Source: Telmatospirillum sp. (GTDB taxonomy: Bacteria; Pseudomonadota; Alphaproteobacteria; Rhodospirillales; Magnetospirillaceae). Taken from it: DNA of 63,863 nucleotides. The position numbers and the translations under genes are program-made. Below, piece after piece: positions 1-63,863 of the stretch. The stretch spans positions 145,507 through 209,369 of the forward strand of contig WASQ01000065.1 in assembly GCA_009712185.1 (NCBI GenBank), given 5' to 3'. The notes beneath the pieces were generated by a model. It searched no databases and was not told the DNA's origin. It saw only the letters and a list, made by a program, of their open reading frames with translations. The stretch's first letter is position 1, and the number at the start of each line of letters is the position of its first letter.

Positions 1-27
1 CCCCCCCCCCCCCCCCCCCCCCCCCCC
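1..27. other. Poly-C run at the window edge, probable assembly artefact
   Basis: The first 27 bases are all C and end a few bases before a strong hairpin. A homopolymer of this length at a sequence end is most simply an assembly or polymerase artefact caused by the adjacent stem-loop. The opposite window end is also G-rich. Neither end should be read as biological sequence. Confidence 0.7.
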
Positions 28-34
28 GCGACCC

Positions 35-73
35 GCGGCAGACCGGTCCCACTCCCTTCGACCGGTCTGCCGC
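35..73 (+). promoter_or_regulatory. Intercistronic hairpin upstream of pufL (pufA-pufL type)
   Basis: Perfect 14-bp inverted repeat, GCGGCAGACCGGTC at 35-48 and its complement at 60-73, with an 11-nt loop and no T-tract. In Rhodobacter a large stem-loop between pufA and pufL blocks 3'-5' decay, so that light-harvesting mRNA outlasts reaction-centre mRNA. Position directly before pufL suggests the same role here. The upstream pufBA genes are outside the window, so this assignment is inferred. Confidence 0.75.
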
Positions 74-129
74 ACCCTAACCAGGGATGGGTAGATGGCA
101 ACATCGCCAGCCGGCCGGGGGATAAGAAA

Positions 130-990
130 ATGGCACTGCTGAGTTTCGAAAAAAAATATCGGGTCCGAGGAGGCACACTCATCGGGGGCGACCTCTTCGA
201 CTACTGGATGGGGCCGTTCTACGTCGGCTTTTTTGGCGTAACGGCGGCGATGTTCTCCGCGCTCGGGACGGCCCTGATCCTTTATGGAGCCGCCCTGCAA
301 GGCGTCTGGAATCCCTTCCTGATCACGATCAATCCGCCCGATGTGTCCTATGGATTGAGCATGGCGCCGCTCAAGCTGGGCGGCCTTTGGCAGATCATCA
401 CGGTCTGCGCCCTGGGAGCGTTCATTTCCTGGGCGCTGCGCGAGGTGGAAATCTGCCGGAAACTGGGAATGGGCTATCATGTGCCCATCGCCTTCGGAGT
501 AGCGATCTTCGCCTATTTTGCGCTGGTCGTAATCCGTCCGGTCCTGCTGGGGGCCTGGGCCCACGGCTTCCCCTACGGGATTTTCAGCCACCTCGACTGG
601 GTATCGACAACGGGATACGAATTCGGGAACTTTCACTACAATCCCGCCCACATGATCGCCATCACCTTCTTCTTCACCACCACCATGTTCCTGGCGTTGC
701 ACGGGTCGGTGATCCTGTCGGCCTCCAATCCCGGCCGTGGCGAAGAGATGAAGACGTCCGCGCATGAGGACACCTTCTTCCGCGATCTTCTGGGCTATTC
801 GATCGGTCCGCTCGGCGTTCACCGCCTGGGACTGTTCCTCGCCTTGTCCGCGGTGGTCTTCAGCATCGTCTGCATCGTCATCGCGGGTCCCTACTGGACC
901 GAGGCCTGGGACCAGTGGTGGCTGCCGCTCTGGCATCTGGTCGAACCCGGCACGGGCACGCCATCGCCCTATCCGGGCCCCGGAATGTGA
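130..990 (+). CDS. pufL: Photosynthetic reaction centre L subunit
   Basis: L subunit of the membrane-embedded type II reaction centre, 286 aa (normal length), with five transmembrane helices. It holds half the special pair, the accessory pigments and the quinone path. Expected ligands are present with a +1 offset from Rhodobacter numbering: His154 and His174 (bacteriochlorophyll), His191 and His231 (non-haem iron), and Glu213/Asp214/Ser224 of the QB proton path. The ATG follows a GGGGGAT ribosome site at about 8 nt. It lies 56 nt after the intercistronic hairpin and 13 nt before pufM. It pairs with PufM and PuhA. Confidence 0.98.
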
Positions 991-1003
991 GGAGGGACGC
1001 GTC

Positions 1004-1960
1004 ATGGCTGGTTATCAGAACATCTTCACACAGATCCAGGTCAACGCCGGCACCGAGGACGGCGTCCCCCTTCGATCCGGCAGCTACAGGCGGATCGGGA
1101 AACCCTTCCTGTCCTACTGGCTTGGCAAGATCGGAGCGGCGCAGATCGGCCCGGTCTATCTTGGTAATCTGGGGGTTATTTCCCTGATCTTCGGTTTCAT
1201 CGCCATCGAGATCATCGGTCTTAATATGTGGGCCTCCGTCGGGTGGGATCCGGTCAAGTTCATCGTCCATCTGCCCTGGCTGTCGCTCAATCCGCCCGCA
1301 CCGAAATATGGGCTGTCCGTCATGCCGCCGCTTCAGGAGGGCGGCTGGTGGCTGATCGCCGGGTTCTTCCTGACCGCCTCCATGCTGTTATGGTGGTTGA
1401 GGACCTACCGGCGGGCCCGTGAGTTGGGACTGGGCACTCATGTCGCCTGGGCTTTCGCCTCGGCAATCTGGCTCTATCTTGTGCTGGGTTTCATCCGCCC
1501 GGTCATGGTGGGAAGCTGGAGCGAAGCGGTTCCGTTCGGGATCTTTCCGCATCTCGACTGGACGAACAACTTTTCGCTGATGCACGGCAATCTGTTTTAC
1601 AACCCGTTCCACTGCCTCTCGATCGCCTTCCTGTATGGATCGGCCCTGTTGTTCGCGATGCATGGGGCGACGATTCTGGCGGTCACACGCTATGGCGGCG
1701 AACGGGAACTGGACCAGATTTCCGACCGGGGTACCGCGTCTGAACGCGCAGCGTTGTTCTGGCGCTGGACGATGGGTTTCAACGCGACAATGGAATCGAT
1801 CCACCGCTGGGCCTGGTGGTTCGCGATCCTCACTCCGTTGACCGGCGGCATCGGCATCCTGCTGACAGGAACCGTCGTCGACCAGTGGCGCGATTGGGCG
1901 GTCCTGCACCACTACGCCTTCCCCGATCCCTATGTCGCCCCCGGCCTGCCGGTGAAGTGA
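1004..1960 (+). CDS. pufM: Photosynthetic reaction centre M subunit
   Basis: M subunit of the reaction centre, 318 aa, five transmembrane helices. Ligands are visible: His183 and His203 (bacteriochlorophyll), His220, His267 and Glu235 (non-haem iron). The start is chosen at 1004 because GAGGAGGG lies just upstream; the open frame extends further 5' but that part is antiparallel shadow of pufL. No pufC or pufX follows; a strong terminator lies 30 nt after the stop. The reaction centre therefore probably takes electrons from a soluble or separately encoded cytochrome, as in Rhodospirillum rubrum. Confidence 0.98.
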
Positions 1961-1989
1961 CGGAAAGGGAGACCTCCCGGACCCTTGAC

Positions 1990-2023
1990 AGCGGCCCCGT
2001 CAGCGTTGACGGGGCCGCTTTTT
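1990..2023 (+). terminator. Rho-independent terminator of the puf operon
   Basis: 13-bp perfect stem AGCGGCCCCGTCA (1990-2002) with TGACGGGGCCGCT (2007-2019), a 4-nt loop and a run of five T at 2019-2023. It lies between the convergent pufM and tspO, and ends the puf transcript with no cytochrome subunit gene. Confidence 0.92.
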
Positions 2024-2039
2024 CATGGCCGGATCCCGG

Positions 2040-2546
2040 TCAGCCGAACGGTCCGTTCAGCAGGACGACGTCGTAATTCAGGCGACAGGCAAGCGAAACC
2101 CAGGCCAGATAGGGCAGCAGGAGCACGCCGGCCCAGGGCGAACGGCGACGGATCACGACGATCAACGCCAGAATCGACAGCCAGAGCCCCATCCCCTCAA
2201 CCAGGGCAAGATCCGGCCGCCGGATCTGAAAAAACATCAGGCTCCAGAGGATGTTAAGCAGGCCGTTGAACAAAAACAGGATGAGCACCGACTGGCGGTG
2301 GCTCCAAAGCCGTCTCGACGGCCCCGCCGGCCGACGCCAGGCCAGAACCCCGGCGATGGCGGTCAACAGAAACACCGCCATCCAGATGGCGGGAAAGGCG
2401 GCGTCCGGAGGCTTCCAGGCCGGCGTCCGCAGGCTTTGATACCAGGTTCCGGTATCGGTCAGCAGTCCGCCCGCCATCGCCACCGCGACGGCTCCGCCCG
2501 CCGCGACGATGGTGGCGCCCGCGGCCGGCGCCGCCGATTTCCTCAT
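2040..2546 (-). CDS. tspO: TspO/MBR family tryptophan-rich sensory protein
   Basis: 168-aa membrane protein with five predicted helices. The family signatures are clear: WYQSLRTPAWKPP near residues 35-47 and NYDVVLLNG near the C-terminus. In Rhodobacter, TspO is an outer-membrane porphyrin-binding protein that dampens photosynthesis gene expression in response to oxygen. It is the last gene of bchG-(PucC-like)-bchP-tspO, with an ATGA overlap with bchP, so it is translationally coupled to bacteriochlorophyll tail synthesis. A role in tetrapyrrole efflux or sensing is inferred from the family. Confidence 0.93.
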   Translation of the reverse strand: MRKSAAPAAGATIVAAGGAVAVAMAGGLLTDTGTWYQSLRTPAWKPPDAAFPAIWMAVFLLTAIAGVLAWRRPAGPSRRLWSHRQSVLILFLFNGLLNILWSLMFFQIRRPDLALVEGMGLWLSILALIVVIRRRSPWAGVLLLPYLAWVSLACRLNYDVVLLNGPFG

Positions 2547-3742
2547 GTCCTCTGGAATCCCAGCAAATGGGCTATATCCTGGACAAGGATCCGAAGATGC
2601 GCCCCCGGCCGGGTCCGGCTCAGACGCTTATTCATATAGGCCTCCCAAGTCAGACGCTGCACGTCCGGATCGGCGCACATGGCGACAAACCGTTCCCGCC
2701 GCGCGTCGCTGCCGTACCAGAAATATTGCATGGCCCCCAGGATCCGGAACACCAGCCCGTGGGTCTTCATGAAACGCCGGCGGGCCTGGCCGAGGGCGCG
2801 CGGATCGCCGGATTCCAGGAACGCGTGGACCGCCTCGGCGGCCAGCCGGCCTCCCGTCATCGCATAGAAGATGCCCTCGCCCGAGGCCGGGGCGACCACC
2901 CCGGCCGCATCGCCGGCCAGAACGACATCCTTTCCATTATCCCAGACCTTCAGCGGATGGGCCGGAATGGGGGCGCCCTCTTCCCGAAGGAGGGTGCAGT
3001 CGGCAAGCCCGGAGCGCCGGCGCAACGCCGCCACCGACCGGCGCAGCCCGAATCCCTTGCGGGCACTGCCGACGCCGATGCTGAGGGTGGCGCCGTGGGG
3101 AAAGATCCAGCCGTAGAAATCCGGTGAAACCTCGCCGTCATAAACGATGTCGCAGCGGGATCCGTCGTAGCCGGCAACGCCATCCAGCGGACTGCGGAGG
3201 ATCTCATGATAGGCGAACACCACTTTCTGGGGACCTCGCCCCGGTATCTCCTGCCTGGCAACCTGCGACAGGGCCCCGTCGGCACCGATCACCGCCAGGG
3301 CGCGAAGCCCCAGCTCCGGCTCGACGCCGGCGGCATAGGCCGACCGGTAGACAACACGGGGCAGTGTCTGGCCGTCACGATCGATCCTGAGAAAACGACC
3401 GGGACAGGAGACCACGCCGACCGCCTCCGCCCGGCGCCGCAACCAGGGATCGAACCGGGCGCGATCCACCATCCCCACGAAGCCGCCGTCGATCGGCATG
3501 TCCACCATCCGGCCGGAAGGCGACATGATCCTCGCCGCCCGGATTCGTGCCGCCAGAAGATCCTGGGGAACGTCGAAGTCGGGCAACAGACAGGGCGGCA
3601 CGGCTCCGCCGCAGGGCTTGACCCGTCCTCCACGATCCAGCAGGGCGACGTGATGGCCCTGCCGGGCCAGTTCGAGGGCGGCGGTCGCCCCGGCCGGCCC
3701 TCCTCCGACGACGACGACGTCGAAAACCGGATCCAGGGTCAT
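2543..3742 (-). CDS. bchP: Geranylgeranyl (bacteriochlorophyll) reductase
   Basis: FAD-dependent reductase that converts the geranylgeranyl tail of bacteriochlorophyll to phytyl by three NADPH-driven double-bond reductions. The N-terminus has the dinucleotide motif VVVGGGPAGA at about residues 8-17, then a CGG segment typical of ChlP/BchP. VVLAGDAAGVVAP gives the second FAD motif. The start is placed at 3742 (MTLDPVFDVV) because it puts the Rossmann motif at the usual distance and has GGGAGG upstream. This gives 399 aa, normal for BchP. It overlaps tspO by 4 nt. A 202-nt gap containing a hairpin separates it from the preceding gene. Confidence 0.95.
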   Translation of the reverse strand: MTLDPVFDVVVVGGGPAGATAALELARQGHHVALLDRGGRVKPCGGAVPPCLLPDFDVPQDLLAARIRAARIMSPSGRMVDMPIDGGFVGMVDRARFDPWLRRRAEAVGVVSCPGRFLRIDRDGQTLPRVVYRSAYAAGVEPELGLRALAVIGADGALSQVARQEIPGRGPQKVVFAYHEILRSPLDGVAGYDGSRCDIVYDGEVSPDFYGWIFPHGATLSIGVGSARKGFGLRRSVAALRRRSGLADCTLLREEGAPIPAHPLKVWDNGKDVVLAGDAAGVVAPASGEGIFYAMTGGRLAAEAVHAFLESGDPRALGQARRRFMKTHGLVFRILGAMQYFWYGSDARRERFVAMCADPDVQRLTWEAYMNKRLSRTRPGAHLRILVQDIAHLLGFQRT

Positions 3743-3783
3743 TTCAGGAAGCCTCCCGTCGCAAAGAGCGTCACGAACCGTCT

Positions 3784-3821
3784 TGGAGCAACCGGCGTCA
3801 ACTCCGACGCGGGTTGCTCCA
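3784..3821 (-). repeat. Hairpin between the PucC-like gene and bchP
   Basis: 38-nt inverted repeat: outer 10-bp stem TGGAGCAACC/GGTTGCTCCA, a G-G mismatch, inner 5-bp stem GCGTC/GACGC and a 6-nt loop. It lies about 40 nt upstream of the bchP start with no T-tract on the transcribed strand. An mRNA processing or stability element is the likeliest role, comparable to the hairpin before pufL. Confidence 0.6.
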
Positions 3822-3944
3822 GCGGTCATTGAAACCGCGGCCACGCAAGGGACGCGCGGGACACGTCTCCTGGAGTCCGCCTCGTCGAGACATGATCCGG
3901 AGAAACCAGTGGAGACCGTGACGCCGACTGAAAACGTCCCGCCC

Positions 3945-5282
3945 TCAAAGAGTGTCTCTCAGCGCGCCTCCCGGGATCGCGGACGGCGACGCCCCCTCGT
4001 CCGCATGATCCAGTCGCAGAACCAGAACCGCCGCCAGCAGGAAACAGAGGCCTTCAGCGGCGAAAACGATCGCGAAAGCCAAAGGTCCGGTTCCCAGCCA
4101 CTGGCGCATGACCGACAGCGCCATGGCGCCCGAGAATCCGCCGAGACCGAATGCCGCGGCCTGCGCCGCCCCCCAGACACCGACCCGGATCCCCTCCCGC
4201 GAGGACCGTCCGCGTCCGGCGAAGGACATCATCAGTCCCAGGGCCGACACGGCGAATCCTCCATTCGCCGCCCCCAGCGCGAACACCAGCGGCGTCAAAG
4301 GCCAGCGGAAAAACCCCGCGGTCCCGAGGGCCGCCAGCGCCAGTGCCGAAACGACACAGCCGGCCATGGCGCCCCGGCGCATGAAGAGGGTCCGGTCCCC
4401 CTTCAGGGCGCTTCCCGCCAGGCCCGCCAGAACCATTCCGGCCAGCACGCCGGCATGCTGGACCCCGGCCAACTGTGTCGACCGCCCCAGGGACATGCCG
4501 AAGACCAGACCGGCGAAGGGTTCCAGAATCAGTTCCTGCGCGCTGTAAGCCAGCATCGAGACGAACACGAAAATCGTGAACCGGCGGGCCAGCGGCTCGC
4601 GCCAGGTCTGCGACAGGATGGCCAGAAAGCCAACCCGCCCCGCCTGCCGGTCCCGGATATCGGACGTCGCGGGCTCCCCGATGCGCGCCTCGACTCCCCG
4701 CAATGCCAGCAGCACCAGGGAAAAGCCGGTGGCGACGGTCCCGGTCGCGACGAACATCAGACGCTGGGGCGAAAAAGGATCGAGCAACTGCCCGGCCACG
4801 CCCGCCGTGACGACAATCCCCGCAATCATCATCACCCAGGCGATCGCCGCGGCGGCCGGCCTGCGATCCGGGGCCACCCCCTTGGACAGAAGCGCCAGAA
4901 GAGAGGTCCCTCCCGCTGACACGCCTCCGCCGATCATGGCATAAGCGACGACCCCCAGCAGGGTCGCCCAGCCGGGCGACGACGGCATGGAGATCGTCGC
5001 GTCCACCGCCAGCAGGGCACCAAGCGACAGCATCCCCATCCCGACGATAATCCAGCCGCTGCGACGTCCTCCCTGGTCGGATCGGTGCCCCCAGCCAGGT
5101 CTCGTCAACTGGACAAAATAATGCCAGGCGATCAGCGCGGCCGGCAGGGCGGCGGGCAATGCCAGTTCGACCACCATGATCCGGTTCAACGTGACGGTGG
5201 TCAGGACCGTGATCGCGCCGATCGCCGTTTGAACCAGCCCCAGCCGGACAATGCCCGACCAGCCCAGCCATTTTCCGTTCAT
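3945..5282 (-). CDS. PucC/LhaA-family MFS protein between bchG and bchP
   Basis: 445-aa membrane protein of the major facilitator type, about 12 hydrophobic helices, in the BCH/PucC family. The position between bchG and bchP is that of ORF428 (also called bch2) in Rhodobacter. Family members (LhaA, PucC) deliver or protect pigments while light-harvesting complexes assemble; the substrate of this one is unknown. The start at 5282 is set by GGAGGG just upstream and a 4-nt overlap with the bchG stop; the longer open frame runs antisense to nothing supported. It is distinct from lhaA at 18103. Confidence 0.9.
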   Translation of the reverse strand: MNGKWLGWSGIVRLGLVQTAIGAITVLTTVTLNRIMVVELALPAALPAALIAWHYFVQLTRPGWGHRSDQGGRRSGWIIVGMGMLSLGALLAVDATISMPSSPGWATLLGVVAYAMIGGGVSAGGTSLLALLSKGVAPDRRPAAAAIAWVMMIAGIVVTAGVAGQLLDPFSPQRLMFVATGTVATGFSLVLLALRGVEARIGEPATSDIRDRQAGRVGFLAILSQTWREPLARRFTIFVFVSMLAYSAQELILEPFAGLVFGMSLGRSTQLAGVQHAGVLAGMVLAGLAGSALKGDRTLFMRRGAMAGCVVSALALAALGTAGFFRWPLTPLVFALGAANGGFAVSALGLMMSFAGRGRSSREGIRVGVWGAAQAAAFGLGGFSGAMALSVMRQWLGTGPLAFAIVFAAEGLCFLLAAVLVLRLDHADEGASPSAIPGGALRDTL

Positions 5283-6211
5283 GACATCCCTCCGGGCAGC
5301 GAGCGGACCGCAACGGCCGAAACCAGCATCCCCAGGACGTAAAGCGTGGTTCCGGTGGCGTTGTACCAGGGCGCGAAACGCCTGGGATCCTTCATCAGGC
5401 GCGCCATCAGACCGCATTGGACGATGATCAGTCCCCCGATGGACAAAGCGAACCAGGGCCGGCCCGAAAGGACCAGGACTCCGGCGACGAGAATTTGGGG
5501 CACGGTCATGACGCAGCAGGCGAAGCGGGCCGCGCGATCGGGCCCGAGGAGGACGGGCAACGACCGGAGTCCCATCAGGCGATCCCCCTCGATCGCCTTG
5601 AAATCGTTCAGGGTCATGATGCCGTGCGCCCCGACGCTGTAAAGCACCGCCAGAAGGATGCTGCGCCCGTCGGGACAGCCGCCCGCCACGACGGCGGCAC
5701 CGGTAAACCACGAGAGCCCCTCATAGGACAGGGCCACGGCCGCCGGCCCCCACCAGCCGCTTTTTTTCAGTCGTGCGGGAGGGGCGCTGTAGGCCCAGGC
5801 CAGAGCCAGACCGGCCAGAGCGGCCAGGGCAACGGTCGGCCCCAGCATCCAGGAATACAGAAGCGACAAGACCGTCCCGGCGATGGCGATGACGAAGCCC
5901 CAGCGCCCGGGAATCCGGCCCGAGGGAATCGGACGCCCGGGTTCGTTGATGGCATCCACATGCCGGTCGAACCAGTCATTGACGGCCTGGCTCGTCCCGC
6001 AGACCAGCGGGCCGGCCAGAACGAGACCGGCCAGCACCATCCAGCCATGGGCCAGGATGCCTCCCGGGAAGGACATCGCATCGCGGGATGAAACCGCACC
6101 GCAGAGAAAGGCCCACATCGGGGCGAACCAGGTCACCGGCTTCACCAGTTCCAGGACGGAACCGACAGCGGGGAACATCTGCGAGGACGGGAAGACGTTC
6201 GAGCGGGCCAT
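5279..6211 (-). CDS. bchG: Bacteriochlorophyll synthase (UbiA-type prenyltransferase)
   Basis: Attaches geranylgeranyl diphosphate to bacteriochlorophyllide a in the inner membrane. 310 aa, about nine helices. The first UbiA aspartate motif is clear as NDWFDRHVDAINEPGRPIP, which includes the BchG/ChlG-specific form of NDxxDxxxD. Start at 6211 (MARSNVFPSS) is preferred; the frame extends 12 codons upstream, through the promoter. It heads the bchG-(PucC-like)-bchP-tspO operon. A perfect PpsR box sits about 30 nt upstream. If the promoter proposed here is right, the mRNA leader is nearly absent. Confidence 0.95.
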   Translation of the reverse strand: MARSNVFPSSQMFPAVGSVLELVKPVTWFAPMWAFLCGAVSSRDAMSFPGGILAHGWMVLAGLVLAGPLVCGTSQAVNDWFDRHVDAINEPGRPIPSGRIPGRWGFVIAIAGTVLSLLYSWMLGPTVALAALAGLALAWAYSAPPARLKKSGWWGPAAVALSYEGLSWFTGAAVVAGGCPDGRSILLAVLYSVGAHGIMTLNDFKAIEGDRLMGLRSLPVLLGPDRAARFACCVMTVPQILVAGVLVLSGRPWFALSIGGLIIVQCGLMARLMKDPRRFAPWYNATGTTLYVLGMLVSAVAVRSLPGGMS

Positions 6212-6218
6212 GACTGAC

Positions 6219-6247
6219 AGCTTAAGTTGACAGTCAAAACATGTCAA
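6219..6247 (-). promoter_or_regulatory. Candidate sigma70-type promoter of the bchG operon
   Basis: On the minus strand TTGACA (6247-6242) and TAAGCT (6224-6219) are 17 nt apart. The -35 is perfect and the -10 is poor (3 of 6). The same TTGACA/TAAGCT pairing recurs before bchF. The -10 ends only 7 nt from the bchG ATG, which would give a near-leaderless mRNA. Confidence 0.45.
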
Positions 6248-6259
6248 TTATGTTTGACA
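6242..6259. promoter_or_regulatory. PpsR/CrtJ box TGT-N12-ACA upstream of bchG
   Basis: TGTCAATTATGTTTGACA matches the TGT-N12-ACA consensus exactly, with extended TGTCAA/TTGACA arms. It overlaps the candidate -35 of bchG, so bound PpsR would block polymerase under aerobic conditions. The ppsR stop lies about 120 nt away on the same side. Confidence 0.85.
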
Positions 6260-6380
6260 CTCGATTGGCACAGCTCCCGGTCGGGTATCCGGCGCCCGGG
6301 AGCCGACAGAGTGCCGGCGCACCATGGTCAGGCGACGGAACCGGAGCGGATGTTCCGGACCGTCCGGCAGAACGGGGGAA

Positions 6381-7844
6381 TCAGCTATCGAGCGAGGCCT
6401 CGGCTTCGGAGCTGCCGAAACCGAACCGGCTCAACTTTGAATAAAGGCTTTGGCGGCTCAGGCCCAGCATCTCCGCCGCGGCGGCACGATTGTTCCCGGT
6501 CAGATCGAGGGCTGTCCGGATGCACATCCGTTCGATGACATCGGTTGTCTCCGTCACGATCTCACGCAATGAGCTGCGCCCCACCAGCCGGGTCAGCTCT
6601 GCGGCGCTGCGGGGAAGCTGTTCCACCTCGGAGGACGGGACCGGAGAGATCCGGCGCGCCGGCCGGATCACAAAGCCGTGACAGGCCTCCAGACCGGCGC
6701 GAACCGACACGGCGGACAATTCCACCTCGGCCTGTTCACCATAGACCGTGGTCACGACGGTCCCGAAATTGCGGACCTCACCATGGTCGCGCAGATTACG
6801 CACGAGAACCCTGAGATCGACACCCGGACGGCCGAGGAACCGCGACAACGGCTGTCCCTTGGCGGCCTCGGCACTGGCAAGTTGCAGCAGTTCGAGAAAG
6901 GCCAGATTGACGTCGGCGATATTGAGCTGCTCGTCCGTCACGACAAAGGCATCGGGCACGCGATTGAGCACCTGGAGGAGCTGGCGCTTCGAATCATCGT
7001 CGGCCGCCGGCGCCTCTGTCCGCGTCGAACTGAGGCTGAGAACGCCATAGACGGCGCCATCCTGCCGGAACAGCGAGGCAACCGCCCTGAAGCCGTCCCT
7101 TCCGTCGGCGAGACGGACGGGCAAAGGGTCGCTCCGGGGGGAGGAATTCTGATCGTTCAGCAGGGCCGTGACGGCATCCCGGTACTCGGGATGGAACAGC
7201 TTCAGGACCGATTGCCCGCCCAGCGCACGGAAATCGACACCAAGCATGTTGCCGGCCGCCGGATTGGCGTCGACCACCTTGCGATTGGAGGGATCGACGA
7301 TCAGCACGGCCTCGGATGCGATCTGGAACAGAACCCGGTACCGCGATTCCGCCTGCCGGAGACGGAGATAGTCACGCTCCATCGCCTGCTGGGCCTGAAG
7401 GACCCGCTGCTGCAAGGCATGTTCAGCGCGCAGATCGCGCCCGATGACGATGATCCGGCCGCCAAGGCCGGCGGCGACGCCGGCATATCGCAACGGCAAA
7501 GCGCCGCCCACCAGTTGCTGGTTGATTTCGCGCCAGCGAAAATTCGAGGCATCGCGCGCTTCGGTGAGGATTTCGGCCACCTTGACCCGGCCGTCCACAC
7601 TGACGGTGTCGATCCAGCGGCGCCCGACGATCTCCTGGAATTCATCCTGCGGCAGGTCCGGCGCGGACACGGAGGCCGCGGAAATCACCCCGCCCCGGTC
7701 AACGACAAGGACAACATCGCCCACGGCCGAAACCAGGCGCGCCGCGCTGTCAGCATCCAGGTCTCCAATGGCGTCACCGGGAAGCAGGAGCTCTGGTTTC
7801 TGTTCTCCCTGGATTTCTTCGCCCGGTCCCATGTCATCCTTCAT
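6381..7844 (-). CDS. ppsR: PpsR/CrtJ transcriptional repressor of photosynthesis genes
   Basis: 487 aa. Order: PAS-N (about 40-135), a glutamine-rich helical linker (about 136-165), PAS-1 (about 166-275), PAS-2 (about 285-395) and a C-terminal Fis-type helix-turn-helix (about 440-473). It represses bch, crt and puc genes at TGT-N12-ACA sites. Cys441 lies at the start of the HTH, matching the conserved Cys424 of Rhodobacter sphaeroides PpsR. The only other cysteine is Cys388; none lies near the expected second redox position (about 250-270). It overlaps aerR by 4 nt (ATGA), so the anti-repressor and repressor are made together. Confidence 0.95.
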   Translation of the reverse strand: MKDDMGPGEEIQGEQKPELLLPGDAIGDLDADSAARLVSAVGDVVLVVDRGGVISAASVSAPDLPQDEFQEIVGRRWIDTVSVDGRVKVAEILTEARDASNFRWREINQQLVGGALPLRYAGVAAGLGGRIIVIGRDLRAEHALQQRVLQAQQAMERDYLRLRQAESRYRVLFQIASEAVLIVDPSNRKVVDANPAAGNMLGVDFRALGGQSVLKLFHPEYRDAVTALLNDQNSSPRSDPLPVRLADGRDGFRAVASLFRQDGAVYGVLSLSSTRTEAPAADDDSKRQLLQVLNRVPDAFVVTDEQLNIADVNLAFLELLQLASAEAAKGQPLSRFLGRPGVDLRVLVRNLRDHGEVRNFGTVVTTVYGEQAEVELSAVSVRAGLEACHGFVIRPARRISPVPSSEVEQLPRSAAELTRLVGRSSLREIVTETTDVIERMCIRTALDLTGNNRAAAAEMLGLSRQSLYSKLSRFGFGSSEAEASLDS

Positions 7845-8770
7845 ACGGGTTGTCTGGCCACCCTTCTCCTGTCGTCAGTATAAATCAGATTTTCAGCCGC
7901 TTCCACGGCATTAACCCCTTCACCGACGACCGTGGCCCCACTCACTCTAGATGCGAATTCAGGCTGATCTTTGAAGAGGCCCCCACCGACAATGATACTC
8001 AAATTACGATGGAGGGAATGCTTCCGGACCAGATGGATCAGGTTTTGTAAAGTCTCAAACAGATCCGGACCACTAATGGAAAAACCGACAATATCGAATT
8101 TTTTAGTACTTATGTGTTTAATTATCGTTGGCAATGATGCGTCGTAGCGGCTGTCCAGCCCCCACCCGGCCTGCAAGAAAAACTCCTGCACCATCAGCAG
8201 CCCGAACGTATGCTGTTCCCCGGGGACGGGGGCCAGAAAAATTCTCGGCTTTCCAAAGACCTGCGCCGGCATTCCGCCATTGTGCCGGCCGATCTCCAGC
8301 AGAATGCAATGCAGGCGCGAAAGAGAGAGGGTGACTTCCAGCATGCTGCAACGATCCTGCTGCCACAGCTCGCCGATCCGCCGGGCGACCGGCGTCAGGA
8401 TGTCGAGATAGATGCGTGACAGCCCGATCCCCTGGTCGAGCAGCCTCAACAACGGATCAAGCAGCCGGGGCGTTCCATGCCCCGCAAGGATCAGGCGAAC
8501 CATCTCGTCCGGATCCACGGCCAAGGCCGCCGCGGCTCCGCAGGGGCGCTCATCGTCTTGCGGAACGCCCTGATGGTGTTCCCCTGTGGTATCCGCGTCA
8601 GCGCTGGCGCCGGGATGGCCGTCGAACAGGCGAGGGATGATCTCCCGTTCGATCACGGAAGACAGCAGGGTGCAGGACAACGTCTTGGTGAGCCGGGTTT
8701 CGCTCACGCTCCCTCCAGCAGAAGAGGATTTCTCCGCCCCTGCCGGCTCGGATCGACAACAGCGGGCCAT
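7841..8770 (-). CDS. aerR: AerR/PpaA B12-binding anti-repressor
   Basis: 309-aa regulator with a C-terminal cobalamin-binding fold and no DNA-binding domain. ExHxxG is seen as GEQHTFG, with the His equivalent to the B12 ligand of AerR. The helical part has W-x8-EVT, not the W-x9-EH of CarH. In Rhodobacter, AerR with light-exposed hydroxocobalamin binds CrtJ and relieves repression. ATG at 8770 is chosen over an upstream GTG at 8800, because AGAG lies before it and the GTG would put the PpsR box inside the gene. First gene of aerR-ppsR. Confidence 0.9.
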   Translation of the reverse strand: MARCCRSEPAGAEKSSSAGGSVSETRLTKTLSCTLLSSVIEREIIPRLFDGHPGASADADTTGEHHQGVPQDDERPCGAAAALAVDPDEMVRLILAGHGTPRLLDPLLRLLDQGIGLSRIYLDILTPVARRIGELWQQDRCSMLEVTLSLSRLHCILLEIGRHNGGMPAQVFGKPRIFLAPVPGEQHTFGLLMVQEFFLQAGWGLDSRYDASLPTIIKHISTKKFDIVGFSISGPDLFETLQNLIHLVRKHSLHRNLSIIVGGGLFKDQPEFASRVSGATVVGEGVNAVEAAENLIYTDDRRRVARQPV

Positions 8771-8781
8771 TTTTCGATCTC

Positions 8782-8799
8782 TGTTTGATCGTCCTGACA
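8782..8799. promoter_or_regulatory. PpsR/CrtJ box upstream of aerR-ppsR
   Basis: TGTTTGATCGTCCTGACA is an exact TGT-N12-ACA match 11 nt upstream of the aerR ATG. It implies autoregulation of the aerR-ppsR operon. The arms outside the TGT/ACA are less symmetric than in the other two boxes, so affinity may be lower. Confidence 0.65.
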
Positions 8800-9168
8800 C
8801 TTACCGTCACAGCAAAGCGTCAACCGTATTAGGCACATAAAACCTGACACAACACACCCCGACAAAAGAGATAGGCGCACGCGTCGTGGAAAGGTGGCCG
8901 GACCACGTCACGGGGAATCACCGCCCTCAACCGGGGCCCCGAACGCCCCTGATGCACCAAGACAATACATTGTAAATGAAAGATTTTATTGAGTATTCGA
9001 GAAAACCGCACCGCTCCCCACCCCCCACACCAGATATATGCCTTTTGTCATATTCGATGGTTTTTCCGATCCAAAAAATTTCCATACCCCTTCCAGGGGA
9101 TTGAGCCTGATTGGCGTTTTTGGGGCCCCGGATTCTGATGTGTCATCTTTTCTAGACGTTAAGTTAAA

Positions 9169-9198
9169 TTGACATCTCTCCAGGTAAGGAATTAAGCT
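9169..9198 (+). promoter_or_regulatory. Candidate promoter of the bchF-puh operon
   Basis: TTGACA at 9169-9174 and TAAGCT at 9193-9198, spacer 18. The same hexamer pair occurs before bchG with spacer 17. It lies about 235 nt upstream of the chosen bchF start, giving a long leader. Confidence 0.45.
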
Positions 9199-9431
9199 CC
9201 AACCATCGTGAAGACCCGCTAGCCGTGGGGAGGGAAGCGATGGGGAACGCCGCGATGAAATGGCCGGAGGTCGGCCAGGATCTCCTTCCAGGCCGTTATT
9301 TCGGTTCCCGTCCATCCCGGCCGGACGGATCGGACGGGGGCGACGGGATCGTGGAAGACGGCGGATTTTCGATTGCCGATTTCCTGATCGGGCATTTCTC
9401 CTGCTGTCCCTGGAGTGCCACCGTGGGATCG

Positions 9432-9947
9432 ATGGTGCCGCCGCATGCCCCTCCCCCGCCGCCGCGCCGCCCCCTCTACACGACCGAGGAGCGCCGGAGG
9501 CGGGACGCCACACCCTGGACCCTGGTTCAAGGCATTCTGGCCCCGATCCAGTTCGCTGTTTTTCTCGTCAGTCTCGGACTGGTCGTGACCTATCTCGCGA
9601 CCGGACGGGGTTATGACATCGCAACGGCGTCGATCGTCCTGAAAACGCTGGTTCTCTACACAATCATGGTAACAGGATCCATTTGGGAAAAACGGGTCTT
9701 CGGCCAATACCTCTTTGCCCCGTCTTTCTTCTTCGAAGACCTCGTCAGCATGCTGGTGCTGGCCTTACATACCGCTTATCTCATGTTGCTGCTGTCCGGG
9801 CAGGGAACGCCCCGCCAGCAGATGGTCGTCGCGCTGGCCGCCTACGCCAGCTACGCGGTCAATGCGACCCAGTTCCTGCTGAAGCTGCGCGCCGCCCGTC
9901 TTGAGGGGCCGGCACCCGGTCGCGGGGTCGGGAGCCGCGCTGAATGA
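9432..9947 (+). CDS. bchF: 3-vinyl bacteriochlorophyllide hydratase
   Basis: Adds water to the C3 vinyl group of the chlorin ring in bacteriochlorophyll a synthesis. 171 aa with four predicted helices, the usual BchF size. Start at 9432 (MVPPHAPPPP) follows GTGGGA; the open frame runs another 69 codons upstream but that part is low complexity and unlike the family. WEKRVFGQYLFAPSFFFEDLVS in the middle is characteristic. It heads the bchFNBHLM-lhaA-puhAB operon and overlaps bchN by 4 nt (ATGA). Confidence 0.92.
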   Translation: MVPPHAPPPPPRRPLYTTEERRRRDATPWTLVQGILAPIQFAVFLVSLGLVVTYLATGRGYDIATASIVLKTLVLYTIMVTGSIWEKRVFGQYLFAPSFFFEDLVSMLVLALHTAYLMLLLSGQGTPRQQMVVALAAYASYAVNATQFLLKLRAARLEGPAPGRGVGSRAE

Positions 9948-11248
9948 CCGTGATTCCCGTCATGAACGAGGATTGCGCCTCCCCGGTCGCCGACGCCTTC
10001 CGCCGCGACGTCCGGCAGGAACGGGGGCCGCGTCAGATGTTTTGCGGCCTGGCCGGACTGATCTGGCTGCACCGGAAAATGACCGATGCCTTTTTCCTTG
10101 TCGTCGGATCCCGGACCTGCGCGCATTTTCTCCAGTCGGCGGGTGGTGTGATGATTTTCGCCGAGCCCCGGTTCGCCACCCTCCTGCTGGAGGAGCGCGA
10201 CCTCGCGGGCCTGACCGACGTCGATGACGGACTTGACGACGCCGTTGCGCGGATCCTGAAGCGCCGCCCCGACGTCCGGCAGATCTACCTGGTGGGGTCC
10301 TGCCCGTCGGAAGTGATCAAGCTCGATCTTTCCCGCGCGGCCCGGCGCCTGACATCGACATATCATCCCCGCGTCACGGTCCGCCATTATGCCGCCAGCG
10401 GACTGGACACCGTCTTCACCCGGGGAGAGGACGCCTGCCTCGCGGCCATTGCCAGGGATCTCCCTGATGCCGCCCCCGGCGCCCGCGCGTCGCTCATCGT
10501 TCTGGGCGCCCTGCCCGATATCGTCGAGGACCAGTTCCGCCGTCTGTTCGACGCGCTGGGGATCGGGCCGGTCAGCTTCCTTCCCGGGAAACGGCAGGGT
10601 TCGCTGCCCGGCGTGGGTCGGGCAACCCGGCTGTTGCTGGCCCAGCCGTTCCTTGCGGAAACCACCCGGATTCTGGAGGCCCGCGGCGCGCTCCGCCTGC
10701 CCGCGCCCTATCCTATCGGGGTGGAGGGAACCAGCCTGTGGCTGAAAGCGGCGGCCGACGCCTGGGCGGTGGACGCCGGACGTTTCGACGCGGTGACGGC
10801 ACCCGGGCGCGAACGCGGCATCCGGGCGCTGGAGGGTCATGCCGCGCTTCTCAGGCAAAGACGCATTTTCCTGTTTCCGGACTCGGAGCTGGAGATTCCC
10901 CTCGCCCGCTTTCTGTCACGCGAACTGGGGATGACCGTGATCGAGGCCGGCACCCCCTATCTGCACCGGACACTGATGGATGCGGAGCTTTCCCTGCTAC
11001 CGGACGGCATCCCCCTGACGGAAGGGCAGGATGTCGACCGTCAACTGGACCGCTGTCGCGCCGCACGCCCGGATCTCGTCCTTTGCGGACTGGGTCTTGC
11101 CAATCCGCTGGAGGCCGTCGGACTGACGACCAAATGGTCGATCGAACTGATTTTCTCGCCCATTCACGGTTATGAGCAGGCCGGTGACCTCGCGCAGCTT
11201 TTCAGCCGCCCCATGACCCGCATGACAGCATTGGATTTCGGCCGATGA
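9944..11248 (+). CDS. bchN: Light-independent protochlorophyllide reductase subunit N
   Basis: 434 aa. With BchB it forms the catalytic NB heterotetramer that reduces ring D of protochlorophyllide, fed by BchL. Cys34, Cys59 and Cys120 (in [14 protein letters not shown] and GSCPSEV) are placed to bind the NB 4Fe-4S cluster, whose fourth ligand comes from BchB Asp36. Nitrogenase MoFe-like fold. It overlaps bchF and bchB by 4 nt each. Confidence 0.97.
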
Positions 11249-12760
11249 AGCTTGCGATCTGGAGTTATGAGGGACCTCCCCATATCGGAGCCATCCGGGT
11301 TGCCGCCGCGATGGAGGGCGTGCATTACCTCATCCACGCCCCGCAGGGGGACAGCTATGCCGACCTTCTGCTGACAATGATCGAGCGGAGGCGCACCCGC
11401 CCGCCCGTGACCTACAGCTCGTTCCAGTCGCGCGATCTCGGCCGCGACATGGCGGCCCTGTTCCAGCGGACCCTGCGGGAGACCGTCGACCGGTTCCGGC
11501 CGCGCCTTCTTCTGGTCGGCGCCAGTTGTACCGCCGAACTGCTGGGGGACGATCCCGGGGGGCTGGCGCGGGCGCTTGACCTGCCCGTCCCGGTGATCGC
11601 GCTCGATCTCCCGGCCAATGCGCGAAAGGAAAACTGGGGCGCGGCGGAAACATTTTACCAGATCGTCCGGACACTGGCGGACCGCACCCTGTCGCCGCCC
11701 CCGCGAAACGGACGCCGTCCCCTTTGCAATCTGCTGGGACCGACAAGTCTCGGATTCCGTCATCGCGACGACGTCATCGAGGTCTCGCGCCTCCTGGAGG
11801 CAATGGGAATCGACGTGGCTCTGACCGCTCCGATGGGCGCCAGTCCGGAGGACATCAAAACCATTGGCCGCGCCGACTTCAATGTCGTCCTCTATCCGGA
11901 AATCGCCGCCCCGGCGGCGGCGTGGCTGGAACGGACCTTTCATCAGCCGCGGATCGATACAGTGCCTCTGGGATACGGCGCCACCAGGGATTTTATCGCC
12001 CGCGTCGCGGAGGTTGCCGGAGTGGTCGCGCCGGACGCGATGATCGCCGGATGGTCCAATCTGCCCTGGTGGTCGCGGTCCGTCGACAGCACCTATCTGA
12101 CCGGCAAGCGCGTTGTCATTTTCGGCGATACCACCCATGCGATGGCCGCCGCCCGGGTCGCGACGGACGAGCTTGGCCTGACGGTCGCAGGGCTTGGAAC
12201 CTATTCCCGCGAATGTCAGGCCGTCCTCAAAGCCGCGGCACAGGATCTGGGCGCCGAAGCGCTTGTCACCGATGACTATCTGGAGGTCGAGGACTGGATC
12301 GGCCGCCTGCGGCCGGAGCTGGTCCTCGGAACCCAGATGGAACGTCACATCGCCAAACGGCTGGGGATCGCCTCCGCCGTCATTTCCGCTCCGGTCCATG
12401 TCGAGGATTTTCCCGCCCGTTATTCGCCGCAAATGGGTTTCGAAGGGGCGAATGTGCTGTTTGACAGCTGGACTCATCCGTTGATGCGGGGCCTGGAAGA
12501 ACATCTGCTGACCATGTTCCGTGACGATTTCGAATTCAACGATGCCTCCGGTCCGTCGCATCTGCCTCATGCCATCCCGTTTTCAGGAACCGCCGCCGGA
12601 CCGTCATCCGCAACCCCATCCACGCCGGCCCCGGTCTGGGCGGCGGAGGCGGAGCGGGAACTCGGGAAGATCCCTTTCTTCGTGCGCGGAAAGGCGCGCC
12701 GCAACACCGAACAATTCGCCAATGACCGCGGCATTGCCGTCATCACCCTGGGGACGCTTT

Positions 12761-12789
<29 letters not shown>
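11245..12789 (+). CDS. bchB: Light-independent protochlorophyllide reductase subunit B
   Basis: 514 aa. The N-terminal [10 protein letters not shown] places Asp36, the unusual aspartate ligand of the NB cluster, at its expected number. A C-terminal light-independent protochlorophyllide reductase B domain of about 50 residues ([19 protein letters not shown]) is present. The start overlaps bchN by 4 nt; the 3' end overlaps bchH by 29 nt. The enzyme is oxygen-sensitive, consistent with a cluster repressed by PpsR under air. Confidence 0.97.
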
Positions 12790-17404
<4,615 letters not shown>

Positions 17405-17405
<1 letters not shown>

Positions 17406-18106
17406 TGGAAACGACAGCATTCGCCAAACGCCGGAGCGTGCTGGAGGCCTATTTCGACCGCACCGCGCTCGATGCCTGGACGCAATTGACATCCGACGCC
17501 CCCGTCAGCCGGATCCGGGCCACCGGGCGGGCCGGACGGGACCGTATGCATGCATTGCTGCTGGACTGGCGCGGCCCCGACCTTGCGGGGAGATCTGTGC
17601 TGGATGCGGGGTGCGGCACCGGATCCCTGGCTGTCGAGATGGCGCAGCGGGGGGCCGGCGTTCTCGCCATCGACATCGCCAGCAATCTGGTCGAGATCGC
17701 GCGGCGGCGGACCCCGCCGGCGCGGGGCGGCGGATCCATCGAATACCGGGTGGGTGACATGCTGGATCCGGCAGGCGGCCCTCTCGATCATGTGGTCGCG
17801 ATGGACAGCCTGATCCATTACGACACAGGCGACATCGTCGCCATCCTGGCGAGTTTCGCCCACCGCGCCCGGCGATCCATCCTGTTCACCGTGGCGCCGC
17901 GCACGCCGACGCTCGCCGCGATGCATGTCGTGGGACGGTTTTTCCCGCGGGGAAACCGCGCGCCGGCCATCGCCCCGGCCCCCCTCGACGCCCTGTTGCG
18001 CCGGATTGCCGCGACGGAGGACCTGAAGGACTGGCGCCCGGGCAGAAGCGAACGGGTGATCCACGGCTTTTACATGTCCCATGCCCTTGAGCTGGTGCGC
18101 CGATGA
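17405..18106 (+). CDS. bchM: Mg-protoporphyrin IX O-methyltransferase
   Basis: 233-aa SAM-dependent methyltransferase; methylates the C13 propionate of Mg-protoporphyrin IX. SAM motif VLDAGCGTGSLAVEMA near residues 64-79. Its product is the substrate of the ring-E cyclase; neither acsF nor bchE is in this window. Start overlaps the bchL stop by 1 nt, and its end overlaps lhaA by 4 nt. Confidence 0.96.
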
Positions 18107-19539
18107 GCGCGCCGGCGCCGGCCAGGGGTCGGTTCTGGACCCGGATCGGTCTCCGGTTTCTGCCGTTCGCGGATGCGGCCACCACCGGCTTGCCGATGCC
18201 AAGGCTGTTGCGCCTGTCGCTGTTCCAGATCACCGTCGGCATGGCGATCGCCCTGACCATCGGAACATTGAACCGGGTGATGATCGTCGAACTCGACGTG
18301 TCGACCGCCCTGGTCTCCATCATGGTGGCCCTGCCTTTGCTGGCGGCCCCCTTCAGGACATTGGTCGGGTTCAAGTCCGACACCCACCGGTCGGTCCTCG
18401 GCTGGCGTCGCGTCCCTTATATCTGGTTCGGAACCCTGTTGCAGTTCGGTGGCATGGCGATCATGCCGTTCGCCCTGCTTGTGCTGTCCGGCGATAATGG
18501 CGCGCCCGTGCTGGCCGGACAGATCGCGGCGGCACTGGCCTTCCTGCTGATCGGCGCCGGCATGCAGATGACCCAGACCGCCGGACTGGCCCTGGCGACC
18601 GACCTCGCCCCGGAAGCCGTGCGTCCCCGCGTGGTCGCTTTGATGTATGCGATGCTGCTGGTCGGCGTCGTCGTCAGCGGTTTCGGCTTTGGCGTTCTGT
18701 TGACCGATTTCTCGCCGATGCGTCTCATCCAGGTGATTCAGGGTGCGGCCGCGGTGACGATGGTGGCGAATGTCGTGGCGCTGTGGAAGCAGGAGCCGCG
18801 CGATCCGGCGCGAACCAAAGGACGCGACCCGTCGGTTCCGGATTTCTGGACCAGTTGGCATCTGTTCAATGCGCAACCCGACACCCGCCGCTTCCTGGTG
18901 GCACTCGGTCTCGGCACGGTTGCTTTTGCGATGCAGGACACGCTGCTGGAACCCTATGGAGGCGAAATTCTGCATCTCGGCGTCGCGCAGACCACCCTGC
19001 TGACCGCCCTGATGGCGGGGGGAGCCCTGCTGTCCTTTGCCCTGTCGGCAAGGACCCTGATGCGCGGCTGCAACCCCTGCCGGCTGGCCGCACATGGCCT
19101 GCTTCTGGGATTGCCGGCCTTCCTCGCCGTGCTGTTTGCCGCACCGCTCGAATCGGCGCTGCTGTTCCGGGCCGGCGCCACCCTGATCGGGTTCAGCGTC
19201 GGGCTGTTTTCGGTGGGGACGCTGACCGCGGCCATGGCTCTCGACTGCCATGCCGGCAACGGACTCGCCCTGGGCGCCTGGGGGGCGGTGCAGGCCACGG
19301 GGGCGGGCCTGGCCATCGGTTCCGCCGGCATTATCCGGGATCTTGTCTCGCCCCTGGCGCTGCATGGACGCCTGGGCGACGCCCTGGCAGGCCCCGCCAC
19401 CGGATATGGCGCCGTTTATCAGACGGAAATTCTTCTTCTCCTGGCCAGCCTCGTCGCGATCGGTCCGCTGGCCCGTCACTCAAGCCGAAACCGCTTATCC
19501 CGCACCGACGAGCTCGGATTGATCCATCTGCCGAGCTGA
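18103..19539 (+). CDS. lhaA: LhaA (PucC family) light-harvesting 1 assembly protein
   Basis: 478 aa, about 12 transmembrane helices, MFS fold, BCH/PucC family. The position after bchM and before puhA is that of lhaA in Rhodobacter, where it is needed for LH1 assembly. IGTLNRVMIVELDVSTALVS near residues 50-70 is closely related to the segment in the other PucC-family protein (TLNRIMVVELALPAAL), showing the two are paralogues. Overlaps bchM by 4 nt; 24 nt before puhA. Confidence 0.93.
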   Translation: MSAPAPARGRFWTRIGLRFLPFADAATTGLPMPRLLRLSLFQITVGMAIALTIGTLNRVMIVELDVSTALVSIMVALPLLAAPFRTLVGFKSDTHRSVLGWRRVPYIWFGTLLQFGGMAIMPFALLVLSGDNGAPVLAGQIAAALAFLLIGAGMQMTQTAGLALATDLAPEAVRPRVVALMYAMLLVGVVVSGFGFGVLLTDFSPMRLIQVIQGAAAVTMVANVVALWKQEPRDPARTKGRDPSVPDFWTSWHLFNAQPDTRRFLVALGLGTVAFAMQDTLLEPYGGEILHLGVAQTTLLTALMAGGALLSFALSARTLMRGCNPCRLAAHGLLLGLPAFLAVLFAAPLESALLFRAGATLIGFSVGLFSVGTLTAAMALDCHAGNGLALGAWGAVQATGAGLAIGSAGIIRDLVSPLALHGRLGDALAGPATGYGAVYQTEILLLLASLVAIGPLARHSSRNRLSRTDELGLIHLPS

Positions 19540-19563
19540 CCGTTCCCGCGGAGGGAGGACACC

Positions 19564-20334
19564 ATGGACTTTGCACATTCCGGGATCGATTTTTCCCTGG
19601 TTTCCATCTATGCCTTCTGGGCCCTGTTTGTGATCCTGATCCTCTATCTTCGCCGGGAGGACCGTCGCGAGGGCTACCCTCTTGAAGAGGATGGCAGCGG
19701 CCGACTTGTTCCGGCCGGCGGCGTCCTGTTCACCGCCCTGCCGAAAACATTCCGGCTGCCGCTTGGGGCGGGAACCGTGACAGTGCCCAATGACCGTCGC
19801 GACAGGCGTCCCGTTGCGGCGCGCAGGACCGCGGCCGCCCCTGGGTCGCCGCTGGAACCGACCGGAAATCCGATGGTGGACGGCGTCGGCCCGGCTTCCT
19901 ACGCCGACCGCGCCAAGGTCCCCGACCTGACCCACGATGGCGCCGTGAAGATCGTACCGATGCGCGTGGCGACAGACTTCCACATCACCGATGGAGATCC
20001 GGATCCGCGCGGTATGGCGGTTCTGGGCGCCGATGGCAGGAAGGCCGGAACCGTGACCGAGATCTGGGTGGATCGGGCCGAATCGGTGATCCGCTATCTT
20101 GAACTCGCCCTGCCTGACAGCACGGACACGGTTCTCCTGCCTATGCCTTTCGCGCTGGTCGACCGGCGGAGAGGCCGGATCCAGGTCGACGCCATCACGG
20201 CCGCCCAGTTCGCCGATGTTCCGAAAACCGCCGTCCCGGATCAGATCACCTTCTATGAGGAGGACCGGATCGCGGGTTACTTCGGCGGAGGGTATCTCTA
20301 TGCGACGCCGGACCGGACGGAGCCGCTTCTATGA
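19564..20334 (+). CDS. puhA: Photosynthetic reaction centre H subunit
   Basis: 256 aa. One N-terminal transmembrane helix (about residues 10-30) then a cytoplasmic PRC-barrel domain that caps the L/M core and guides protons to QB. DRAKVPDLTHDGAVKIVPMR and FGGGYLYATP are typical. Strong GGAGGGAGG ribosome site. It lies after lhaA, the usual superoperon arrangement, so reaction-centre H is made with the pigment enzymes. Overlaps puhB by 4 nt. Confidence 0.97.
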   Translation: MDFAHSGIDFSLVSIYAFWALFVILILYLRREDRREGYPLEEDGSGRLVPAGGVLFTALPKTFRLPLGAGTVTVPNDRRDRRPVAARRTAAAPGSPLEPTGNPMVDGVGPASYADRAKVPDLTHDGAVKIVPMRVATDFHITDGDPDPRGMAVLGADGRKAGTVTEIWVDRAESVIRYLELALPDSTDTVLLPMPFALVDRRRGRIQVDAITAAQFADVPKTAVPDQITFYEEDRIAGYFGGGYLYATPDRTEPLL

Positions 20335-21029
20335 CGGAGCCGCATGACGAGTTCGAGTGCGAACCCATCCGGGGGTTGCCGGAACGGCCGCCCCCGGGGG
20401 AACACATTCTGTGGCAGGGGGCGCCGGCCTGGTGGCCTCTGGCGAAGCAGGCGTTCCATGTCCGGGCGGTGACGGCCTATTTCCTGCTCCTGATCGCCGG
20501 TCATGGCGCGTGGTACGCGCGGGAGACCGGGACCGCCCCCCTTCCGGTGATCATGTCACCGGTTCCCGTCGCCGTCGCGGCGCTCGCCCTGCTGCTGCTG
20601 GTGGCCTGGCTTGCCAGCCGGACGACCGTCTACACCATCACCAACCGCCGCGTGGTCCTGCGGGCGGGAATTGCCCTGCCGATCGCCATCAACATCCCTT
20701 TCGCGCTGATCGGCCGGGCCGGCCTCAGGATCCACGGCGACGGAACCGGGGACATTCCTCTCGGTCTCATGGGATCGGAAAGGGTCGGATATATCACCCT
20801 CTGGCCGCATGTCAGGCCCTGGCGCCTCAAAGCTCCGGAGCCGATGTTGCGCGCGGTGCCCGACGCCGTCGGGGTCGCGGAACTGCTGGCTGATGCCCTT
20901 GAGAAAGCCGGGACTGTCCGTGGCGCCCTCCCCGCCGCGTCCGGCCGCACCAACAGGCCATCCCCACGGCACCGTCCGGAAGCGGACGGCCCGTCCGCGA
21001 AGATGGGCGGACAGATGGCAACCCAATGA
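20331..21029 (+). CDS. puhB: Photosynthetic complex assembly protein PuhB
   Basis: 232-aa membrane protein with a bacterial PH-like domain after two or three helices (about 45-105): TIYTITNRRVVLRAGIALPIA fits this fold. In Rhodobacter capsulatus PuhB aids reaction-centre assembly. The last 45 residues are low complexity. It overlaps puhA by 4 nt and is followed by a 283-nt regulatory gap. Confidence 0.93.
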   Translation: MTEPHDEFECEPIRGLPERPPPGEHILWQGAPAWWPLAKQAFHVRAVTAYFLLLIAGHGAWYARETGTAPLPVIMSPVPVAVAALALLLLVAWLASRTTVYTITNRRVVLRAGIALPIAINIPFALIGRAGLRIHGDGTGDIPLGLMGSERVGYITLWPHVRPWRLKAPEPMLRAVPDAVGVAELLADALEKAGTVRGALPAASGRTNRPSPRHRPEADGPSAKMGGQMATQ

Positions 21030-21077
21030 ACGACGGAGTCCCGCGATCGATGTGTAATGCCAAAAATACAGGAAAAG

Positions 21078-21095
21078 TGTCAATTATAATTGACA
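21078..21095. promoter_or_regulatory. Perfectly palindromic PpsR/CrtJ box between puhB and puhC
   Basis: TGTCAATTATAATTGACA is a complete 18-bp palindrome and an exact TGT-N12-ACA match, the most symmetric of the three boxes. It overlaps the candidate -35 TTGACA. It shows that puhC-puhE, or a small RNA before them, has its own repressor-controlled promoter inside the superoperon. Confidence 0.88.
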
Positions 21096-21118
21096 AAAAG
21101 TCACAATATCCGTAGTCT
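21090..21118 (+). promoter_or_regulatory. Candidate promoter inside the puhB-puhC gap
   Basis: TTGACA (21090-21095), spacer 17, TAGTCT (21113-21118). The -35 is perfect and shared with the PpsR box; the -10 is weak (3 of 6), of the same style as the TAAGCT seen before bchG and bchF. Transcription would start near 21125. Confidence 0.5.
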
Positions 21119-21124
21119 GATTAT

Positions 21125-21225
21125 ATCGGATCATCAGTAGAAAGAATGGATCCGCTCAACATGCACATGTGATCGTCTTCCCTTATTCCTTGTCGACTTA
21201 CCCCAGGACATTGTCCTGGGGTATT
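21125..21225 (+). ncRNA. Candidate PpsR-controlled small RNA or attenuator leader
   Basis: Between the promoter candidate and the hairpin at 21200-21222 lies about 100 nt with no real gene; the only start codon with a weak ribosome site encodes eight residues (MDPLNMHM, 21147-21173). A promoter, short RNA and hairpin in this order fit a small RNA, or a leader that attenuates puhC-puhE. No experimental or homology support can be seen here. Confidence 0.35.
21200..21222 (+). terminator. Hairpin terminator or attenuator before puhC
   Basis: ACCCCAGGACA at 21200-21210 pairs with the following TCCTGGGGT arm through a short loop at 21209-21213 (about 9-10 bp), followed by ATTTCTCGATTT. The T-tract is broken, so termination may be partial. 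It lies 90 nt before puhC. Confidence 0.6.
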
Positions 21226-21312
21226 TCTCGATTTCGATCAGATGAAGCATGGGGATGATCAGAGTTTTTCTTCCGATGACGGCGACCGTCTGATCGAACG
21301 GGAGACCGAAAG

Positions 21313-21804
21313 ATGAGTTCTCTCAACGAACGCCCTCTTTCCCCCCGGGCTCTGACGGCGGCCGGTCTGCTGGTTCTGGGTGCGCTGGCCGGCGTCGGTT
21401 TTCATCAATGGAGCAGCCGGGGCGACCGGCTCGCCACCGCCCCGGGCCACATCGATGCGCCTGCCGCCGTTCTTGCATCGAGAACGCTGCGGTTTGTCGA
21501 TATCGGCGACGGGCCCGGCGCCTTTGCCGGCCATGTGCGCGTCTTCGATGAACGCACCGGCAGGGAATTGCCGGAACTTGCGGCCAATGAGGGCTTTGTC
21601 CGGACGGTTCTGAATGCCCTCTCCTTTGAACGGACAAGACGGAGCCTGGTGGCACCCCCGGTCTTCGATCTGTCGCTTTTTTCCGACAACAAGCTGGTGA
21701 TGACCGACCGCGCCACCGGCTCCCGCGTGATCCTGGGGCAATTCGGTGCCAGGAACCGGGATGTGTTTCTTCGCTTCCTCGAACGGCCGGAGGTTTCCCG
21801 GTAA
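21313..21804 (+). CDS. puhC: Photosynthetic complex assembly protein PuhC
   Basis: 163 aa with one N-terminal membrane helix (about 13-32) and a periplasmic domain. GFVRTVLNALSFERTR near residues 95-110 is a PuhC signature. In Rhodobacter capsulatus PuhC is needed for normal LH1-reaction-centre levels. GGGAGACCGAAAG precedes the ATG. It shares 1 nt with puhE. acsF, found after puhC in many relatives, is missing here. Confidence 0.92.
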   Translation: MSSLNERPLSPRALTAAGLLVLGALAGVGFHQWSSRGDRLATAPGHIDAPAAVLASRTLRFVDIGDGPGAFAGHVRVFDERTGRELPELAANEGFVRTVLNALSFERTRRSLVAPPVFDLSLFSDNKLVMTDRATGSRVILGQFGARNRDVFLRFLERPEVSR

Positions 21805-22586
21805 TGCCCGACCATGGCGTGTCCTGCCTTTTCGTCATCCTGTTGTGGTGGCTCAGCACCGGACTGATCGTCCTGTTGTGCGCGCTCCCCCGGCGGACGT
21901 TTCCCTGGAGCCTGGGAGGATGGTCCCTGATCCTGGCGGCCGCCTTCCCCTGTCTTGCTGAAAGCGCGCGATCCACCGGCGATGTCGGGTCCTATCTGTC
22001 GTTTCTCAGTGCCATCGCCATCTGGGGGTGGCTCGAAATGGGGTTTCTGACAGGCTATGTCACCGGCCCCCGCAAAGTCCCCTGCCCCGCCGACGCCACG
22101 GGCTGGAGGCGGTTCCTGCTGGCCGTGGCCGCACTTCTCTATCACGAACTGTCGATCGTCGCGGTCGGCGCCCTTGTCCTTGTCCTGACCTGGGGGGCCC
22201 CCAATCAGACGGGATCCCTGACGTTTCTCATCCTCATGGTCATGCGGATCAGCGCCAAACTGAACCTGTTCCTGGGGGTGCCGAACCTTCCGGAGGCTCT
22301 GCTTCCGGCAAGGCTGGCCTATCTCAAAACCTATTTCCGGTGCAGGAAATTCAACCCGCTGTTTCCCGTGTCGATCCTGGGGTCGTGCCTGGCGGCGCTG
22401 CCGCTGGCAGAAAAAGCGTTGGCGTCCGACGCGCCGCTGGCCGTGGGATCGGCCCTGACCTTCACGCTTCTGGCGCTGGCCGTCCTCGAGCATCTTCTGT
22501 TGATGCTGCCCGGCCCCGAGCTGACGCTGTGGAAACGGGCCCAACCGTACGTGCGGACCGATCCTGTCGAAAAGGCGCCATCATGA
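21804..22586 (+). CDS. puhE: PuhE-type photosynthetic complex assembly protein (DUF3623)
   Basis: 260-aa polytopic membrane protein, seven or eight predicted helices, DUF3623 family. EMGFLTGYVTGPRKVPCP and NLFLGVPNLPEALLP are family signatures. PuhE influences bacteriochlorophyll and complex levels in Rhodobacter capsulatus; mechanism unknown. Its ATG overlaps the puhC stop (TAATG). It is the last gene of the photosynthesis cluster in this window; a convergent hydrolase follows. Confidence 0.9.
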   Translation: MPDHGVSCLFVILLWWLSTGLIVLLCALPRRTFPWSLGGWSLILAAAFPCLAESARSTGDVGSYLSFLSAIAIWGWLEMGFLTGYVTGPRKVPCPADATGWRRFLLAVAALLYHELSIVAVGALVLVLTWGAPNQTGSLTFLILMVMRISAKLNLFLGVPNLPEALLPARLAYLKTYFRCRKFNPLFPVSILGSCLAALPLAEKALASDAPLAVGSALTFTLLALAVLEHLLLMLPGPELTLWKRAQPYVRTDPVEKAPS

Positions 22587-22702
22587 CGGCCCGCGTCGCC
22601 GCCCGGGCCAGCCCCCCCCGCCCCCGACCGGAACGACCGCGCGTCTCATCCCAACCGGCGGCGCGGGCGGCGCAGATCGATCCCGATCAGCGCCGCCCGG
22701 GA

Positions 22703-23734
22703 TCAGACCGCCGCCAGAGGCCGGCTGTTGCCCTCCGGCACCGGCCGGGCGTCGGGAGCGATGACCGCGGCGACCGCCCCGGTACCCCGCGGATCCCGGA
22801 TCATGTCGAGATGGGTCTGTCCGGGGACCAGGGTGACCGCGATATCCGGCCGGAGTCTCTGGATCAGCGGCGCGAAACGGTCGGCGTAGAACACTTCGTC
22901 GGCGGAGCCGACGATGACCGTCATCGGTTTTGCGGTCCTGCGGAAGTCACCGGCGACGTCGGCGCCCGGATGGAAATTCCGGGACAGCCGGTAGGAATTC
23001 GTCATGGGTGCGCCGGCCACGGAGGAAGGCTCAACCCCGAAGGTGGCGCCGGGAGCGAAGGCAATCGCCGGCAGTCCCTCGAACCAGTGGATCCCCAGCC
23101 GTTCGAGAACGGACAGGCCGATGATCCTTGGAATGAAGGGCACAACCCACCCATGGTGGTCCGGACGCTGGGTCGGAGCCCGATGGCCGAGATAGGGCGA
23201 GATCAGAACGAATCGGTCGAAGAGATGGCCGGCGGAGCCGCCCGCGACCCGCAGCACATAGCCCCCACCCGACGAATAGCCCGCCAGAACCAGGATCTTG
23301 CCGGGGTGGCGGCGGCGGATCTCAGCGGTCAGGTCGGCCAGGTCATCCTCAAGCTGCCCCGCATAGGCGATGTCGCCCGGTGTTCCGGACGCACCATGGC
23401 CCCGGATGTCGGGTGCGTACACGCAGCCGCCCCGCGCGCGGATGGCCTCGGCCAGGAAATGCATGGTTGCGCCGGCCCCGACGGAGCCATGGACCAGGAT
23501 CGCGACGATGTCGCCATCACCCCGGTAGAAACGGAACGCCAGAGCCGTCCCGTCCCGGGCGGTCACGCTTTCGACCGGGGGAAGGCCGGTCGGGAAAGAA
23601 ACGGCAATGGCATCCGCCCCCTCCGTCCCCGCCGATTTCGGCTTTGCCGTTCCGAAGATGATCATCGCGGCCAACAAAAGCGCCACGATCATCACCCCGA
23701 TCAGGGCGATGACCGCCAGATTGGCAAAGGTCAT
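22703..23734 (-). CDS. Alpha/beta hydrolase, membrane-anchored
   Basis: 343 aa. One N-terminal helix (about 5-27) anchors a serine hydrolase. Nucleophile elbow GYSSGGG, acid in SADE and His in QTHLDM complete a plausible catalytic triad; the oxyanion-side HGSVGAGA follows the usual strand. Similar to monoacylglycerol-lipase-like or thioesterase-like enzymes, but substrate cannot be read. It converges on puhE and has no obvious link to photosynthesis beyond position. Confidence 0.85.
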   Translation of the reverse strand: MTFANLAVIALIGVMIVALLLAAMIIFGTAKPKSAGTEGADAIAVSFPTGLPPVESVTARDGTALAFRFYRGDGDIVAILVHGSVGAGATMHFLAEAIRARGGCVYAPDIRGHGASGTPGDIAYAGQLEDDLADLTAEIRRRHPGKILVLAGYSSGGGYVLRVAGGSAGHLFDRFVLISPYLGHRAPTQRPDHHGWVVPFIPRIIGLSVLERLGIHWFEGLPAIAFAPGATFGVEPSSVAGAPMTNSYRLSRNFHPGADVAGDFRRTAKPMTVIVGSADEVFYADRFAPLIQRLRPDIAVTLVPGQTHLDMIRDPRGTGAVAAVIAPDARPVPEGNSRPLAAV

Positions 23735-23922
23735 GGACTCACTCCGTCATCATGGCGCGGACGCGCCTTTATGGGCGCACCCTTTGGCGCGCAAGAGACG
23801 CCGGCGCGACTCGGTGGGACCGTTATTCCGGGCACGCCCGTCGGCCGCCTTGCCGGCCGGACAGAACCGGGGGCAGCCCCCCTTTGTTCGGTCAGCCCGC
23901 ATTCGCAGCCGGAGTCCCCGGG
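23735..23922. other. Short gap with no gene seen
   Basis: About 190 bp between the hydrolase start and the next small gene. It presumably carries the hydrolase promoter. No repeat, RNA or clear promoter hexamers recognised. Confidence 0.4.
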
Positions 23923-24093
23923 TCAGTTGAGAACCCGCGCCAGCAGAGCGCCGACCATCGCTTCCGTTCGCTCCAGCGATTCGATCAGCTCGGACGTCCC
24001 CCGCTGGGAGACTTCACGTTTCAGTAAATCCAACACCTGCCGCGCTTCCAGTAAATGGTCGGCGGGTATCAGGCTCGTGTCGATCAATTGCAT
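23923..24093 (-). CDS. Small hypothetical helical protein (56 aa)
   Basis: 56 aa beginning MQLIDTSLIPADHLLEARQ. The start is set by an excellent ribosome site, GAGGGGGG, 8 nt upstream; a longer frame to 24195 lacks one. The protein is predicted as two amphipathic helices rich in Leu and Glu, reminiscent of small dimerising or regulatory proteins, but no family is recognised. It is divergent from the B12-binding regulator across a 283-bp region with repeated TGGACA hexamers. Confidence 0.7.
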   Translation of the reverse strand: MQLIDTSLIPADHLLEARQVLDLLKREVSQRGTSELIESLERTEAMVGALLARVLN

Positions 24094-24228
24094 TCCACAA
24101 CCCCCCTCGACAGGTTGCCGCCCCTCACGCTCGCGCAACCTGGGGACGATGCAGCGGCACATCAAACTCTTTGGCTGGTCCACCATGAGGATCAATGAAC
24201 GCTTGGACGGTTATCCCGCTATTTGTCA

Positions 24229-24313
24229 TGGACATGATGGGGGCATCTTCGGTTTTTGTCCATGATATTGACGTATAGGCTGGACAAAATGGGTACCTTA
24301 AAAAATCTGTCCA
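24229..24313. promoter_or_regulatory. Four alternating TGGACA/TGTCCA hexamers, candidate operator array
   Basis: TGGACA at 24229-24234, TGTCCA at 24257-24262, TGGACA at 24281-24286, TGTCCA at 24308-24313. Starts are 28, 24 and 27 bp apart and orientation alternates. It sits 64 nt before the start of the B12-dependent MerR gene and after the divergent small gene. Autoregulation by that protein is the simplest reading; CarH-type proteins bind as tetramers to several half-sites. Confidence 0.45.
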
Positions 24314-24376
24314 TACGCCCTCCGGCTTTCTCTTGCCCGACCGTCCGGGACGGCTCATAACGGGGAGGCAGGCTCA

Positions 24377-25393
24377 TTGTCCGATGGTTCCATGCCACCC
24401 CGCGCCACCCCTCTTCCGCGTCCCGTCCCGCTCTCCGAAACCGATGGGCCGCCGCAGGACGACCTGACCCTTTCGAACCAGGCGCCCGGCGCGCCGGTTC
24501 CCGTCACCGCGCTGGAGCGGGAAACGGGCATCAGCAAGGAGGTGGCCCGAAAATGGGAACTCCGTTACGGGTTCCCGCGGCCCGAACGCAACGAAAGCGG
24601 AGAGAGGGTCTATTCGGCGGATCAGGTGGTTTCACTGCGTCTGATCCACCGCTTGCTGGGGGCCGGCCTGCGGCCCGGCAAGGTCGTCGGCCTGGACCTT
24701 CCCGCCCTGAACCGGCTGATCGAACGTCTGGGGCCGGATGGCGGCCCTTCGCCCTGGGCATTCTCGCAGCAGGTCATGGATGCTCTCCGCCACCATGATC
24801 TCGACCATCTCGAACATCTCTTGCGCGGACAGTTGAACCGGCAGGGATTGTCGACATTCGTCCGGGAAACCGTCGCCCGCCTCAATGTCATCATCGGCGA
24901 CGCCTGGCTGCGCGGCGACATCCGCGTCTTCGAGGAGCATCTTTACACCGAGATCGTGCGCGGCGTTCTCCACGATTCCGTGCGTGTGGTCAGTGAACGC
25001 GCCGGCTCGCCCCGTATTCTGCTGTCGACGGCGCCCGGCGAGCACCACACCCTGGGACTGCTGATGGCGAACGCCGCCCTGGCGCTCGAAGGCGCCTGCT
25101 GCATCGGCCTTGGCGCGCAAACGCCGGTGGCGGAAATCGTGACGGCGGTGGACGCCTGTTCGATCGACATCGTCGGACTGTCTTTCAGCATCGCCTTTCC
25201 CGCGCGCGATTCCGCCCAATTCCTGCGGGATTTGCGCGGCCGGCTGCCCGGCCATGTCGACATCTGGGCTGGGGGACTTGGCGTTTCGCGCCTGCACCGC
25301 ATCGCCGGAGTGTGCTTCATGCGGAGCCTCGAGGATGTCGCGCCGGCCGTGCAGGGCTGGGTCCGGCGGGAAACGACGGGCCAGTGCCCATGA
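24377..25393 (+). CDS. MerR-family B12-binding regulator with CarH/LitR light-sensing signature
   Basis: 338 aa. MerR-type winged helix (about 40-110; VARKWELRYGFPRPERNESG), a four-helix B12 cap (about 125-205) and a Rossmann cobalamin domain (about 210-330). W177-x9-E187-H188 is the motif that covers the adenosyl group in CarH, and E222-x-H224-x-x-G227 supplies the lower axial His. CarH/LitR proteins are dark repressors that lose DNA when light cleaves adenosylcobalamin. The start is TTG at 24377, supported by GGGGAGG 8 nt upstream; ATG at 24392 lacks a site. It overlaps the heme oxygenase gene by 4 nt. Unlike AerR at 8770 it has its own DNA-binding domain. Confidence 0.88.
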   Translation: MSDGSMPPRATPLPRPVPLSETDGPPQDDLTLSNQAPGAPVPVTALERETGISKEVARKWELRYGFPRPERNESGERVYSADQVVSLRLIHRLLGAGLRPGKVVGLDLPALNRLIERLGPDGGPSPWAFSQQVMDALRHHDLDHLEHLLRGQLNRQGLSTFVRETVARLNVIIGDAWLRGDIRVFEEHLYTEIVRGVLHDSVRVVSERAGSPRILLSTAPGEHHTLGLLMANAALALEGACCIGLGAQTPVAEIVTAVDACSIDIVGLSFSIAFPARDSAQFLRDLRGRLPGHVDIWAGGLGVSRLHRIAGVCFMRSLEDVAPAVQGWVRRETTGQCP

Positions 25394-26073
25394 CCGGCCT
25401 GCCACCCCAGGCGGGCCAACGCCCGACGACGGAGCGGGCGGGCGCGGGCGGCCACCGGCGGCCCCGGTCGGATCTGCACCGCTGCCTGCGCGATGCGACC
25501 AAGGCGCTTCATCACCGCCTGGACCACCATCCCCTGTTGTCCGCGCTTGTCCGGCCGGGACTGACCATCGACCGTTATGGCGACGCTTTGCAGGCCCTCC
25601 AAGGGGTCTTCGCCGGCGCCGAACCTGCGATCGAAGATTTTCTGGCGGTCCGTCCGGGCCTGTTCGATTACCGGTCCCGCCGGAAACTGCCGGCGCTTCA
25701 GGCCGATCTCGCCGCGCTGGGACGCGATCCGGCCCCCCGGGCGCTCCGATGTCCCGCCCCCGCGTCGGTCGCGGACCTGATCGGACTGCTCTACACCGTG
25801 GAAGGAACCTCGCTGGGGGCTTACCATATCCGGCGCCATCTCTGTCGCCAGGGGTGGGACGGCCGGCTTCCCATGCGGTTTCTGACCGCCGACCCCGACA
25901 GAACCGACGGGGCATGGGCGGAGTTCCTGTCCTTCGCCGACCGGGCCTGCGCCCCCGGCGATCCCGCCCGGGCGGCACAGATGGCGGCGGCCATATTCCC
26001 GGCGGCGATCCGCCATCTCGACGGCTCCCTTCCGCCGTCCTCCGGCGATCGGGATCGGACAGTGTCGTCATGA
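25390..26073 (+). CDS. Biliverdin-producing heme oxygenase (bacteriophytochrome type)
   Basis: 227 aa. LRDATKALHHRLD puts the likely proximal haem ligand at His41. LLYTVEGTSLGAYHI (134-147) is the distal-helix signature; the usual second Gly of LGG is Ala144 here. The family opens haem to biliverdin IXalpha, CO and iron, and in phototrophs usually serves a bacteriophytochrome; none is seen in this window. ATGA overlap with the upstream regulator and the downstream unknown gene implies tight co-translation. First 25 residues are unstructured and basic. Confidence 0.85.
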   Translation: MTGLPPQAGQRPTTERAGAGGHRRPRSDLHRCLRDATKALHHRLDHHPLLSALVRPGLTIDRYGDALQALQGVFAGAEPAIEDFLAVRPGLFDYRSRRKLPALQADLAALGRDPAPRALRCPAPASVADLIGLLYTVEGTSLGAYHIRRHLCRQGWDGRLPMRFLTADPDRTDGAWAEFLSFADRACAPGDPARAAQMAAAIFPAAIRHLDGSLPPSSGDRDRTVSS

Positions 26074-26738
26074 CCGGCCGGCAACACCCCCTTTATAACC
26101 CCAACGCCGGATCCTATCCGTTGCCGACGGACAAGCGCGAGATCGCGGCGGTGCTGCGGTCGGTGGACCGGTGCTATGACCTGCATCCCTATCTGGCGTG
26201 GCGCTACGGCGCCTATGGCGAGGCCTTCACCCGGTCCGACGGCGGATATCTGACGACGCTGTCCGGCCATGCGCAAAGCCATGTCACAGCCCAGGCCCTC
26301 TGGGTCGGGGAAATGCTGGCCTGCCGGGGAATGCCCCGGCTGTTCGTCGAACTGCATCTCGATCTTCTTTATGAGGAACTGATGGCGGAGATTCCGGGCC
26401 GGGCGCCCCGGTACCGGAAGCTGCAACGGGCCGCGGAGGCGCTCCGGAATGCCCGTCACCGCTGGATCGGCGCCGACGATGGTTCCACCCTGGCCCAGTC
26501 CTTCGACCGCACGGCCGGCGGCGCGATGCCCAATGCCGGCATCCTGATCGTCACCGCCGTCTGCGACGAGGCCTGGGGAATCGGCAAGGCGGTGCCCAGC
26601 CTGATGTCCTGGCTGGCCGACCCCGGCCGGTTCTCCCGGCAATGGTGCGATGCGGCCACCGACACACTGCGCCAGGCCCGCGCCCTGACCGGCAACGCCC
26701 CGGGAACCCCGCCGGTCCCCGGGGCCGTCGGCTCCTGA
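26070..26738 (+). CDS. Unrecognised protein in the B12-regulator/heme oxygenase operon
   Basis: 222 aa, no family recognised. Mostly helical and rich in His, Trp and Tyr: DLHPYLAWRYGAYGEAF, GHAQSHVTAQALW and VELHLDLLYEEL each present aromatic and His residues that could hold a haem or bilin. No signal peptide or membrane segment. The C-terminal 20 residues are Pro/Gly-rich. It overlaps heme oxygenase by 4 nt and is the last gene before tRNA-Thr, so it almost certainly acts with the two upstream genes. Bilin carrier, bilin reductase or divergent photosensor are guesses only. Confidence 0.75.
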   Translation: MTGRQHPLYNPNAGSYPLPTDKREIAAVLRSVDRCYDLHPYLAWRYGAYGEAFTRSDGGYLTTLSGHAQSHVTAQALWVGEMLACRGMPRLFVELHLDLLYEELMAEIPGRAPRYRKLQRAAEALRNARHRWIGADDGSTLAQSFDRTAGGAMPNAGILIVTAVCDEAWGIGKAVPSLMSWLADPGRFSRQWCDAATDTLRQARALTGNAPGTPPVPGAVGS

Positions 26739-26783
26739 CCCACCGGGCAAGGCCCCTTTCCGCCCTCCCGCCGCGAAAGCCCC

Positions 26784-26812
26784 TTGCCAGCGCCCGGCAC
26801 TCACTCTAATTT
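26784..26812 (+). promoter_or_regulatory. tRNA-Thr promoter candidate
   Basis: TTGCCA (26784-26789), 17-nt spacer, TAATTT (26807-26812). Start predicted near 26819, 16 nt before the mature tRNA. Confidence 0.55.
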
Positions 26813-26834
26813 GTCGCGCCAGTTCGACGGAACT

Positions 26835-26910
26835 GCCGGTTTAGCTCAGCTGGTAGAGCACCTGATTTGTAATCAGGGGGTCGCGGGTTCGATCCCTGCA
26901 ACCGGCACCA
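26835..26910 (+). tRNA. tRNA-Thr (anticodon TGT)
   Basis: 76 nt with encoded CCA. Acceptor GCCGGTT pairs with AACCGGC; the D-arm is TAGCTCAGCTGGTAGAGCA. Anticodon stem CCTGA/TCAGG surrounds the loop TTTGTAA, whose positions 34-36 are TGT. T-arm GCGGGTTCGATCCCTGC. Cloverleaf complete. Confidence 0.97.
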
Positions 26911-27178
26911 GTCTTTTCCGTCCGCCCCACCTCGACGCCCGATAGCCCCGCGCAAAGCCGGGTCTCATCCGACCTTCCCTGCCGCCGAGGGGATTGGAGG
27001 GGGCATGATGCATAATGAAACAGAGCCGCCTTATTCCGGACATGGGCATGGACTATGGTCTTCATGTGGATTGGCCGGACGGGTGTCATGTGCCGCAAAG
27101 CGAACATCGCCCGCGCGCCCCATGGCTGACACCGGGTCTGGCAGGAAACCGGGCGCGGAGGAGTTGGAGTTTGTTGCC

Positions 27179-27499
27179 ATGACGAGAATGTTTCGTGTCA
27201 TCGCCGGCGGGAGGGGCACTCTCCTGGCGGCCGCCACCATTCTGATGGTCGCGTCCGCCGGCGACGCGCTTGCGCAAAGCCGCAGCATCGGGCTGGCAAA
27301 CCCCGCCTCCCTGTTTTGCACCCAGCAAGGCGGCAAATCGGCCATCGTCACAGACGAGACCGGTGGTCAGCGAGGCCTCTGCCAGCTTCCCGATGGACGG
27401 ACGATCGAGGAGTGGCGTCTGTTCCGATGCTCGAACCCGGACACGCGGGACCGCCAGACGCCCCCCTGCACCGATAATGAACGGTCGCCGAGGACATAA
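27179..27499 (+). CDS. DUF333-family exported protein
   Basis: 106 aa. Signal peptide of about 33 residues ending ALAQ. The mature part has GLANPASLFCTQQGGKSAIVTD, then GQRGLCQLPDGRTIEEWRLFRC, the DUF333 pattern (conserved Cys pairs and the LPDG...EEW motif). Function unknown in the family. Start at 27179 follows a GGAGGAG stretch; the upstream in-frame region is not protein-like. It converges with the glycosidase-like gene 32 bp away. Confidence 0.8.
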   Translation: MTRMFRVIAGGRGTLLAAATILMVASAGDALAQSRSIGLANPASLFCTQQGGKSAIVTDETGGQRGLCQLPDGRTIEEWRLFRCSNPDTRDRQTPPCTDNERSPRT

Positions 27500-27531
27500 G
27501 CCTCTCCACCTCCGCGCCCTTTCCGACCCGG

Positions 27532-30144
27532 TCAGCGCGGTGCCACCTCCACCGGAACCGACACAACCCGTCCGGTCAGCGGATCGCGGACCCGAACCGT
27601 CCAGCGCCCGGGCGGATCGTTCTCGGCAAGCGGGACCGGCCACACCGCCGCCGTCTCTGTCCCGCCACCGTCGATGCGGGGATTGCCGCCATAGGCGGCC
27701 ACCGGCCGGCCTTTCGGGGGCAGGACATCGACATGGAAAACATCCGTCGCCAGGGCCGGGCCGTCCGGCCGGCTGATGGCGACGGAAAATCCGCCACCCG
27801 GACGGATGGGCCGCTCTGCTCCCGCTCCTCCCGCCCCGTCGGGCGACGGAAGGGGGACGATGGAAATCCGGAGCGCCGGCAGTGGGGTCTCGGTCAGAGC
27901 CAGGAGAATAGGATCCGCCGGACCGATGGTCACGCTGATCCGGTCGCGCAGCGATCCGTCCGCCGAGACACCCTTCAGGCCATAAACATGAAAGGGCCGG
28001 GGAAGCAGAAGATCCGACGGCGTCACCCCCCCTGATCCGCTCGACACCCCGGTCGGACCGTTATCCGGCCCCGGGGCGGCGTGCGCCAGGAGTCCGACCA
28101 GGGTGACCGCTCCATTTTGCAACCGGGTGATCTCCACGCCCGCCGGAGGCACCCCGCCCCCCGCCAGTCTCAGGACCGGCGGCAGCCCGGCCCCGGACAG
28201 AAGCATGTCGAGCCTTGGACTGGCGCGACGCCGGGCGTCCGCCTCCCGCCCCTGGAACAAGGCGGGCGGCAACGGATGAAGGATGACATCCCGGAACGGC
28301 CGCCCCGTCCGGCGGCGCACATGGTCGTCGAACATCCCCGCCTCTCCCACCGCCACGACCACACCGCCCTCGCGGGCAAACGTCCGGATGGCACGGATCT
28401 CGGCATCCGAAAGGGCGATGGAGGATGGCAGGATCAGCAGACGCGGAGCATCCGGTCCGGATAGTCCGCCCTCCTCGATGGCCCGGCCCGACAGGAAGCG
28501 ATAGGGCCGGCCCAGGGTTGCGACGACGCCGGTCAGCCGGTGCCGCAGAACGGTGAAGGCGTCGTCGGGCCGGTCGGGACGGCTGTCCCGGAACAACGAG
28601 CGCCCCCGCGTCCGGCGCTGTTCCAGGATCCAGTGCGCCCGCATGCTGGCTGGCGAATAATGGATCGCCACCGGCGCCGGAACCGGCTCGCTGTTGATCA
28701 GCAGCGCACCCAAACCGGTCCGGATCGCCATGAAGGTGTCATCCAGCGACGCCGCCCGGAACCCCGGAAAGCCGTAACGATCCGCGAAGTCGCCACCACT
28801 GTCCCACAGGATCAGGCCCCGGCTGCCATGCAGCAGTTCCCGCCAGATGCGGTGCCGCTCCGGCGGACCGCTGCCGAAACTGGTGGCCACCACCATTGCC
28901 CGGGGATTGAGGGACCGGACCAGATCGCGGTTGTCCCCGGACAGTTCCAGCAGATCGACCGCACGGGACAACCGGTCATAGTCGTAACCGCCCCAGCCCG
29001 CGGTCTGCCCCCCCTCCAGGGCCGCGACCGCCTCCGGATCGGCCGTGTGGACGGCTTCCGCCCCGGCCGCCAGGGCCGCCGCGAAAGCCTCATCCATCCA
29101 GGCGCGGAAGTCGGCCCAGGCGGCGAAATTGTCACCCCTGTGGCGGATGGCCTGACGGGCGGTCCAGGGCATGACGGCGTCCCATCGGACGAAATCGGTG
29201 CCCCAGGCCGCGTTCAGAGCGGCAAGGCTGTCATAGCGGAGCCGGAGATCGCGGCGGAACGCCTCGAGTGACGGGGGGGAAAAGTCGAAATCCCAATAGG
29301 CGGTCAGATCCGCGATGCCCGTCTCGTCGCCCAGATTGTAATAGAGGGGCCGGAACGACCGGTGCGCCGCGACCGCGTCGGCCAGCCGCTGACGGACCAT
29401 TGTGATCCAGGCCTCGTCCGACAGACTGGGATCGCGCCGCAACGCTGCGGGACTGTCCGGGTGGGCGAGCCATAACGCCTTGACCTGCTGAAATTTCCAA
29501 TCCACCGGGTGATCCGGGGTCCAGCGGTGGTATGGGGAATAAAAATCGGTCGCGATGTTTTCGACATACCAGCCCAGTCCCGCCGCCAGAAGATCGCCTT
29601 CCACACCCCGGGCCGGATCGGGCGCCCCACCGCGGAAGAAGGTTTTTCCGGCGCTGACGCCGAGATCCGCCAGGGTTCGCCATGCCGCCGGGGTTTCCGG
29701 CTGCCACATGACGATCCGGTAGTCGCGCCATCCCCTGCCGCGCGGCCGGACGAAGAAAAGCGTCTCCGCCTCCTGCCGGGGACCGGCATCATCCCCCGCC
29801 ACCGGAGAAACGCTGACCCGCAACCGGTTCAGCGGCGTCACCGCCCGCCCCGGATCGAGGAGGAGCGGGATCTCCCATGGTCCCCCCAGGTCCAGACCCT
29901 GTGAACGGGTTTCCACCACCCGGCCGAGCCCGTCGGTCCATCGCAGGGTCAAACGCGACGGGGCGGAAAGAGGCAGGTCAAGGCGAAGCGTCGCGATGGC
30001 CGCGACCTCAGGGTCCAGCACCGGCCCCGGCAATGACAGGGTCGCCGCAAGGACGGATCCGGGATACAACGCCATCGCCAGAATCGTCCAACGCCAACCG
30101 CCCCGCCACCTGCCGCGCCATCTCCCAGGACCGTGTCCCGCCAT
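27532..30144 (-). CDS. Secreted glycoside hydrolase-like protein (GH-A clan, beta-galactosidase type)
   Basis: 870 aa. N-terminal signal peptide (about 18-34, WTILAMALYPGSVLA). An Ig-like N-terminal region precedes a TIM-barrel-like domain (about 130-460) with YYNLGDETGIAD, whose Glu is in the position of the GH-A acid/base. The segment after 530 (LLILPSSIALSDAEIRAIRTFAREGGVVVAVG) resembles the trimerisation domain of GH42. The C-terminus is a further beta domain. Substrate is not readable; it could be an exported polysaccharide. Family placement is tentative. Confidence 0.65.
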   Translation of the reverse strand: MAGHGPGRWRGRWRGGWRWTILAMALYPGSVLAATLSLPGPVLDPEVAAIATLRLDLPLSAPSRLTLRWTDGLGRVVETRSQGLDLGGPWEIPLLLDPGRAVTPLNRLRVSVSPVAGDDAGPRQEAETLFFVRPRGRGWRDYRIVMWQPETPAAWRTLADLGVSAGKTFFRGGAPDPARGVEGDLLAAGLGWYVENIATDFYSPYHRWTPDHPVDWKFQQVKALWLAHPDSPAALRRDPSLSDEAWITMVRQRLADAVAAHRSFRPLYYNLGDETGIADLTAYWDFDFSPPSLEAFRRDLRLRYDSLAALNAAWGTDFVRWDAVMPWTARQAIRHRGDNFAAWADFRAWMDEAFAAALAAGAEAVHTADPEAVAALEGGQTAGWGGYDYDRLSRAVDLLELSGDNRDLVRSLNPRAMVVATSFGSGPPERHRIWRELLHGSRGLILWDSGGDFADRYGFPGFRAASLDDTFMAIRTGLGALLINSEPVPAPVAIHYSPASMRAHWILEQRRTRGRSLFRDSRPDRPDDAFTVLRHRLTGVVATLGRPYRFLSGRAIEEGGLSGPDAPRLLILPSSIALSDAEIRAIRTFAREGGVVVAVGEAGMFDDHVRRRTGRPFRDVILHPLPPALFQGREADARRRASPRLDMLLSGAGLPPVLRLAGGGVPPAGVEITRLQNGAVTLVGLLAHAAPGPDNGPTGVSSGSGGVTPSDLLLPRPFHVYGLKGVSADGSLRDRISVTIGPADPILLALTETPLPALRISIVPLPSPDGAGGAGAERPIRPGGGFSVAISRPDGPALATDVFHVDVLPPKGRPVAAYGGNPRIDGGGTETAAVWPVPLAENDPPGRWTVRVRDPLTGRVVSVPVEVAPR

Positions 30145-30235
30145 CCCGAAGTCCTCCCGCCGCCGTTATCGCGGAAGGAATTGAAGCAGCTTTCTTCCGC
30201 CCCCGCCACAGGGGTGCCGGGAACGGCGGGAACTC

Positions 30236-31390
30236 TCAGGCCGGGATCACCAGATCGTGAACCGCGGCGCGCACGGCCTCGCGCCCTTTGGTCACATGCA
30301 GCTCATGCAGGCCCATGATACTGCGTTGCGAAAAAACGTAATTTCGCAACGCATTGAAACGGGCGGATCCCATTTCCTTCTCCGACAGGCCATAGTCCTG
30401 ACGCGCGATCTCCTGCAACAGGGCGACACACCAGCCGGTGGCCGCGCCGGCGATCACCCAGTCGTGATCCCCGAGATGCGTCAGGAATCCTTCGATGTGA
30501 CGAGGCAAGGGAACGGTCGCCCCATCCGGCCCCAGATAGCCCGCCGCCACGGGATCCTGGCCGGCGATGATCGCGGCCGCCTTCAGATAACCAACGGTCT
30601 TCGCCTCGTCGGCCGGAGAGCCGGGATGATCGTGGGCGGAGGCCTGCGCCACCACCACATCGGCCGGCAGGCCGCGATGAATGCTCTCCGCCACCCCCAG
30701 GATGTGATGGGCTCCGGTTCCGGCAACCGTATATTCTGTCAGCAGACTGCCGTCCGCCGTCCATTGGAAGACCCAGGGCTTGTGCTGGTCATGCAGAAGC
30801 TGCGAGGCCAGGATCACGTCGTGGTCCAGCTCGATGCCGATGGTGTCCCGATATCCCGCGGCCAGTCCCAGGGAATTGCGGGTGTTGAACGCGGTATGAA
30901 CGCAAAGCCCGCCGGGATAGGCATGGTGGCCGTTGTAGGCGCTTCCCGGCGCGGACAGGAAGGGCTGCGGGGGCGTCGACGGATCCCTCGCGGGCGGGAA
31001 AAGCTGCGCGATGGTGACATCGCCGGCCAGCAGCTTCCGGGCGACCAGCTGGCGCCGGATCTCCTCCTTGTCGGCGTCGGAGCGGAACCGGTTCAGGATG
31101 GAGGGCGCCGGGGATCGCAGCACATCGAGAACGGTCCGGCGCAACTCCGGGCTGGCGATGCCGCCCGCCGCCGACTGGATGAAATCATAGGCTTCCGTCA
31201 CGATCCGCGAACTCTTCGCCATCTCGACCGGGCCCATCGCCTGGCATTGCGCCAGGGTCAGCCGGCCGGGACCCTCCGCCGCCCGCGACAGTCCGGGGAT
31301 CTGGGACAGGGCGGCGGCGGATGCGCCGCAGGCCAGAAGACGAAAACAGTCGCGACGGGACCAATTCCTGCTTCGCGGCAGACCGCTCAT
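30236..31390 (-). CDS. Tat-exported HD-domain-like metal-dependent phosphohydrolase
   Basis: 384 aa. The N-terminus has the twin-arginine signal SRRDCFRLLACGASAAALS (about residues 11-29). The mature domain has histidines arranged like an HD metal site: YNGHHAYPGG, LCVHTAFN, LDHDVILASQLLHDQHKPW. HD enzymes usually hydrolyse cytoplasmic nucleotides, so a Tat-exported one is unusual: the Tat route would let it fold and load metal first. It is 90 bp upstream of the glycosidase-like gene on the same strand. Identity as HD is by motif only. Confidence 0.65.
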   Translation of the reverse strand: MSGLPRSRNWSRRDCFRLLACGASAAALSQIPGLSRAAEGPGRLTLAQCQAMGPVEMAKSSRIVTEAYDFIQSAAGGIASPELRRTVLDVLRSPAPSILNRFRSDADKEEIRRQLVARKLLAGDVTIAQLFPPARDPSTPPQPFLSAPGSAYNGHHAYPGGLCVHTAFNTRNSLGLAAGYRDTIGIELDHDVILASQLLHDQHKPWVFQWTADGSLLTEYTVAGTGAHHILGVAESIHRGLPADVVVAQASAHDHPGSPADEAKTVGYLKAAAIIAGQDPVAAGYLGPDGATVPLPRHIEGFLTHLGDHDWVIAGAATGWCVALLQEIARQDYGLSEKEMGSARFNALRNYVFSQRSIMGLHELHVTKGREAVRAAVHDLVIPA

Positions 31391-31767
31391 GACTCACCTC
31401 GATGGTCGAACTGATAATGTCGGGTCGAAACGGTGGACGCCTCCTGACAGACAAACCGGCCGCGTCCCCGCCCCCCGACCCTAAAGGGGAGACAGTCACC
31501 CCGGACCGCAAGACATATCCCGCCCGGCACGCTTGATTTCACAAAACTGAAAACAAGAAGGAACGGACTGGACACAGCGAATACTGCACTCCTGATGGCA
31601 TCGGATCCCCATCGCCTGACGCCATGGACCTTTTTTCTCGGAACGATCGGAAGACATCTTTTCCATCCCGGCGGTCGAATGTCCGTCCGCACCATTGCAT
31701 CACCCCGGGCAAAGACATACCGTTGTGCCCGGCCATTTCGCCATCTTCAACCATCAACCAAGGATGG
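31391..31767. other. 377-bp divergent gap, no gene seen
   Basis: Region between the Tat-exported protein and the FAH-family gene, presumably holding both promoters. GC-rich near the ends, more AT-rich near 31530-31600. Short frames on both strands lack ribosome sites. No clear operator or repeat was recognised. Confidence 0.5.
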
Positions 31768-32718
31768 ATGTCCGTGCACAGCCCCCAGCAACACTCCCAA
31801 CCGGCCCACGCCCTGCCAACCGGCCTGACCCTGCTTGCCATCCGTCAGCCTGACGGCGGAGAGACCCTGGCCGTTCATCTGGGCGACACCATCCTTGATC
31901 TGCGCGCGGCCAACCGGCTCCTCGACCGCGCCGCGCCCCTGGCGATCGAGGACATGCTGCGCGACGGGACGGCTCCGGCGGTGGCAGCCCTGGTGGAAGA
32001 GGCCCGCCGCGATCCGCGCGCCCGGGACGCTTTTCTTTCTGCCGATGGCATCCGTTACGGACGGCTGTTCACCCGGCCGGGAAAAATCCTGTGCGTCGGC
32101 CTCAATTATCGCCGCCATGCCCGCGAAGTCGGCATGCCGGTGCCCAAAAAGCCGGTCCTGTTCAGCAAGTTCAACAATGCTCTTTCCGCTCATGGTGACA
32201 GCATCGCGCTGCCGCCCGACGACATTTCGCGCAAGATCGATTATGAGACCGAACTCCTGGTGGTGATCGGCAAGGCGGCGCGATCCGTGTCGGAGGCCGA
32301 GGCGGGCGGTCACATCGCGGGCTATTGCGTCGCCAACGACCTGTCGGCGCGCGACCTGCAACTGGAAAGCGGGGGGCAGTGGCTGATCGGCAAGACACTG
32401 GATGGCTTCGCCCCGATCGGCCCCTGGTTCGTCTCGGCCGATCTGGTCGGGGATCCCAATGCGCTTTCCGTCGAGACGCGTGTCAATGGCGAGGTTCGCC
32501 AATCCTCGACGACCGCCGACTTCATTTTCAACGTCCAGCAGATTGTCGCCTATATTTCGCGGCATTGGACCCTGGAGCCCGGCGATATCATTTTCACCGG
32601 CACGCCGGAAGGCGTCATCGCCGGCATGCCGAAGGAAAAGCAGGTCTGGCTGAAGCCGGGCGACGTCGTCGAAAGCCGGATCGACCGGCTCGGCACGCTT
32701 CGCGTCACCCTGTCGTGA
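31768..32718 (+). CDS. Fumarylacetoacetate hydrolase family protein
   Basis: 316 aa. N-terminal FAH-N-like part then the catalytic FAH fold: ILCVGLNYRRHAREVG (about residue 110), YETELLVVIGK (metal-binding Glu), ANDLSARDLQ and FTGTPEGVIAGM. Members act on 2-keto acids or open-ring aromatic products. Start at 31768 is set by AAGGA 5 nt upstream. The stop overlaps the start of the chelatase gene (GTGA). Confidence 0.87.
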   Translation: MSVHSPQQHSQPAHALPTGLTLLAIRQPDGGETLAVHLGDTILDLRAANRLLDRAAPLAIEDMLRDGTAPAVAALVEEARRDPRARDAFLSADGIRYGRLFTRPGKILCVGLNYRRHAREVGMPVPKKPVLFSKFNNALSAHGDSIALPPDDISRKIDYETELLVVIGKAARSVSEAEAGGHIAGYCVANDLSARDLQLESGGQWLIGKTLDGFAPIGPWFVSADLVGDPNALSVETRVNGEVRQSSTTADFIFNVQQIVAYISRHWTLEPGDIIFTGTPEGVIAGMPKEKQVWLKPGDVVESRIDRLGTLRVTLS

Positions 32719-33494
32719 CGACGCCGGTGGATCGCTGGCCGGACGCCGCACTGCTGCTGGTCGGGCACGGATCCAGCCGCATCGCGACATCGCGGCAGGT
32801 GACAGACCGTCTGGCCGAGGCCCTTGGCCGGCGCGGTCTGTTCGCCGAGGTCGCGGCCTGTTTCTGGAAGGAAGCCCCGTTTCTCTCGCTCGATCTCGTC
32901 GCCTCCCCCACTGTCTTCATCGTGCCCAATTTCGCCGGAGAGGGAATTTTCACCCGCGAGTTGATCCCCGAACGGCTGGGACTGACCGGTACGCACAGCC
33001 ATCGCGACGGTCGTCACCTGATCTATACCCGACCCGTGGGCTGCCATCCCCGGCTGCCCGATCTTCTGCGCCGCCGGGCGGTCGGATTGTGCCATCACGA
33101 CGGCCTGGCACCGGAAAAGACCTCCCTGCTGATCGTCGGCCATGGATCGCGGCGTCCCGGTACCGTGTCGGAAACACCGGAGATCGTCGCCGCGGCGCTG
33201 AGGGCGACAGCGACCTTCGCCGATGTGGCGACGGCCTATCTGGAACAGGACCCCGCGGCGTCCCTTTGGCGGGATCTGGTCTCGGCGCCCGACATCCTTG
33301 TCGCGCCCTGGCTGATCTCAGAAGGCATGCACGCCAGCGCCGACCTGCCGGGACTGTTCGGTCTGTCCACCCCGACCGGCGGACCGGTCGCCCTCGACGG
33401 GCGCCGGGTGTGGTTGATGGGGGGCATCGGACGCGAAGCCGAGGTCGTCGATATGATCCTGGATCACGTCCGCGCCGCCCAGGCCATAATCTGA
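32715..33494 (+). CDS. CbiX/SirB-type two-domain sirohydrochlorin chelatase
   Basis: 259 aa with two homologous halves. The first has ALLLVGHGSSR (about 13-23) and the second LLIVGHGSRRPG (about 138-149); the His of each is the metal/tetrapyrrole residue. CbiX inserts Co2+ into sirohydrochlorin for cobalamin; SirB uses Fe2+ for siroheme. The sequence does not separate the two. A GTG start at 32715 gives a 4-nt overlap with the FAH gene. Cobalamin use is relevant because two B12-binding regulators lie in this window. Confidence 0.82.
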   Translation: MTTPVDRWPDAALLLVGHGSSRIATSRQVTDRLAEALGRRGLFAEVAACFWKEAPFLSLDLVASPTVFIVPNFAGEGIFTRELIPERLGLTGTHSHRDGRHLIYTRPVGCHPRLPDLLRRRAVGLCHHDGLAPEKTSLLIVGHGSRRPGTVSETPEIVAAALRATATFADVATAYLEQDPAASLWRDLVSAPDILVAPWLISEGMHASADLPGLFGLSTPTGGPVALDGRRVWLMGGIGREAEVVDMILDHVRAAQAII

Positions 33495-33597
33495 ACACCA
33501 TTGTCCTCATTTGGGGATAGGGGCCTCCGCTCCTCCTTTCTATCCTGATCCCGACGCCAGGTTCGGCGTCCAAAGGCACAGGGAAAGGAGGCCCGTC

Positions 33598-33987
33598 ATG
33601 GCATCGGCCACCATCATCGATCTCAGGACCTATCACCGGAACACGTCGAGCGATCTCTTCGTGTTCATCGGCGGCCGCATTGCCCGCATCGCGAGCCTTT
33701 CGAGCGCCGGACTGAGTATCGATCTGCCGGGTGAACTCGGCTTTGCCCGCAATATCGGCTTCTGGATCGTGCCCCGGGCGGGCCGGCATCTCGACGTCGC
33801 CCGCGCGCTGCCGGTCAACGGTCACATCGTCGCGCGCAACGGCCGGGAGATCCGGATCATCTTCGCCGCGATCAATATGGCGCTTGCAAATATCATCGGA
33901 CAGTACGCGGCCGATGACGAGGATGAGTGGGACCCTTCGTCCTCCGCCCCCCCACTGGCGGCCTTCGGCCCCGGCGCGCTCGACTAG
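33598..33987 (+). CDS. PilZ-like small cytoplasmic protein
   Basis: 129 aa, start fixed by AAAGGAGG 9 nt upstream. A beta-rich core (IASLSSAGLSIDLPG, GHIVARNGREIRIIF) recalls the PilZ fold. The canonical RxxxR c-di-GMP motif is not evident, so nucleotide binding is doubtful. The C-terminus is acidic, then low complexity. It stands alone between the chelatase and the sulfur-relay genes. Confidence 0.55.
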   Translation: MASATIIDLRTYHRNTSSDLFVFIGGRIARIASLSSAGLSIDLPGELGFARNIGFWIVPRAGRHLDVARALPVNGHIVARNGREIRIIFAAINMALANIIGQYAADDEDEWDPSSSAPPLAAFGPGALD

Positions 33988-33998
33988 CGCCTGATGCC

Positions 33999-34037
33999 GA
34001 TCTGTCACAGATCAGAAAGGGGATCAGGACTGATCCC
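33999..34037. repeat. Two short inverted repeats before dsrE
   Basis: GATCTGTCACAGATC (33999-34013) is a perfect 15-bp palindrome of operator type. GGGATCAG-GA-CTGATCCC (34020-34037) is a hairpin without T-tract. They follow the PilZ-like gene; terminator or operator roles are possible. Confidence 0.4.
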
Positions 34038-34252
34038 GGGCCCGTCCCGCGCCGGGTTCGTCGCCCCCAGGCCGATGCTCGTATCGCTCGGCCATCGCCC
34101 GGCGTTCGGCCTTTCGCGGCCGTCCGGAATCCTGGGTCTGGGCCGCGTCGAGCGGCCGGCCCGCTTGACTGTCGCACCAACTCCATTGCCAAGCGCGCGG
34201 CTTTTGACTACCACCGGGAATGGTGCCGGACAGTCCGGCAGGGAGCATCCCG

Positions 34253-34612
34253 GTGAAATTCGCCATTCTGGTCAACGAGGCCCCGTTCGGCCATCAGGCG
34301 GCCCAGTCCGCGCTGTCCTTTGCGAGAGCGGTCCTGTCCTCCGGACATGATCTGGTCCGCGTTTTCTTTTATTGCGACGGCGTCCAGAACGCCAACCGGC
34401 TGGCGGCGCCCGGAAACGGCGAAACCAATCTGGTGCGGGACTGGTCCCGTCTGGCCTCGGACAACAACGTCGATCTGGTGGTCTGTATCGCCGCGGGATT
34501 GCGCCGCGGAGTGCGCGACGCCAATCTGGCCCCCGGCTTCCGCATCTCCGGCCTGGGCCAGATGGTCGAAGCGGCGGTACTGGCCGACCGGCTCGTCACA
34601 TTCGGCGGCTGA
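34253..34612 (+). CDS. DsrE/TusD-family sulfur-relay protein
   Basis: 119 aa from a GTG start with GGGAG 9 nt upstream. Cys78 in VDLVVCIAAGLRRG is exactly where the persulfide-carrying Cys78 of TusD/DsrE sits. First gene of dsrE-dsrF-dsrH (tusD-C-B). The alpha2beta2gamma2 complex passes sulfur from IscS/TusA to MnmA for tRNA 2-thiouridine, or in sulfur oxidisers feeds Dsr enzymes. No dsrAB are present here, so the tRNA role is more likely. Confidence 0.87.
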   Translation: MKFAILVNEAPFGHQAAQSALSFARAVLSSGHDLVRVFFYCDGVQNANRLAAPGNGETNLVRDWSRLASDNNVDLVVCIAAGLRRGVRDANLAPGFRISGLGQMVEAAVLADRLVTFGG

Positions 34613-34624
34613 GGGGAAACGCCC

Positions 34625-34987
34625 ATGCGTCCGAAACGCCTTCTGTTCGTTGCCCGCTGCCCCCCCCATGGTGGAGCCCGTGCCGCAGAAATGCTGGATG
34701 CCGCCCTGATCGCCGCGTCGTTCGGCCAGGACGTCCATCTGGCCTTCCTGGACGACGGCGTCTTCCAGTTGCTGGCGGATCAGCAACCCGGGCCGGACGG
34801 CCCCCGGAATTTCGCGGCCGGCTTCGCCGACCTTGATGATTATGACATCGACCCCGTCTGGGTGGAACGCGACTCGCTCGGCGTGCGGGGCCTGTCGGCC
34901 GGGGATCTGATGATTCCCGTGACACTGCTCGACCGCCGGGATCTGGCGGAAAGGATGGCGGAGATGGATGTGGTGATCGGGTCATGA
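34625..34987 (+). CDS. DsrF/TusC-family sulfur-relay protein
   Basis: 120 aa of the DsrE/F fold: RLLFVARCPPHGGARAAEMLDAAL, FLDDGVFQLLA, and a YDIDPVWVERDSLGVRGL segment near residue 77. TusC is the non-catalytic partner that holds TusB and TusD together. Start 12 nt after dsrE; 4-nt overlap with dsrH. Confidence 0.87.
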   Translation: MRPKRLLFVARCPPHGGARAAEMLDAALIAASFGQDVHLAFLDDGVFQLLADQQPGPDGPRNFAAGFADLDDYDIDPVWVERDSLGVRGLSAGDLMIPVTLLDRRDLAERMAEMDVVIGS

Positions 34988-35304
34988 GCGACCGTCCGGC
35001 ACCGCTGCACACGGTCAACAAGTCCCCCCTTGCGGGACCGGCGCTGCAAAGCTGTCTGGCCCATCTGACCGACGGGGCGGCCGTCCTGTTGATGGAGGAC
35101 GGGGTCTATGCCGCGCTGGCGGGCGCCCTCTGCGCCGGGCTGCTGGCGGACGCCCTTCGGGATCATCCGGTCTATGTCCTGGGTCCGGATCTGGCCTTGC
35201 GCGGTCTGGCGGGCCGGGCGCTGGTGCCGGGTGTCTCCATTGTGGATTACGAAGGATTCGTCACACTGGCTACCCGCCATTCCCTGGTTCAGGCCTGGGT
35301 GTGA
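34984..35304 (+). CDS. DsrH/TusB-family sulfur-relay protein
   Basis: 106 aa. LHTVNKSPLAGPALQSCLAHL at the N-terminus is the DsrH pattern, with Cys24 as the likely conserved cysteine. AVLLMEDGVYAAL follows. Third subunit of the heterohexameric sulfur carrier. Overlaps dsrF by 4 nt. Confidence 0.87.
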   Translation: MSDRPAPLHTVNKSPLAGPALQSCLAHLTDGAAVLLMEDGVYAALAGALCAGLLADALRDHPVYVLGPDLALRGLAGRALVPGVSIVDYEGFVTLATRHSLVQAWV

Positions 35305-35415
35305 TCCTGCCGCGACGGGCCTGGGTTGTCATCCGTCGCGGCAGTTCCGGCCAGGGAGCCCGGTCACTCGTCCCAGTCGGGCATCCCTGTCAGGCGTCCC
35401 AGTCGGGCGTCCCGG

Positions 35416-36417
35416 TCAGATATCGTTGACATCGACCACCAGACGACCGCGCACGTCCCCCTTCAGGATCCGTCCGGCCAGTTCCGGAAGGTCCTTGAGA
35501 CCGGCCCGTCCGGTCAACGCGTCCAGCTTGTCCAGGGGAAGGTCGTGGGCCAGCCTCTCCCAGGCCGCGATACGGGCGGCCTTCGGGCACATGACCGAAT
35601 CGATCCCCAGGAGGGCGACGCCGCGCAACAGGAACGGCAGAACGGTGGTGGACAGCTGATTGCCGCCGGCCAGACCGCAGGCCGCGACCGCGCCGCCATA
35701 TTTGATCCCGGTCAGCAAAGACGCCAGCGTGGTCCCGCCCACCGCGTCGATGGCGCCCGCCCAACGCTCGACGCCAAGCGGCCGGGCCGGAGGCTCCGAC
35801 AACTCCGCCCGCTCGATGATCGTGGTCGCACCAAGGCCCTTGAGATAGTCGTGCTCGCTGGCGCGGCCGGTCGAGGCCGCCACCTGATAGCCGAGGTTCG
35901 CCAGAATGGCGACCGCGACGCTGCCGACACCGCCGGCGGCCCCCGTCACCAGCACCTCGCCCTTGTCGGGCGTGACGCCATGAGACTGAAGCGCCCGAAC
36001 CGCCAGCATGGCGGTGAAACCGGCGGTTCCGATCGCCATGGTCTGGTTCAGGCTGAGACCGGCCGGCTTTTTCACCAGCCAGTCGCCCTTGACCCGGGCC
36101 TTCTGTGCATATCCGCCCCAATGGATTTCGCCGACCCGCCATCCGGTCAGAACAACCTCGTCCCCGACCGTGAAGTCGGGGTTGTCAGACGCCTCGACCA
36201 CACCAGCAAAATCGATGCCGGGCACATGGGGGTAACTGCGCACCAGCCGGCCCAGCCCCTTGATCACCATCCCGTCCTTGTAATTCAGCGTCGAAGCCTG
36301 CACGCGCACGGTCACGTCGCCGGCCGGAAGCCGGTCTCCGGTCAGGCGTTCGATCCGGGCGCTGACGGCGCCGTTCTCTTCGGTCAGGACAAGGGCGGAA
36401 AACTCTTCATTGCTCAT
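35416..36417 (-). CDS. AcuI/YhdH-type acrylyl-CoA reductase (quinone oxidoreductase family)
   Basis: 333-aa medium-chain dehydrogenase without catalytic zinc. STLNYKDGMVIKG and HVPGIDFAGVVEAS near the N-terminus, then the NADPH site VLVTGAAGGVGSVAVAILA, match the YhdH/AcuI subgroup, which reduces acryloyl-CoA to propionyl-CoA. Start at 36417 has AGGAGG 8 nt upstream. Propionyl-CoA handling would fit MeaB at 46599, but the genes are not adjacent. Converges on dsrH. Confidence 0.85.
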   Translation of the reverse strand: MSNEEFSALVLTEENGAVSARIERLTGDRLPAGDVTVRVQASTLNYKDGMVIKGLGRLVRSYPHVPGIDFAGVVEASDNPDFTVGDEVVLTGWRVGEIHWGGYAQKARVKGDWLVKKPAGLSLNQTMAIGTAGFTAMLAVRALQSHGVTPDKGEVLVTGAAGGVGSVAVAILANLGYQVAASTGRASEHDYLKGLGATTIIERAELSEPPARPLGVERWAGAIDAVGGTTLASLLTGIKYGGAVAACGLAGGNQLSTTVLPFLLRGVALLGIDSVMCPKAARIAAWERLAHDLPLDKLDALTGRAGLKDLPELAGRILKGDVRGRLVVDVNDI

Positions 36418-36499
36418 CGAGCGACCTCCTGGTGGTGAAAATCTGCCGGCGGTTCCTGACCCCATGAGACGCGGGGGCCATGTTGCCGCCGTGGCAACG

Positions 36500-37117
36500 T
36501 CACGCGGTCCGCATGAGGAAGAAATCGACCGCCGCGACGAGGCGTTTCTCCAGCTCCGCCGGATCAGGGACGAACGTCCTGTCCATCAGGATATGGAGAT
36601 GCCAGTCGCCGCGCACCAGCGCCAGAAAATGCACGGCCGCCGTCTCGGGATCGTCGATCTTCAGCCCCGCCCGCTCCGCAAGCTGGGCCATCAGGATCGT
36701 CGTCCGGGCCAGGAACTTGGACGGTCCCTCCGCCCACATGGTCCGGGCCAGTTCCGGCGATTGACAGGCCTCGGCCAGAACCGTCCGGAACGAGCCCATG
36801 GCGGCGCGATCGCAATGCAGCCTTATCATTCCCCGTCCCATCTGCATCAACACCTCGCGCGCGTCGACGGGCCCGTCGGGCAATGTTTCGGGAACGAAGA
36901 GGCCGAGGCGCCGCTTTTCCTCATTGATCATCGCGACGAACAGCGCCTCCTTGCTGGCGAAGTAGGCGTAAAGCGTCGTCTTCGAAACGTCCGCCTTCTG
37001 GGCGATCTGGTCCATGCTGGTCGGCCGGTATCCCTGGGCCATGAACAGGTCGCGCGCGGCGGCACGGATCTGCTGCTCCTTGTTCCTGCAGGACTGGGGC
37101 CTGTTCTCCACCGACAT
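36500..37117 (-). CDS. TetR-family regulator divergent from the efflux operon
   Basis: 205 aa. HTH at about 20-60 (ARDLFMAQGYRPTSMDQIAQKADVSKTTLYAYF), then an all-helical ligand-binding domain. It is divergent from emrA, and two related operator copies lie in the shared 188-bp region, so it very likely represses the efflux operon and itself, released by a drug or metabolite. The ligand cannot be read. Confidence 0.9.
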   Translation of the reverse strand: MSVENRPQSCRNKEQQIRAAARDLFMAQGYRPTSMDQIAQKADVSKTTLYAYFASKEALFVAMINEEKRRLGLFVPETLPDGPVDAREVLMQMGRGMIRLHCDRAAMGSFRTVLAEACQSPELARTMWAEGPSKFLARTTILMAQLAERAGLKIDDPETAAVHFLALVRGDWHLHILMDRTFVPDPAELEKRLVAAVDFFLMRTA

Positions 37118-37167
37118 CGCAAAGTCCCCCTTTCACGGCTTCCACTGTCACCGGCATCGGGCCGAAC

Positions 37168-37192
37168 CGGACTGGACTGAACGGTCCATTCC
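37168..37192. promoter_or_regulatory. TetR operator candidate 1 (imperfect)
   Basis: Contains CGGACTGGACTGAACGGT, identical to the start of operator 2, followed by CCATTCC in place of the matching half. It lies between the tetR start and the emrA promoter. Confidence 0.6.
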
Positions 37193-37196
37193 ACTC

Positions 37197-37225
37197 TAGA
37201 CAACGCCAAACCGCAAGTCTATAAG
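37197..37225 (+). promoter_or_regulatory. Promoter of the emrAB-OMF operon
   Basis: TAGACA (37197-37202), 17-nt spacer, TATAAG (37220-37225): both hexamers match the sigma70 consensus at 5 of 6. Start expected near 37232, just at the edge of operator 2. Confidence 0.65.
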
Positions 37226-37234
37226 GAGCGGACT

Positions 37235-37253
37235 GGACTGAACGGTTCAGTCC
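37235..37253. promoter_or_regulatory. TetR operator candidate 2 (perfect palindrome)
   Basis: GGACTGAACGGTTCAGTCC is a perfect 19-bp palindrome right after the predicted start of transcription. With operator 1 it brackets the promoter, 61 bp apart, which suits repression of both divergent units. Confidence 0.75.
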
Positions 37254-37305
37254 TTTCCGCTGGATTCCCGTTTTGTCGCAGCCCGAAGCCCAAAAGGACC
37301 GCGCC

Positions 37306-38421
37306 ATGTCTTCTTCGCCTCAAACCCCCGCCACCACCGACGGAGCGGGGGATACGCACCACCGGGCCGGACAGAACGCCGCCGGCAAAGGGTCCAACCG
37401 CGCGCGCCTGCTCCTTGCCGCCGCCGGGCTCGCCCTTCTCCTGGGTGGTGGTTGGTATTACCTCGCCACCAGCCATCAGGAAAGCACGGATGACGCCTTC
37501 ACCGACGGTCGCGCCGTGACAATCGCACCAAAAATTGCGGGATATGTCTCGGAACTCGCGGTAGACGATAATCAGTTCGTCAAGAGCGGCCAGGTTCTGG
37601 CAACCATCGACGATCGAGATTACCAGATCGCGGCGAACAAGGCCCGTGCCAGTCTCGCCCTCGCCGAAGCGGAACTCAGCAGCGCCCGGCTCAACGCCCG
37701 CATCGTCCGGATCACCTCGCCCTCGGACCGCGCCTCGGCGGAGGCCCAGCGCATGGCCGCCGAAGCGACCCTGGCCCGGGCCGAGGCGGACTATCGCCGC
37801 CTGCGGCAGGTCGACCGGCGCGCCACCACCGAACAGGACATCGATCTGGCCACGGCCAATGAACGGTCCGCCCGATCCTCTCTGACCGACGCCCAGGCCA
37901 GGGCGCGCAAGGCGAATCTGGTGGAGGAAAGCGTCGCCACCGCCGACGCCGAGGTGGCGCGCGCGGAATCCCAGGTCGCACAGGCGAAGGCGGATCTTGG
38001 CAAGGCCGAACTTGACCTGTCGCACACGCGCATCCTCGCCCCGCAGGACGGGTGGGTGACCAAACGCGCCATCGAAAAGGGCGCCTATGTGCAGCCCGGG
38101 CAGTCGCTCCTCGCCGTGGTATCGCCCGACGTCTGGGTCACTGCCAATTTCAAGGAATCGCAGCTGCGCGACATGCGTCCCGGCCAGCGCGTCGAGATCG
38201 AGGTCGATGCCTATCCGCAGCTTCGCCTGACGGGCACCGTCGATACCATCCAGATGGGAACGGGGGCCCGTTTCAGCGCCTTCCCGGCCGAAAACGCCAC
38301 CGGCAACTACATCAAGATCGTTCAGCGCGTACCGGTGAAAATCCTGATCACCCATGGCCTCAATCCCAAAATCCCTCTCCCCATCGGACTTTCGGTGGTG
38401 CCTACGGTGTTCGAGCAATGA
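37306..38421 (+). CDS. EmrA-type membrane fusion protein
   Basis: 371 aa. One N-terminal helix (about 34-54), then barrel, a long coiled-coil hairpin (about 110-235, Ala/Glu/Arg-rich) and lipoyl halves (KIAGYVSELAVDDNQFVKSGQVL; LDLSHTRILAPQDGWVTKRAIEKGAYVQPGQ). It links the inner-membrane transporter to the outer-membrane channel. Start ATG 37306 with AAGGA 8 nt upstream; a TTG 33 nt earlier is unsupported. Overlaps the transporter by 4 nt. Confidence 0.93.
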   Translation: MSSSPQTPATTDGAGDTHHRAGQNAAGKGSNRARLLLAAAGLALLLGGGWYYLATSHQESTDDAFTDGRAVTIAPKIAGYVSELAVDDNQFVKSGQVLATIDDRDYQIAANKARASLALAEAELSSARLNARIVRITSPSDRASAEAQRMAAEATLARAEADYRRLRQVDRRATTEQDIDLATANERSARSSLTDAQARARKANLVEESVATADAEVARAESQVAQAKADLGKAELDLSHTRILAPQDGWVTKRAIEKGAYVQPGQSLLAVVSPDVWVTANFKESQLRDMRPGQRVEIEVDAYPQLRLTGTVDTIQMGTGARFSAFPAENATGNYIKIVQRVPVKILITHGLNPKIPLPIGLSVVPTVFEQ

Positions 38422-40001
38422 ACGCCGCGGCGCAGAAGGCGGCGCGCGAGACATGGCGGCCGGCGGCCAACCCGTGGCTGATCGCCCTGGTGGTCACGCT
38501 GCCCACCTTCATGGAGGTGCTGGACACCACCATCGTCAACGTCGCCCTGCCCCACATCGCCGGGACGCTGTCTGCCAGCACCGATGACGCCACCTGGACC
38601 CTGACCTCCTATCTGGTCGCCAACGGCATCGTTCTCACCATTTCGGGATGGCTGGGGAGCATCCTCGGCCGCAAGCGCTATTTCCTGATCTGCATCGGCA
38701 TGTTCACGGTCTGCTCGCTGCTCTGCGGGGTGGCCACCAGCCTGCCCGAACTGATCCTGTTCCGGGCCGCGCAGGGTTTTTTCGGCGGGGGGCTGCAACC
38801 GAACCAGCAGTCCATCCTGCTCGACACCTTCGAACCGTCGCGGCGCGGCACCGCCTTTTCCATCACCGCCATCGCCACCATCGTGGCGCCGGTGCTGGGG
38901 CCGACGATGGGCGGCTGGATCACCGACAATTTCAGTTGGCGCTGGGTCTTCCTGATCAATGTCCCGGCCGGCATACTCGCCCTGCTGGCGGTGGCCCGGT
39001 TCGTCGAGGATCCGCCCTGGGCCAAGGCGCATAGGGGGCGCGGCGTCGACGGTGTCGGCCTTGCCCTGATCGCTCTCGGCCTGGGGTGTCTTCAGGTGTT
39101 CCTCGACCGGGGCGAGGATGCCGACTGGCTGGCTTCGCCGATGATCCGGATCTTTGCCGCCGCCGCCCTGGTCGGTCTGGTGGGGGCCGTCTGGTGGCTG
39201 TCCCGCGTCCGCAACCCGGTTGTCAATATCCGGGTGCTGGCCGACCGCAACTTCGCGCTGGGATCGCTGATGATCTTCGGCATGGCCATGGTCCTTTACG
39301 CCAGCGCCGTGCTGTTGCCCCAGATGGCGCAGGTCTATCTCGGCTATACCGCCACCTGGGCCGGGCTGATCCTGTCGCCGGGCACATTGGCGACCATGGC
39401 GATGATTCCAATCGTGCTGCGCCTGATGAAGAAGGTGCAGACGCGATTCCTGATCGCCACCGGATTTTTGATCCTGGCCGCGGCCCTGTTCTATGCCGGC
39501 ACGCTTTATCCCAGTATCGACTTCCGGACTCTGGCCTTGATGCGCACGCTGCAAACCCTGGGGCTGGCGTTCCTGTTCGTGCCGATCAGCACCACCGCCT
39601 ATGCGACGCTGCCGCCTCATCTGAACGGCGACGCGGCATCGCTTTACACCATGTTCCGCAATGTCGGCGGATCGGTTGGAATAGCGCTGTCGACGGCCCT
39701 GGTGACGGAACATACGCAGGTCCATATGGCCCATCTGGCGGCGCGCATGCCCCCGTTCGATCAGGCCTTCAACGCCGCCTTGCAACGGCACGGAGCCACC
39801 CTGATGGGACGCGGCGTCGCCCTGACCGAACAGATGTCGACGGCAGCCGCCTATCTCTATCACACGCTGCAAAGCCAGGCCGCGATCATGGCCTATGTCG
39901 ACGCGTTCCACATCGCCGCCCTCCTGACCCTGGCCCTGGTTCCGCTGGCTCTGGCGACAAAGCCGGCCAAGGCCTCCGACGCCCCGCCCCAAGGACATTG
40001 A
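38418..40001 (+). CDS. EmrB/QacA-type DHA2-family MFS drug transporter
   Basis: 527 aa, 14 predicted helices. LDTTIVNVALPHIAGTL near residue 36 and GWLGSILGRKRYFL are DHA2 signatures. Proton-driven export of hydrophobic toxic compounds as a tripartite pump with the proteins on either side. Overlaps emrA by 4 nt; 1 nt before the outer-membrane gene. Confidence 0.93.
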   Translation: MNAAAQKAARETWRPAANPWLIALVVTLPTFMEVLDTTIVNVALPHIAGTLSASTDDATWTLTSYLVANGIVLTISGWLGSILGRKRYFLICIGMFTVCSLLCGVATSLPELILFRAAQGFFGGGLQPNQQSILLDTFEPSRRGTAFSITAIATIVAPVLGPTMGGWITDNFSWRWVFLINVPAGILALLAVARFVEDPPWAKAHRGRGVDGVGLALIALGLGCLQVFLDRGEDADWLASPMIRIFAAAALVGLVGAVWWLSRVRNPVVNIRVLADRNFALGSLMIFGMAMVLYASAVLLPQMAQVYLGYTATWAGLILSPGTLATMAMIPIVLRLMKKVQTRFLIATGFLILAAALFYAGTLYPSIDFRTLALMRTLQTLGLAFLFVPISTTAYATLPPHLNGDAASLYTMFRNVGGSVGIALSTALVTEHTQVHMAHLAARMPPFDQAFNAALQRHGATLMGRGVALTEQMSTAAAYLYHTLQSQAAIMAYVDAFHIAALLTLALVPLALATKPAKASDAPPQGH

Positions 40002-40002
40002 C

Positions 40003-41511
40003 ATGAAGGTAGAGACCCTGTTTTCCGCCCTTGGTATCGCTCTTTTCGCCGGCGGCTGCACCGTGGGACCGGACTATCAGCCCCCGGCCGTCGAGACGCC
40101 GGCGGAATGGAGCGCCCCCCCGGCGGGAGCGTCCGAGTCTCCTGTCGCCACACGCTGGTGGTCCGGATTCGCCGATCCGACGCTGGACCATCTGGTCGAA
40201 CTGGCGGTCGCCAACAATCATGACGTGCGGATCGCAGCGCAACGGATTCTGGTCGCGCGCGCCGACCGGGTCAGTGCCGCAGCCGCAGGACTGCCGACCC
40301 TGTCGGCGAACGCCGGGGCCGGACGGAGCCGCCAGAGCAAGGCCATGACCCTGATGCCGGTCGGCGGCGTCGCCAACACCTTCCAGGCGGGTTTCGACGC
40401 CTCCTGGGAAATCGACCTGTTCGGTGGAACGCGCCGGTCGGTCGAGGCCGCCGACGCGGCCCTCGACGCGGCGGTCTGGGATCGCCGCGACGTCCTGGTC
40501 AGCCTGCTGGGAGAACTGGGGACCGGCTATGCCGCTCTCAGGACGGCGCAGGACCGGATTGCCATCGCCCGGCGGACCATCGCGGCGGACCGGGAAGGGC
40601 TGGATCTGGCCCGGGAACGCTTTCAGCATGGCCTGGGATCGGAACTGGACGTCGCCCAGGCCAAGGCCGAACTGGATCAGGTGGAGGCCGCGCTGCCGCC
40701 GCTTGAGACGATCGTGGCGCAGAAGATCCACGCCCTCGCCCTGATGACCGGGCGCCCGCCGGAAGCGCTGGAGGCCATGCTGGCCACCCCGGCCGCGGTG
40801 CTGCCGGCCCCGCCGACGCTTCCGGTCACGCTGCCCTCCGAGGTGATCCGCAACCGTCCTGACATTCGCCGGGCCGAACGGATGCTGGCCTCCGCCAATG
40901 CCATGATCGGCGTGGCCATCGCCGACAAATTCCCGAAATTCGATCTCGCTCCGTCGATCGGGGGCGAGGCCGGCCGGCTCAACAAACTGTTGACCGCATC
41001 GGGACTGGTCTGGAGCGTGGCCGCGAACGGGACGCAAAAAATCTGGTCGGGCGGCGCCCTGGACGCCGCGGTCGACAAGGCCGAAGCGGTAACGGAGGAA
41101 AACCGGCTGGCCTATGAACAGACCGTCTTCAAGGCGTTTTCGGAGGTCGAGGACGCGCTGAGCGCCCTTGGCAACGAACGCCGCCGGTTCGACAGCCTGC
41201 GCGAGGCGGTGGCCGCCAACCGCATCGCCCTGCAGCGCTCCACCGCGCTCTATCGCGGCGGGCTGGCCCCCTTCATCAATGTCGTCAACAGCGAGCGGAA
41301 CCTTTATGCCACCGAGGACGCCCTGGCACAGAGCGACCTCAGCCTGACCGAGCAGACGGTGGCGCTTTACAAGGCGTTGGGCGGTGGCTGGCAGGTCGCG
41401 GCCGATTCACCTCCCGATCGGCCGGTCCCCGAAACCTCCCACCCCGCCGTCAGCGGACGAGAGGACGGCAAAAACGCGAACGGGGCGCCGCAGATCGGTC
41501 AACCGCGATAA
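40003..41511 (+). CDS. NodT-family outer-membrane efflux lipoprotein
   Basis: 502 aa TolC-like channel. Lipobox LFAGGC at about residues 14-19, so lipid-anchored in the outer membrane. TVGPDYQPPAVETPAEW is typical of the NodT/CusC group, and two OEP repeats (about 60-260 and 270-460) follow. Completes the TetR-controlled tripartite pump. The C-terminus carries an extra low-complexity tail of about 40 residues. Confidence 0.92.
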   Translation: MKVETLFSALGIALFAGGCTVGPDYQPPAVETPAEWSAPPAGASESPVATRWWSGFADPTLDHLVELAVANNHDVRIAAQRILVARADRVSAAAAGLPTLSANAGAGRSRQSKAMTLMPVGGVANTFQAGFDASWEIDLFGGTRRSVEAADAALDAAVWDRRDVLVSLLGELGTGYAALRTAQDRIAIARRTIAADREGLDLARERFQHGLGSELDVAQAKAELDQVEAALPPLETIVAQKIHALALMTGRPPEALEAMLATPAAVLPAPPTLPVTLPSEVIRNRPDIRRAERMLASANAMIGVAIADKFPKFDLAPSIGGEAGRLNKLLTASGLVWSVAANGTQKIWSGGALDAAVDKAEAVTEENRLAYEQTVFKAFSEVEDALSALGNERRRFDSLREAVAANRIALQRSTALYRGGLAPFINVVNSERNLYATEDALAQSDLSLTEQTVALYKALGGGWQVAADSPPDRPVPETSHPAVSGREDGKNANGAPQIGQPR

Positions 41512-41528
41512 AGCCCCCCGGCGCCGCC

Positions 41529-41628
41529 CGCGGGGGAGTGTCTGAAAAGGGCCCGGTCCCGGTCATGCGACCGCCCCCAGCCTTACCGCATGAGCCGGGA
41601 CCGGGCCCTTTTCAGACACTCCCCCGCG
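41529..41628. repeat. Very long inverted repeat (41-bp stem) between convergent genes
   Basis: Left arm 41529-41569 (41 nt) and right arm 41587-41628 (42 nt) are complementary except for one inserted base, with a 17-nt loop. It sits between the efflux operon and the convergent glycosyltransferase. A bidirectional terminator rarely needs more than 12 bp, so it may be a small transposable relic or an RNA that forms a long duplex. There is no T-tract on either side. Confidence 0.75.
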
Positions 41629-41650
41629 CGGACGCCGTCCGCATCGGCGG

Positions 41651-42679
41651 TTATGCCGCCGGGCCGGTGAAAAATTCGAGAACCTCGGCGGCGGCCGTTT
41701 CCCAGGACGCCGCGGGCGGTGTCTGCCGGGCGTCCCGTCCCATCGACCGGGCCATGGCGTCATCGGTCAAAAGGCGGATCGTGACATTGGCGAAGGCCTC
41801 GTCGTCGGGAACGATCTGCCCGGTTTCGCCGTTACGGATCCGCTCATGCACCGCCCCCCTGGGCAGCGCCACCGCCGGCACACCCAGGGCCTGGCTTTCC
41901 ATCAGGGTCCAACAGGCCATGTCGTCGGCATGGCCGGGGTAGAGATGCACGCGGGCCGACCGGTAAAGCGCCGCCATGGTCGCGTCACCGCCCGGGGCCA
42001 CGATATCGACTCCCTCGATCGTTCCGATTTTTCCCATCATCGCCTGGATCTCCGGGGTGACCTCGCCACCGGCGCGCGCCCGGTCGAGCAGTGCGGAGAC
42101 CACCAGCAACCGCGCATTCGGGACGGCGGGCCGGACCCGGACGGCCCACAGGTCGAGGACCTCGTCCAGTCCATGGTTCGGATGGGTGGTGATGATGGCG
42201 GTCGGCTCGGCCGCCGGCTCCTCCGGGGCGTCGGACAGGAAATCGGGACGGACGCCCGGCGTCACCACCGCCGCCGGCAGGCCTTCTCCGTTGCGCCATG
42301 CGGCCATCTGGGTGACGCCGACGAACAGAAGGCCGGGCCGGAAACCGTCGATCGCCTTGCGGGCCGGCTCCAACTGCCGGGCGGAGGCCGTCACCCACAG
42401 GAACCGCTTGCCGGCCAGCCGGACGGAGCCCAGCAGCGAAGGCTTCCGGAAGGCGACAAGGACATCGGTCTGCGCCGGAAAATCCTTTTCCAGCGTTTCC
42501 CAATGCGCCCCCTCGATCAGCAGCGGAAACCGCGCCCGGTTGTAGACATGCACGTCATGCCCCTGGCGCACCAGGGCGCCGGCCAGACTGGCAAAAGCCT
42601 TTTCCGCCCCGCCCAGCGCCCGCGTCGTCGGGGTGAAGCCGTCAAAGGGGATGGAATCATCGACCAGGGTGATATGCAT
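41651..42679 (-). CDS. GT4-type glycosyltransferase
   Basis: 342 aa, GT-B fold. The N-terminus has TRALGGAEKAFASLAGALVRQGHDVHVYN, an acceptor domain typical of family 4. The C-terminus has MESQALGVPAVALPRGAVHERI, the E-x7-E-like sugar-nucleotide site. Sugar and acceptor unknown. The 5' end is preceded by tandem hairpin repeats. It stands alone between convergent and divergent neighbours. Confidence 0.82.
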   Translation of the reverse strand: MHITLVDDSIPFDGFTPTTRALGGAEKAFASLAGALVRQGHDVHVYNRARFPLLIEGAHWETLEKDFPAQTDVLVAFRKPSLLGSVRLAGKRFLWVTASARQLEPARKAIDGFRPGLLFVGVTQMAAWRNGEGLPAAVVTPGVRPDFLSDAPEEPAAEPTAIITTHPNHGLDEVLDLWAVRVRPAVPNARLLVVSALLDRARAGGEVTPEIQAMMGKIGTIEGVDIVAPGGDATMAALYRSARVHLYPGHADDMACWTLMESQALGVPAVALPRGAVHERIRNGETGQIVPDDEAFANVTIRLLTDDAMARSMGRDARQTPPAASWETAAAEVLEFFTGPAA

Positions 42680-42842
42680 GGGGATCCTTCAGTCTGCCGG
42701 GGCCCGGCGTCCGGGCCATGAGACTGGTATAAGGCGGCCTCTCCGGAGCCGCAAGCCGTGCCTCCGGGACAGGCGATGCGCGGGTGCGGCACCGGCTCGT
42801 CCGTCCCGCTACCGGTGGCGGCGCTCCGACGGATCGGTCCTG

Positions 42843-42978
42843 ATACCCGGAGTGGGGCGGACATCCCGTCCGCCGTATACCCGGAGTGGGGCGGATATCC
42901 TGTCCGCCGTATACTCGGAGTGGGGCGGACATCCTGTCCGCCGTATACTCGGAGTGGGGCGGACATCCTGTCCGCCGT
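42843..42978. repeat. Four tandem 34-bp units, each with a hairpin
   Basis: Units at 42843-42876, 42877-42910, 42911-42944 and 42945-42978, the last two identical and the first two differing at two to four positions. Each contains GGCGGACA-TCC-TGTCCGCC, an 8-bp hairpin. They lie between divergent genes (glycosyltransferase and ygfZ). All reading frames are open through the array, which yields false proteins. Confidence 0.92.
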
Positions 42979-43149
42979 CCGGCAAAGCCGGAAATCCGGC
43001 ATTTCCGCCGTTGCCGCGTCGGCGGCGGACGGACGGCCCGCCTCACCCGCCCGGGCTCGAATGTTGCGGCGCCACTGATCGAAGCCCCCTTGTCAAGACG
43101 GCCAGCCGGCGCCACGTTGAGACCAGACCCGACAGAGCGACGATGGACA

Positions 43150-44052
43150 ATGACGAACGCCTCTTTCATTCCCCTGCCGCACCGGTCCCTCCTCTCTCTC
43201 GCGGGTGAGGACAGGGTGGCCTTTCTCCAGGGACTGGTGTCCTGCGACGTGGCGCGGGCCTGTGATGGGAAAGCCCTGTGGGGCGCCTTCCTGACCCCCC
43301 AGGGGAAATTTCTGCACGACTTCCTGCTGTTCGCGACGGAAGACAGGCTTTACCTTGAGACCGAAGCGGACCGGCGGGCGGATTTCCTGCGACGCCTGGG
43401 ACTTTACCGGCTTCGCGCCCGGGTGACGATCGCGGCGGAGGACACCCTGCGCGTCTTGGCCGTCCAGGGATCCGATGCCGGCCCGGACCTCGGCCGGACC
43501 CTGCTGGCCGGATTGCCCCACGGAAGCCTCGTCTTTGCCGATCCCCGGTTGCCAGAGTCCGGGCTGCGCGTCTGGCTGCCGGGCGACCTCTCTCCCGCCG
43601 ATGCCGCAGCCTCTCTGATTGCCGCCGGTCTCACCGAGCGTCCTTTCACGGACTGGGACAGCCACCGCATCGCGCTGGGTCTGCCCGATGGCAGCCGGGA
43701 CATGGTCCCGGACAAGGCCCTGCTTCTGGAAAACGGGTTTGACGAGTTGGGCGGTGTCGACTGGCAGAAGGGGTGTTATATGGGCCAGGAACTGACGGCC
43801 CGGACGAAATACCGTGGCCTGGTCAAAAAGCGGTTGATGCCGGTGGCGATCAGCGGCGCAATTCCCGAACCGGGAACCCTGCTTCTGCAACAGGGGATGG
43901 AGGCCGGCGAAATGCGGTCGGCCTGCGGCCAGACCGGTCTCGCCCTGATCCGCCTCGACGCCTTCGCCCGTTTTCAGGAGGCCGGCGCCCCTTTGACCGC
44001 CGGCGCCACCCGCCTCTCGCCCCGCAAACCGGACTGGGCCGTGTTCGGGTGA
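43150..44052 (+). CDS. ygfZ: YgfZ/GcvT-like folate-binding Fe-S assembly protein
   Basis: 300 aa. The YgfZ signature K-G-C-Y-x-G-Q-E is seen at 207-214, with Cys209 as the conserved redox residue. N-terminal GcvT-like fold; LAGEDRVAFLQGLVSCDV is typical. It uses tetrahydrofolate to help repair or assemble some Fe-S enzymes. Start at 43150 gives the standard N-terminus; the open frame upstream translates the tandem repeats and is rejected. Confidence 0.92.
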   Translation: MTNASFIPLPHRSLLSLAGEDRVAFLQGLVSCDVARACDGKALWGAFLTPQGKFLHDFLLFATEDRLYLETEADRRADFLRRLGLYRLRARVTIAAEDTLRVLAVQGSDAGPDLGRTLLAGLPHGSLVFADPRLPESGLRVWLPGDLSPADAAASLIAAGLTERPFTDWDSHRIALGLPDGSRDMVPDKALLLENGFDELGGVDWQKGCYMGQELTARTKYRGLVKKRLMPVAISGAIPEPGTLLLQQGMEAGEMRSACGQTGLALIRLDAFARFQEAGAPLTAGATRLSPRKPDWAVFG

Positions 44053-44191
44053 TAGCCGGACACGACGGGCCCGGCTCTTTACGCTTTGGTCGATCCCCGC
44101 GCGACACGTCCGCCGGATCGGCCAATGACCGGACAGAAACCTGAGAACGGTCAGAGACCGGAGGCGGCGATATGGATGGGACGTCCCTATC

Positions 44192-44620
44192 TCAGGGCGG
44201 CGTGACCGCCGCCCTGATGCGCCGGGCGGCATCTTCGATGTCCCTCAGGCTTCCGGGCGTCAGATGCCAGTTGAGGCGAAGGTCGTCCGACGCCGTGCGT
44301 GGCAGCACATGCATGTGGAAATGTCCGACGGTCTGGGCCGCGCCCGGGCCGTTGGCCTGAACAATGGAGAGACCCGCCGGCTGCAGGGCCCGGTCGATGG
44401 CGCGGGCGATCCTCTGCACTGTCACGGCCACCGCCTGCAACGCCGGGACGGAGACCGTGAGGATCGTCGCGGCATGTTCGCGCGGGATCACCAGCGCATG
44501 GCCGCGCGCCACCGGATTGATATCCATGAAGGCCTTGGTGAGATCGTCTTCGAACAGGGGAATGCAGGGAAGATCGCCGGAAAGGATCCGGCAGAAAACG
44601 CAATCCTGCGCGCTCGTCAT
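44192..44620 (-). CDS. HIT-family nucleotide hydrolase/transferase
   Basis: 142 aa. HFHMH at 100-104 is the histidine triad (HxHxH). CVFCRI at 7-12 is a zinc-binding pair common in this family. Likely a purine nucleoside phosphoramidase or dinucleoside polyphosphate hydrolase. Start at 44620 (MTSAQDCVFC) is the standard one; the frame continues upstream but covers the leader of the neighbouring gene. Confidence 0.9.
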   Translation of the reverse strand: MTSAQDCVFCRILSGDLPCIPLFEDDLTKAFMDINPVARGHALVIPREHAATILTVSVPALQAVAVTVQRIARAIDRALQPAGLSIVQANGPGAAQTVGHFHMHVLPRTASDDLRLNWHLTPGSLRDIEDAARRIRAAVTPP

Positions 44621-44694
44621 CCTCGTCTCCGCTCTGGGGATCGGTGGGCCGTCACAATAGCGCATGTGCCGCTGGTCCGCGATTGCGTTGGTGT

Positions 44695-44838
44695 CGTGGC
44701 AATTGTGGCGCCGCCGCCCGAGTTGGATCGTAAAAACCTTTATAACCGGTTTTTCCGCCACAGAGCCGACACCAGCGGGCGCGATAACTGTTCCTGTCCC
44801 CGGGATGACCCGGGGCATCGCAGGAATGGAGCTTTACG
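44695..44838 (+). promoter_or_regulatory. Structured leader of the first small exported protein (copy A)
   Basis: Contains CGTGGCAATTGTGGCG (44695-44710), TTTCCGCCACAG, GCGATAACTGTTCCTGTC and a 7-bp hairpin CCCCGGG-ATGA-CCCGGGG (44798-44815), all shared with copy B at 45465. GTGGCG and CGCCAC can pair to form a larger stem. The conservation of these blocks, with diverged sequence between them, indicates selection on RNA or promoter structure. Confidence 0.6.
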
Positions 44839-45258
44839 ATGTTCAATAAGACGCTTTCGGCTTTCGTGGTTTGCGGGGCTCTGGTCGGCGGCGCGGCCTT
44901 CGCGGCTGATCCCATCACCTCCCCCGCCACCTCCCCGGCGCCCGCCGCCGCCGCGACCGCGGCCCCGGCCGGTGGCGCCACCCAGGCGGTGAAGGACCAC
45001 ATGGCGAAGGAGACCGCAGTTAAGGAAACCGCGGTCAAGGACAGCGCCGCCAAGGAAAGCGTAACCAAGGATGGCATCGGCAAAACCGCCAGGGAAACGG
45101 CCAGTGTCGCCAGCCAGAAAACCGGAACGGCTGCGGTTTCGGCCGGGGAGCATAAAGACGCCCACAAGGCCGGCTCCGAAGTCACGGGCCACACCGGGGT
45201 GAGCGGCACCGCCGCCGGCACGGCCCCCAAGGCCGAAAGCCCGGCCAAGAGCAACTGA
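44839..45258 (+). CDS. Small exported Ala/Lys-rich protein, paralogue A
   Basis: 139 aa. Signal peptide MFNKTLSAFVVCGALVGGAAFA, then a low-complexity mature part with repeats of the form AxKE(T/S)AVKD. The C-terminus KAESPAKSN matches paralogue B (KSESPVKSN). No domain recognised; probably periplasmic or cell-surface and unfolded. The gene, its leader and its end are all duplicated at 45612. Confidence 0.75.
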   Translation: MFNKTLSAFVVCGALVGGAAFAADPITSPATSPAPAAAATAAPAGGATQAVKDHMAKETAVKETAVKDSAAKESVTKDGIGKTARETASVASQKTGTAAVSAGEHKDAHKAGSEVTGHTGVSGTAAGTAPKAESPAKSN

Positions 45259-45464
45259 TCCCGGAAGGGGGCGCCACCCGCGGTGGCATGGCGGCGGCGC
45301 CCCTGTCCCTTGTCCTGACACCTGACCTTTTCCCGACGCCCCTCTTTTCTCCCGTCCCCCTCTCTTCGACTGGCCGTCCGGCATCCCCTGCCGGGCGGCT
45401 TTTCTTTTGTCCCGCCGCGTCCGCCCCGGCGGCACATCGACGGTCCGGGGGATTACGAAGGCGC
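45259..45464. other. Spacer between the duplicated genes
   Basis: About 205 bp, no gene supported. It is GC-rich and includes the C-terminal flank of copy A. Short frames on both strands look like antisense to the two low-complexity genes. Confidence 0.5.
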
Positions 45465-45611
45465 CGTGGCAATTGTGGCGGAATGGACAGACTTGGCGCG
45501 AAAACACCTTGAAGGCCGGCGTTTCCGCCACAGCGGCGACACGCGCCGGGGCGATAACTGTTCCTGTCCCCGGGATGATCCCGGGGTTGACACAAGGAAT
45601 GGAGCGTTACG
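45465..45611 (+). promoter_or_regulatory. Structured leader of the second small exported protein (copy B)
   Basis: Same blocks as copy A: CGTGGCAATTGTGGCG at 45465-45480, TTTCCGCCACAG, GCGATAACTGTTCC and a hairpin CCCCGGGA-TGA-TCCCGGGG at 45568-45586. The hairpin here is 8 bp with a 3-nt loop, against 7 bp and 4 nt in copy A, so the stem is kept while the loop changed. Confidence 0.6.
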
Positions 45612-45992
45612 ATGTTCAGCAAGACTCTTTCGGCACTGGTGCTGTGCGGATCCCTGGTCGGCGGCGCGGCCTTTGCCCAGACCCAGGGCTCCACTCCGGC
45701 GTCCGCTCCGTCCGGCACTCCGGCGCCCGCCGCCAGCGCTGCCAGCCAGAGCGGCCTGTCCCAGGGCGGCGCCACCACAGGAAACTCCGCCGGGAGCACC
45801 ACCGGCACTGCCGCCGTTCCGGCGACAAAGGACCAGAGCGCCGTCACCGCTCATGTCGGGTCGCAGTCGCACAAGGCGACCAAAACCGCAAGCACGCATT
45901 CGAAGCACGGTCACAAGCACAGCGCCAGCCCGGCCAACAGCACCGACAGTGGTATGGGCGCGAAATCGGAAAGCCCGGTGAAAAGCAACTGA
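45612..45992 (+). CDS. Small exported Ser/Ala/Thr-rich protein, paralogue B
   Basis: 126 aa. Signal peptide MFSKTLSALVLCGSLVGGAAFA, nearly identical to paralogue A, then low complexity with a His/Lys patch HSKHGHKHS near residue 97. The C-terminus KSESPVKSN is shared. The mature parts have diverged strongly while both ends are kept, so the termini and leader are under selection. The His patch could bind metal. Confidence 0.75.
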   Translation: MFSKTLSALVLCGSLVGGAAFAQTQGSTPASAPSGTPAPAASAASQSGLSQGGATTGNSAGSTTGTAAVPATKDQSAVTAHVGSQSHKATKTASTHSKHGHKHSASPANSTDSGMGAKSESPVKSN

Positions 45993-46053
45993 CACCCGGG
46001 ATCCCGTGACATCGCTGGGACGCCGCCGCACAGGACGCGGCGGCGTCCGGGGG

Positions 46054-46602
46054 TCACTTCCCGAACAGCCCGGAAAACGGATTGGACGATGTCCCGGGCG
46101 CCGGCCCGGTGTCGACGGTCACCCAGCCATTGGCCGTCCAGCGCACCCGTTGGTCGACGCGCTTCCACAATCCGTCGGCCGCATCCTTCCGGCGTCCCTC
46201 GGAAAAGATCAGGTCGGGCATCGACTGAAAGCGCTGAGGAGCGATTCCCAGGGTCCCGGCGCAAAAACCGTCGCCCAGCCGCGACCGCGTTCCATCCGTG
46301 CCGGGGGGGCCGAAAATCAGGAACAGAAACTGCCCGCACGGCGCCCGATAGGGCTCCCGCACGATCAGCAGGGTGTCCGACCGTCCGGCGGTGATGACGA
46401 TGGCACGGGGATCGAGCCAGTCCGGCCACAGATCCGGATCCTCGCCGAACAGTCCCGCCAGCGCCTGCTCGGCAATCGAGCGATCGCCGGCGGACAGCGC
46501 GTCAAACGGCAGCCAGACCGCCTCCGCGGCGGCGGCCGGCCCTGAGGCGGCCAGCCACAAAGCGGCCAGCAGCACAAAAATCGTTCGGTTCAGCCAGATC
46601 AT
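46054..46602 (-). CDS. Hypothetical exported protein coupled to meaB
   Basis: 182 aa. Signal peptide of about 26 residues (ending ASGPAAAA). The mature part has no recognised domain, with two cysteines (PCGQFLF, FCAGTLG) that could form a disulfide, and a Pro/Gly-rich tail. Its start overlaps the meaB stop by 4 nt, so the two are translated together. Confidence 0.7.
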   Translation of the reverse strand: MIWLNRTIFVLLAALWLAASGPAAAAEAVWLPFDALSAGDRSIAEQALAGLFGEDPDLWPDWLDPRAIVITAGRSDTLLIVREPYRAPCGQFLFLIFGPPGTDGTRSRLGDGFCAGTLGIAPQRFQSMPDLIFSEGRRKDAADGLWKRVDQRVRWTANGWVTVDTGPAPGTSSNPFSGLFGK

Positions 46603-47525
46603 GCGGGTGACAGATATCGAGTGACCTCGGACAGGCGCCGGAAGGGCGTGTCCTCTCCATCCAACCCAAGATAGCCGGCGCGGCGCACGCCGTCGCGGCC
46701 AAATCGTTCCCGCACCGCGTCGATCAGCCAGTCCGACGCCTGCGCGTGACGGGCCCGGGCGAGCCGTCCGTCCTCCGCCAGGAAGCCGCGATGCCGGTCG
46801 ACGGCATCGATCAGGTCATCAAGTCCATGCCGCTTTTCCGCCGACAGCAGAAGCACCGGGACATCCCACCCGTCATGGGCATCCGACAGGCTGAGAGCGC
46901 CAACGACATCGGCACGGGCACGGTCCGCCACCGCCCCCATGTCGGCTTTGGTGACCGCGATGATATGCGGGATCTCCGCGATCCCGGCTTTCATGAATTG
47001 CAGGGAATCGCCCGAGCCCGGCTGCACACACAGCACCACGGTATCGGCGACATCGGCGACATCGGTCTCCGACTGCCCGACGCCAACGGTCTCCACCAGG
47101 ACGATATCGAACAGAGCCCGCATCACCACCATCGCCTGGACCGTCAGGCCAGCCAGACCGCCCAGGCGGTCGCGCGCCGCCATGGAACGGACGAAGACGC
47201 CCTGATCCTCCGGGTCGGTGGCAAGACGGGTCCGGTCTCCCAGCAGGGCGCCTTTGGACCGGCGCGACGACGGATCGACGGCAATGCAGGCGACGGTGAG
47301 GCCGCGCGACCGCCAGCCATGGATCAGTCCGTTCATCAGCGTCGACTTGCCCACGCCGGGTGGCCCGGTCATGCCCGCCACATGGGCGACGGGCGACCGG
47401 TAGGCCTCGGACAACAGATCGACCACGTCGGTGTCGTCCGGGGCCTTTTCAATCCGGGCCAGGGCGCGGGCCAGGGCCGCCTTGCCGCCGCTGCGCACCG
47501 ACTCCAGGGTCAGGAGATCAGACAT
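46599..47525 (-). CDS. meaB: MeaB/ArgK-type GTPase chaperone of methylmalonyl-CoA mutase
   Basis: 308 aa G3E P-loop GTPase. Walker A GPPGVGKSTLMNGL at about residue 59, base-recognition VTKADMGAV near 195. It loads and protects adenosylcobalamin in methylmalonyl-CoA mutase. That adds another B12-dependent function to the window. The mutase genes are not here. Overlaps the exported protein gene by 4 nt. Confidence 0.93.
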   Translation of the reverse strand: MSDLLTLESVRSGGKAALARALARIEKAPDDTDVVDLLSEAYRSPVAHVAGMTGPPGVGKSTLMNGLIHGWRSRGLTVACIAVDPSSRRSKGALLGDRTRLATDPEDQGVFVRSMAARDRLGGLAGLTVQAMVVMRALFDIVLVETVGVGQSETDVADVADTVVLCVQPGSGDSLQFMKAGIAEIPHIIAVTKADMGAVADRARADVVGALSLSDAHDGWDVPVLLLSAEKRHGLDDLIDAVDRHRGFLAEDGRLARARHAQASDWLIDAVRERFGRDGVRRAGYLGLDGEDTPFRRLSEVTRYLSPA

Positions 47526-47634
47526 GCCGATCCTCCTCCCCGGGAATGGTGGCCGCTCCCGCCCCTCCGGTCGGAGGGCAACGGGAAACGGTCAGGTCAA
47601 TGGCCCTTCTGCTCACACCCTGGTCCCTTTCCGG

Positions 47635-50313
47635 TCAGGCGGTGGCGTCCGAACGCTGGCCGAGGGCGGCCTGCGCCGCGGCCAGGCGCGCGATCGGCAC
47701 CCGGTAGGGCGAGCAGGACACATAGTTCAGTCCGACCCGCTGACAAAAGGCGATCGAGGCGGGATCGCCGCCATGCTCGCCGCAGATTCCGAGCTTCAGA
47801 TCCGGACGGGCCTTGCGCCCCCGTTCCGCCGCGATCTGGATCAGCTCGCCCACACCCTCCTGGTCCAGGCTGGCGAAAGGATCCCGCTCGAAGATTCCCT
47901 TCTGGCGATAGACCTCGATGAACGGACCGCTGTCGTCACGCGACATGCCGAGCGTCGTCTGGGTCAGATCGTTGGTGCCGAAGCTGAAGAACGCGGCCGA
48001 TTCCGCGATCGCCCCGGCGGTCAGGGCGGCGCGCGGAAGTTCGATCATCGTGCCGATCATGTAGGAGAGCGTGACCCCGGAGGCGGCGAACAGCTCCGCG
48101 GCCGTCTGCTCGATCATGGTTTTCAGAAGATCGAGCTCCTTCTTCGTGCCCACCAGCGGAATCATGATCTCGGGCGAAACCGGCTTGCCGGTCTTGCGCG
48201 TGACCTCGATGGCGGCCTCGAAGATGGCCCGGGCCTGCATTTCATAGATCTCGGGATAGGTGATACCCAGGCGGCAACCACGGTGCCCCAGCATCGGATT
48301 GGCTTCGTGAAGCTGGGCGTTGCGCGCCCGAAGCGCCGCCACGTCGGCCCCGGCCGCCTTCGCCACCTCCTCCATCTCGGCCTCGGTGCCGGGAAGGAAC
48401 TCGTGCAGCGGCGGAGCGAGCAGACGGACCGTCACCGGCAATCCGTCCATGATCTCGAACAGCTCGACGAAGTCATTCTTCTGGTAGGGCTGGATCTTGG
48501 CCAGAGCCTGACGGCGCCCGGCCTCATCGGCGGCCAGAATCATCTCGCGCACGGCAATGATCCGCGCCGGATCGAAGAACATGTGCTCCGTCCGGCACAG
48601 ACCGATGCCCTCCGCCCCGAAATGACGCGCGGTGCGGGCGTCGAGCGGGGTTTCGGCATTGGCCCGGACCCGGAGCTTGCGGATCTCGTCCACCCAGGTC
48701 ATCAGCGTGCCGAAATCGCCGGTCAGTTCGGGTTCCACGGTCGGAACCGAGCCCAGCATCACCTGGCCGGTCGATCCGTCGAGGGTGATCACGTCGCCCT
48801 CCCGGACTGTGATGTCCATCGACTTGAACTGCCTGCCCTTGTAGTCGATGCGCAGTTCTCCCGCACCGGCGACGCAGGGACGGCCCATGCCGCGGGCGAC
48901 CACGGCGGCGTGACTGGTCATCCCCCCGCGAGAGGTCAGGATGCCCTGGCTGACATGCATGCCGCCGATGTCCTCGGGACTGGTCTCGATGCGGACCAGG
49001 ATGACCTTTTCGCCGTTCTTGCTCCAGGTTTCGGCATCCTCGGCCGAGAACACCACGCGGCCCGAGGCGGCACCGGGCGACGCCGGCAGGCCATGAGCCA
49101 GAACCTTGCGCTCCGCCTTGGGATCGAGTGTCGGATGCAAAAGCTGATCAAGCGCTTCCGGTTCGATCCGCTGGACCGCCTTCTCCTTGCTGATCAGGCC
49201 CTCGCGCGCCATGTCAACGGCGATCTTGACGGCCGCCGCCGCGGTGCGCTTGCCGGTCCGCGTCTGCAACATCCACAGCTTGCCTTGCTGAACCGTGAAC
49301 TCCAGGTCCTGCATGTCGGTGAAATGCGCTTCCAGCTTGCGACGAACGTCATCGAGATCGCGATAGACGGCCGGCAGCACCTCCTCCATCGAGGGCAGGG
49401 TGGCGCTGGCGGCCATGCGCGCCGCCTTGGTCAGATATTGCGGCGTCCGGATGCCGGCGACGACGTCCTCGCCCTGGGCATTGACCAGATATTCGCCATA
49501 GAATTCCCTGGCGCCGGTCGAGGGATTGCGGGTGAAGGCGACGCCGGTGGCGCAGTCCTCGCCCATGTTGCCGAAGACCATCGCCTGGACGGTCACGGCG
49601 GTGCCCCAGTCGGCCGGAATATCATGCAGGCGCCGGTAGGTGATGGCCCGGTGGTTCATCCAGGACCCGAACACCGCGCCGATGGCGCCCCAAAGCTGGT
49701 CCTCGACCGACTGCGGGAACGGACGTCCCAGTTCCTCCTTGACCTTGGCCTTGTAGGCCACCACCACCGCCTTCCAGTCATCGGCCTTGAGGTCGGTGTC
49801 CTGACGGTAATCGTGGTCGTTCTTGTAGCTGTCGAGGATGTCCTCGAAATGCAGATGTTCGACGCCCAGCACCACATCCGAATACATCTGAATGAAACGG
49901 CGATAGCTGTCATAGGCGAAGCGCTCGTCATTGGAACGCCGGGCCAGGGCCTCGACCGTCTGATCGTTGAGACCGAGATTGAGGACCGTGTCCATCATCC
50001 CGGGCATCGACGCCCGGGCGCCCGACCGGACGGAGACCAGAAGCGGATTCTCGACGCTGCCGAAACTCGCGCCCATGATTGTCTCGACCTGCGACAGCGC
50101 GGCCTCGACCTGAGGCTTCAGGTCGGCCGGATAGGTCTGGTTGTTGGCGTAAAAGAACGTACAGACTTCGGTCGTAATGGAAAATCCGGGGGGAACCGGA
50201 AGGCCAAGATTCGCCATCTCGGCGAGATTGGCCCCTTTGCCGCCCAGAAGATTCTTCATCTCCGAACGACCTTCCGCGGTTCCGCCACCGAATGTGTAAA
50301 CCCATTTGGTCAT
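47635..50313 (-). CDS. ppdK: Pyruvate, phosphate dikinase
   Basis: 892 aa, full length. Starts MTKWVYTFGGGTAEGRSEMKNLLGGKGANLAEM, the nucleotide-binding domain. The phospho-histidine swivelling domain shows GGMTSHAAVVARGMGRPCVAG near 460. The C-terminal PEP/pyruvate TIM barrel contains GICGEHGGDPAS. Converts pyruvate, ATP and phosphate to PEP, AMP and PPi; useful for gluconeogenesis in photoheterotrophs. Confidence 0.97.
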   Translation of the reverse strand: MTKWVYTFGGGTAEGRSEMKNLLGGKGANLAEMANLGLPVPPGFSITTEVCTFFYANNQTYPADLKPQVEAALSQVETIMGASFGSVENPLLVSVRSGARASMPGMMDTVLNLGLNDQTVEALARRSNDERFAYDSYRRFIQMYSDVVLGVEHLHFEDILDSYKNDHDYRQDTDLKADDWKAVVVAYKAKVKEELGRPFPQSVEDQLWGAIGAVFGSWMNHRAITYRRLHDIPADWGTAVTVQAMVFGNMGEDCATGVAFTRNPSTGAREFYGEYLVNAQGEDVVAGIRTPQYLTKAARMAASATLPSMEEVLPAVYRDLDDVRRKLEAHFTDMQDLEFTVQQGKLWMLQTRTGKRTAAAAVKIAVDMAREGLISKEKAVQRIEPEALDQLLHPTLDPKAERKVLAHGLPASPGAASGRVVFSAEDAETWSKNGEKVILVRIETSPEDIGGMHVSQGILTSRGGMTSHAAVVARGMGRPCVAGAGELRIDYKGRQFKSMDITVREGDVITLDGSTGQVMLGSVPTVEPELTGDFGTLMTWVDEIRKLRVRANAETPLDARTARHFGAEGIGLCRTEHMFFDPARIIAVREMILAADEAGRRQALAKIQPYQKNDFVELFEIMDGLPVTVRLLAPPLHEFLPGTEAEMEEVAKAAGADVAALRARNAQLHEANPMLGHRGCRLGITYPEIYEMQARAIFEAAIEVTRKTGKPVSPEIMIPLVGTKKELDLLKTMIEQTAAELFAASGVTLSYMIGTMIELPRAALTAGAIAESAAFFSFGTNDLTQTTLGMSRDDSGPFIEVYRQKGIFERDPFASLDQEGVGELIQIAAERGRKARPDLKLGICGEHGGDPASIAFCQRVGLNYVSCSPYRVPIARLAAAQAALGQRSDATA

Positions 50314-50445
50314 TTAAGGCTCCTCCCAGCGCATTTGACCGCGATCCCTCCGCGACACCCCTCTCCCGGGCATCGCGGACGGATCACCTATGGTAACACT
50401 TTCTCGATTTTGTGCCTCGCCCGGACCGACATCCAGGGCCGGGAA

Positions 50446-50470
50446 CACCGCGGAGGGATCCCCCGCGGTG
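50446..50470 (-). terminator. Hairpin in the glyS-ppdK gap
   Basis: CACCGCGG at 50446-50453 with CCGCGGTG at 50463-50470; the intervening part includes the palindrome GGGATCCC. It lies 50 nt after glyS on the transcribed strand. There is no T-tract, so intrinsic termination is uncertain. Confidence 0.4.
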
Positions 50471-50519
50471 CCCGTCCGGCCCGGATCAGACCGCCGGCCG
50501 GACGATCACGATCCCACCT

Positions 50520-52586
50520 TCACCCTTCGATCTTTGAAAAGTCCGCGATCGCCTCCATGGTCTGGCCGATCCCGGACAACAGGCGCAGCCGGTTCTGGCG
50601 AACCGCGGCCTCGTCGCAATTCACCGTCACCTTCTCGAAGAAGGCGTCGACGGGTTCGCGCAGGCGGGCCAGGGCCGCCATGGCGCCTGCGAAATCCTCC
50701 GCCGCCAGAGCGGGAGCCACGGCCATGCGAACCGCCGCCAGACCGTCGCCCAGCGCCTTCTCCTCAGGCGCCTCCAGCAGAGCCGGATCGACCGCCCCGC
50801 CATGGGAGCCGCCGTCCTTCTTTTCCTCGATCCGGACGATGTTGGCCGCCCGGCGATAGGCGGTCACCAGATTGGCGCCGTCCTCGCTGGCAAGAAAATC
50901 CTTGAGCGCGTCGACGCGGGCCAGCAGGCGCACAAGATCATCGCCGCCCCCCAGGGCGAACACGGCGGAGATCAGATCGTGCCGGACCCCCTTTTCGCGC
51001 AGATGGACCTTGAGGCGGTCGGCGAAGAAATCCAGCAGATCGTCGGCCGTCCGTTCGGCCGTGAGGCTGAGGGAGTCCTTAAACGCCCGATGCGCGGCCA
51101 GGAACAGCGGGCGGAGCGGCAGACGCAGGCCGTTTTCGAGAACAAGCCGGATAACGCCCAGCGCGGCGCGGCGCAGCGCGAACGGGTCTTTGGATCCGGT
51201 CGGTTTTTCATCGATGGCGAAAAAGCCGACGAGGGAGTCGATCTTGTCCGCCAGCGCCACGGCGATCGACACCGGCGCGGTCGGGCAGCGGTCGTTCGGT
51301 CCCTGCGGCGCGTAATGGTCGGCGATGGCCTCCGCTACGGCCGGCACCTCGCCGTCATTGACGGCGTAATAGCGGCCCATGACCCCCTGCAACTCGGGGA
51401 ACTCGCCCACCATTTCCGAGGACAGGTCCGCCTTGGCGAGACGGGCGGCCCGCCCGGCCTCCAGGGCATCGGCCCCGATCGCACCCGCGATCACGGCGGC
51501 CAGCGCGCTCACCCGTTCGACCTTGTCGGCCATGGTGCCGAGCTTCGCGTAATAAAGCCGCTCGGCCAGCTTGGGCAGGCGCGATTCCAGGCGATGCCGG
51601 CGGTCGGTGTCCCAGAAGAACTTGGCGTCCGAAAGGCGTGCCCGCAGCACGCGCTCATTGCCGGCGACAATCGCCTTGCCGCCGTCCCGGGCCTCCATAT
51701 TGGCGACCACCAGGAAGCGGTTGGCGAGGCGGCCGTCCGCTTTCAGCAGCGAGAAATATTTCTGGTGCGACCGCATGGAGGTGATCAGCACCTCGTCCGG
51801 AACGTCCATGAAGGCCTGATCAATGGTGCCGACAAGAACGACCGGCCATTCCACGAGGCCGGTCACCTCCGCCAGCAGACCGTCGTCGCGACGCAGCACC
51901 AACCCTTCCTTCCGGGCGGCCGCCTCCGCCTGACGCAGGATCGCGTCGCGGCGCAGGGCCGGGTCCAGCATCACCCTGGCGGTGGCCAGACGGGCGCTGT
52001 AGTCGGAAAAACCGACGACATCGAAGGCATCGGGCGCCATGAAGCGATGGCCGCGGCTGGTCGCGCCGGCCTGAACCGCGCCGAACGAGATCGGGACCAC
52101 GCGGCCGTCGAACAGCGCCAGAATGCTTTGCAGAGGACGGATCCACCGTTCGGACCGGGAACCCCAGCGCATGGATTTCGGCCAGGGGAAGTCGGCCATG
52201 GTCTGCTCGACCACGGCTTTGAGGACGTCGGCGGTGGGCTGTCCCTTGCGCGAGATCACCGCGAAATAGAACACGCCCTTGCCGGTATCGCGCTGCTCGC
52301 AGTCGGCCAGGGCGATACCCGCGCCCTTCAGGAATCCCTCCAGCGCCTGGGCCGGCGCGCCGACGCGCGGGCCGCGCCGTTCCTCGGACACGTCCGGGGT
52401 GGCGGCCGGCAGGCCGTCGATCACCAGAACCAGCCGGCGCGGCGTGACAAGCGACCGCACCGAGCCGAAGTCCAGCCCATGCTTCCTCAGACCGTCGACG
52501 ACAAGCTGCTCCAGGTCCTGGGCCGCGCGGGCCTGCATACGGGCGGGAATTTCCTCGGAAAACAGTTCAAGCAGAAACTCGGCCAT
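50520..52586 (-). CDS. glyS: Glycyl-tRNA synthetase beta subunit
   Basis: 688 aa, full length for the bacterial alpha2beta2 enzyme. Starts [25 protein letters not shown], and the C-terminal part is the anticodon-binding domain ([27 protein letters not shown]). Charges tRNA-Gly with GlyQ. It is 3 nt downstream of glyQ. Confidence 0.97.
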
Positions 52587-52589
52587 GGC

Positions 52590-53471
52590 TCAGGCCTCCC
52601 CTTTGGCGGCGCGGGCCTCTTGGGACCGCGTCCAGCCTTCGCAGCAGGCTTTCGCCAGCGCCCGGACGCGGCCGATATAGGCCTGACGCTCCGTCACCGA
52701 GATGACCCCCCGGGCGTCCAGCAGATTGAACCGGTGGCTGGCCTTGATGCATTGGTCATAGGCCGGCAGGGCAAGCCCGGCGGACAGCAGGGACTGGCAT
52801 TCCTTTTCGGCGTCGAGGAAATGGCGCAGCAGCATTTCGGTATCGGCATATTCGAAATTGTGGGCCGAATATTCCTGTTCGGCCTGCAGGAAGATGTCGC
52901 CGTAGCGGACACCGGCACCGTTGAAGTCGAGATCATAGACGTTCTCGCCCCCCTGGATATACATCGCCAGACGCTCGAGCCCGTAGGTCAGCTCCACCGC
53001 GCCCGGATCGCATTCGATGCCGCCGACCTGCTGGAAATAGGTGAACTGCGTCACCTCCATGCCATCGCACCAGACTTCCCAGCCAAGGCCCCAGGCGCCC
53101 AGCGTCGGGCTTTCCCAGTCGTCCTCGACGAAACGGATGTCATGGGCCGACGGATCGATGCCGAGACGGCGCAGGCTTTCGAGATAAAGCTCCTGGCTGT
53201 TCTCCGGCGACGGCTTCAACAGCGCTTGGAACTGGTAATAGTGCTGGAGCCGGTTGGGATTTTCGCCATAACGCCCGTCCTTCGGCCGGCGGGAGGGCTG
53301 CACATAGGCAGCCCGCCAGGGCTCGCGGCCCAGCGCACGCAATGTCGTCGCCGGGTGAAAGGTTCCGGCACCGACCTCCATGTCATAGGGCTGAAGGATG
53401 ACACATCCCTGCTCGGCCCAGAAGGACTGCAGGGTCAGGATAAGGGATTGAAAACTTGGCTTGGAAGCCAT
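52590..53471 (-). CDS. glyQ: Glycyl-tRNA synthetase alpha subunit
   Basis: 293 aa. Family core [35 protein letters not shown] at residues 14-48, with the class II motif 2 region [17 protein letters not shown]. Forms the catalytic alpha subunit. A 519-bp region with an AT-rich part, likely its promoter, lies upstream. Confidence 0.97.
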
Positions 53472-53990
53472 CGTTTACCGCCGCCGATCAAAAGAGTCCC
53501 GAAAAAGAATGCAGCAACTTAAGCGGCGCCTTTTCGCCGGTCAAGCGCGGCAAGCCCTTTTCACGCCGGAGTGGTGCGGTCCCGCCCGCCCCGGCGGATT
53601 GCCCTCCTTCCGCATCGCCCCCGGACGACGGCGGAAAACCGGCTTTATTAGATGGCTTTTTATCTAAATTTGAATCAATTGCATCTAAAATAAAATGAGA
53701 ATTCATGCTAAATAAAATTACTTGAATTATACGTCCCCCAAAGTAGATTGGGGTGTGACGTCAGTCACTGACGGCCCGCAAAAAACAAAGATACGCTGGG
53801 CACAGAGTTCAGGGAAAAAGTTACCGGCAGCAGTATGGCTCCACAGGGTATCGTGGGGCGCCAGCCCTCCCCGCCTTTCGTCTCCGGCGAGACCCACACC
53901 CTTCAAGGCGGGGAGGGCTGCGACTGCGTCGCGATCCGTCCCTTTTCTTCCCGACAGCACCGGCCTCCAACTCCGACAACGCGCCCCGCC
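53472..53990. other. 519-bp gap with AT-rich block and palindromes
   Basis: Between glyQ and the convergently oriented end of the methylase gene. An AT-rich block at about 53640-53740, unusual for this GC-rich window, holds repeated TTTAGAT on the minus strand and probably the glyQ promoter. CGTCAGTCACTGACG (53759-53773) is a perfect 15-bp palindrome. A 72-codon minus-strand frame (53488-53706) has no ribosome site and is not supported. Confidence 0.55.
53862..53920. repeat. 16-bp inverted repeat with 27-nt loop
   Basis: CAGCCCTCCCCGCCTT (53862-53877) and its complement (53905-53920). It lies 70 nt after the stop of the methylase gene, so it could fold at the end of that transcript, but there is no T-tract. 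Confidence 0.6.
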
Positions 53991-54725
53991 TCAGACCAGG
54001 GCCGCGCCCCGGCGCAGAACCGCCTCCGCCGGCGGCGTATAGCGTCCGTCATCCTCATGCAGGACCAGTCCGGGCAGCAGGGCGAGCGGCGTCTGGATCC
54101 CTTTCCGTCCGAGGACGAGAACCCGTTTGGCCGGACGCCCCCGCTTCGGCCACAGCGGGAACACGGTGATTTCGCCGATGCGCCCTTTCAGCGCCGACAG
54201 CAGATCGTCCAGCCGGTCGGCGCGGTGAATCACCACCAGCGTCCCCTTCGGCTGAAGCATATTGGCGGCAAATCTCATCCAGGCGGCGAGATCGACATCC
54301 CCCTCCTGATTGGCGGCGGCCTTCGACGCGTTGGGCGAGGCCCGTCCGGCGTCGGCGCTCTGATAGGGCGGATTGGTCATGACATGGTGGAAGCTGCCGG
54401 GCGACAGACGGGGTGGCGGGGCCTGCACGGTTCCGATCATCGCCTCGACCCGGCCGGCAAGGCCGTTGGCGGCGATATTCTCGCGGGCAAGCGCCACGAG
54501 GTCCCCCTGCATCTCGAGCCCGGTGATGCGCACGCCGGGCACGCGGGCGGCCAGGCAGAGCGACGCGGCACCGGCGCCGCTGCCGATGTCGAGCACCGTC
54601 TGGCCGTTTTCGGCCGGCACGGCCGCCGCCAGAAAAACCGGATCGATGGCGGCGCGATAACCATCGGCGGGCTGGAAAAACCGGACCCTGCCGTCGAGCA
54701 ATGTGTCTTCGCTGATCCCGGACAT
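53991..54725 (-). CDS. TrmN6-like tRNA1(Val) adenine-N6 methyltransferase
   Basis: 244 aa. Rossmann SAM site VLDIGSGAGAASL at about 44-56 and the amino-methylase motif NPPYQS at 118-123. QPADGYRAAIDPVFLAAAV matches TrmN6/YfiC-type enzymes. Likely methylates A37 of a tRNA, but related enzymes act on proteins or rRNA. Start at 54725 follows GAGTGG. It is divergent from the prenyl synthase. Confidence 0.82.
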   Translation of the reverse strand: MSGISEDTLLDGRVRFFQPADGYRAAIDPVFLAAAVPAENGQTVLDIGSGAGAASLCLAARVPGVRITGLEMQGDLVALARENIAANGLAGRVEAMIGTVQAPPPRLSPGSFHHVMTNPPYQSADAGRASPNASKAAANQEGDVDLAAWMRFAANMLQPKGTLVVIHRADRLDDLLSALKGRIGEITVFPLWPKRGRPAKRVLVLGRKGIQTPLALLPGLVLHEDDGRYTPPAEAVLRRGAALV

Positions 54726-54896
54726 GGAACCACTCAATTTTTGAATGAACGTTCCGCGAAGCGATGGTGCCGGCGGGACAAATCGGTTGTAACCTTGACC
54801 GTCCGGGCGGCGCAACACTATGCTCGCCGCGCCGTCACAAGCGTGACAAACAGTTTAAAATATGTGGCCGATAAAGTTCCTGTGGGGAGACAGACA

Positions 54897-55922
54897 GTGG
54901 CGATCGTCGTGAACCTGGAAAACGAGCGTGGCAGGAAGGGGGCATCCCTCGACGCCCTGACCGCGTTGGTCAGCGATGATCTGGCCAAAGTCAACACGAC
55001 CATCGTTGAGCGCATGCACAGCCCGGTGGCACTGATCCCCCAATTGGCCGGCCATATCATCGCGGCCGGTGGCAAGCGCCTGCGGCCGATGCTGACGCTG
55101 GCATCGGCCAAGCTGTGCGGCCATCAGGGGCAGCGTCATGTCCATCTTGCCGCCTGCGTCGAATTCATCCATACCGCGACGCTTCTCCATGACGACGTCG
55201 TCGACGACAGCTCTCTGCGCCGCGGCCTCGCCAGCGCCAATGCCGTCTGGGGCAACAAGCCGTCGGTCCTGGTGGGCGACTTCCTGTTCAGCCGCGCCTT
55301 CGAACTGATGGTGGAGGACGGCTCCCTCCAGGTTCTCGCGATCCTGTCGCGGGCGTCCTCGGTTCTGGCCGAGGGCGAGGTGCTGCAACTGGTGACCGCC
55401 AACGACACCGGCACCAGCGAGGACGCCTATCTGGACGTCATCCGGGCCAAGACCGCGACGCTGTTCGCCGCCGCCTGCCAGATCGGCGCCGTCCTGTCGG
55501 ACCGCCCCAAGGTCGAGGAGCAGGCCCTGGAGAGCTATGGCCTCAATCTGGGCATCGCCTTCCAGCTCATCGACGACGTGCTCGACTATTCCGCCAAACA
55601 GGAAAAGCTGGGCAAGGCCCTGGGCGACGACTTCCGCGAGGGCAAGATCACGCTGCCGGTCATCCTGGCCTTCCGCCGCGGCGACGACGAGGAACGCACG
55701 TTCTGGCGGCGGACGCTGGAGACCCTGGAACAGGCCGAGGACGGATCGGACCTCCGACAGGCGCTGAAGCTGATGGAGAAGCACCAGAGCCTCGCGGACA
55801 CGGTCAAGCGGGCCCGCCATTACGGCGCCATCGCCCGCGACGCGCTCGGCATCTTCCCGGAGAGCCCCGCCAAGGCCGCGCTGGTCGATATTATCGATTT
55901 CTGCATCGAAAGAGCGTTTTAG
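54897..55922 (+). CDS. ispB: Long-chain polyprenyl diphosphate synthase (ubiquinone side chain)
   Basis: 341 aa. First aspartate-rich motif DDVVDD at 99-104 and second DDVLD at 225-229; GGKRLRPML at about 59-67 binds the diphosphate. Extends farnesyl diphosphate to C40-C50 chains for quinones. A GTG start at 54897, with GGGGAGA 7 nt upstream, is chosen; the open frame upstream is antisense to the methylase. Chain length cannot be told from sequence. Confidence 0.92.
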   Translation: MAIVVNLENERGRKGASLDALTALVSDDLAKVNTTIVERMHSPVALIPQLAGHIIAAGGKRLRPMLTLASAKLCGHQGQRHVHLAACVEFIHTATLLHDDVVDDSSLRRGLASANAVWGNKPSVLVGDFLFSRAFELMVEDGSLQVLAILSRASSVLAEGEVLQLVTANDTGTSEDAYLDVIRAKTATLFAAACQIGAVLSDRPKVEEQALESYGLNLGIAFQLIDDVLDYSAKQEKLGKALGDDFREGKITLPVILAFRRGDDEERTFWRRTLETLEQAEDGSDLRQALKLMEKHQSLADTVKRARHYGAIARDALGIFPESPAKAALVDIIDFCIERAF

Positions 55923-55936
55923 GGCAAATTTCCCGT

Positions 55937-55965
55937 TTGCGATCTGCGAACAATGGCGTTATAAG
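55937..55965 (+). promoter_or_regulatory. tRNA-Pro promoter
   Basis: TTGCGA (55937-55942), spacer 17, TATAAG (55960-55965). Start predicted near 55972, a 55-nt leader before the tRNA. Confidence 0.65.
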
Positions 55966-56026
55966 GTGCGCCTCGCCGGCCAAACCCGGCGATTTCGAAA
56001 GGGTCGCGCACTTTACGCGCTCATGC

Positions 56027-56103
56027 CGGAGTGTAGCTCAGCCTGGTAGAGCACTGTCTTCGGGAGGCAGGGGCCGGAGGTTCGAATCCTCTCACTCCGA
56101 CCA
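56027..56103 (+). tRNA. tRNA-Pro (anticodon CGG), probable phage attachment gene
   Basis: 77 nt including CCA. Acceptor CGGAGTG/CACTCCG, D-arm TAGCTCAGCCTGGTAGAGCA. Anticodon stem CTGTC/GGCAG around the loop TTCGGGA gives CGG. T-arm GGAGGTTCGAATCCTCT. Phage genes start less than 200 bp downstream, so the tRNA 3' end is the likely attachment core. Confidence 0.97.
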
Positions 56104-56119
56104 GATATATCAAAGGGTT

Positions 56120-56152
56120 AAGGAGCCGCTCCAGAGCGGCCCCTTCCTTTTT
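56120..56152 (+). terminator. Rho-independent terminator after tRNA-Pro
   Basis: GCCGCTC-CA-GAGCGGC at 56125-56140 extended by AAGGA/CCCTT pairing, then CTTCCTTTTT. It ends the tRNA transcript and separates it from the convergent phage lysis genes. Confidence 0.8.
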
Positions 56153-56173
56153 GGGGCAGTATCTGGGGCAGTA
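56153..56173. repeat. Short direct repeat GGGGCAGTA at the tRNA-prophage junction
   Basis: GGGGCAGTA occurs at 56153-56161 and 56165-56173, 12 bp apart. Repeats of this sort beside a tRNA can be integrase or excisionase arm sites. This is a position-based suggestion only; the matching att end lies outside the window. Confidence 0.35.
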
Positions 56174-56252
56174 ACGTCTCAAATTCGCACCGCAACCGCC
56201 GCGACTGTCAGGACGGCGCCGCAACGGTCGTCGCCCTGACAGCCACGCCGGT

Positions 56253-56504
56253 TTATTGCGGCGCTGGGGTCGGCACCGGGGCCGGAGTATCGGTCCTGGT
56301 TCCGGCCGACGTGCCATTCGATCCGGCCGCTCCGGTCGCGCCGACGGAGTTGGCCCGGACATAGTCGGTCTTCACCGTCCAGCCCGGGGCGACGACTTCC
56401 TGATGAACACTGACCGTCGCGGGATCCTTCGCGAGCTCGGCGATAGTCGATGAGCACCCAGACAGCAGGATCAGCGCCAGGGCGCAGAGAAACAGGTTAC
56501 GCAT
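56253..56504 (-). CDS. Small phage lipoprotein, spanin-like
   Basis: 83 aa. MRNLFLCALALILLSGCSS has a lipobox LSGC (about 14-17), so Cys17 is lipidated; the rest is Ala/Thr/Pro-rich. Size, anchor and place after holin and endolysin suggest an Rz1-type outer-membrane spanin. TGAGGCC precedes the ATG. Overlaps the next gene by 8 nt. Confidence 0.65.
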   Translation of the reverse strand: MRNLFLCALALILLSGCSSTIAELAKDPATVSVHQEVVAPGWTVKTDYVRANSVGATGAAGSNGTSAGTRTDTPAPVPTPAPQ

Positions 56505-56835
56505 TGGAGGCCTCATGAATAATGGGGGTCGGGGCGGTGGTGGAAACGGCCTGCGGTGCGGCCAGGGCCGCTTTAAGGGCGGACACCTCCTTGAGCAGGT
56601 CATCGATGGTCGGCTTTTCGGGGACCGGGATGCCGATCTCCTTGGCCCGGCCGTAGAGGCCGGCGAACACCTCAAGACCATGGTAGATCCGGCCCCAGGT
56701 GGTATTGGGCGCCGGGGTGGCGGTGGTGGAAACGATGTGACTGACCAGGAATGACCCGATCAGCACCAGCATGATGATGTCCTGCATGGCAGCCGGCAGG
56801 CGCAGGAACAGCTCCACAAACCAAGTGGTGTCCAT
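56497..56835 (-). CDS. Phage membrane protein, holin or spanin partner
   Basis: 112 aa. One N-terminal helix (about 18-38, MQDIIMLVLIGSFLVSHIVST), then a short helical segment (LLKEVSALKAALAAP) able to form a coiled coil. This topology suits an inner-membrane spanin (Rz-like) or a one-helix holin. It sits between the endolysin-like gene and the lipoprotein. Confidence 0.55.
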   Translation of the reverse strand: MDTTWFVELFLRLPAAMQDIIMLVLIGSFLVSHIVSTTATPAPNTTWGRIYHGLEVFAGLYGRAKEIGIPVPEKPTIDDLLKEVSALKAALAAPQAVSTTAPTPIIHEASNA

Positions 56836-56865
56836 GGCGGTAATCCTTTGTTTGATGAGGAGAGA

Positions 56866-57351
56866 TCAGGCGAACGGCTGGCCGTCGGTCGCGGCGTGCC
56901 AGTTGGAGATGTACTGACCGACGGTCGCCGCGCCGGCCGGTGTGTTGTAAAAGCGCTTGTAGAAAGCCGCCTGGGCCTCGATGTCTCCGGCCGGCGGCAG
57001 GCTGGCCGGCGCCCGCCAATAGACCAGCCGGGCCATTGCGCAGGCATAGGCAAGGTTCGTCACCAGTTGTTGGCGCCGGTCGCAGGTCGCCGGCAGCAGG
57101 GCCTTCACCCGGGCGGCCAGATCGGGCTTGCCGGTCAGGGTGTTCGTCCACAGGTCATCATGGGTAGCCGGCTCCATTTGCCACGGGCCGAGTGCCGGGC
57201 CGCCGATCTGGGCGAGGTATCGGCCGCATCGGCTTTCCTGGGCGGCGGTGCCCAGCATCAACTGCTCGGCCGCGGGGCCGCCCAGTCCTATCGCAGTCAA
57301 GGTCGGTCGGATGACCAGCTTCATGAGCTGGCCGGGGTCAATGCCTGTCAT
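56866..57351 (-). CDS. Phage endolysin-like protein (transglycosylase-like)
   Basis: 161 aa. MLGTAAQESRCGRYLAQIGGPALGPWQMEP resembles the Glu-containing helix and active-site loop of phage lysozyme-like/transglycosylase proteins (Glu in AAQES). No signal peptide. The start at 57351, with GGAGG 5 nt upstream, overlaps the holin gene by 4 nt, giving the classic holin-endolysin pair. Family assignment is by motif and context. Confidence 0.65.
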   Translation of the reverse strand: MTGIDPGQLMKLVIRPTLTAIGLGGPAAEQLMLGTAAQESRCGRYLAQIGGPALGPWQMEPATHDDLWTNTLTGKPDLAARVKALLPATCDRRQQLVTNLAYACAMARLVYWRAPASLPPAGDIEAQAAFYKRFYNTPAGAATVGQYISNWHAATDGQPFA

Positions 57352-57677
57352 GCTTCCTCCGGAGGTTGCCGGCGGCGCACCCACCAGCCGGCGAGAACTT
57401 CGACGCCGCGCGGGCCGAGATAGCCCAGGACGCCCGTAATCGCGTGGGACGCCGGACCGGACAGGTGCCAGTAATCGGCGATCCCATAGCCCAGCAGAGC
57501 CATCCCCGCCGCGGTCGGGATGTCGAGGATCAGGTCAGCGGACCAGAAATGGCGGCGGCCGGCCCGGACTTCTCGGGTATGGAAGGTCAGCCTACCGAGG
57601 TAGGCCGATGGAACTAAGCTGGCGCCCGCCCAAAACCAAGCGGGAAGATTCGAGAGCCAATCAGGAGGCTGCGGCAT
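57348..57677 (-). CDS. Phage holin, LydA/superfamily III-like
   Basis: 109 aa with about three hydrophobic segments (near 14-30, 48-65, 78-95) and a charged C-terminus (WWVRRRQPPEEA). The topology and the 4-nt overlap with the endolysin-like gene point to a holin that lets the enzyme cross the membrane. LydA-type similarity is my impression only. Confidence 0.65.
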   Translation of the reverse strand: MPQPPDWLSNLPAWFWAGASLVPSAYLGRLTFHTREVRAGRRHFWSADLILDIPTAAGMALLGYGIADYWHLSGPASHAITGVLGYLGPRGVEVLAGWWVRRRQPPEEA

Positions 57678-57805
57678 GGGGGAATGTCCTTCGAGGGTGG
57701 CCAGGGCGGCCGGGGATGTGGCGCTTCACAGCGCGGGTGGGATTCCTCCAGGATTTTCGGAGGGTGGGTTACGGACGGGGTGCCCGAGAGCACCCCGGAA
57801 GAAAA

Positions 57806-58090
57806 TCAGGCTGCTGTCGCCATTTCTTCGACGGCGGCCAAAGCCGTTGCCACTGCCACGGCGCCCTTGCCTGTGGCGCTCCGATCTTCACGGAAGACGT
57901 GACCCAGGAGTCGAAGCTTGATCGTCACATCACCGAGGGAAGCGGCTCTGGCAGTGAAAATTTGTTCCTCGACGCTCCATAATTGACGAAAAATCGCGTC
58001 GCGGATTTCGTCTGGTTCGTCCTGATGCTCGTTCAGCCAGGATGTCATTTGGTCCCATCTTGACCAGAGAGCGGCAAGGGTGAGGGTCAT
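57806..58090 (-). CDS. Hypothetical phage protein
   Basis: 94 aa, soluble, helical, acidic in the middle (LNEHQDEPDEIRDAIF). No family recognised. It overlaps the small ribbon-helix-helix gene upstream by 4 nt, so both belong to the antirepressor transcript. A 128-bp gap without a gene separates it from the holin. Confidence 0.6.
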   Translation of the reverse strand: MTLTLAALWSRWDQMTSWLNEHQDEPDEIRDAIFRQLWSVEEQIFTARAASLGDVTIKLRLLGHVFREDRSATGKGAVAVATALAAVEEMATAA

Positions 58091-58257
58091 GAGTGGCCTC
58101 CCTGGACAGGGTTGGCTAAGCCGAGTTCGATCAGGCGACGGATCGCCTCGGCCTCTGTCCCAATGCGGCTATCGAAACGGTAGTCCTCCACCCTCCGCCA
58201 AAGCTCCTTGGGCAGTGAGAATATCTTTCGAATTGTCTTGTCCGGATTGACCGCCAT
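58087..58257 (-). CDS. Small ribbon-helix-helix protein (56 aa)
   Basis: 56 aa: basic strand IRKIFSLPKEL then helices (WRRVEDYRF, TEAEAIRRLIELGL). The TEAEAIRRLIELGL end matches the second helix of MetJ/Arc-type proteins and resembles the RAEAIRRL of the two other repressors here. Third RHH protein in this cluster. It starts 3 nt after the antirepressor stop and overlaps the next gene by 4 nt. Confidence 0.75.
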   Translation of the reverse strand: MAVNPDKTIRKIFSLPKELWRRVEDYRFDSRIGTEAEAIRRLIELGLANPVQGGHS

Positions 58258-58260
58258 CGC

Positions 58261-58860
58261 TCAGCCCTCCCCGCCGAAGAGGTTGCCTTGGCGTGCGCGG
58301 TCGAGGATATGGCGCGGCGGCATGGGAAAACCGAGCCGTTCGGCGGCCCACCGGATGACGTCAGGATTGCTGGGGAACATCTGTTCGTACTTGTCGAGCA
58401 CCCGGCATGCTCCAGCCTGATCGCTCGCTGTCCATTGGTCGAATGAACGGGGAGCCGCCTCGATTACCGATGCGTTGGGGGTGCCTATCGTGTAAGTCCC
58501 CGTTCGGCGAAGTGCCGGAAGCACGTCATGAGTCAACCAGCGCGTCAGTCGCTTGGCCACCGGCTTATTGCTCCGGAAGGTGAGGCGATAATAGCCGGGC
58601 TCGGAGATGATGTTGACCGTGGGATTGCCGGGGGTTCCCTCACCAACGGTTAGGGTATAGGGGGTCACCTCATCCGGCTCCAAGGCACTTACAGCCTTGG
58701 ATGGATTGCTTAAACCAAGGATGCGGCACACATCGGCGGCCACGAACCAAGGCGCCTCACGGATGGTGATTATTCGGACGGCCTCCCCCTCGAACATGAA
58801 GGGGACGATCTCGGTGCTATTGCATTCCCGGTCTTCTCCGGGCATACCATTGTTCGTCAT
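58261..58860 (-). CDS. Phage antirepressor with BRO-N domain (Ant-like)
   Basis: 199 aa. N-terminal BRO domain at about 15-120: VPFMFEGEAVRIITIREAPWFVAADVCRILGLSNPSKAVSAL, then NIISEPGYYRLTFRSNKPVAKRLTRWLTHDVLPALRRTGTY. Antirepressors of this type bind phage repressors and trigger induction. Start at 58860 (MTNNGMPGED) is a choice; the open frame continues through the Arc-like gene region. It follows the Arc-like gene as in P22 arc-ant. Confidence 0.85.
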   Translation of the reverse strand: MTNNGMPGEDRECNSTEIVPFMFEGEAVRIITIREAPWFVAADVCRILGLSNPSKAVSALEPDEVTPYTLTVGEGTPGNPTVNIISEPGYYRLTFRSNKPVAKRLTRWLTHDVLPALRRTGTYTIGTPNASVIEAAPRSFDQWTASDQAGACRVLDKYEQMFPSNPDVIRWAAERLGFPMPPRHILDRARQGNLFGGEG

Positions 58861-58942
58861 TGCAGATAGATCCTGCTGTGATCGCTGGTCCGCGTTGGCG
58901 CGCTGGCCGGCAATCGGGTTAACGCTCGATTGGTGGTGGGGC

Positions 58943-59188
58943 TCAGTTTCCCGACCGGTCCCCACCACCATTCTCCGGTAGGGCCGCCAGTTCCGACAAG
59001 CTCGGCAAGTGCCGGTTTTCCCCATTATCCGTTCGTCCCTCGGCCTTCGCGGCTTCCAGACTCTTATCGACCAGCCTTCTCAACGCCTCAGCCCGCGGCG
59101 GGATGGGTCGTTGCTGGCTGCGCCATTCATCGATCGCATGGAGGAACTCATCGTCGACCCGCATTTGAAACATTTTATTTTTTTCCAT
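58943..59188 (-). CDS. Arc-like ribbon-helix-helix repressor
   Basis: 81 aa. Strand KMFQMRV, then helices through DEFLHAIDEWRSQQ and RAEALRRLVDKSL: an Arc/Mnt fold. By hand alignment 25 of the first 44 residues are identical to the Mnt-like protein divergent at 59300. Start at 59188 with GAGGGC 5 nt upstream. Probably controls the arc-ant promoter in a feedback loop. Confidence 0.88.
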   Translation of the reverse strand: MEKNKMFQMRVDDEFLHAIDEWRSQQRPIPPRAEALRRLVDKSLEAAKAEGRTDNGENRHLPSLSELAALPENGGGDRSGN

Positions 59189-59207
59189 CACACGCCCTCT
59201 ATTGGGT

Positions 59208-59295
59208 CATGCACCTCATGTGCGCACATTTACCGTATTCTTGCGCCCAATCATCGTCAAGGATAATGTGCGCACACGACGTCATGAGGGGCATG
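59208..59295. promoter_or_regulatory. Paired operators between divergent Arc- and Mnt-like genes
   Basis: TGTGCGCACA occurs twice (59219-59228, 59267-59276), 48 bp apart. CATGCACCTCATG (59208-59220) is mirrored by CATGAGGGGCATG (59283-59295), which reads as CATGCCCCTCATG on the other strand, 12 of 13 identical. The two composite sites are mirror images and the right one overlaps the Mnt-like ribosome site. Confidence 0.75.
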
Positions 59296-59299
59296 TGGT

Positions 59300-59674
59300 A
59301 TGGAAAAGTCAGAGAAGTTCAACATGCGCGTGTCACGAAAATTTACAGAAATGATCGATGAATGGCGCCGTCATCAGCCTGATATCCCCGCACGTGCCGA
59401 AGCGATCCGCAGGTTGTCAACCAAAGGGTTGGCCTTCGGGGCAATACGAGAGGTGGCGCTAGTTCTTATCAGCGTGATCGAAGAGACGCAGAAAAAGGGG
59501 GGGCTCCCACCCGAACTGGCTAAAGCTCTAGATTTCTCTCAGAAGTCCTTTGCAAATGCGGATGCATGGGCGCATGGCGCCCCGGAACCCTTCCCAATGG
59601 TGCGGGAACTGACCAAAGAGGAAGAGCTGCTTATCCGAGAGAGCGCTTCCGGATCAAAAAAAAATCCAGGCTGA
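59300..59674 (+). CDS. Mnt-like ribbon-helix-helix repressor
   Basis: 124 aa. The N-terminal RHH (MEKSEKFNMRVSRKFTEMI; IPARAEAIRRL) is followed by a helical region (about 55-75) and an acidic tail. Longer than P22 Mnt (83 aa). GAGGGG in the ribosome site overlaps the operator. Divergent from arc-ant; expected to be expressed in the lysogen and to hold ant silent. Confidence 0.85.
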   Translation: MEKSEKFNMRVSRKFTEMIDEWRRHQPDIPARAEAIRRLSTKGLAFGAIREVALVLISVIEETQKKGGLPPELAKALDFSQKSFANADAWAHGAPEPFPMVRELTKEEELLIRESASGSKKNPG

Positions 59675-59728
59675 TATCGTAAAAGATATCTCTTACACGA
59701 CACGCCCGGCGGGGGGCATGATAACGGC

Positions 59729-59920
59729 ATGGAAGCGCGCGTCGCCAAACTTGAGGCCCTCTCAGAGTCGACAGATCGTCGCATGACGACCGTTGAACAG
59801 GATATTCGCGGCCTTCGCCAAGACATGCGGAGCGATTTTCGGACCACCTGGACCGGGCTTATTGCCATTGCCCTTGGTCTAGCCGCCTTGATGGCTAAGG
59901 GATTTCACTGGATCGGCTGA
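59729..59920 (+). CDS. Small coiled-coil membrane protein
   Basis: 63 aa. N-terminal coiled coil (EARVAKLEALSESTDRRMTTVEQDIRGL) and one C-terminal helix (GLIAIALGLAALMAKGF). Same strand as and 54 bp after the Mnt-like gene. No family recognised. The position is that of sieA in P22, so an immunity or exclusion role is possible. Confidence 0.7.
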   Translation: MEARVAKLEALSESTDRRMTTVEQDIRGLRQDMRSDFRTTWTGLIAIALGLAALMAKGFHWIG

Positions 59921-59976
59921 TCCGGCGTGCTACCGTAGCGGCATAAATATCCTCATCCTCACTATTTTGCCGCGTC

Positions 59977-60231
59977 ATGTCAGGTGTAGACGAAGATAAA
60001 ATCGTAGAGTTCGCTCGTTGGTCAGTCCAGCCAAACTGGGAGCTTGGGGAAAACCCAGCCGACCAGGAAGGCCGAGTTGATATGAATGAGGCTGCTCTCC
60101 GTATCGTAGAGCATTTAGCTTTGCAAACTGCGTATGCACGAGCGACTTACAAGCTATTGTCCTCCATCTCCAAATATCTAGCCATGGCTTTGGGCTTTGC
60201 AATTGTTTACCTTTTGCTCAAGCACCGATAA
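59977..60231 (+). CDS. Small protein with C-terminal membrane helix
   Basis: 84 aa. Soluble N-terminal part (about 1-58), then a helix YLAMALGFAIVYLLL at about 66-80. AT-richer than its neighbours. No family recognised. Second of three small genes after the Mnt-like gene. Confidence 0.65.
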   Translation: MSGVDEDKIVEFARWSVQPNWELGENPADQEGRVDMNEAALRIVEHLALQTAYARATYKLLSSISKYLAMALGFAIVYLLLKHR

Positions 60232-60240
60232 GGCTCATGA

Positions 60241-60459
60241 ATGACACTCCGCCCCAAGGACTTCGAACCCAAGCCCGATCTGCCGCATGAGGTGTCCACC
60301 GGCCGGTGGTTCATCGGAGGCGTCATCGTGGCCGCGCTTCTCGTTGCCGGAAACCTCTTTTTCCGCCAGATCGCCGGCCCGAGCTTCGCGCTCGGATTCG
60401 GCTGCGGAATGTTCTTCCTCGGCATCTTCATCCGCCTGAAATACGGCCGCTGGATCTAA
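60241..60459 (+). CDS. Small membrane protein with two helices
   Basis: 72 aa. Two hydrophobic segments (about 22-40 and 47-64: WFIGGVIVAALLVAGNLFF; ALGFGCGMFFLGIFI). It converges on the virion gene with a 4-nt overlap of stop codons. Third small gene of the Mnt transcript and the most SieA-like in topology. Confidence 0.7.
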   Translation: MTLRPKDFEPKPDLPHEVSTGRWFIGGVIVAALLVAGNLFFRQIAGPSFALGFGCGMFFLGIFIRLKYGRWI

Positions 60460-62078
60460 TAGCCGGCGATCCGCGCCGCCGTGGGACCGTTTACACCCGC
60501 GAGGGCGGCGGCCAGGGGAGAGCTTCTGGTCAAGTCCGATGTGAGCTGGTTGGTCAGAAACGCCTGCCCGGGCTTCGAGTAATAGGCCAGTTGCAGGAGT
60601 TTCGGCAACGCGAGCCCGGCGCTGGCCGCCAGGGCCGCCGCGATTGGTCCCCCGCCCTCCATCCCTCCCGCCGCCAAGCCGCCGGTGAGCAGGTGCGCGA
60701 TGGTCGTTCGCTCGACATTGCCGTTCACCGTCGATTTGTCCCGCAAGAAGGCGCTCCCGACCCGGGCGAGGTCATTGAGATCGCCGCCGCCAGTGGCATA
60801 GGCATCCGTCCCGACACTTCGCGCCACGGCCTGCCGTAATTGCGTCGGCGGGATGTTGCCGCTGTCTGCATGAGGGCCATTCATGGCCGCCATAACGGTT
60901 TTCAGGTTGCCGTATTGCTGGCGCGCGGTGTTCCAGGCGTCCGCATCCTCCGGAGAGATCGACCGGGCCGCGGCGTCGTCCAAGGCACCCCGAATATCGC
61001 GAAGATTGTTCGCCAGCTCAGGATTGTTCGATGATGCAGCCCGCCGGCTCAAGGCGCTTCGCGTCGCTTGGTAGAGGGGGCCGTCCATCTGGTCACCCTG
61101 GTCCAGAATCCCGTCAATGTACCGGGCAATGATCGGCTGCTGATCGGGCTCCAGGGCCTTCTGTGCATTTTGTTGGACGGTGGAAAGGGCATCGAGAAGC
61201 GGGTTGTCGAGCGCGACATTATTCCGGGCGGCCAGATCGTTGAACTGCTGGCCGAGTGCGCCCTTCCCCGCAGCCAGGACATCGGGCGCCGCGTTGTCCG
61301 CATCGATGCCGGCCCTGGCTAATATCGCGCGATTGAACGCGGTCTGCTGGTTGCCGACGATCTGGGCTTGTTTGCTGGAGGTCAGCGGCAACCCGCTGAA
61401 GACGCTTTCGACCGTTCGCAACACTTTGCTGCCGGTCTGCTGGCCGGGTGTCAGGGCAATGCCGTTGTCGGCCGCGACCTGGGCCAGCCGGGTTTCCTCG
61501 GGCGTCAGGCGGGACGCCCCGGGGGAGATAGCCCGGGCGCCTCCGGCGACCATGGCGGGGAGGGCTACGCCGGTGCCAAAACCAATGCCCCCGGAGATCA
61601 GGGCATTCTTTGTCCGATCGACTGCGCCGCCCTCACCGTCGTTGAAGCCGTAGAGCGCGCCGGCCGCGCCACCGGTGGCGGCTCCCTGTCCGATCCGTCC
61701 CAGCAACCCCGCCGCCGGAGCGGGCATGAAGGGGGTCGCGGCCAAGCCTGTGGCGAGGCCGCCCCCCAGCTCCGCCGCAGTCGCGGCAACCGGGTGATCG
61801 GTCCGGTATTGGTTGCGCGCGCCACGGTACATGTCCAAGGCTTGGTCGTAGGCGTTCGACCAAGGCAGGCCGCCGGAAAAGCTTTCCTTGGTGGCGGCGG
61901 CCGCCGCCTTCAGTTCGTCGCCGAGGCCCTGAAGGACGCCATCGGAAAAGGAATCGACACCACCCCAACCAGCGCCGTTATCCCCCATAGTTTTTCCCGC
62001 CGGCGGGTCGAACTGGTCGAACGGATTGGCGGCGGGACCGGCTGCCGGCGCGTCGAATTGATCGAAGACGTTGCCCAT
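60456..62078 (-). CDS. Phage virion protein, DNA ejection (gp16-like position)
   Basis: 540 aa. The N-terminus carries two FDQFD motifs (NVFDQFDAP, NPFDQFDPP) found in injected virion proteins. Middle region has Gly/Ala-rich hydrophobic stretches (ELGGGLATGLAATPF; ISGGIGFGTGVALPAM) that could insert into host membrane, then a long helical C-terminus. Start at 62078 with GGAGGG 7 nt upstream. P22 gp16 is 609 aa and also precedes the immI region. Homology is not claimed, only position and style. Confidence 0.7.
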   Translation of the reverse strand: MGNVFDQFDAPAAGPAANPFDQFDPPAGKTMGDNGAGWGGVDSFSDGVLQGLGDELKAAAAATKESFSGGLPWSNAYDQALDMYRGARNQYRTDHPVAATAAELGGGLATGLAATPFMPAPAAGLLGRIGQGAATGGAAGALYGFNDGEGGAVDRTKNALISGGIGFGTGVALPAMVAGGARAISPGASRLTPEETRLAQVAADNGIALTPGQQTGSKVLRTVESVFSGLPLTSSKQAQIVGNQQTAFNRAILARAGIDADNAAPDVLAAGKGALGQQFNDLAARNNVALDNPLLDALSTVQQNAQKALEPDQQPIIARYIDGILDQGDQMDGPLYQATRSALSRRAASSNNPELANNLRDIRGALDDAAARSISPEDADAWNTARQQYGNLKTVMAAMNGPHADSGNIPPTQLRQAVARSVGTDAYATGGGDLNDLARVGSAFLRDKSTVNGNVERTTIAHLLTGGLAAGGMEGGGPIAAALAASAGLALPKLLQLAYYSKPGQAFLTNQLTSDLTRSSPLAAALAGVNGPTAARIAGY

Positions 62079-62079
62079 C

Positions 62080-63477
62080 CTATTTCCCTCCGAGGTAGCG
62101 GGACGAGGACCCGGCACCGTATTTCTGATCGAACTGCTGGGCGAGTCCGGGGTTGCTCTGGAGATGCTGGATAGCCATGGTCGGAGGGCCAAAACCGGCA
62201 GCATCGCGGGCGTTCTGGACATATGATGACGGCGGATAGTTCTTGTTGAACCAGTCGTTATAGCCCTGGGCTGTTCCGCCGTTCTGCGCCCGATAGGTCG
62301 GCATGTTGGCGGCAAAGTCGAGTTCGCGCTGAGCCGCCTGCTTCAGTGATTGGGTGACCAATTGGCGGCCCTGTGGTGTCTGGTCGATATTCGGCACCGA
62401 GGCGGTTGCCTGCTGGACGATCATCTGAGCTTCGCGGCTTCCGAGGGTTTTCGCCAGCTCGAAACCCATCTTGGTCGTTTCCTTCTGGAAAGCTTCGGCA
62501 TTGGCGATACGCATGGGATCGAAGAAGTTGTAGTCGGAGCCAGTCAGGCTATTGACCAATTTTTGCGTGGCAATCCGCTGATCGGCGAGTGCCCCTGTTT
62601 TAAAGCCGCTCTGCTGCAACGCCTGCCCATACCGGTCAACGGCGTCCAAACTCATCAGGACCTTGCCCGCGCCGGTCGCGGCATCCTGAGCAGTCTTGTC
62701 CATCTGGCCGAGGTTTTCCGAAACGGCCCGCTGCTCTGGTGTGTAATCCAAGCTGCCAGGAATCGCGCCGCCACCATTTCCACCAAAGCCCGGCATTTGC
62801 GCCTTGAACATAGTGTAGTTTTGGGTGACACCGGTCTGAGGGTCCCGGATCGGCACGGTCACGGTGTCGAGCCCGGCACGCTGCTGGATATGTCCGCTCT
62901 CGATGTTGCCCTTCAGTTGCTCAAGGGAGGCCTGCGCCGGTAGCGACCCCTGAGACTTGCCGTATTCGGTGGCATAAGCTGTGCGCTGCTGGGCGGGGTC
63001 GTAACCGGATACTCTGGCGACGCCTCCTTGGCCGTCGGGCCGCAGATAGTCCTGCGCCATCTGTTGGGCCTGATTCGCGTCATAGACGCTCTGAAGATAC
63101 CCCTGTGCGGTCGTGACCCCGTTCGGTCCCAAGACCTGCCCCTCGCCAAGCTTTGGGATGGATGCCTCGTCAATAATCTTCTGCGCACCAGGAACATCGA
63201 GAAGCCGAAGGTGCTGCATCGCCGCCTGTTTGACCGGTGGGGCGAGAAGCGCATACGGAGAACCCTGGCTCCCGGGCACAGTCGTTCCATCATCCATCGG
63301 CCCCTGAGCCGGATCCTGAATCTGAGAGGCAAGATTTTGAGCAACGCCGAGTTGCCGATTGTACTGATTGGCTGCGTTCAGATAGTCACCCTTTCCGAGG
63401 GCCAAACCGACGAAGTCCCAAAACCCCATATTGTCGAGTCGCAAGCCGTCAGTATTGTTCGGATCGAACCAACTCAT
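62080..63477 (-). CDS. Phage virion protein, DNA ejection (gp20-like position)
   Basis: 465 aa, Gln/Asn/Ala-rich, helical, no signal peptide. It begins MSWFDPNNTDGLRLDNMGFWDF. P22 gp20 is 471 aa. Start at 63477 with GGAGA 7 nt upstream; the next gene starts 2 nt downstream. No domain recognised; called by context. Confidence 0.65.
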   Translation of the reverse strand: MSWFDPNNTDGLRLDNMGFWDFVGLALGKGDYLNAANQYNRQLGVAQNLASQIQDPAQGPMDDGTTVPGSQGSPYALLAPPVKQAAMQHLRLLDVPGAQKIIDEASIPKLGEGQVLGPNGVTTAQGYLQSVYDANQAQQMAQDYLRPDGQGGVARVSGYDPAQQRTAYATEYGKSQGSLPAQASLEQLKGNIESGHIQQRAGLDTVTVPIRDPQTGVTQNYTMFKAQMPGFGGNGGGAIPGSLDYTPEQRAVSENLGQMDKTAQDAATGAGKVLMSLDAVDRYGQALQQSGFKTGALADQRIATQKLVNSLTGSDYNFFDPMRIANAEAFQKETTKMGFELAKTLGSREAQMIVQQATASVPNIDQTPQGRQLVTQSLKQAAQRELDFAANMPTYRAQNGGTAQGYNDWFNKNYPPSSYVQNARDAAGFGPPTMAIQHLQSNPGLAQQFDQKYGAGSSSRYLGGK

Positions 63478-63479
63478 GA

Positions 63480-63863
63480 TCAGTCTCCATTGCAACCGAG
63501 GCATGACGTTGCGTTTTTATAGTCGTTCAACGCATTGTTCGCTTTTGCCCCAAACGCATCCGACACCGCGTTGGAAATACCGTAGCTGGCCGATGGATTG
63601 GGGTTGCTGCCGTCCGGAGAGGAGAACGCAGGTTGTCCTGCGTTTTGCGCATAATTGTCCATCACCGTCTTCCCGAAAGCATCCGCCTCCGGGTTGCTGG
63701 GTGGATGGGAAAACTGCGACGCCTGGGCAAGCAATTGATCTGCTGACAGCATAGGGGGCAACTGACCGGGCGGTGCGGACCCATTCATAAGCGCGTAGGG
63801 GCTCTGCTGCTGCTGGCGTTGGCGCCAAGGGGGCCCGCGCGCGGGGGTGGGGGGGGGGGTAGC
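63480..63863 (-). CDS. Partial phage virion protein (gp7-like position)
   Basis: C-terminal 102 residues from the first Met (63788) are seen; the frame continues upstream through WRQRQQQQSPYAL to the window edge, so the true start is outside. Gln/Pro/Asn-rich. By position it would match the first P22 ejection protein. The last 30 or so bases are G-rich and unreliable. Confidence 0.55.
   Translation of the reverse strand, partial: ATPPPTPARGPPWRQRQQQQSPYALMNGSAPPGQLPPMLSADQLLAQASQFSHPPSNPEADAFGKTVMDNYAQNAGQPAFSSPDGSNPNPSASYGISNAVSDAFGAKANNALNDYKNATSCLGCNGD
63830..63863. other. G-rich window edge, probable assembly artefact
   Basis: The last bases are GC-only with a long run of G broken by one T. 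Mirror image in character to the poly-C at the other end. Likely the end of an assembled contig. Confidence 0.6.

Follow-up and report, generated by a model that had tools for sequence, protein, structure and literature searches.

Known B12- and bilin-based light sensors

CarH of Thermus thermophilus (3whp, 5c8d) and the other class I LitR proteins consist of a MerR head followed by four-helix and Rossmann B12 domains. A signature of light response has been published for them, comprising GxxW, EH, GxxH (with the His ligand) and GxxxP, with W131, E141, H142 and H177 as signature residues in CarH numbering (PMC11796333). Class II LitR proteins keep the four-helix domain only and are thought unable to bind B12; in Pseudomonas mendocina, such a repressor is paired with a short flavin LOV protein (PMC9758184). 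In photocobilins (SasPcob, 8J2W; AbPcob, 8J2Y), a B12 photoreceptor domain and a biliverdin-binding globin form one protein (PMC10979010). The BBAG-2 sets of Myxococcales instead encode a stand-alone bilin globin with a B12-binding protein; their heme oxygenase gene is either part of the cluster or located at another site of the genome. A pre-PcyA bilin reductase belongs to the named clusters, but some related Myxococcales sets lack it (PMC10151467). Finally, heme oxygenases accompany bacteriophytochromes in bphO-bphP operons.

The locus described here occupies positions 24377-26738, plus strand, of the window (the whole 63,863-nucleotide stretch of DNA analysed, from Telmatospirillum sp., a purple bacterium). 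Its regulator, P0001, shares with CarH and class I LitR the domain order, the W-x9-EH, E-x-H and GxxxP motifs, and operator-like sites beside a -35-like box, but its operon holds a heme oxygenase (P0002) and a predicted globin (P0003) as candidate targets. As in photocobilins, a B12 photoreceptor domain is combined with a predicted biliverdin-binding globin; here, however, the two are on separate proteins, the B12 part has a MerR DNA-binding head, and the heme oxygenase is in the operon. The likeness to the BBAG-2 sets lies in the stand-alone globin and its RGM motif (RGMC there, RGMP here), whereas P0003 lacks the Cys and its B12 partner is a DNA-binding regulator; the words MerR and CarH do not occur in the main text of PMC10151467. 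P0002 is of the type found in bphO-bphP operons, but no bacteriophytochrome was detected in this genome. As in P. mendocina, a LitR-family repressor adjoins a separate photoreceptor-like protein. The arrangement suggests a two-pigment light sensor divided among separate genes.

The preliminary description of this locus held that a coupling of B12 and bilins was undescribed. This is too broad, because photocobilins (PMC10979010) and gene sets of globin, B12-binding protein and heme oxygenase (PMC10151467) have been published, although we found none with a CarH-type repressor. Among the titles and abstracts searched, with limited coverage, none dealt with a heme oxygenase, or with a stand-alone bilin globin, alongside a CarH-type regulator.

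A CarH-type regulator and a heme oxygenase in one operon

The reading frames and the ATGA overlaps, which are real at 25390 and 26070, place the three genes in one operon encoding a MerR-B12 regulator, a heme oxygenase and a third protein, as had been proposed. P0001 (24377-25393, plus strand) has 338 residues and a TTG start, with GGGGAGG eight bases upstream. Pfam finds the MerR helix-turn-helix (MerR_1, 2.1e-9) followed by both B12-binding domains (B12-binding_2, 4.2e-5; B12-binding, 9.4e-8, at 32.4 bits barely above the cut-off of 32.1), which is the domain composition of class I LitR/CarH; a second MerR model (PF00376) stays below its own cut-off. Residues 42-325 match the solved CarH structures (3whp, 5c8d) with E about 2e-26. 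In the alignment to these structures, W177, E187 and H188 fall on the columns of the CarH cap and H224 on that of the lower ligand, so the misalignment that would have undone the original assignment was not seen.

The light-response signature is present in full (G174, W177, E187, H188, G221, H224, G246, P250) and, except for G221 (22/86), invariant in the 86 relatives examined. The cap motif W177-x9-E187-H188 (24905-24940, plus strand) has W, E and H in all 86, E and H partly through the choice of the set, and the predicted lower axial cobalt ligand, H224 (25046-25048, plus strand), is likewise found in 86/86. P0001 reaches 137.2 bits against the NCBIfam CarH equivalog model NF052513 (cut-off 400), and hence is not classed as an equivalog of T. 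thermophilus CarH, just as a member of the same wider family. P0001 thus carries the signature residues of B12 photoreceptors and is predicted to be a light-sensing repressor. It might instead sense cobalamin status without any role of light, W-EH-H being kept for adenosylcobalamin binding alone. We consider this very unlikely given that every element of the published signature is present and that W177 and H224 are kept throughout the relatives.

P0002 (25390-26073, plus strand) is a predicted BphO-like heme oxygenase with the proximal His41 and the EGxxLG distal-helix motif, and its match to the PDB entry of HemO (1j77, 4.8e-7) upholds the earlier assignment. H41, E138, G139, L142 and G143 are invariant in five sequences. 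The Pfam Heme_oxygenase model (PF01126) gives 19.3 bits, under its cut-off of 23, which two relatives exceed (35.7 and 44.8 bits). Over 184 residues, P0002 is 49% identical to the heme oxygenase of a genus-mate encoded directly upstream of a bacteriophytochrome.

P0003 as a probable, distantly related bilin-binding globin

P0003 (26070-26738, plus strand) had been left without an assignment; we regard it as most likely belonging to the bilin-binding globins. In hhalign comparisons its family matches photoglobins with P 1.4e-5 (prob 80) and 1.9e-4 (prob 47), a remote homology resting on shallow profiles and alignments that span 62-80 of 222 residues. All column shuffles (300 + 300, and 150) scored lower, and so did the other 38 among the 39 real families, which served as decoys. 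D57 and W78 are invariant in the five members and align in both profile comparisons with Asp270 and Trp296 of SasPcob, residues that contact biliverdin; in AbPcob a His occupies the Asp column, in agreement with the published description (PMC10979010). The bilin Cys of CXRD/CXQD/RGMC is replaced by TRSD or SRSD and by RGMP. SasPcob also binds biliverdin without a bilin Cys, and P0003 could bind bilin non-covalently in the same way, or through the invariant C165/C193.

Structure models of P0003 are helical (pLDDT about 70). Foldseek matched a second model, of the relative in G176, to, among its more probable hits, a phycobilisome protein (probability 0.66), smURFP (0.63) and a photocobilin (0.38), all with E>1; the first model gave weaker matches, and all P0003 matches had E>0.5. 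Sequence searches of the PDB returned nothing credible for P0003. Taken together, P0003 is probably a distant member of the photoglobin/BBAG-2 lineage. A class-level search found it in one of 385 genomes, the window's own, apart from a match in G507 (6.6e-4) that was dropped for its internal stops.

Operator-like sites in the operon promoter

To describe the operator of this regulator family, we built a position weight matrix from promoters at 78 distant, mostly betaproteobacterial loci (132 sites, from 70 of the 78). The resulting motif is the palindrome TTTGTCCWGGACAAA, unlike the TGTACA-N12-TGTACA of PplR. The PpsR motif is TGT-N12-ACA, which was rejected as the operator on inspection by eye. 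The best match in the 63.9-kb window, with a score of 16.8, is operator-like site 1, TTTGTCATGGACATG (24222-24236), and the second best, at 14.6, is operator-like site 2, TTTGTCCATGATATT (24255-24269), which adjoins a -35-like box; the third (14.2, at 2573) lies outside the operon promoter. As the two best matches both fall in this promoter, P0001 probably keeps its own operon repressed when it is dark. A score of 16.8 was reached by 3 of 2000 intergenic shuffles and two sites of at least 14.6 by none of 2000, while 18.0 was reached in one of 20 whole-window shuffles. The sites are weaker here than in the relatives (16.8 vs up to 26.8).

The promoter region is conserved between the window and the genus-mate G133. 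Site 1 keeps its sequence and spacing, site 2 keeps TGTCCAT.ATATTGACG, and the putative -35 box TTGACG (24268-24273, plus strand) is conserved; a sigma-70 scan gave no consensus promoter on the operon's strand. Of two further half-sites, TGGACA (24281-24286, minus strand) matches G133 in spacing and TGTCCA (24308-24313, plus strand) is not kept there. A divergent 56-residue reading frame (23923-24093, minus strand) shares the intergenic region with the operon and may be a second target; a similar one, compared by eye, lies at the matching place in G133.

Across the window's own genome (G000), a stricter scan gave six places, against two in a reversed control. Just one of the six, the operon promoter, was outside a likely gene, but the gene predictor had also called a spurious reading frame across that site, which makes the outside-gene argument weak. 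Among the matches listed from a wider genome scan, all of them in other genomes, many had GTCGAC-like centres.

Gene order in related genomes

The regulator gene occurs in 8 of 55 family genomes and the P0003 gene in five, all among those eight (hypergeometric 1.6e-5, a value that ignores kinship, three of the five being one genus with one arrangement). The gene set is more than chance. Seven of the eight genomes encode a heme oxygenase no more than 12 kb from the regulator, in five arrangements, so the linkage noted in the window recurs in the family. As for co-occurrence with a bacteriophytochrome, four of the eight have one in the cluster, and none was detected in G000. Around P0003, a heme oxygenase and a CarH-type regulator are near in all five genomes and BphP in four. 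The order heme oxygenase-P0003-BphP is found in G176, G185 and G607, with the regulator 4-5 kb away, and in L124 the P0001 and P0003 genes are adjacent and convergent.

P0001 is found without P0003 in G133, G118 and G058. In G133 the regulator keeps the corresponding position but genes 2 and 3 are absent; near a 40% relative in G109, no heme oxygenase lies within the stretch examined. Both cases indicate that the regulator can serve something else. Heme oxygenase and P0003 were also rejected as general companions of the regulator family, as none of the 78 loci L006-L083 (from beta- and some gammaproteobacteria) matched any of six heme oxygenase queries at 1e-4 in flanks of up to 8 kb, many ended by contig ends. 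Bacteriophytochrome queries matched three of these loci in part (L022, L049, L070; 39-44% over 120-150 residues), and we took the matches as shared PAS or output domains.

Possible functions of the operon

We propose, with a probability of roughly 0.6, that the three genes form a biliverdin module which represses itself and is gated by light and B12. Without light, P0001 carrying adenosylcobalamin would assemble into an oligomer like that of CarH and occupy the TTTGTC..GGACA-type sites that span the promoter (24222-24313), keeping its own operon off. Light would break the Co-C bond, P0001 would release the DNA, and more P0001, P0002 and P0003 would be made; P0002 would then turn heme into biliverdin, and P0003 would take it up as a globin-type bilin holder. 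We infer these steps, from cofactor binding, repression and release by light to heme oxygenase activity and biliverdin binding; the sequence itself shows the operon, the CarH signature, the family of operators, the recurring linkage and the remote relation of P0003 to photoglobins. Of the control of bilin production suggested earlier, the signature, the shared operon with heme oxygenase and the family operator in the promoter stand, while a supply of bilin to this organism's bacteriophytochrome was rejected. G000 gave no PHY or PAS_2 match in searches where the other five of six genomes did, and no match to a GAF-PHY query (run without its own positive control). With no bacteriophytochrome found in G000, the bilin is likely to pass to P0003.

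A B12 sensor, a biliverdin maker and a likely biliverdin holder in one operon could also form a split photocobilin with DNA-binding output. By analogy with the globin domain inside photocobilins, biliverdin-loaded P0003 might dock on the B12 domain of P0001, and red light (through the bilin) and green or blue light (through B12) would together set DNA binding. Such docking is possible, if doubtful. P0003 groups with globins that share a polypeptide or a gene set with B12-binding domains (PMC10979010, PMC10151467), all five family genomes with P0003 also have P0001 (as parts of a single operon in the case of the window), and an adjacently encoded photoreceptor controls a class II LitR (PMC9758184). 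However, P0003 sits between heme oxygenase and bacteriophytochrome, away from the regulator, in three relatives, three genomes have P0001 alone, and the published BBAG-2 proteins tested are photoinert. An extended version, a dual-colour split photoreceptor made of the CarH-type B12 repressor, the docking biliverdin globin and the bilin-supplying heme oxygenase in one self-repressed operon, would have light on B12 drive synthesis of a second pigment that retunes the same switch, and the same regulator would control light-harvesting (LH2-type) antenna genes in related purple bacteria. As a whole, this is tentative and rather improbable.

The identity of P0002 to an enzyme encoded directly upstream of BphP, the gene order in the three relatives and the lack of PHY and PAS_2 matches in G000 would also fit a pair that once served a since-lost BphP and now stands behind a CarH-type gene, its biliverdin having no specific use or reflecting heme turnover and iron release. 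This is unlikely, as the intact frames, overlaps and catalytic motifs argue against decay, and P0003 and heme oxygenase are kept together in the operon of a light regulator. P0003 might otherwise act as a bilin chaperone, or help to assemble some other reader of bilin missed by PHY, PAS_2 and GAF-PHY, in keeping with a heme oxygenase and the CarH-type regulator lying near it in all five genomes that have it and a BphP in four. However, those searches offered no candidate reader in G000, and its homology indicates a bilin-holding globin, making this role quite improbable.

If the biliverdin module is as proposed, a transcription factor would tie B12 photobiology to bilin synthesis in photosynthetic bacteria, and stand-alone bilin globins, whose functions are called not yet known in PMC10151467, would gain a possible one. 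Were P0003 also to dock on P0001, photocobilins would have a natural split relative with the operator as its obvious output, and control of antenna genes would add a light-sensing route beside AerR/PpsR. The neighbouring photosynthesis cluster reported earlier is present, with a second B12-binding protein in the place of AerR, and this protein adjoins a PAS-HTH_8 (PpsR-like) gene.

Operon layout and encoded proteins

As the preliminary description had claimed, three genes lie at 24377-25393, 25390-26073 and 26070-26738, joined by successive ATGA overlaps. The first, encoding a CarH/LitR-type regulator (P0001), starts with TTG preceded by a good ribosome site. Pfam identifies MerR_1, B12-binding_2 and B12-binding domains in this regulator, and residues 42-325 align with solved CarH structures (~2e-26); in this alignment W177, E187, H188 and H224 coincide with the CarH positions. 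We compared 86 relatives (the best 80 of 302, plus L118, L095, L096, L132, L121 and L122 from whole-protein searches). W177, E187, H188, E222, H224, G174, G246 and P250 each occur in 86/86, and G221 in just 22/86. Part of the E187/H188 conservation follows from how the set was chosen, as the search patterns for the 302 contained FEEHLYTE; W177 and H224 were absent from all search patterns behind the set. The light-response signature given in the excerpt of PMC11796333 includes these conserved residues. The NCBIfam CarH equivalog model matches at 6e-40, but with 137 bits where 400 are required, making P0001 a family member rather than a Thermus equivalog.

The heme oxygenase (P0002) scores 19.3 in Pfam, under the cut-off of 23, and matches Neisseria HemO (1j77) at 4.8e-7. 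His41 and EGxxLG are common to it and four relatives. Over 184 residues it shares 49% identity with the heme oxygenase directly preceding the bacteriophytochrome of a genus-mate (G133), and it is the sole PF01126 match in its own genome among the matches listed.

Gene neighbourhoods in relatives

The regulator was found (at 1e-20) in 7/199 genomes of the order, the window's own genome counted, and in 8/55 genomes of the family. The third protein (P0003) occurs in 5/55, every one among those eight, a co-occurrence with a probability of 1.6e-5 assuming independent genomes, which close relatives are not. Heme oxygenase lies <12 kb from the regulator in 7/8 family genomes, in five arrangements, which rest on gene prediction made in this analysis. 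Besides carH-heme oxygenase-P0003 in the window, three relatives of one genus (G176, G185 and G607) share heme oxygenase-P0003-bacteriophytochrome-response regulator, then 5 kb, a convergent CarH-type regulator and antenna genes. Heme oxygenase is divergent from the regulator in G058 and 7 kb downstream of it in G118. The G585 locus (L124) has P0003 convergent with the regulator, followed by KaiC, KaiB, a GGDEF-EAL protein and a bacteriophytochrome, with heme oxygenase 11 kb off; the latter, truncated at the contig end, has no Pfam match and matches P0002 (5e-11) and three other heme oxygenases. This grouping of regulator and P0003 relative with Kai, GGDEF-EAL and bacteriophytochrome genes is at L124:632-10479. 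In the genus-mate the regulator occupies the corresponding position next to the puh/bch genes, without genes 2 and 3, and its heme oxygenase-bacteriophytochrome pair sits on a separate contig. Outside the family, G109 encodes a 40% relative of P0001, and its 18-kb stretch gave no heme oxygenase match; nor was heme oxygenase seen in the available flanks, many of them short, of 78 regulator loci outside Rhodospirillaceae. Judged by eye, the neighbours at many of these loci (L006-L083) resemble FolE2, glutathione peroxidase, photolyase and amine-oxidase-like genes, which we take to be the known LitR light regulon.

A bacteriophytochrome is part of the clusters of G176, G185, G607 and G585. In the window's own genome (153 contigs, estimated 100% complete) PHY and PAS_2 had no match; the other 5/6 genomes searched alongside had matches. 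A GAF-PHY protein query, run without a positive control, also found no match there. The excerpt of PMC6532209 describes PHY proteins from Magnetospirillum and no CarH-type regulator. The bacteriophytochrome of G176 is predicted as two overlapping frames of 328 and 968 aa (L095:9622-13399), and those of G185 and G607 as single 1233-aa frames.

The third protein

Searches against Pfam, NCBIfam and PDB sequences gave P0003 no match worth naming. AlphaFold2 predicts an all-helical structure (pLDDT ~70) both for P0003, modelled from 4 sequences, and for its G176 relative, modelled from 5, and Foldseek found no significant match for either. With the G176 relative, the most probable of the non-significant matches were a phycobilisome protein (0.66), smURFP with biliverdin (0.63 and 0.51), a haemoglobin (0.38) and the photocobilin 8j2y (0.38); P0003 gave myoglobin (0.41) and smURFP (0.38).

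The P0003 family profile was also compared with bilin-binding globins (photoglobins). With hhalign, C-terminal photoglobins match the P0003 family at P 1.9e-4 (probability 47, score 32), and an N-terminal set of six photoglobins, including four near-duplicates from Azospirillum, at P 1.4e-5 (probability 80, score 38.5); a set of nine photoglobins gave 5e-4, and the C- and N-terminal sets match each other at 1e-10. A C-terminal run that used three of its four photoglobin sequences gave P 2.1e-4, and 300 column shuffles of either side reached best scores of 21.9 and 17.3; 150 shuffles of the N-terminal comparison reached 22.1, versus 38.5 for the real one. Among 39 real families built from gene neighbourhoods, P0003's included, the P0003 family was the best match to both sets, the next-best having P 0.0027 and 0.047. 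In both alignments the columns of Asp270 and Trp296 of the photocobilin SasPcob, placed in its chain by their 26-residue spacing, are the invariant D57 and W78 of P0003. Both SasPcob residues contact biliverdin (PMC10979010, excerpt), and the AbPcob column for Asp is His, in agreement with that excerpt. Compared by eye, P0003 has RGMP where the BBAG-2 globins have RGMC (PMC10151467, excerpt), and a bilin Cys of the known types is absent from its sequence.

Streptomyces plasmids also encode photocobilin relatives (P0004 versus SasPcob, 2e-83), and globin-first B12 proteins were located in Skermanella, Azospirillum and G058. The last, a photocobilin-like N-terminal globin plus B12 protein (L121:14463-15527), lies ~5 kb away from that genome's CarH-type gene and its heme oxygenase. 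A globin piece related to photocobilins but lacking a B12 domain is encoded on a Streptomyces plasmid (L162:1510-1974), flanked by PP2C phosphatase and STAS genes; the alignment lacks part of the globin.

Candidate operator and proposed function

Within ~330 bases round the start in 80 scanned relatives, GGACAA/TTGTCC was found 137 times versus 12.6 expected. A matrix from 78 of these relatives (L006-L083; the Rhodospirillaceae loci L004 and L005 were excluded) converged to TTTGTCCWGGACAAA, with 132 sites in 70/78 loci. Its top two matches in the whole window, at 24222 (16.8) and 24255 (14.6), both fall inside the operon promoter, ahead of a third at 2573 (14.2). Intergenic shuffles reached 16.8 in 3/2000 and two sites of 14.6 in 0/2000; of 20 whole-window shuffles, one got to 18.0 and the runner-up to 14.3. 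The promoter block (three half-sites and TTGACG) is almost the same in the genus-mate, with unchanged spacing. A plain sigma-70 scan found no consensus promoter on the operon strand, and we infer a candidate repressor site over the -35 region. A 56-aa ORF (23923-24093) is divergent from the regulator, with a similar ORF in the same place in the genus-mate, and may share the operator.

Most likely, the operon is a predicted light- and B12-gated, self-repressed unit making biliverdin and a globin that holds it. A bolder proposal, by analogy with photocobilins, is that the P0003 globin would dock on P0001. An excerpt of PMC9758184 describes the LitR classes and one LitR controlled by an adjacently encoded photoreceptor. 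The literature searched yielded no published CarH-type DNA-binding regulator within a globin/B12/heme-oxygenase gene set.

Antenna genes and further observations

In G176, G185 and G607, LH2-type antenna genes lie next to the CarH-type gene and are also preceded in each genome by four operator-like sites (L095:16540-17387, L096:1824-2695 and L132:15783-16655). In every 19-kb stretch these sites rank as the top four, scoring 14 to 27, and lie <~1 kb upstream of the antenna genes, which were identified with PF00556 on the G176 copies, the others being near-identical. Against the best of 10 shuffles, all four exceed it in G176 (18.5-26.8 vs 17.9) and G185 (14.6-21.6 vs 13.6); in G607, two (21.6) lie above the shuffle best of 16.2 and two (14.6 and 14.1) below. 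This suggests that the same CarH-type regulator would place light harvesting in these relatives under B12/light control. A fifth, weaker site (14.4) lies ahead of the G176 heme oxygenase.

Elsewhere in the window, ARAGORN predicts a tRNA-Val (13411-13504) on the opposite strand to a magnesium chelatase gene, which is probably false, and the photosynthesis cluster encodes two PUCC-family proteins (3945-5711 and 18103-19539).
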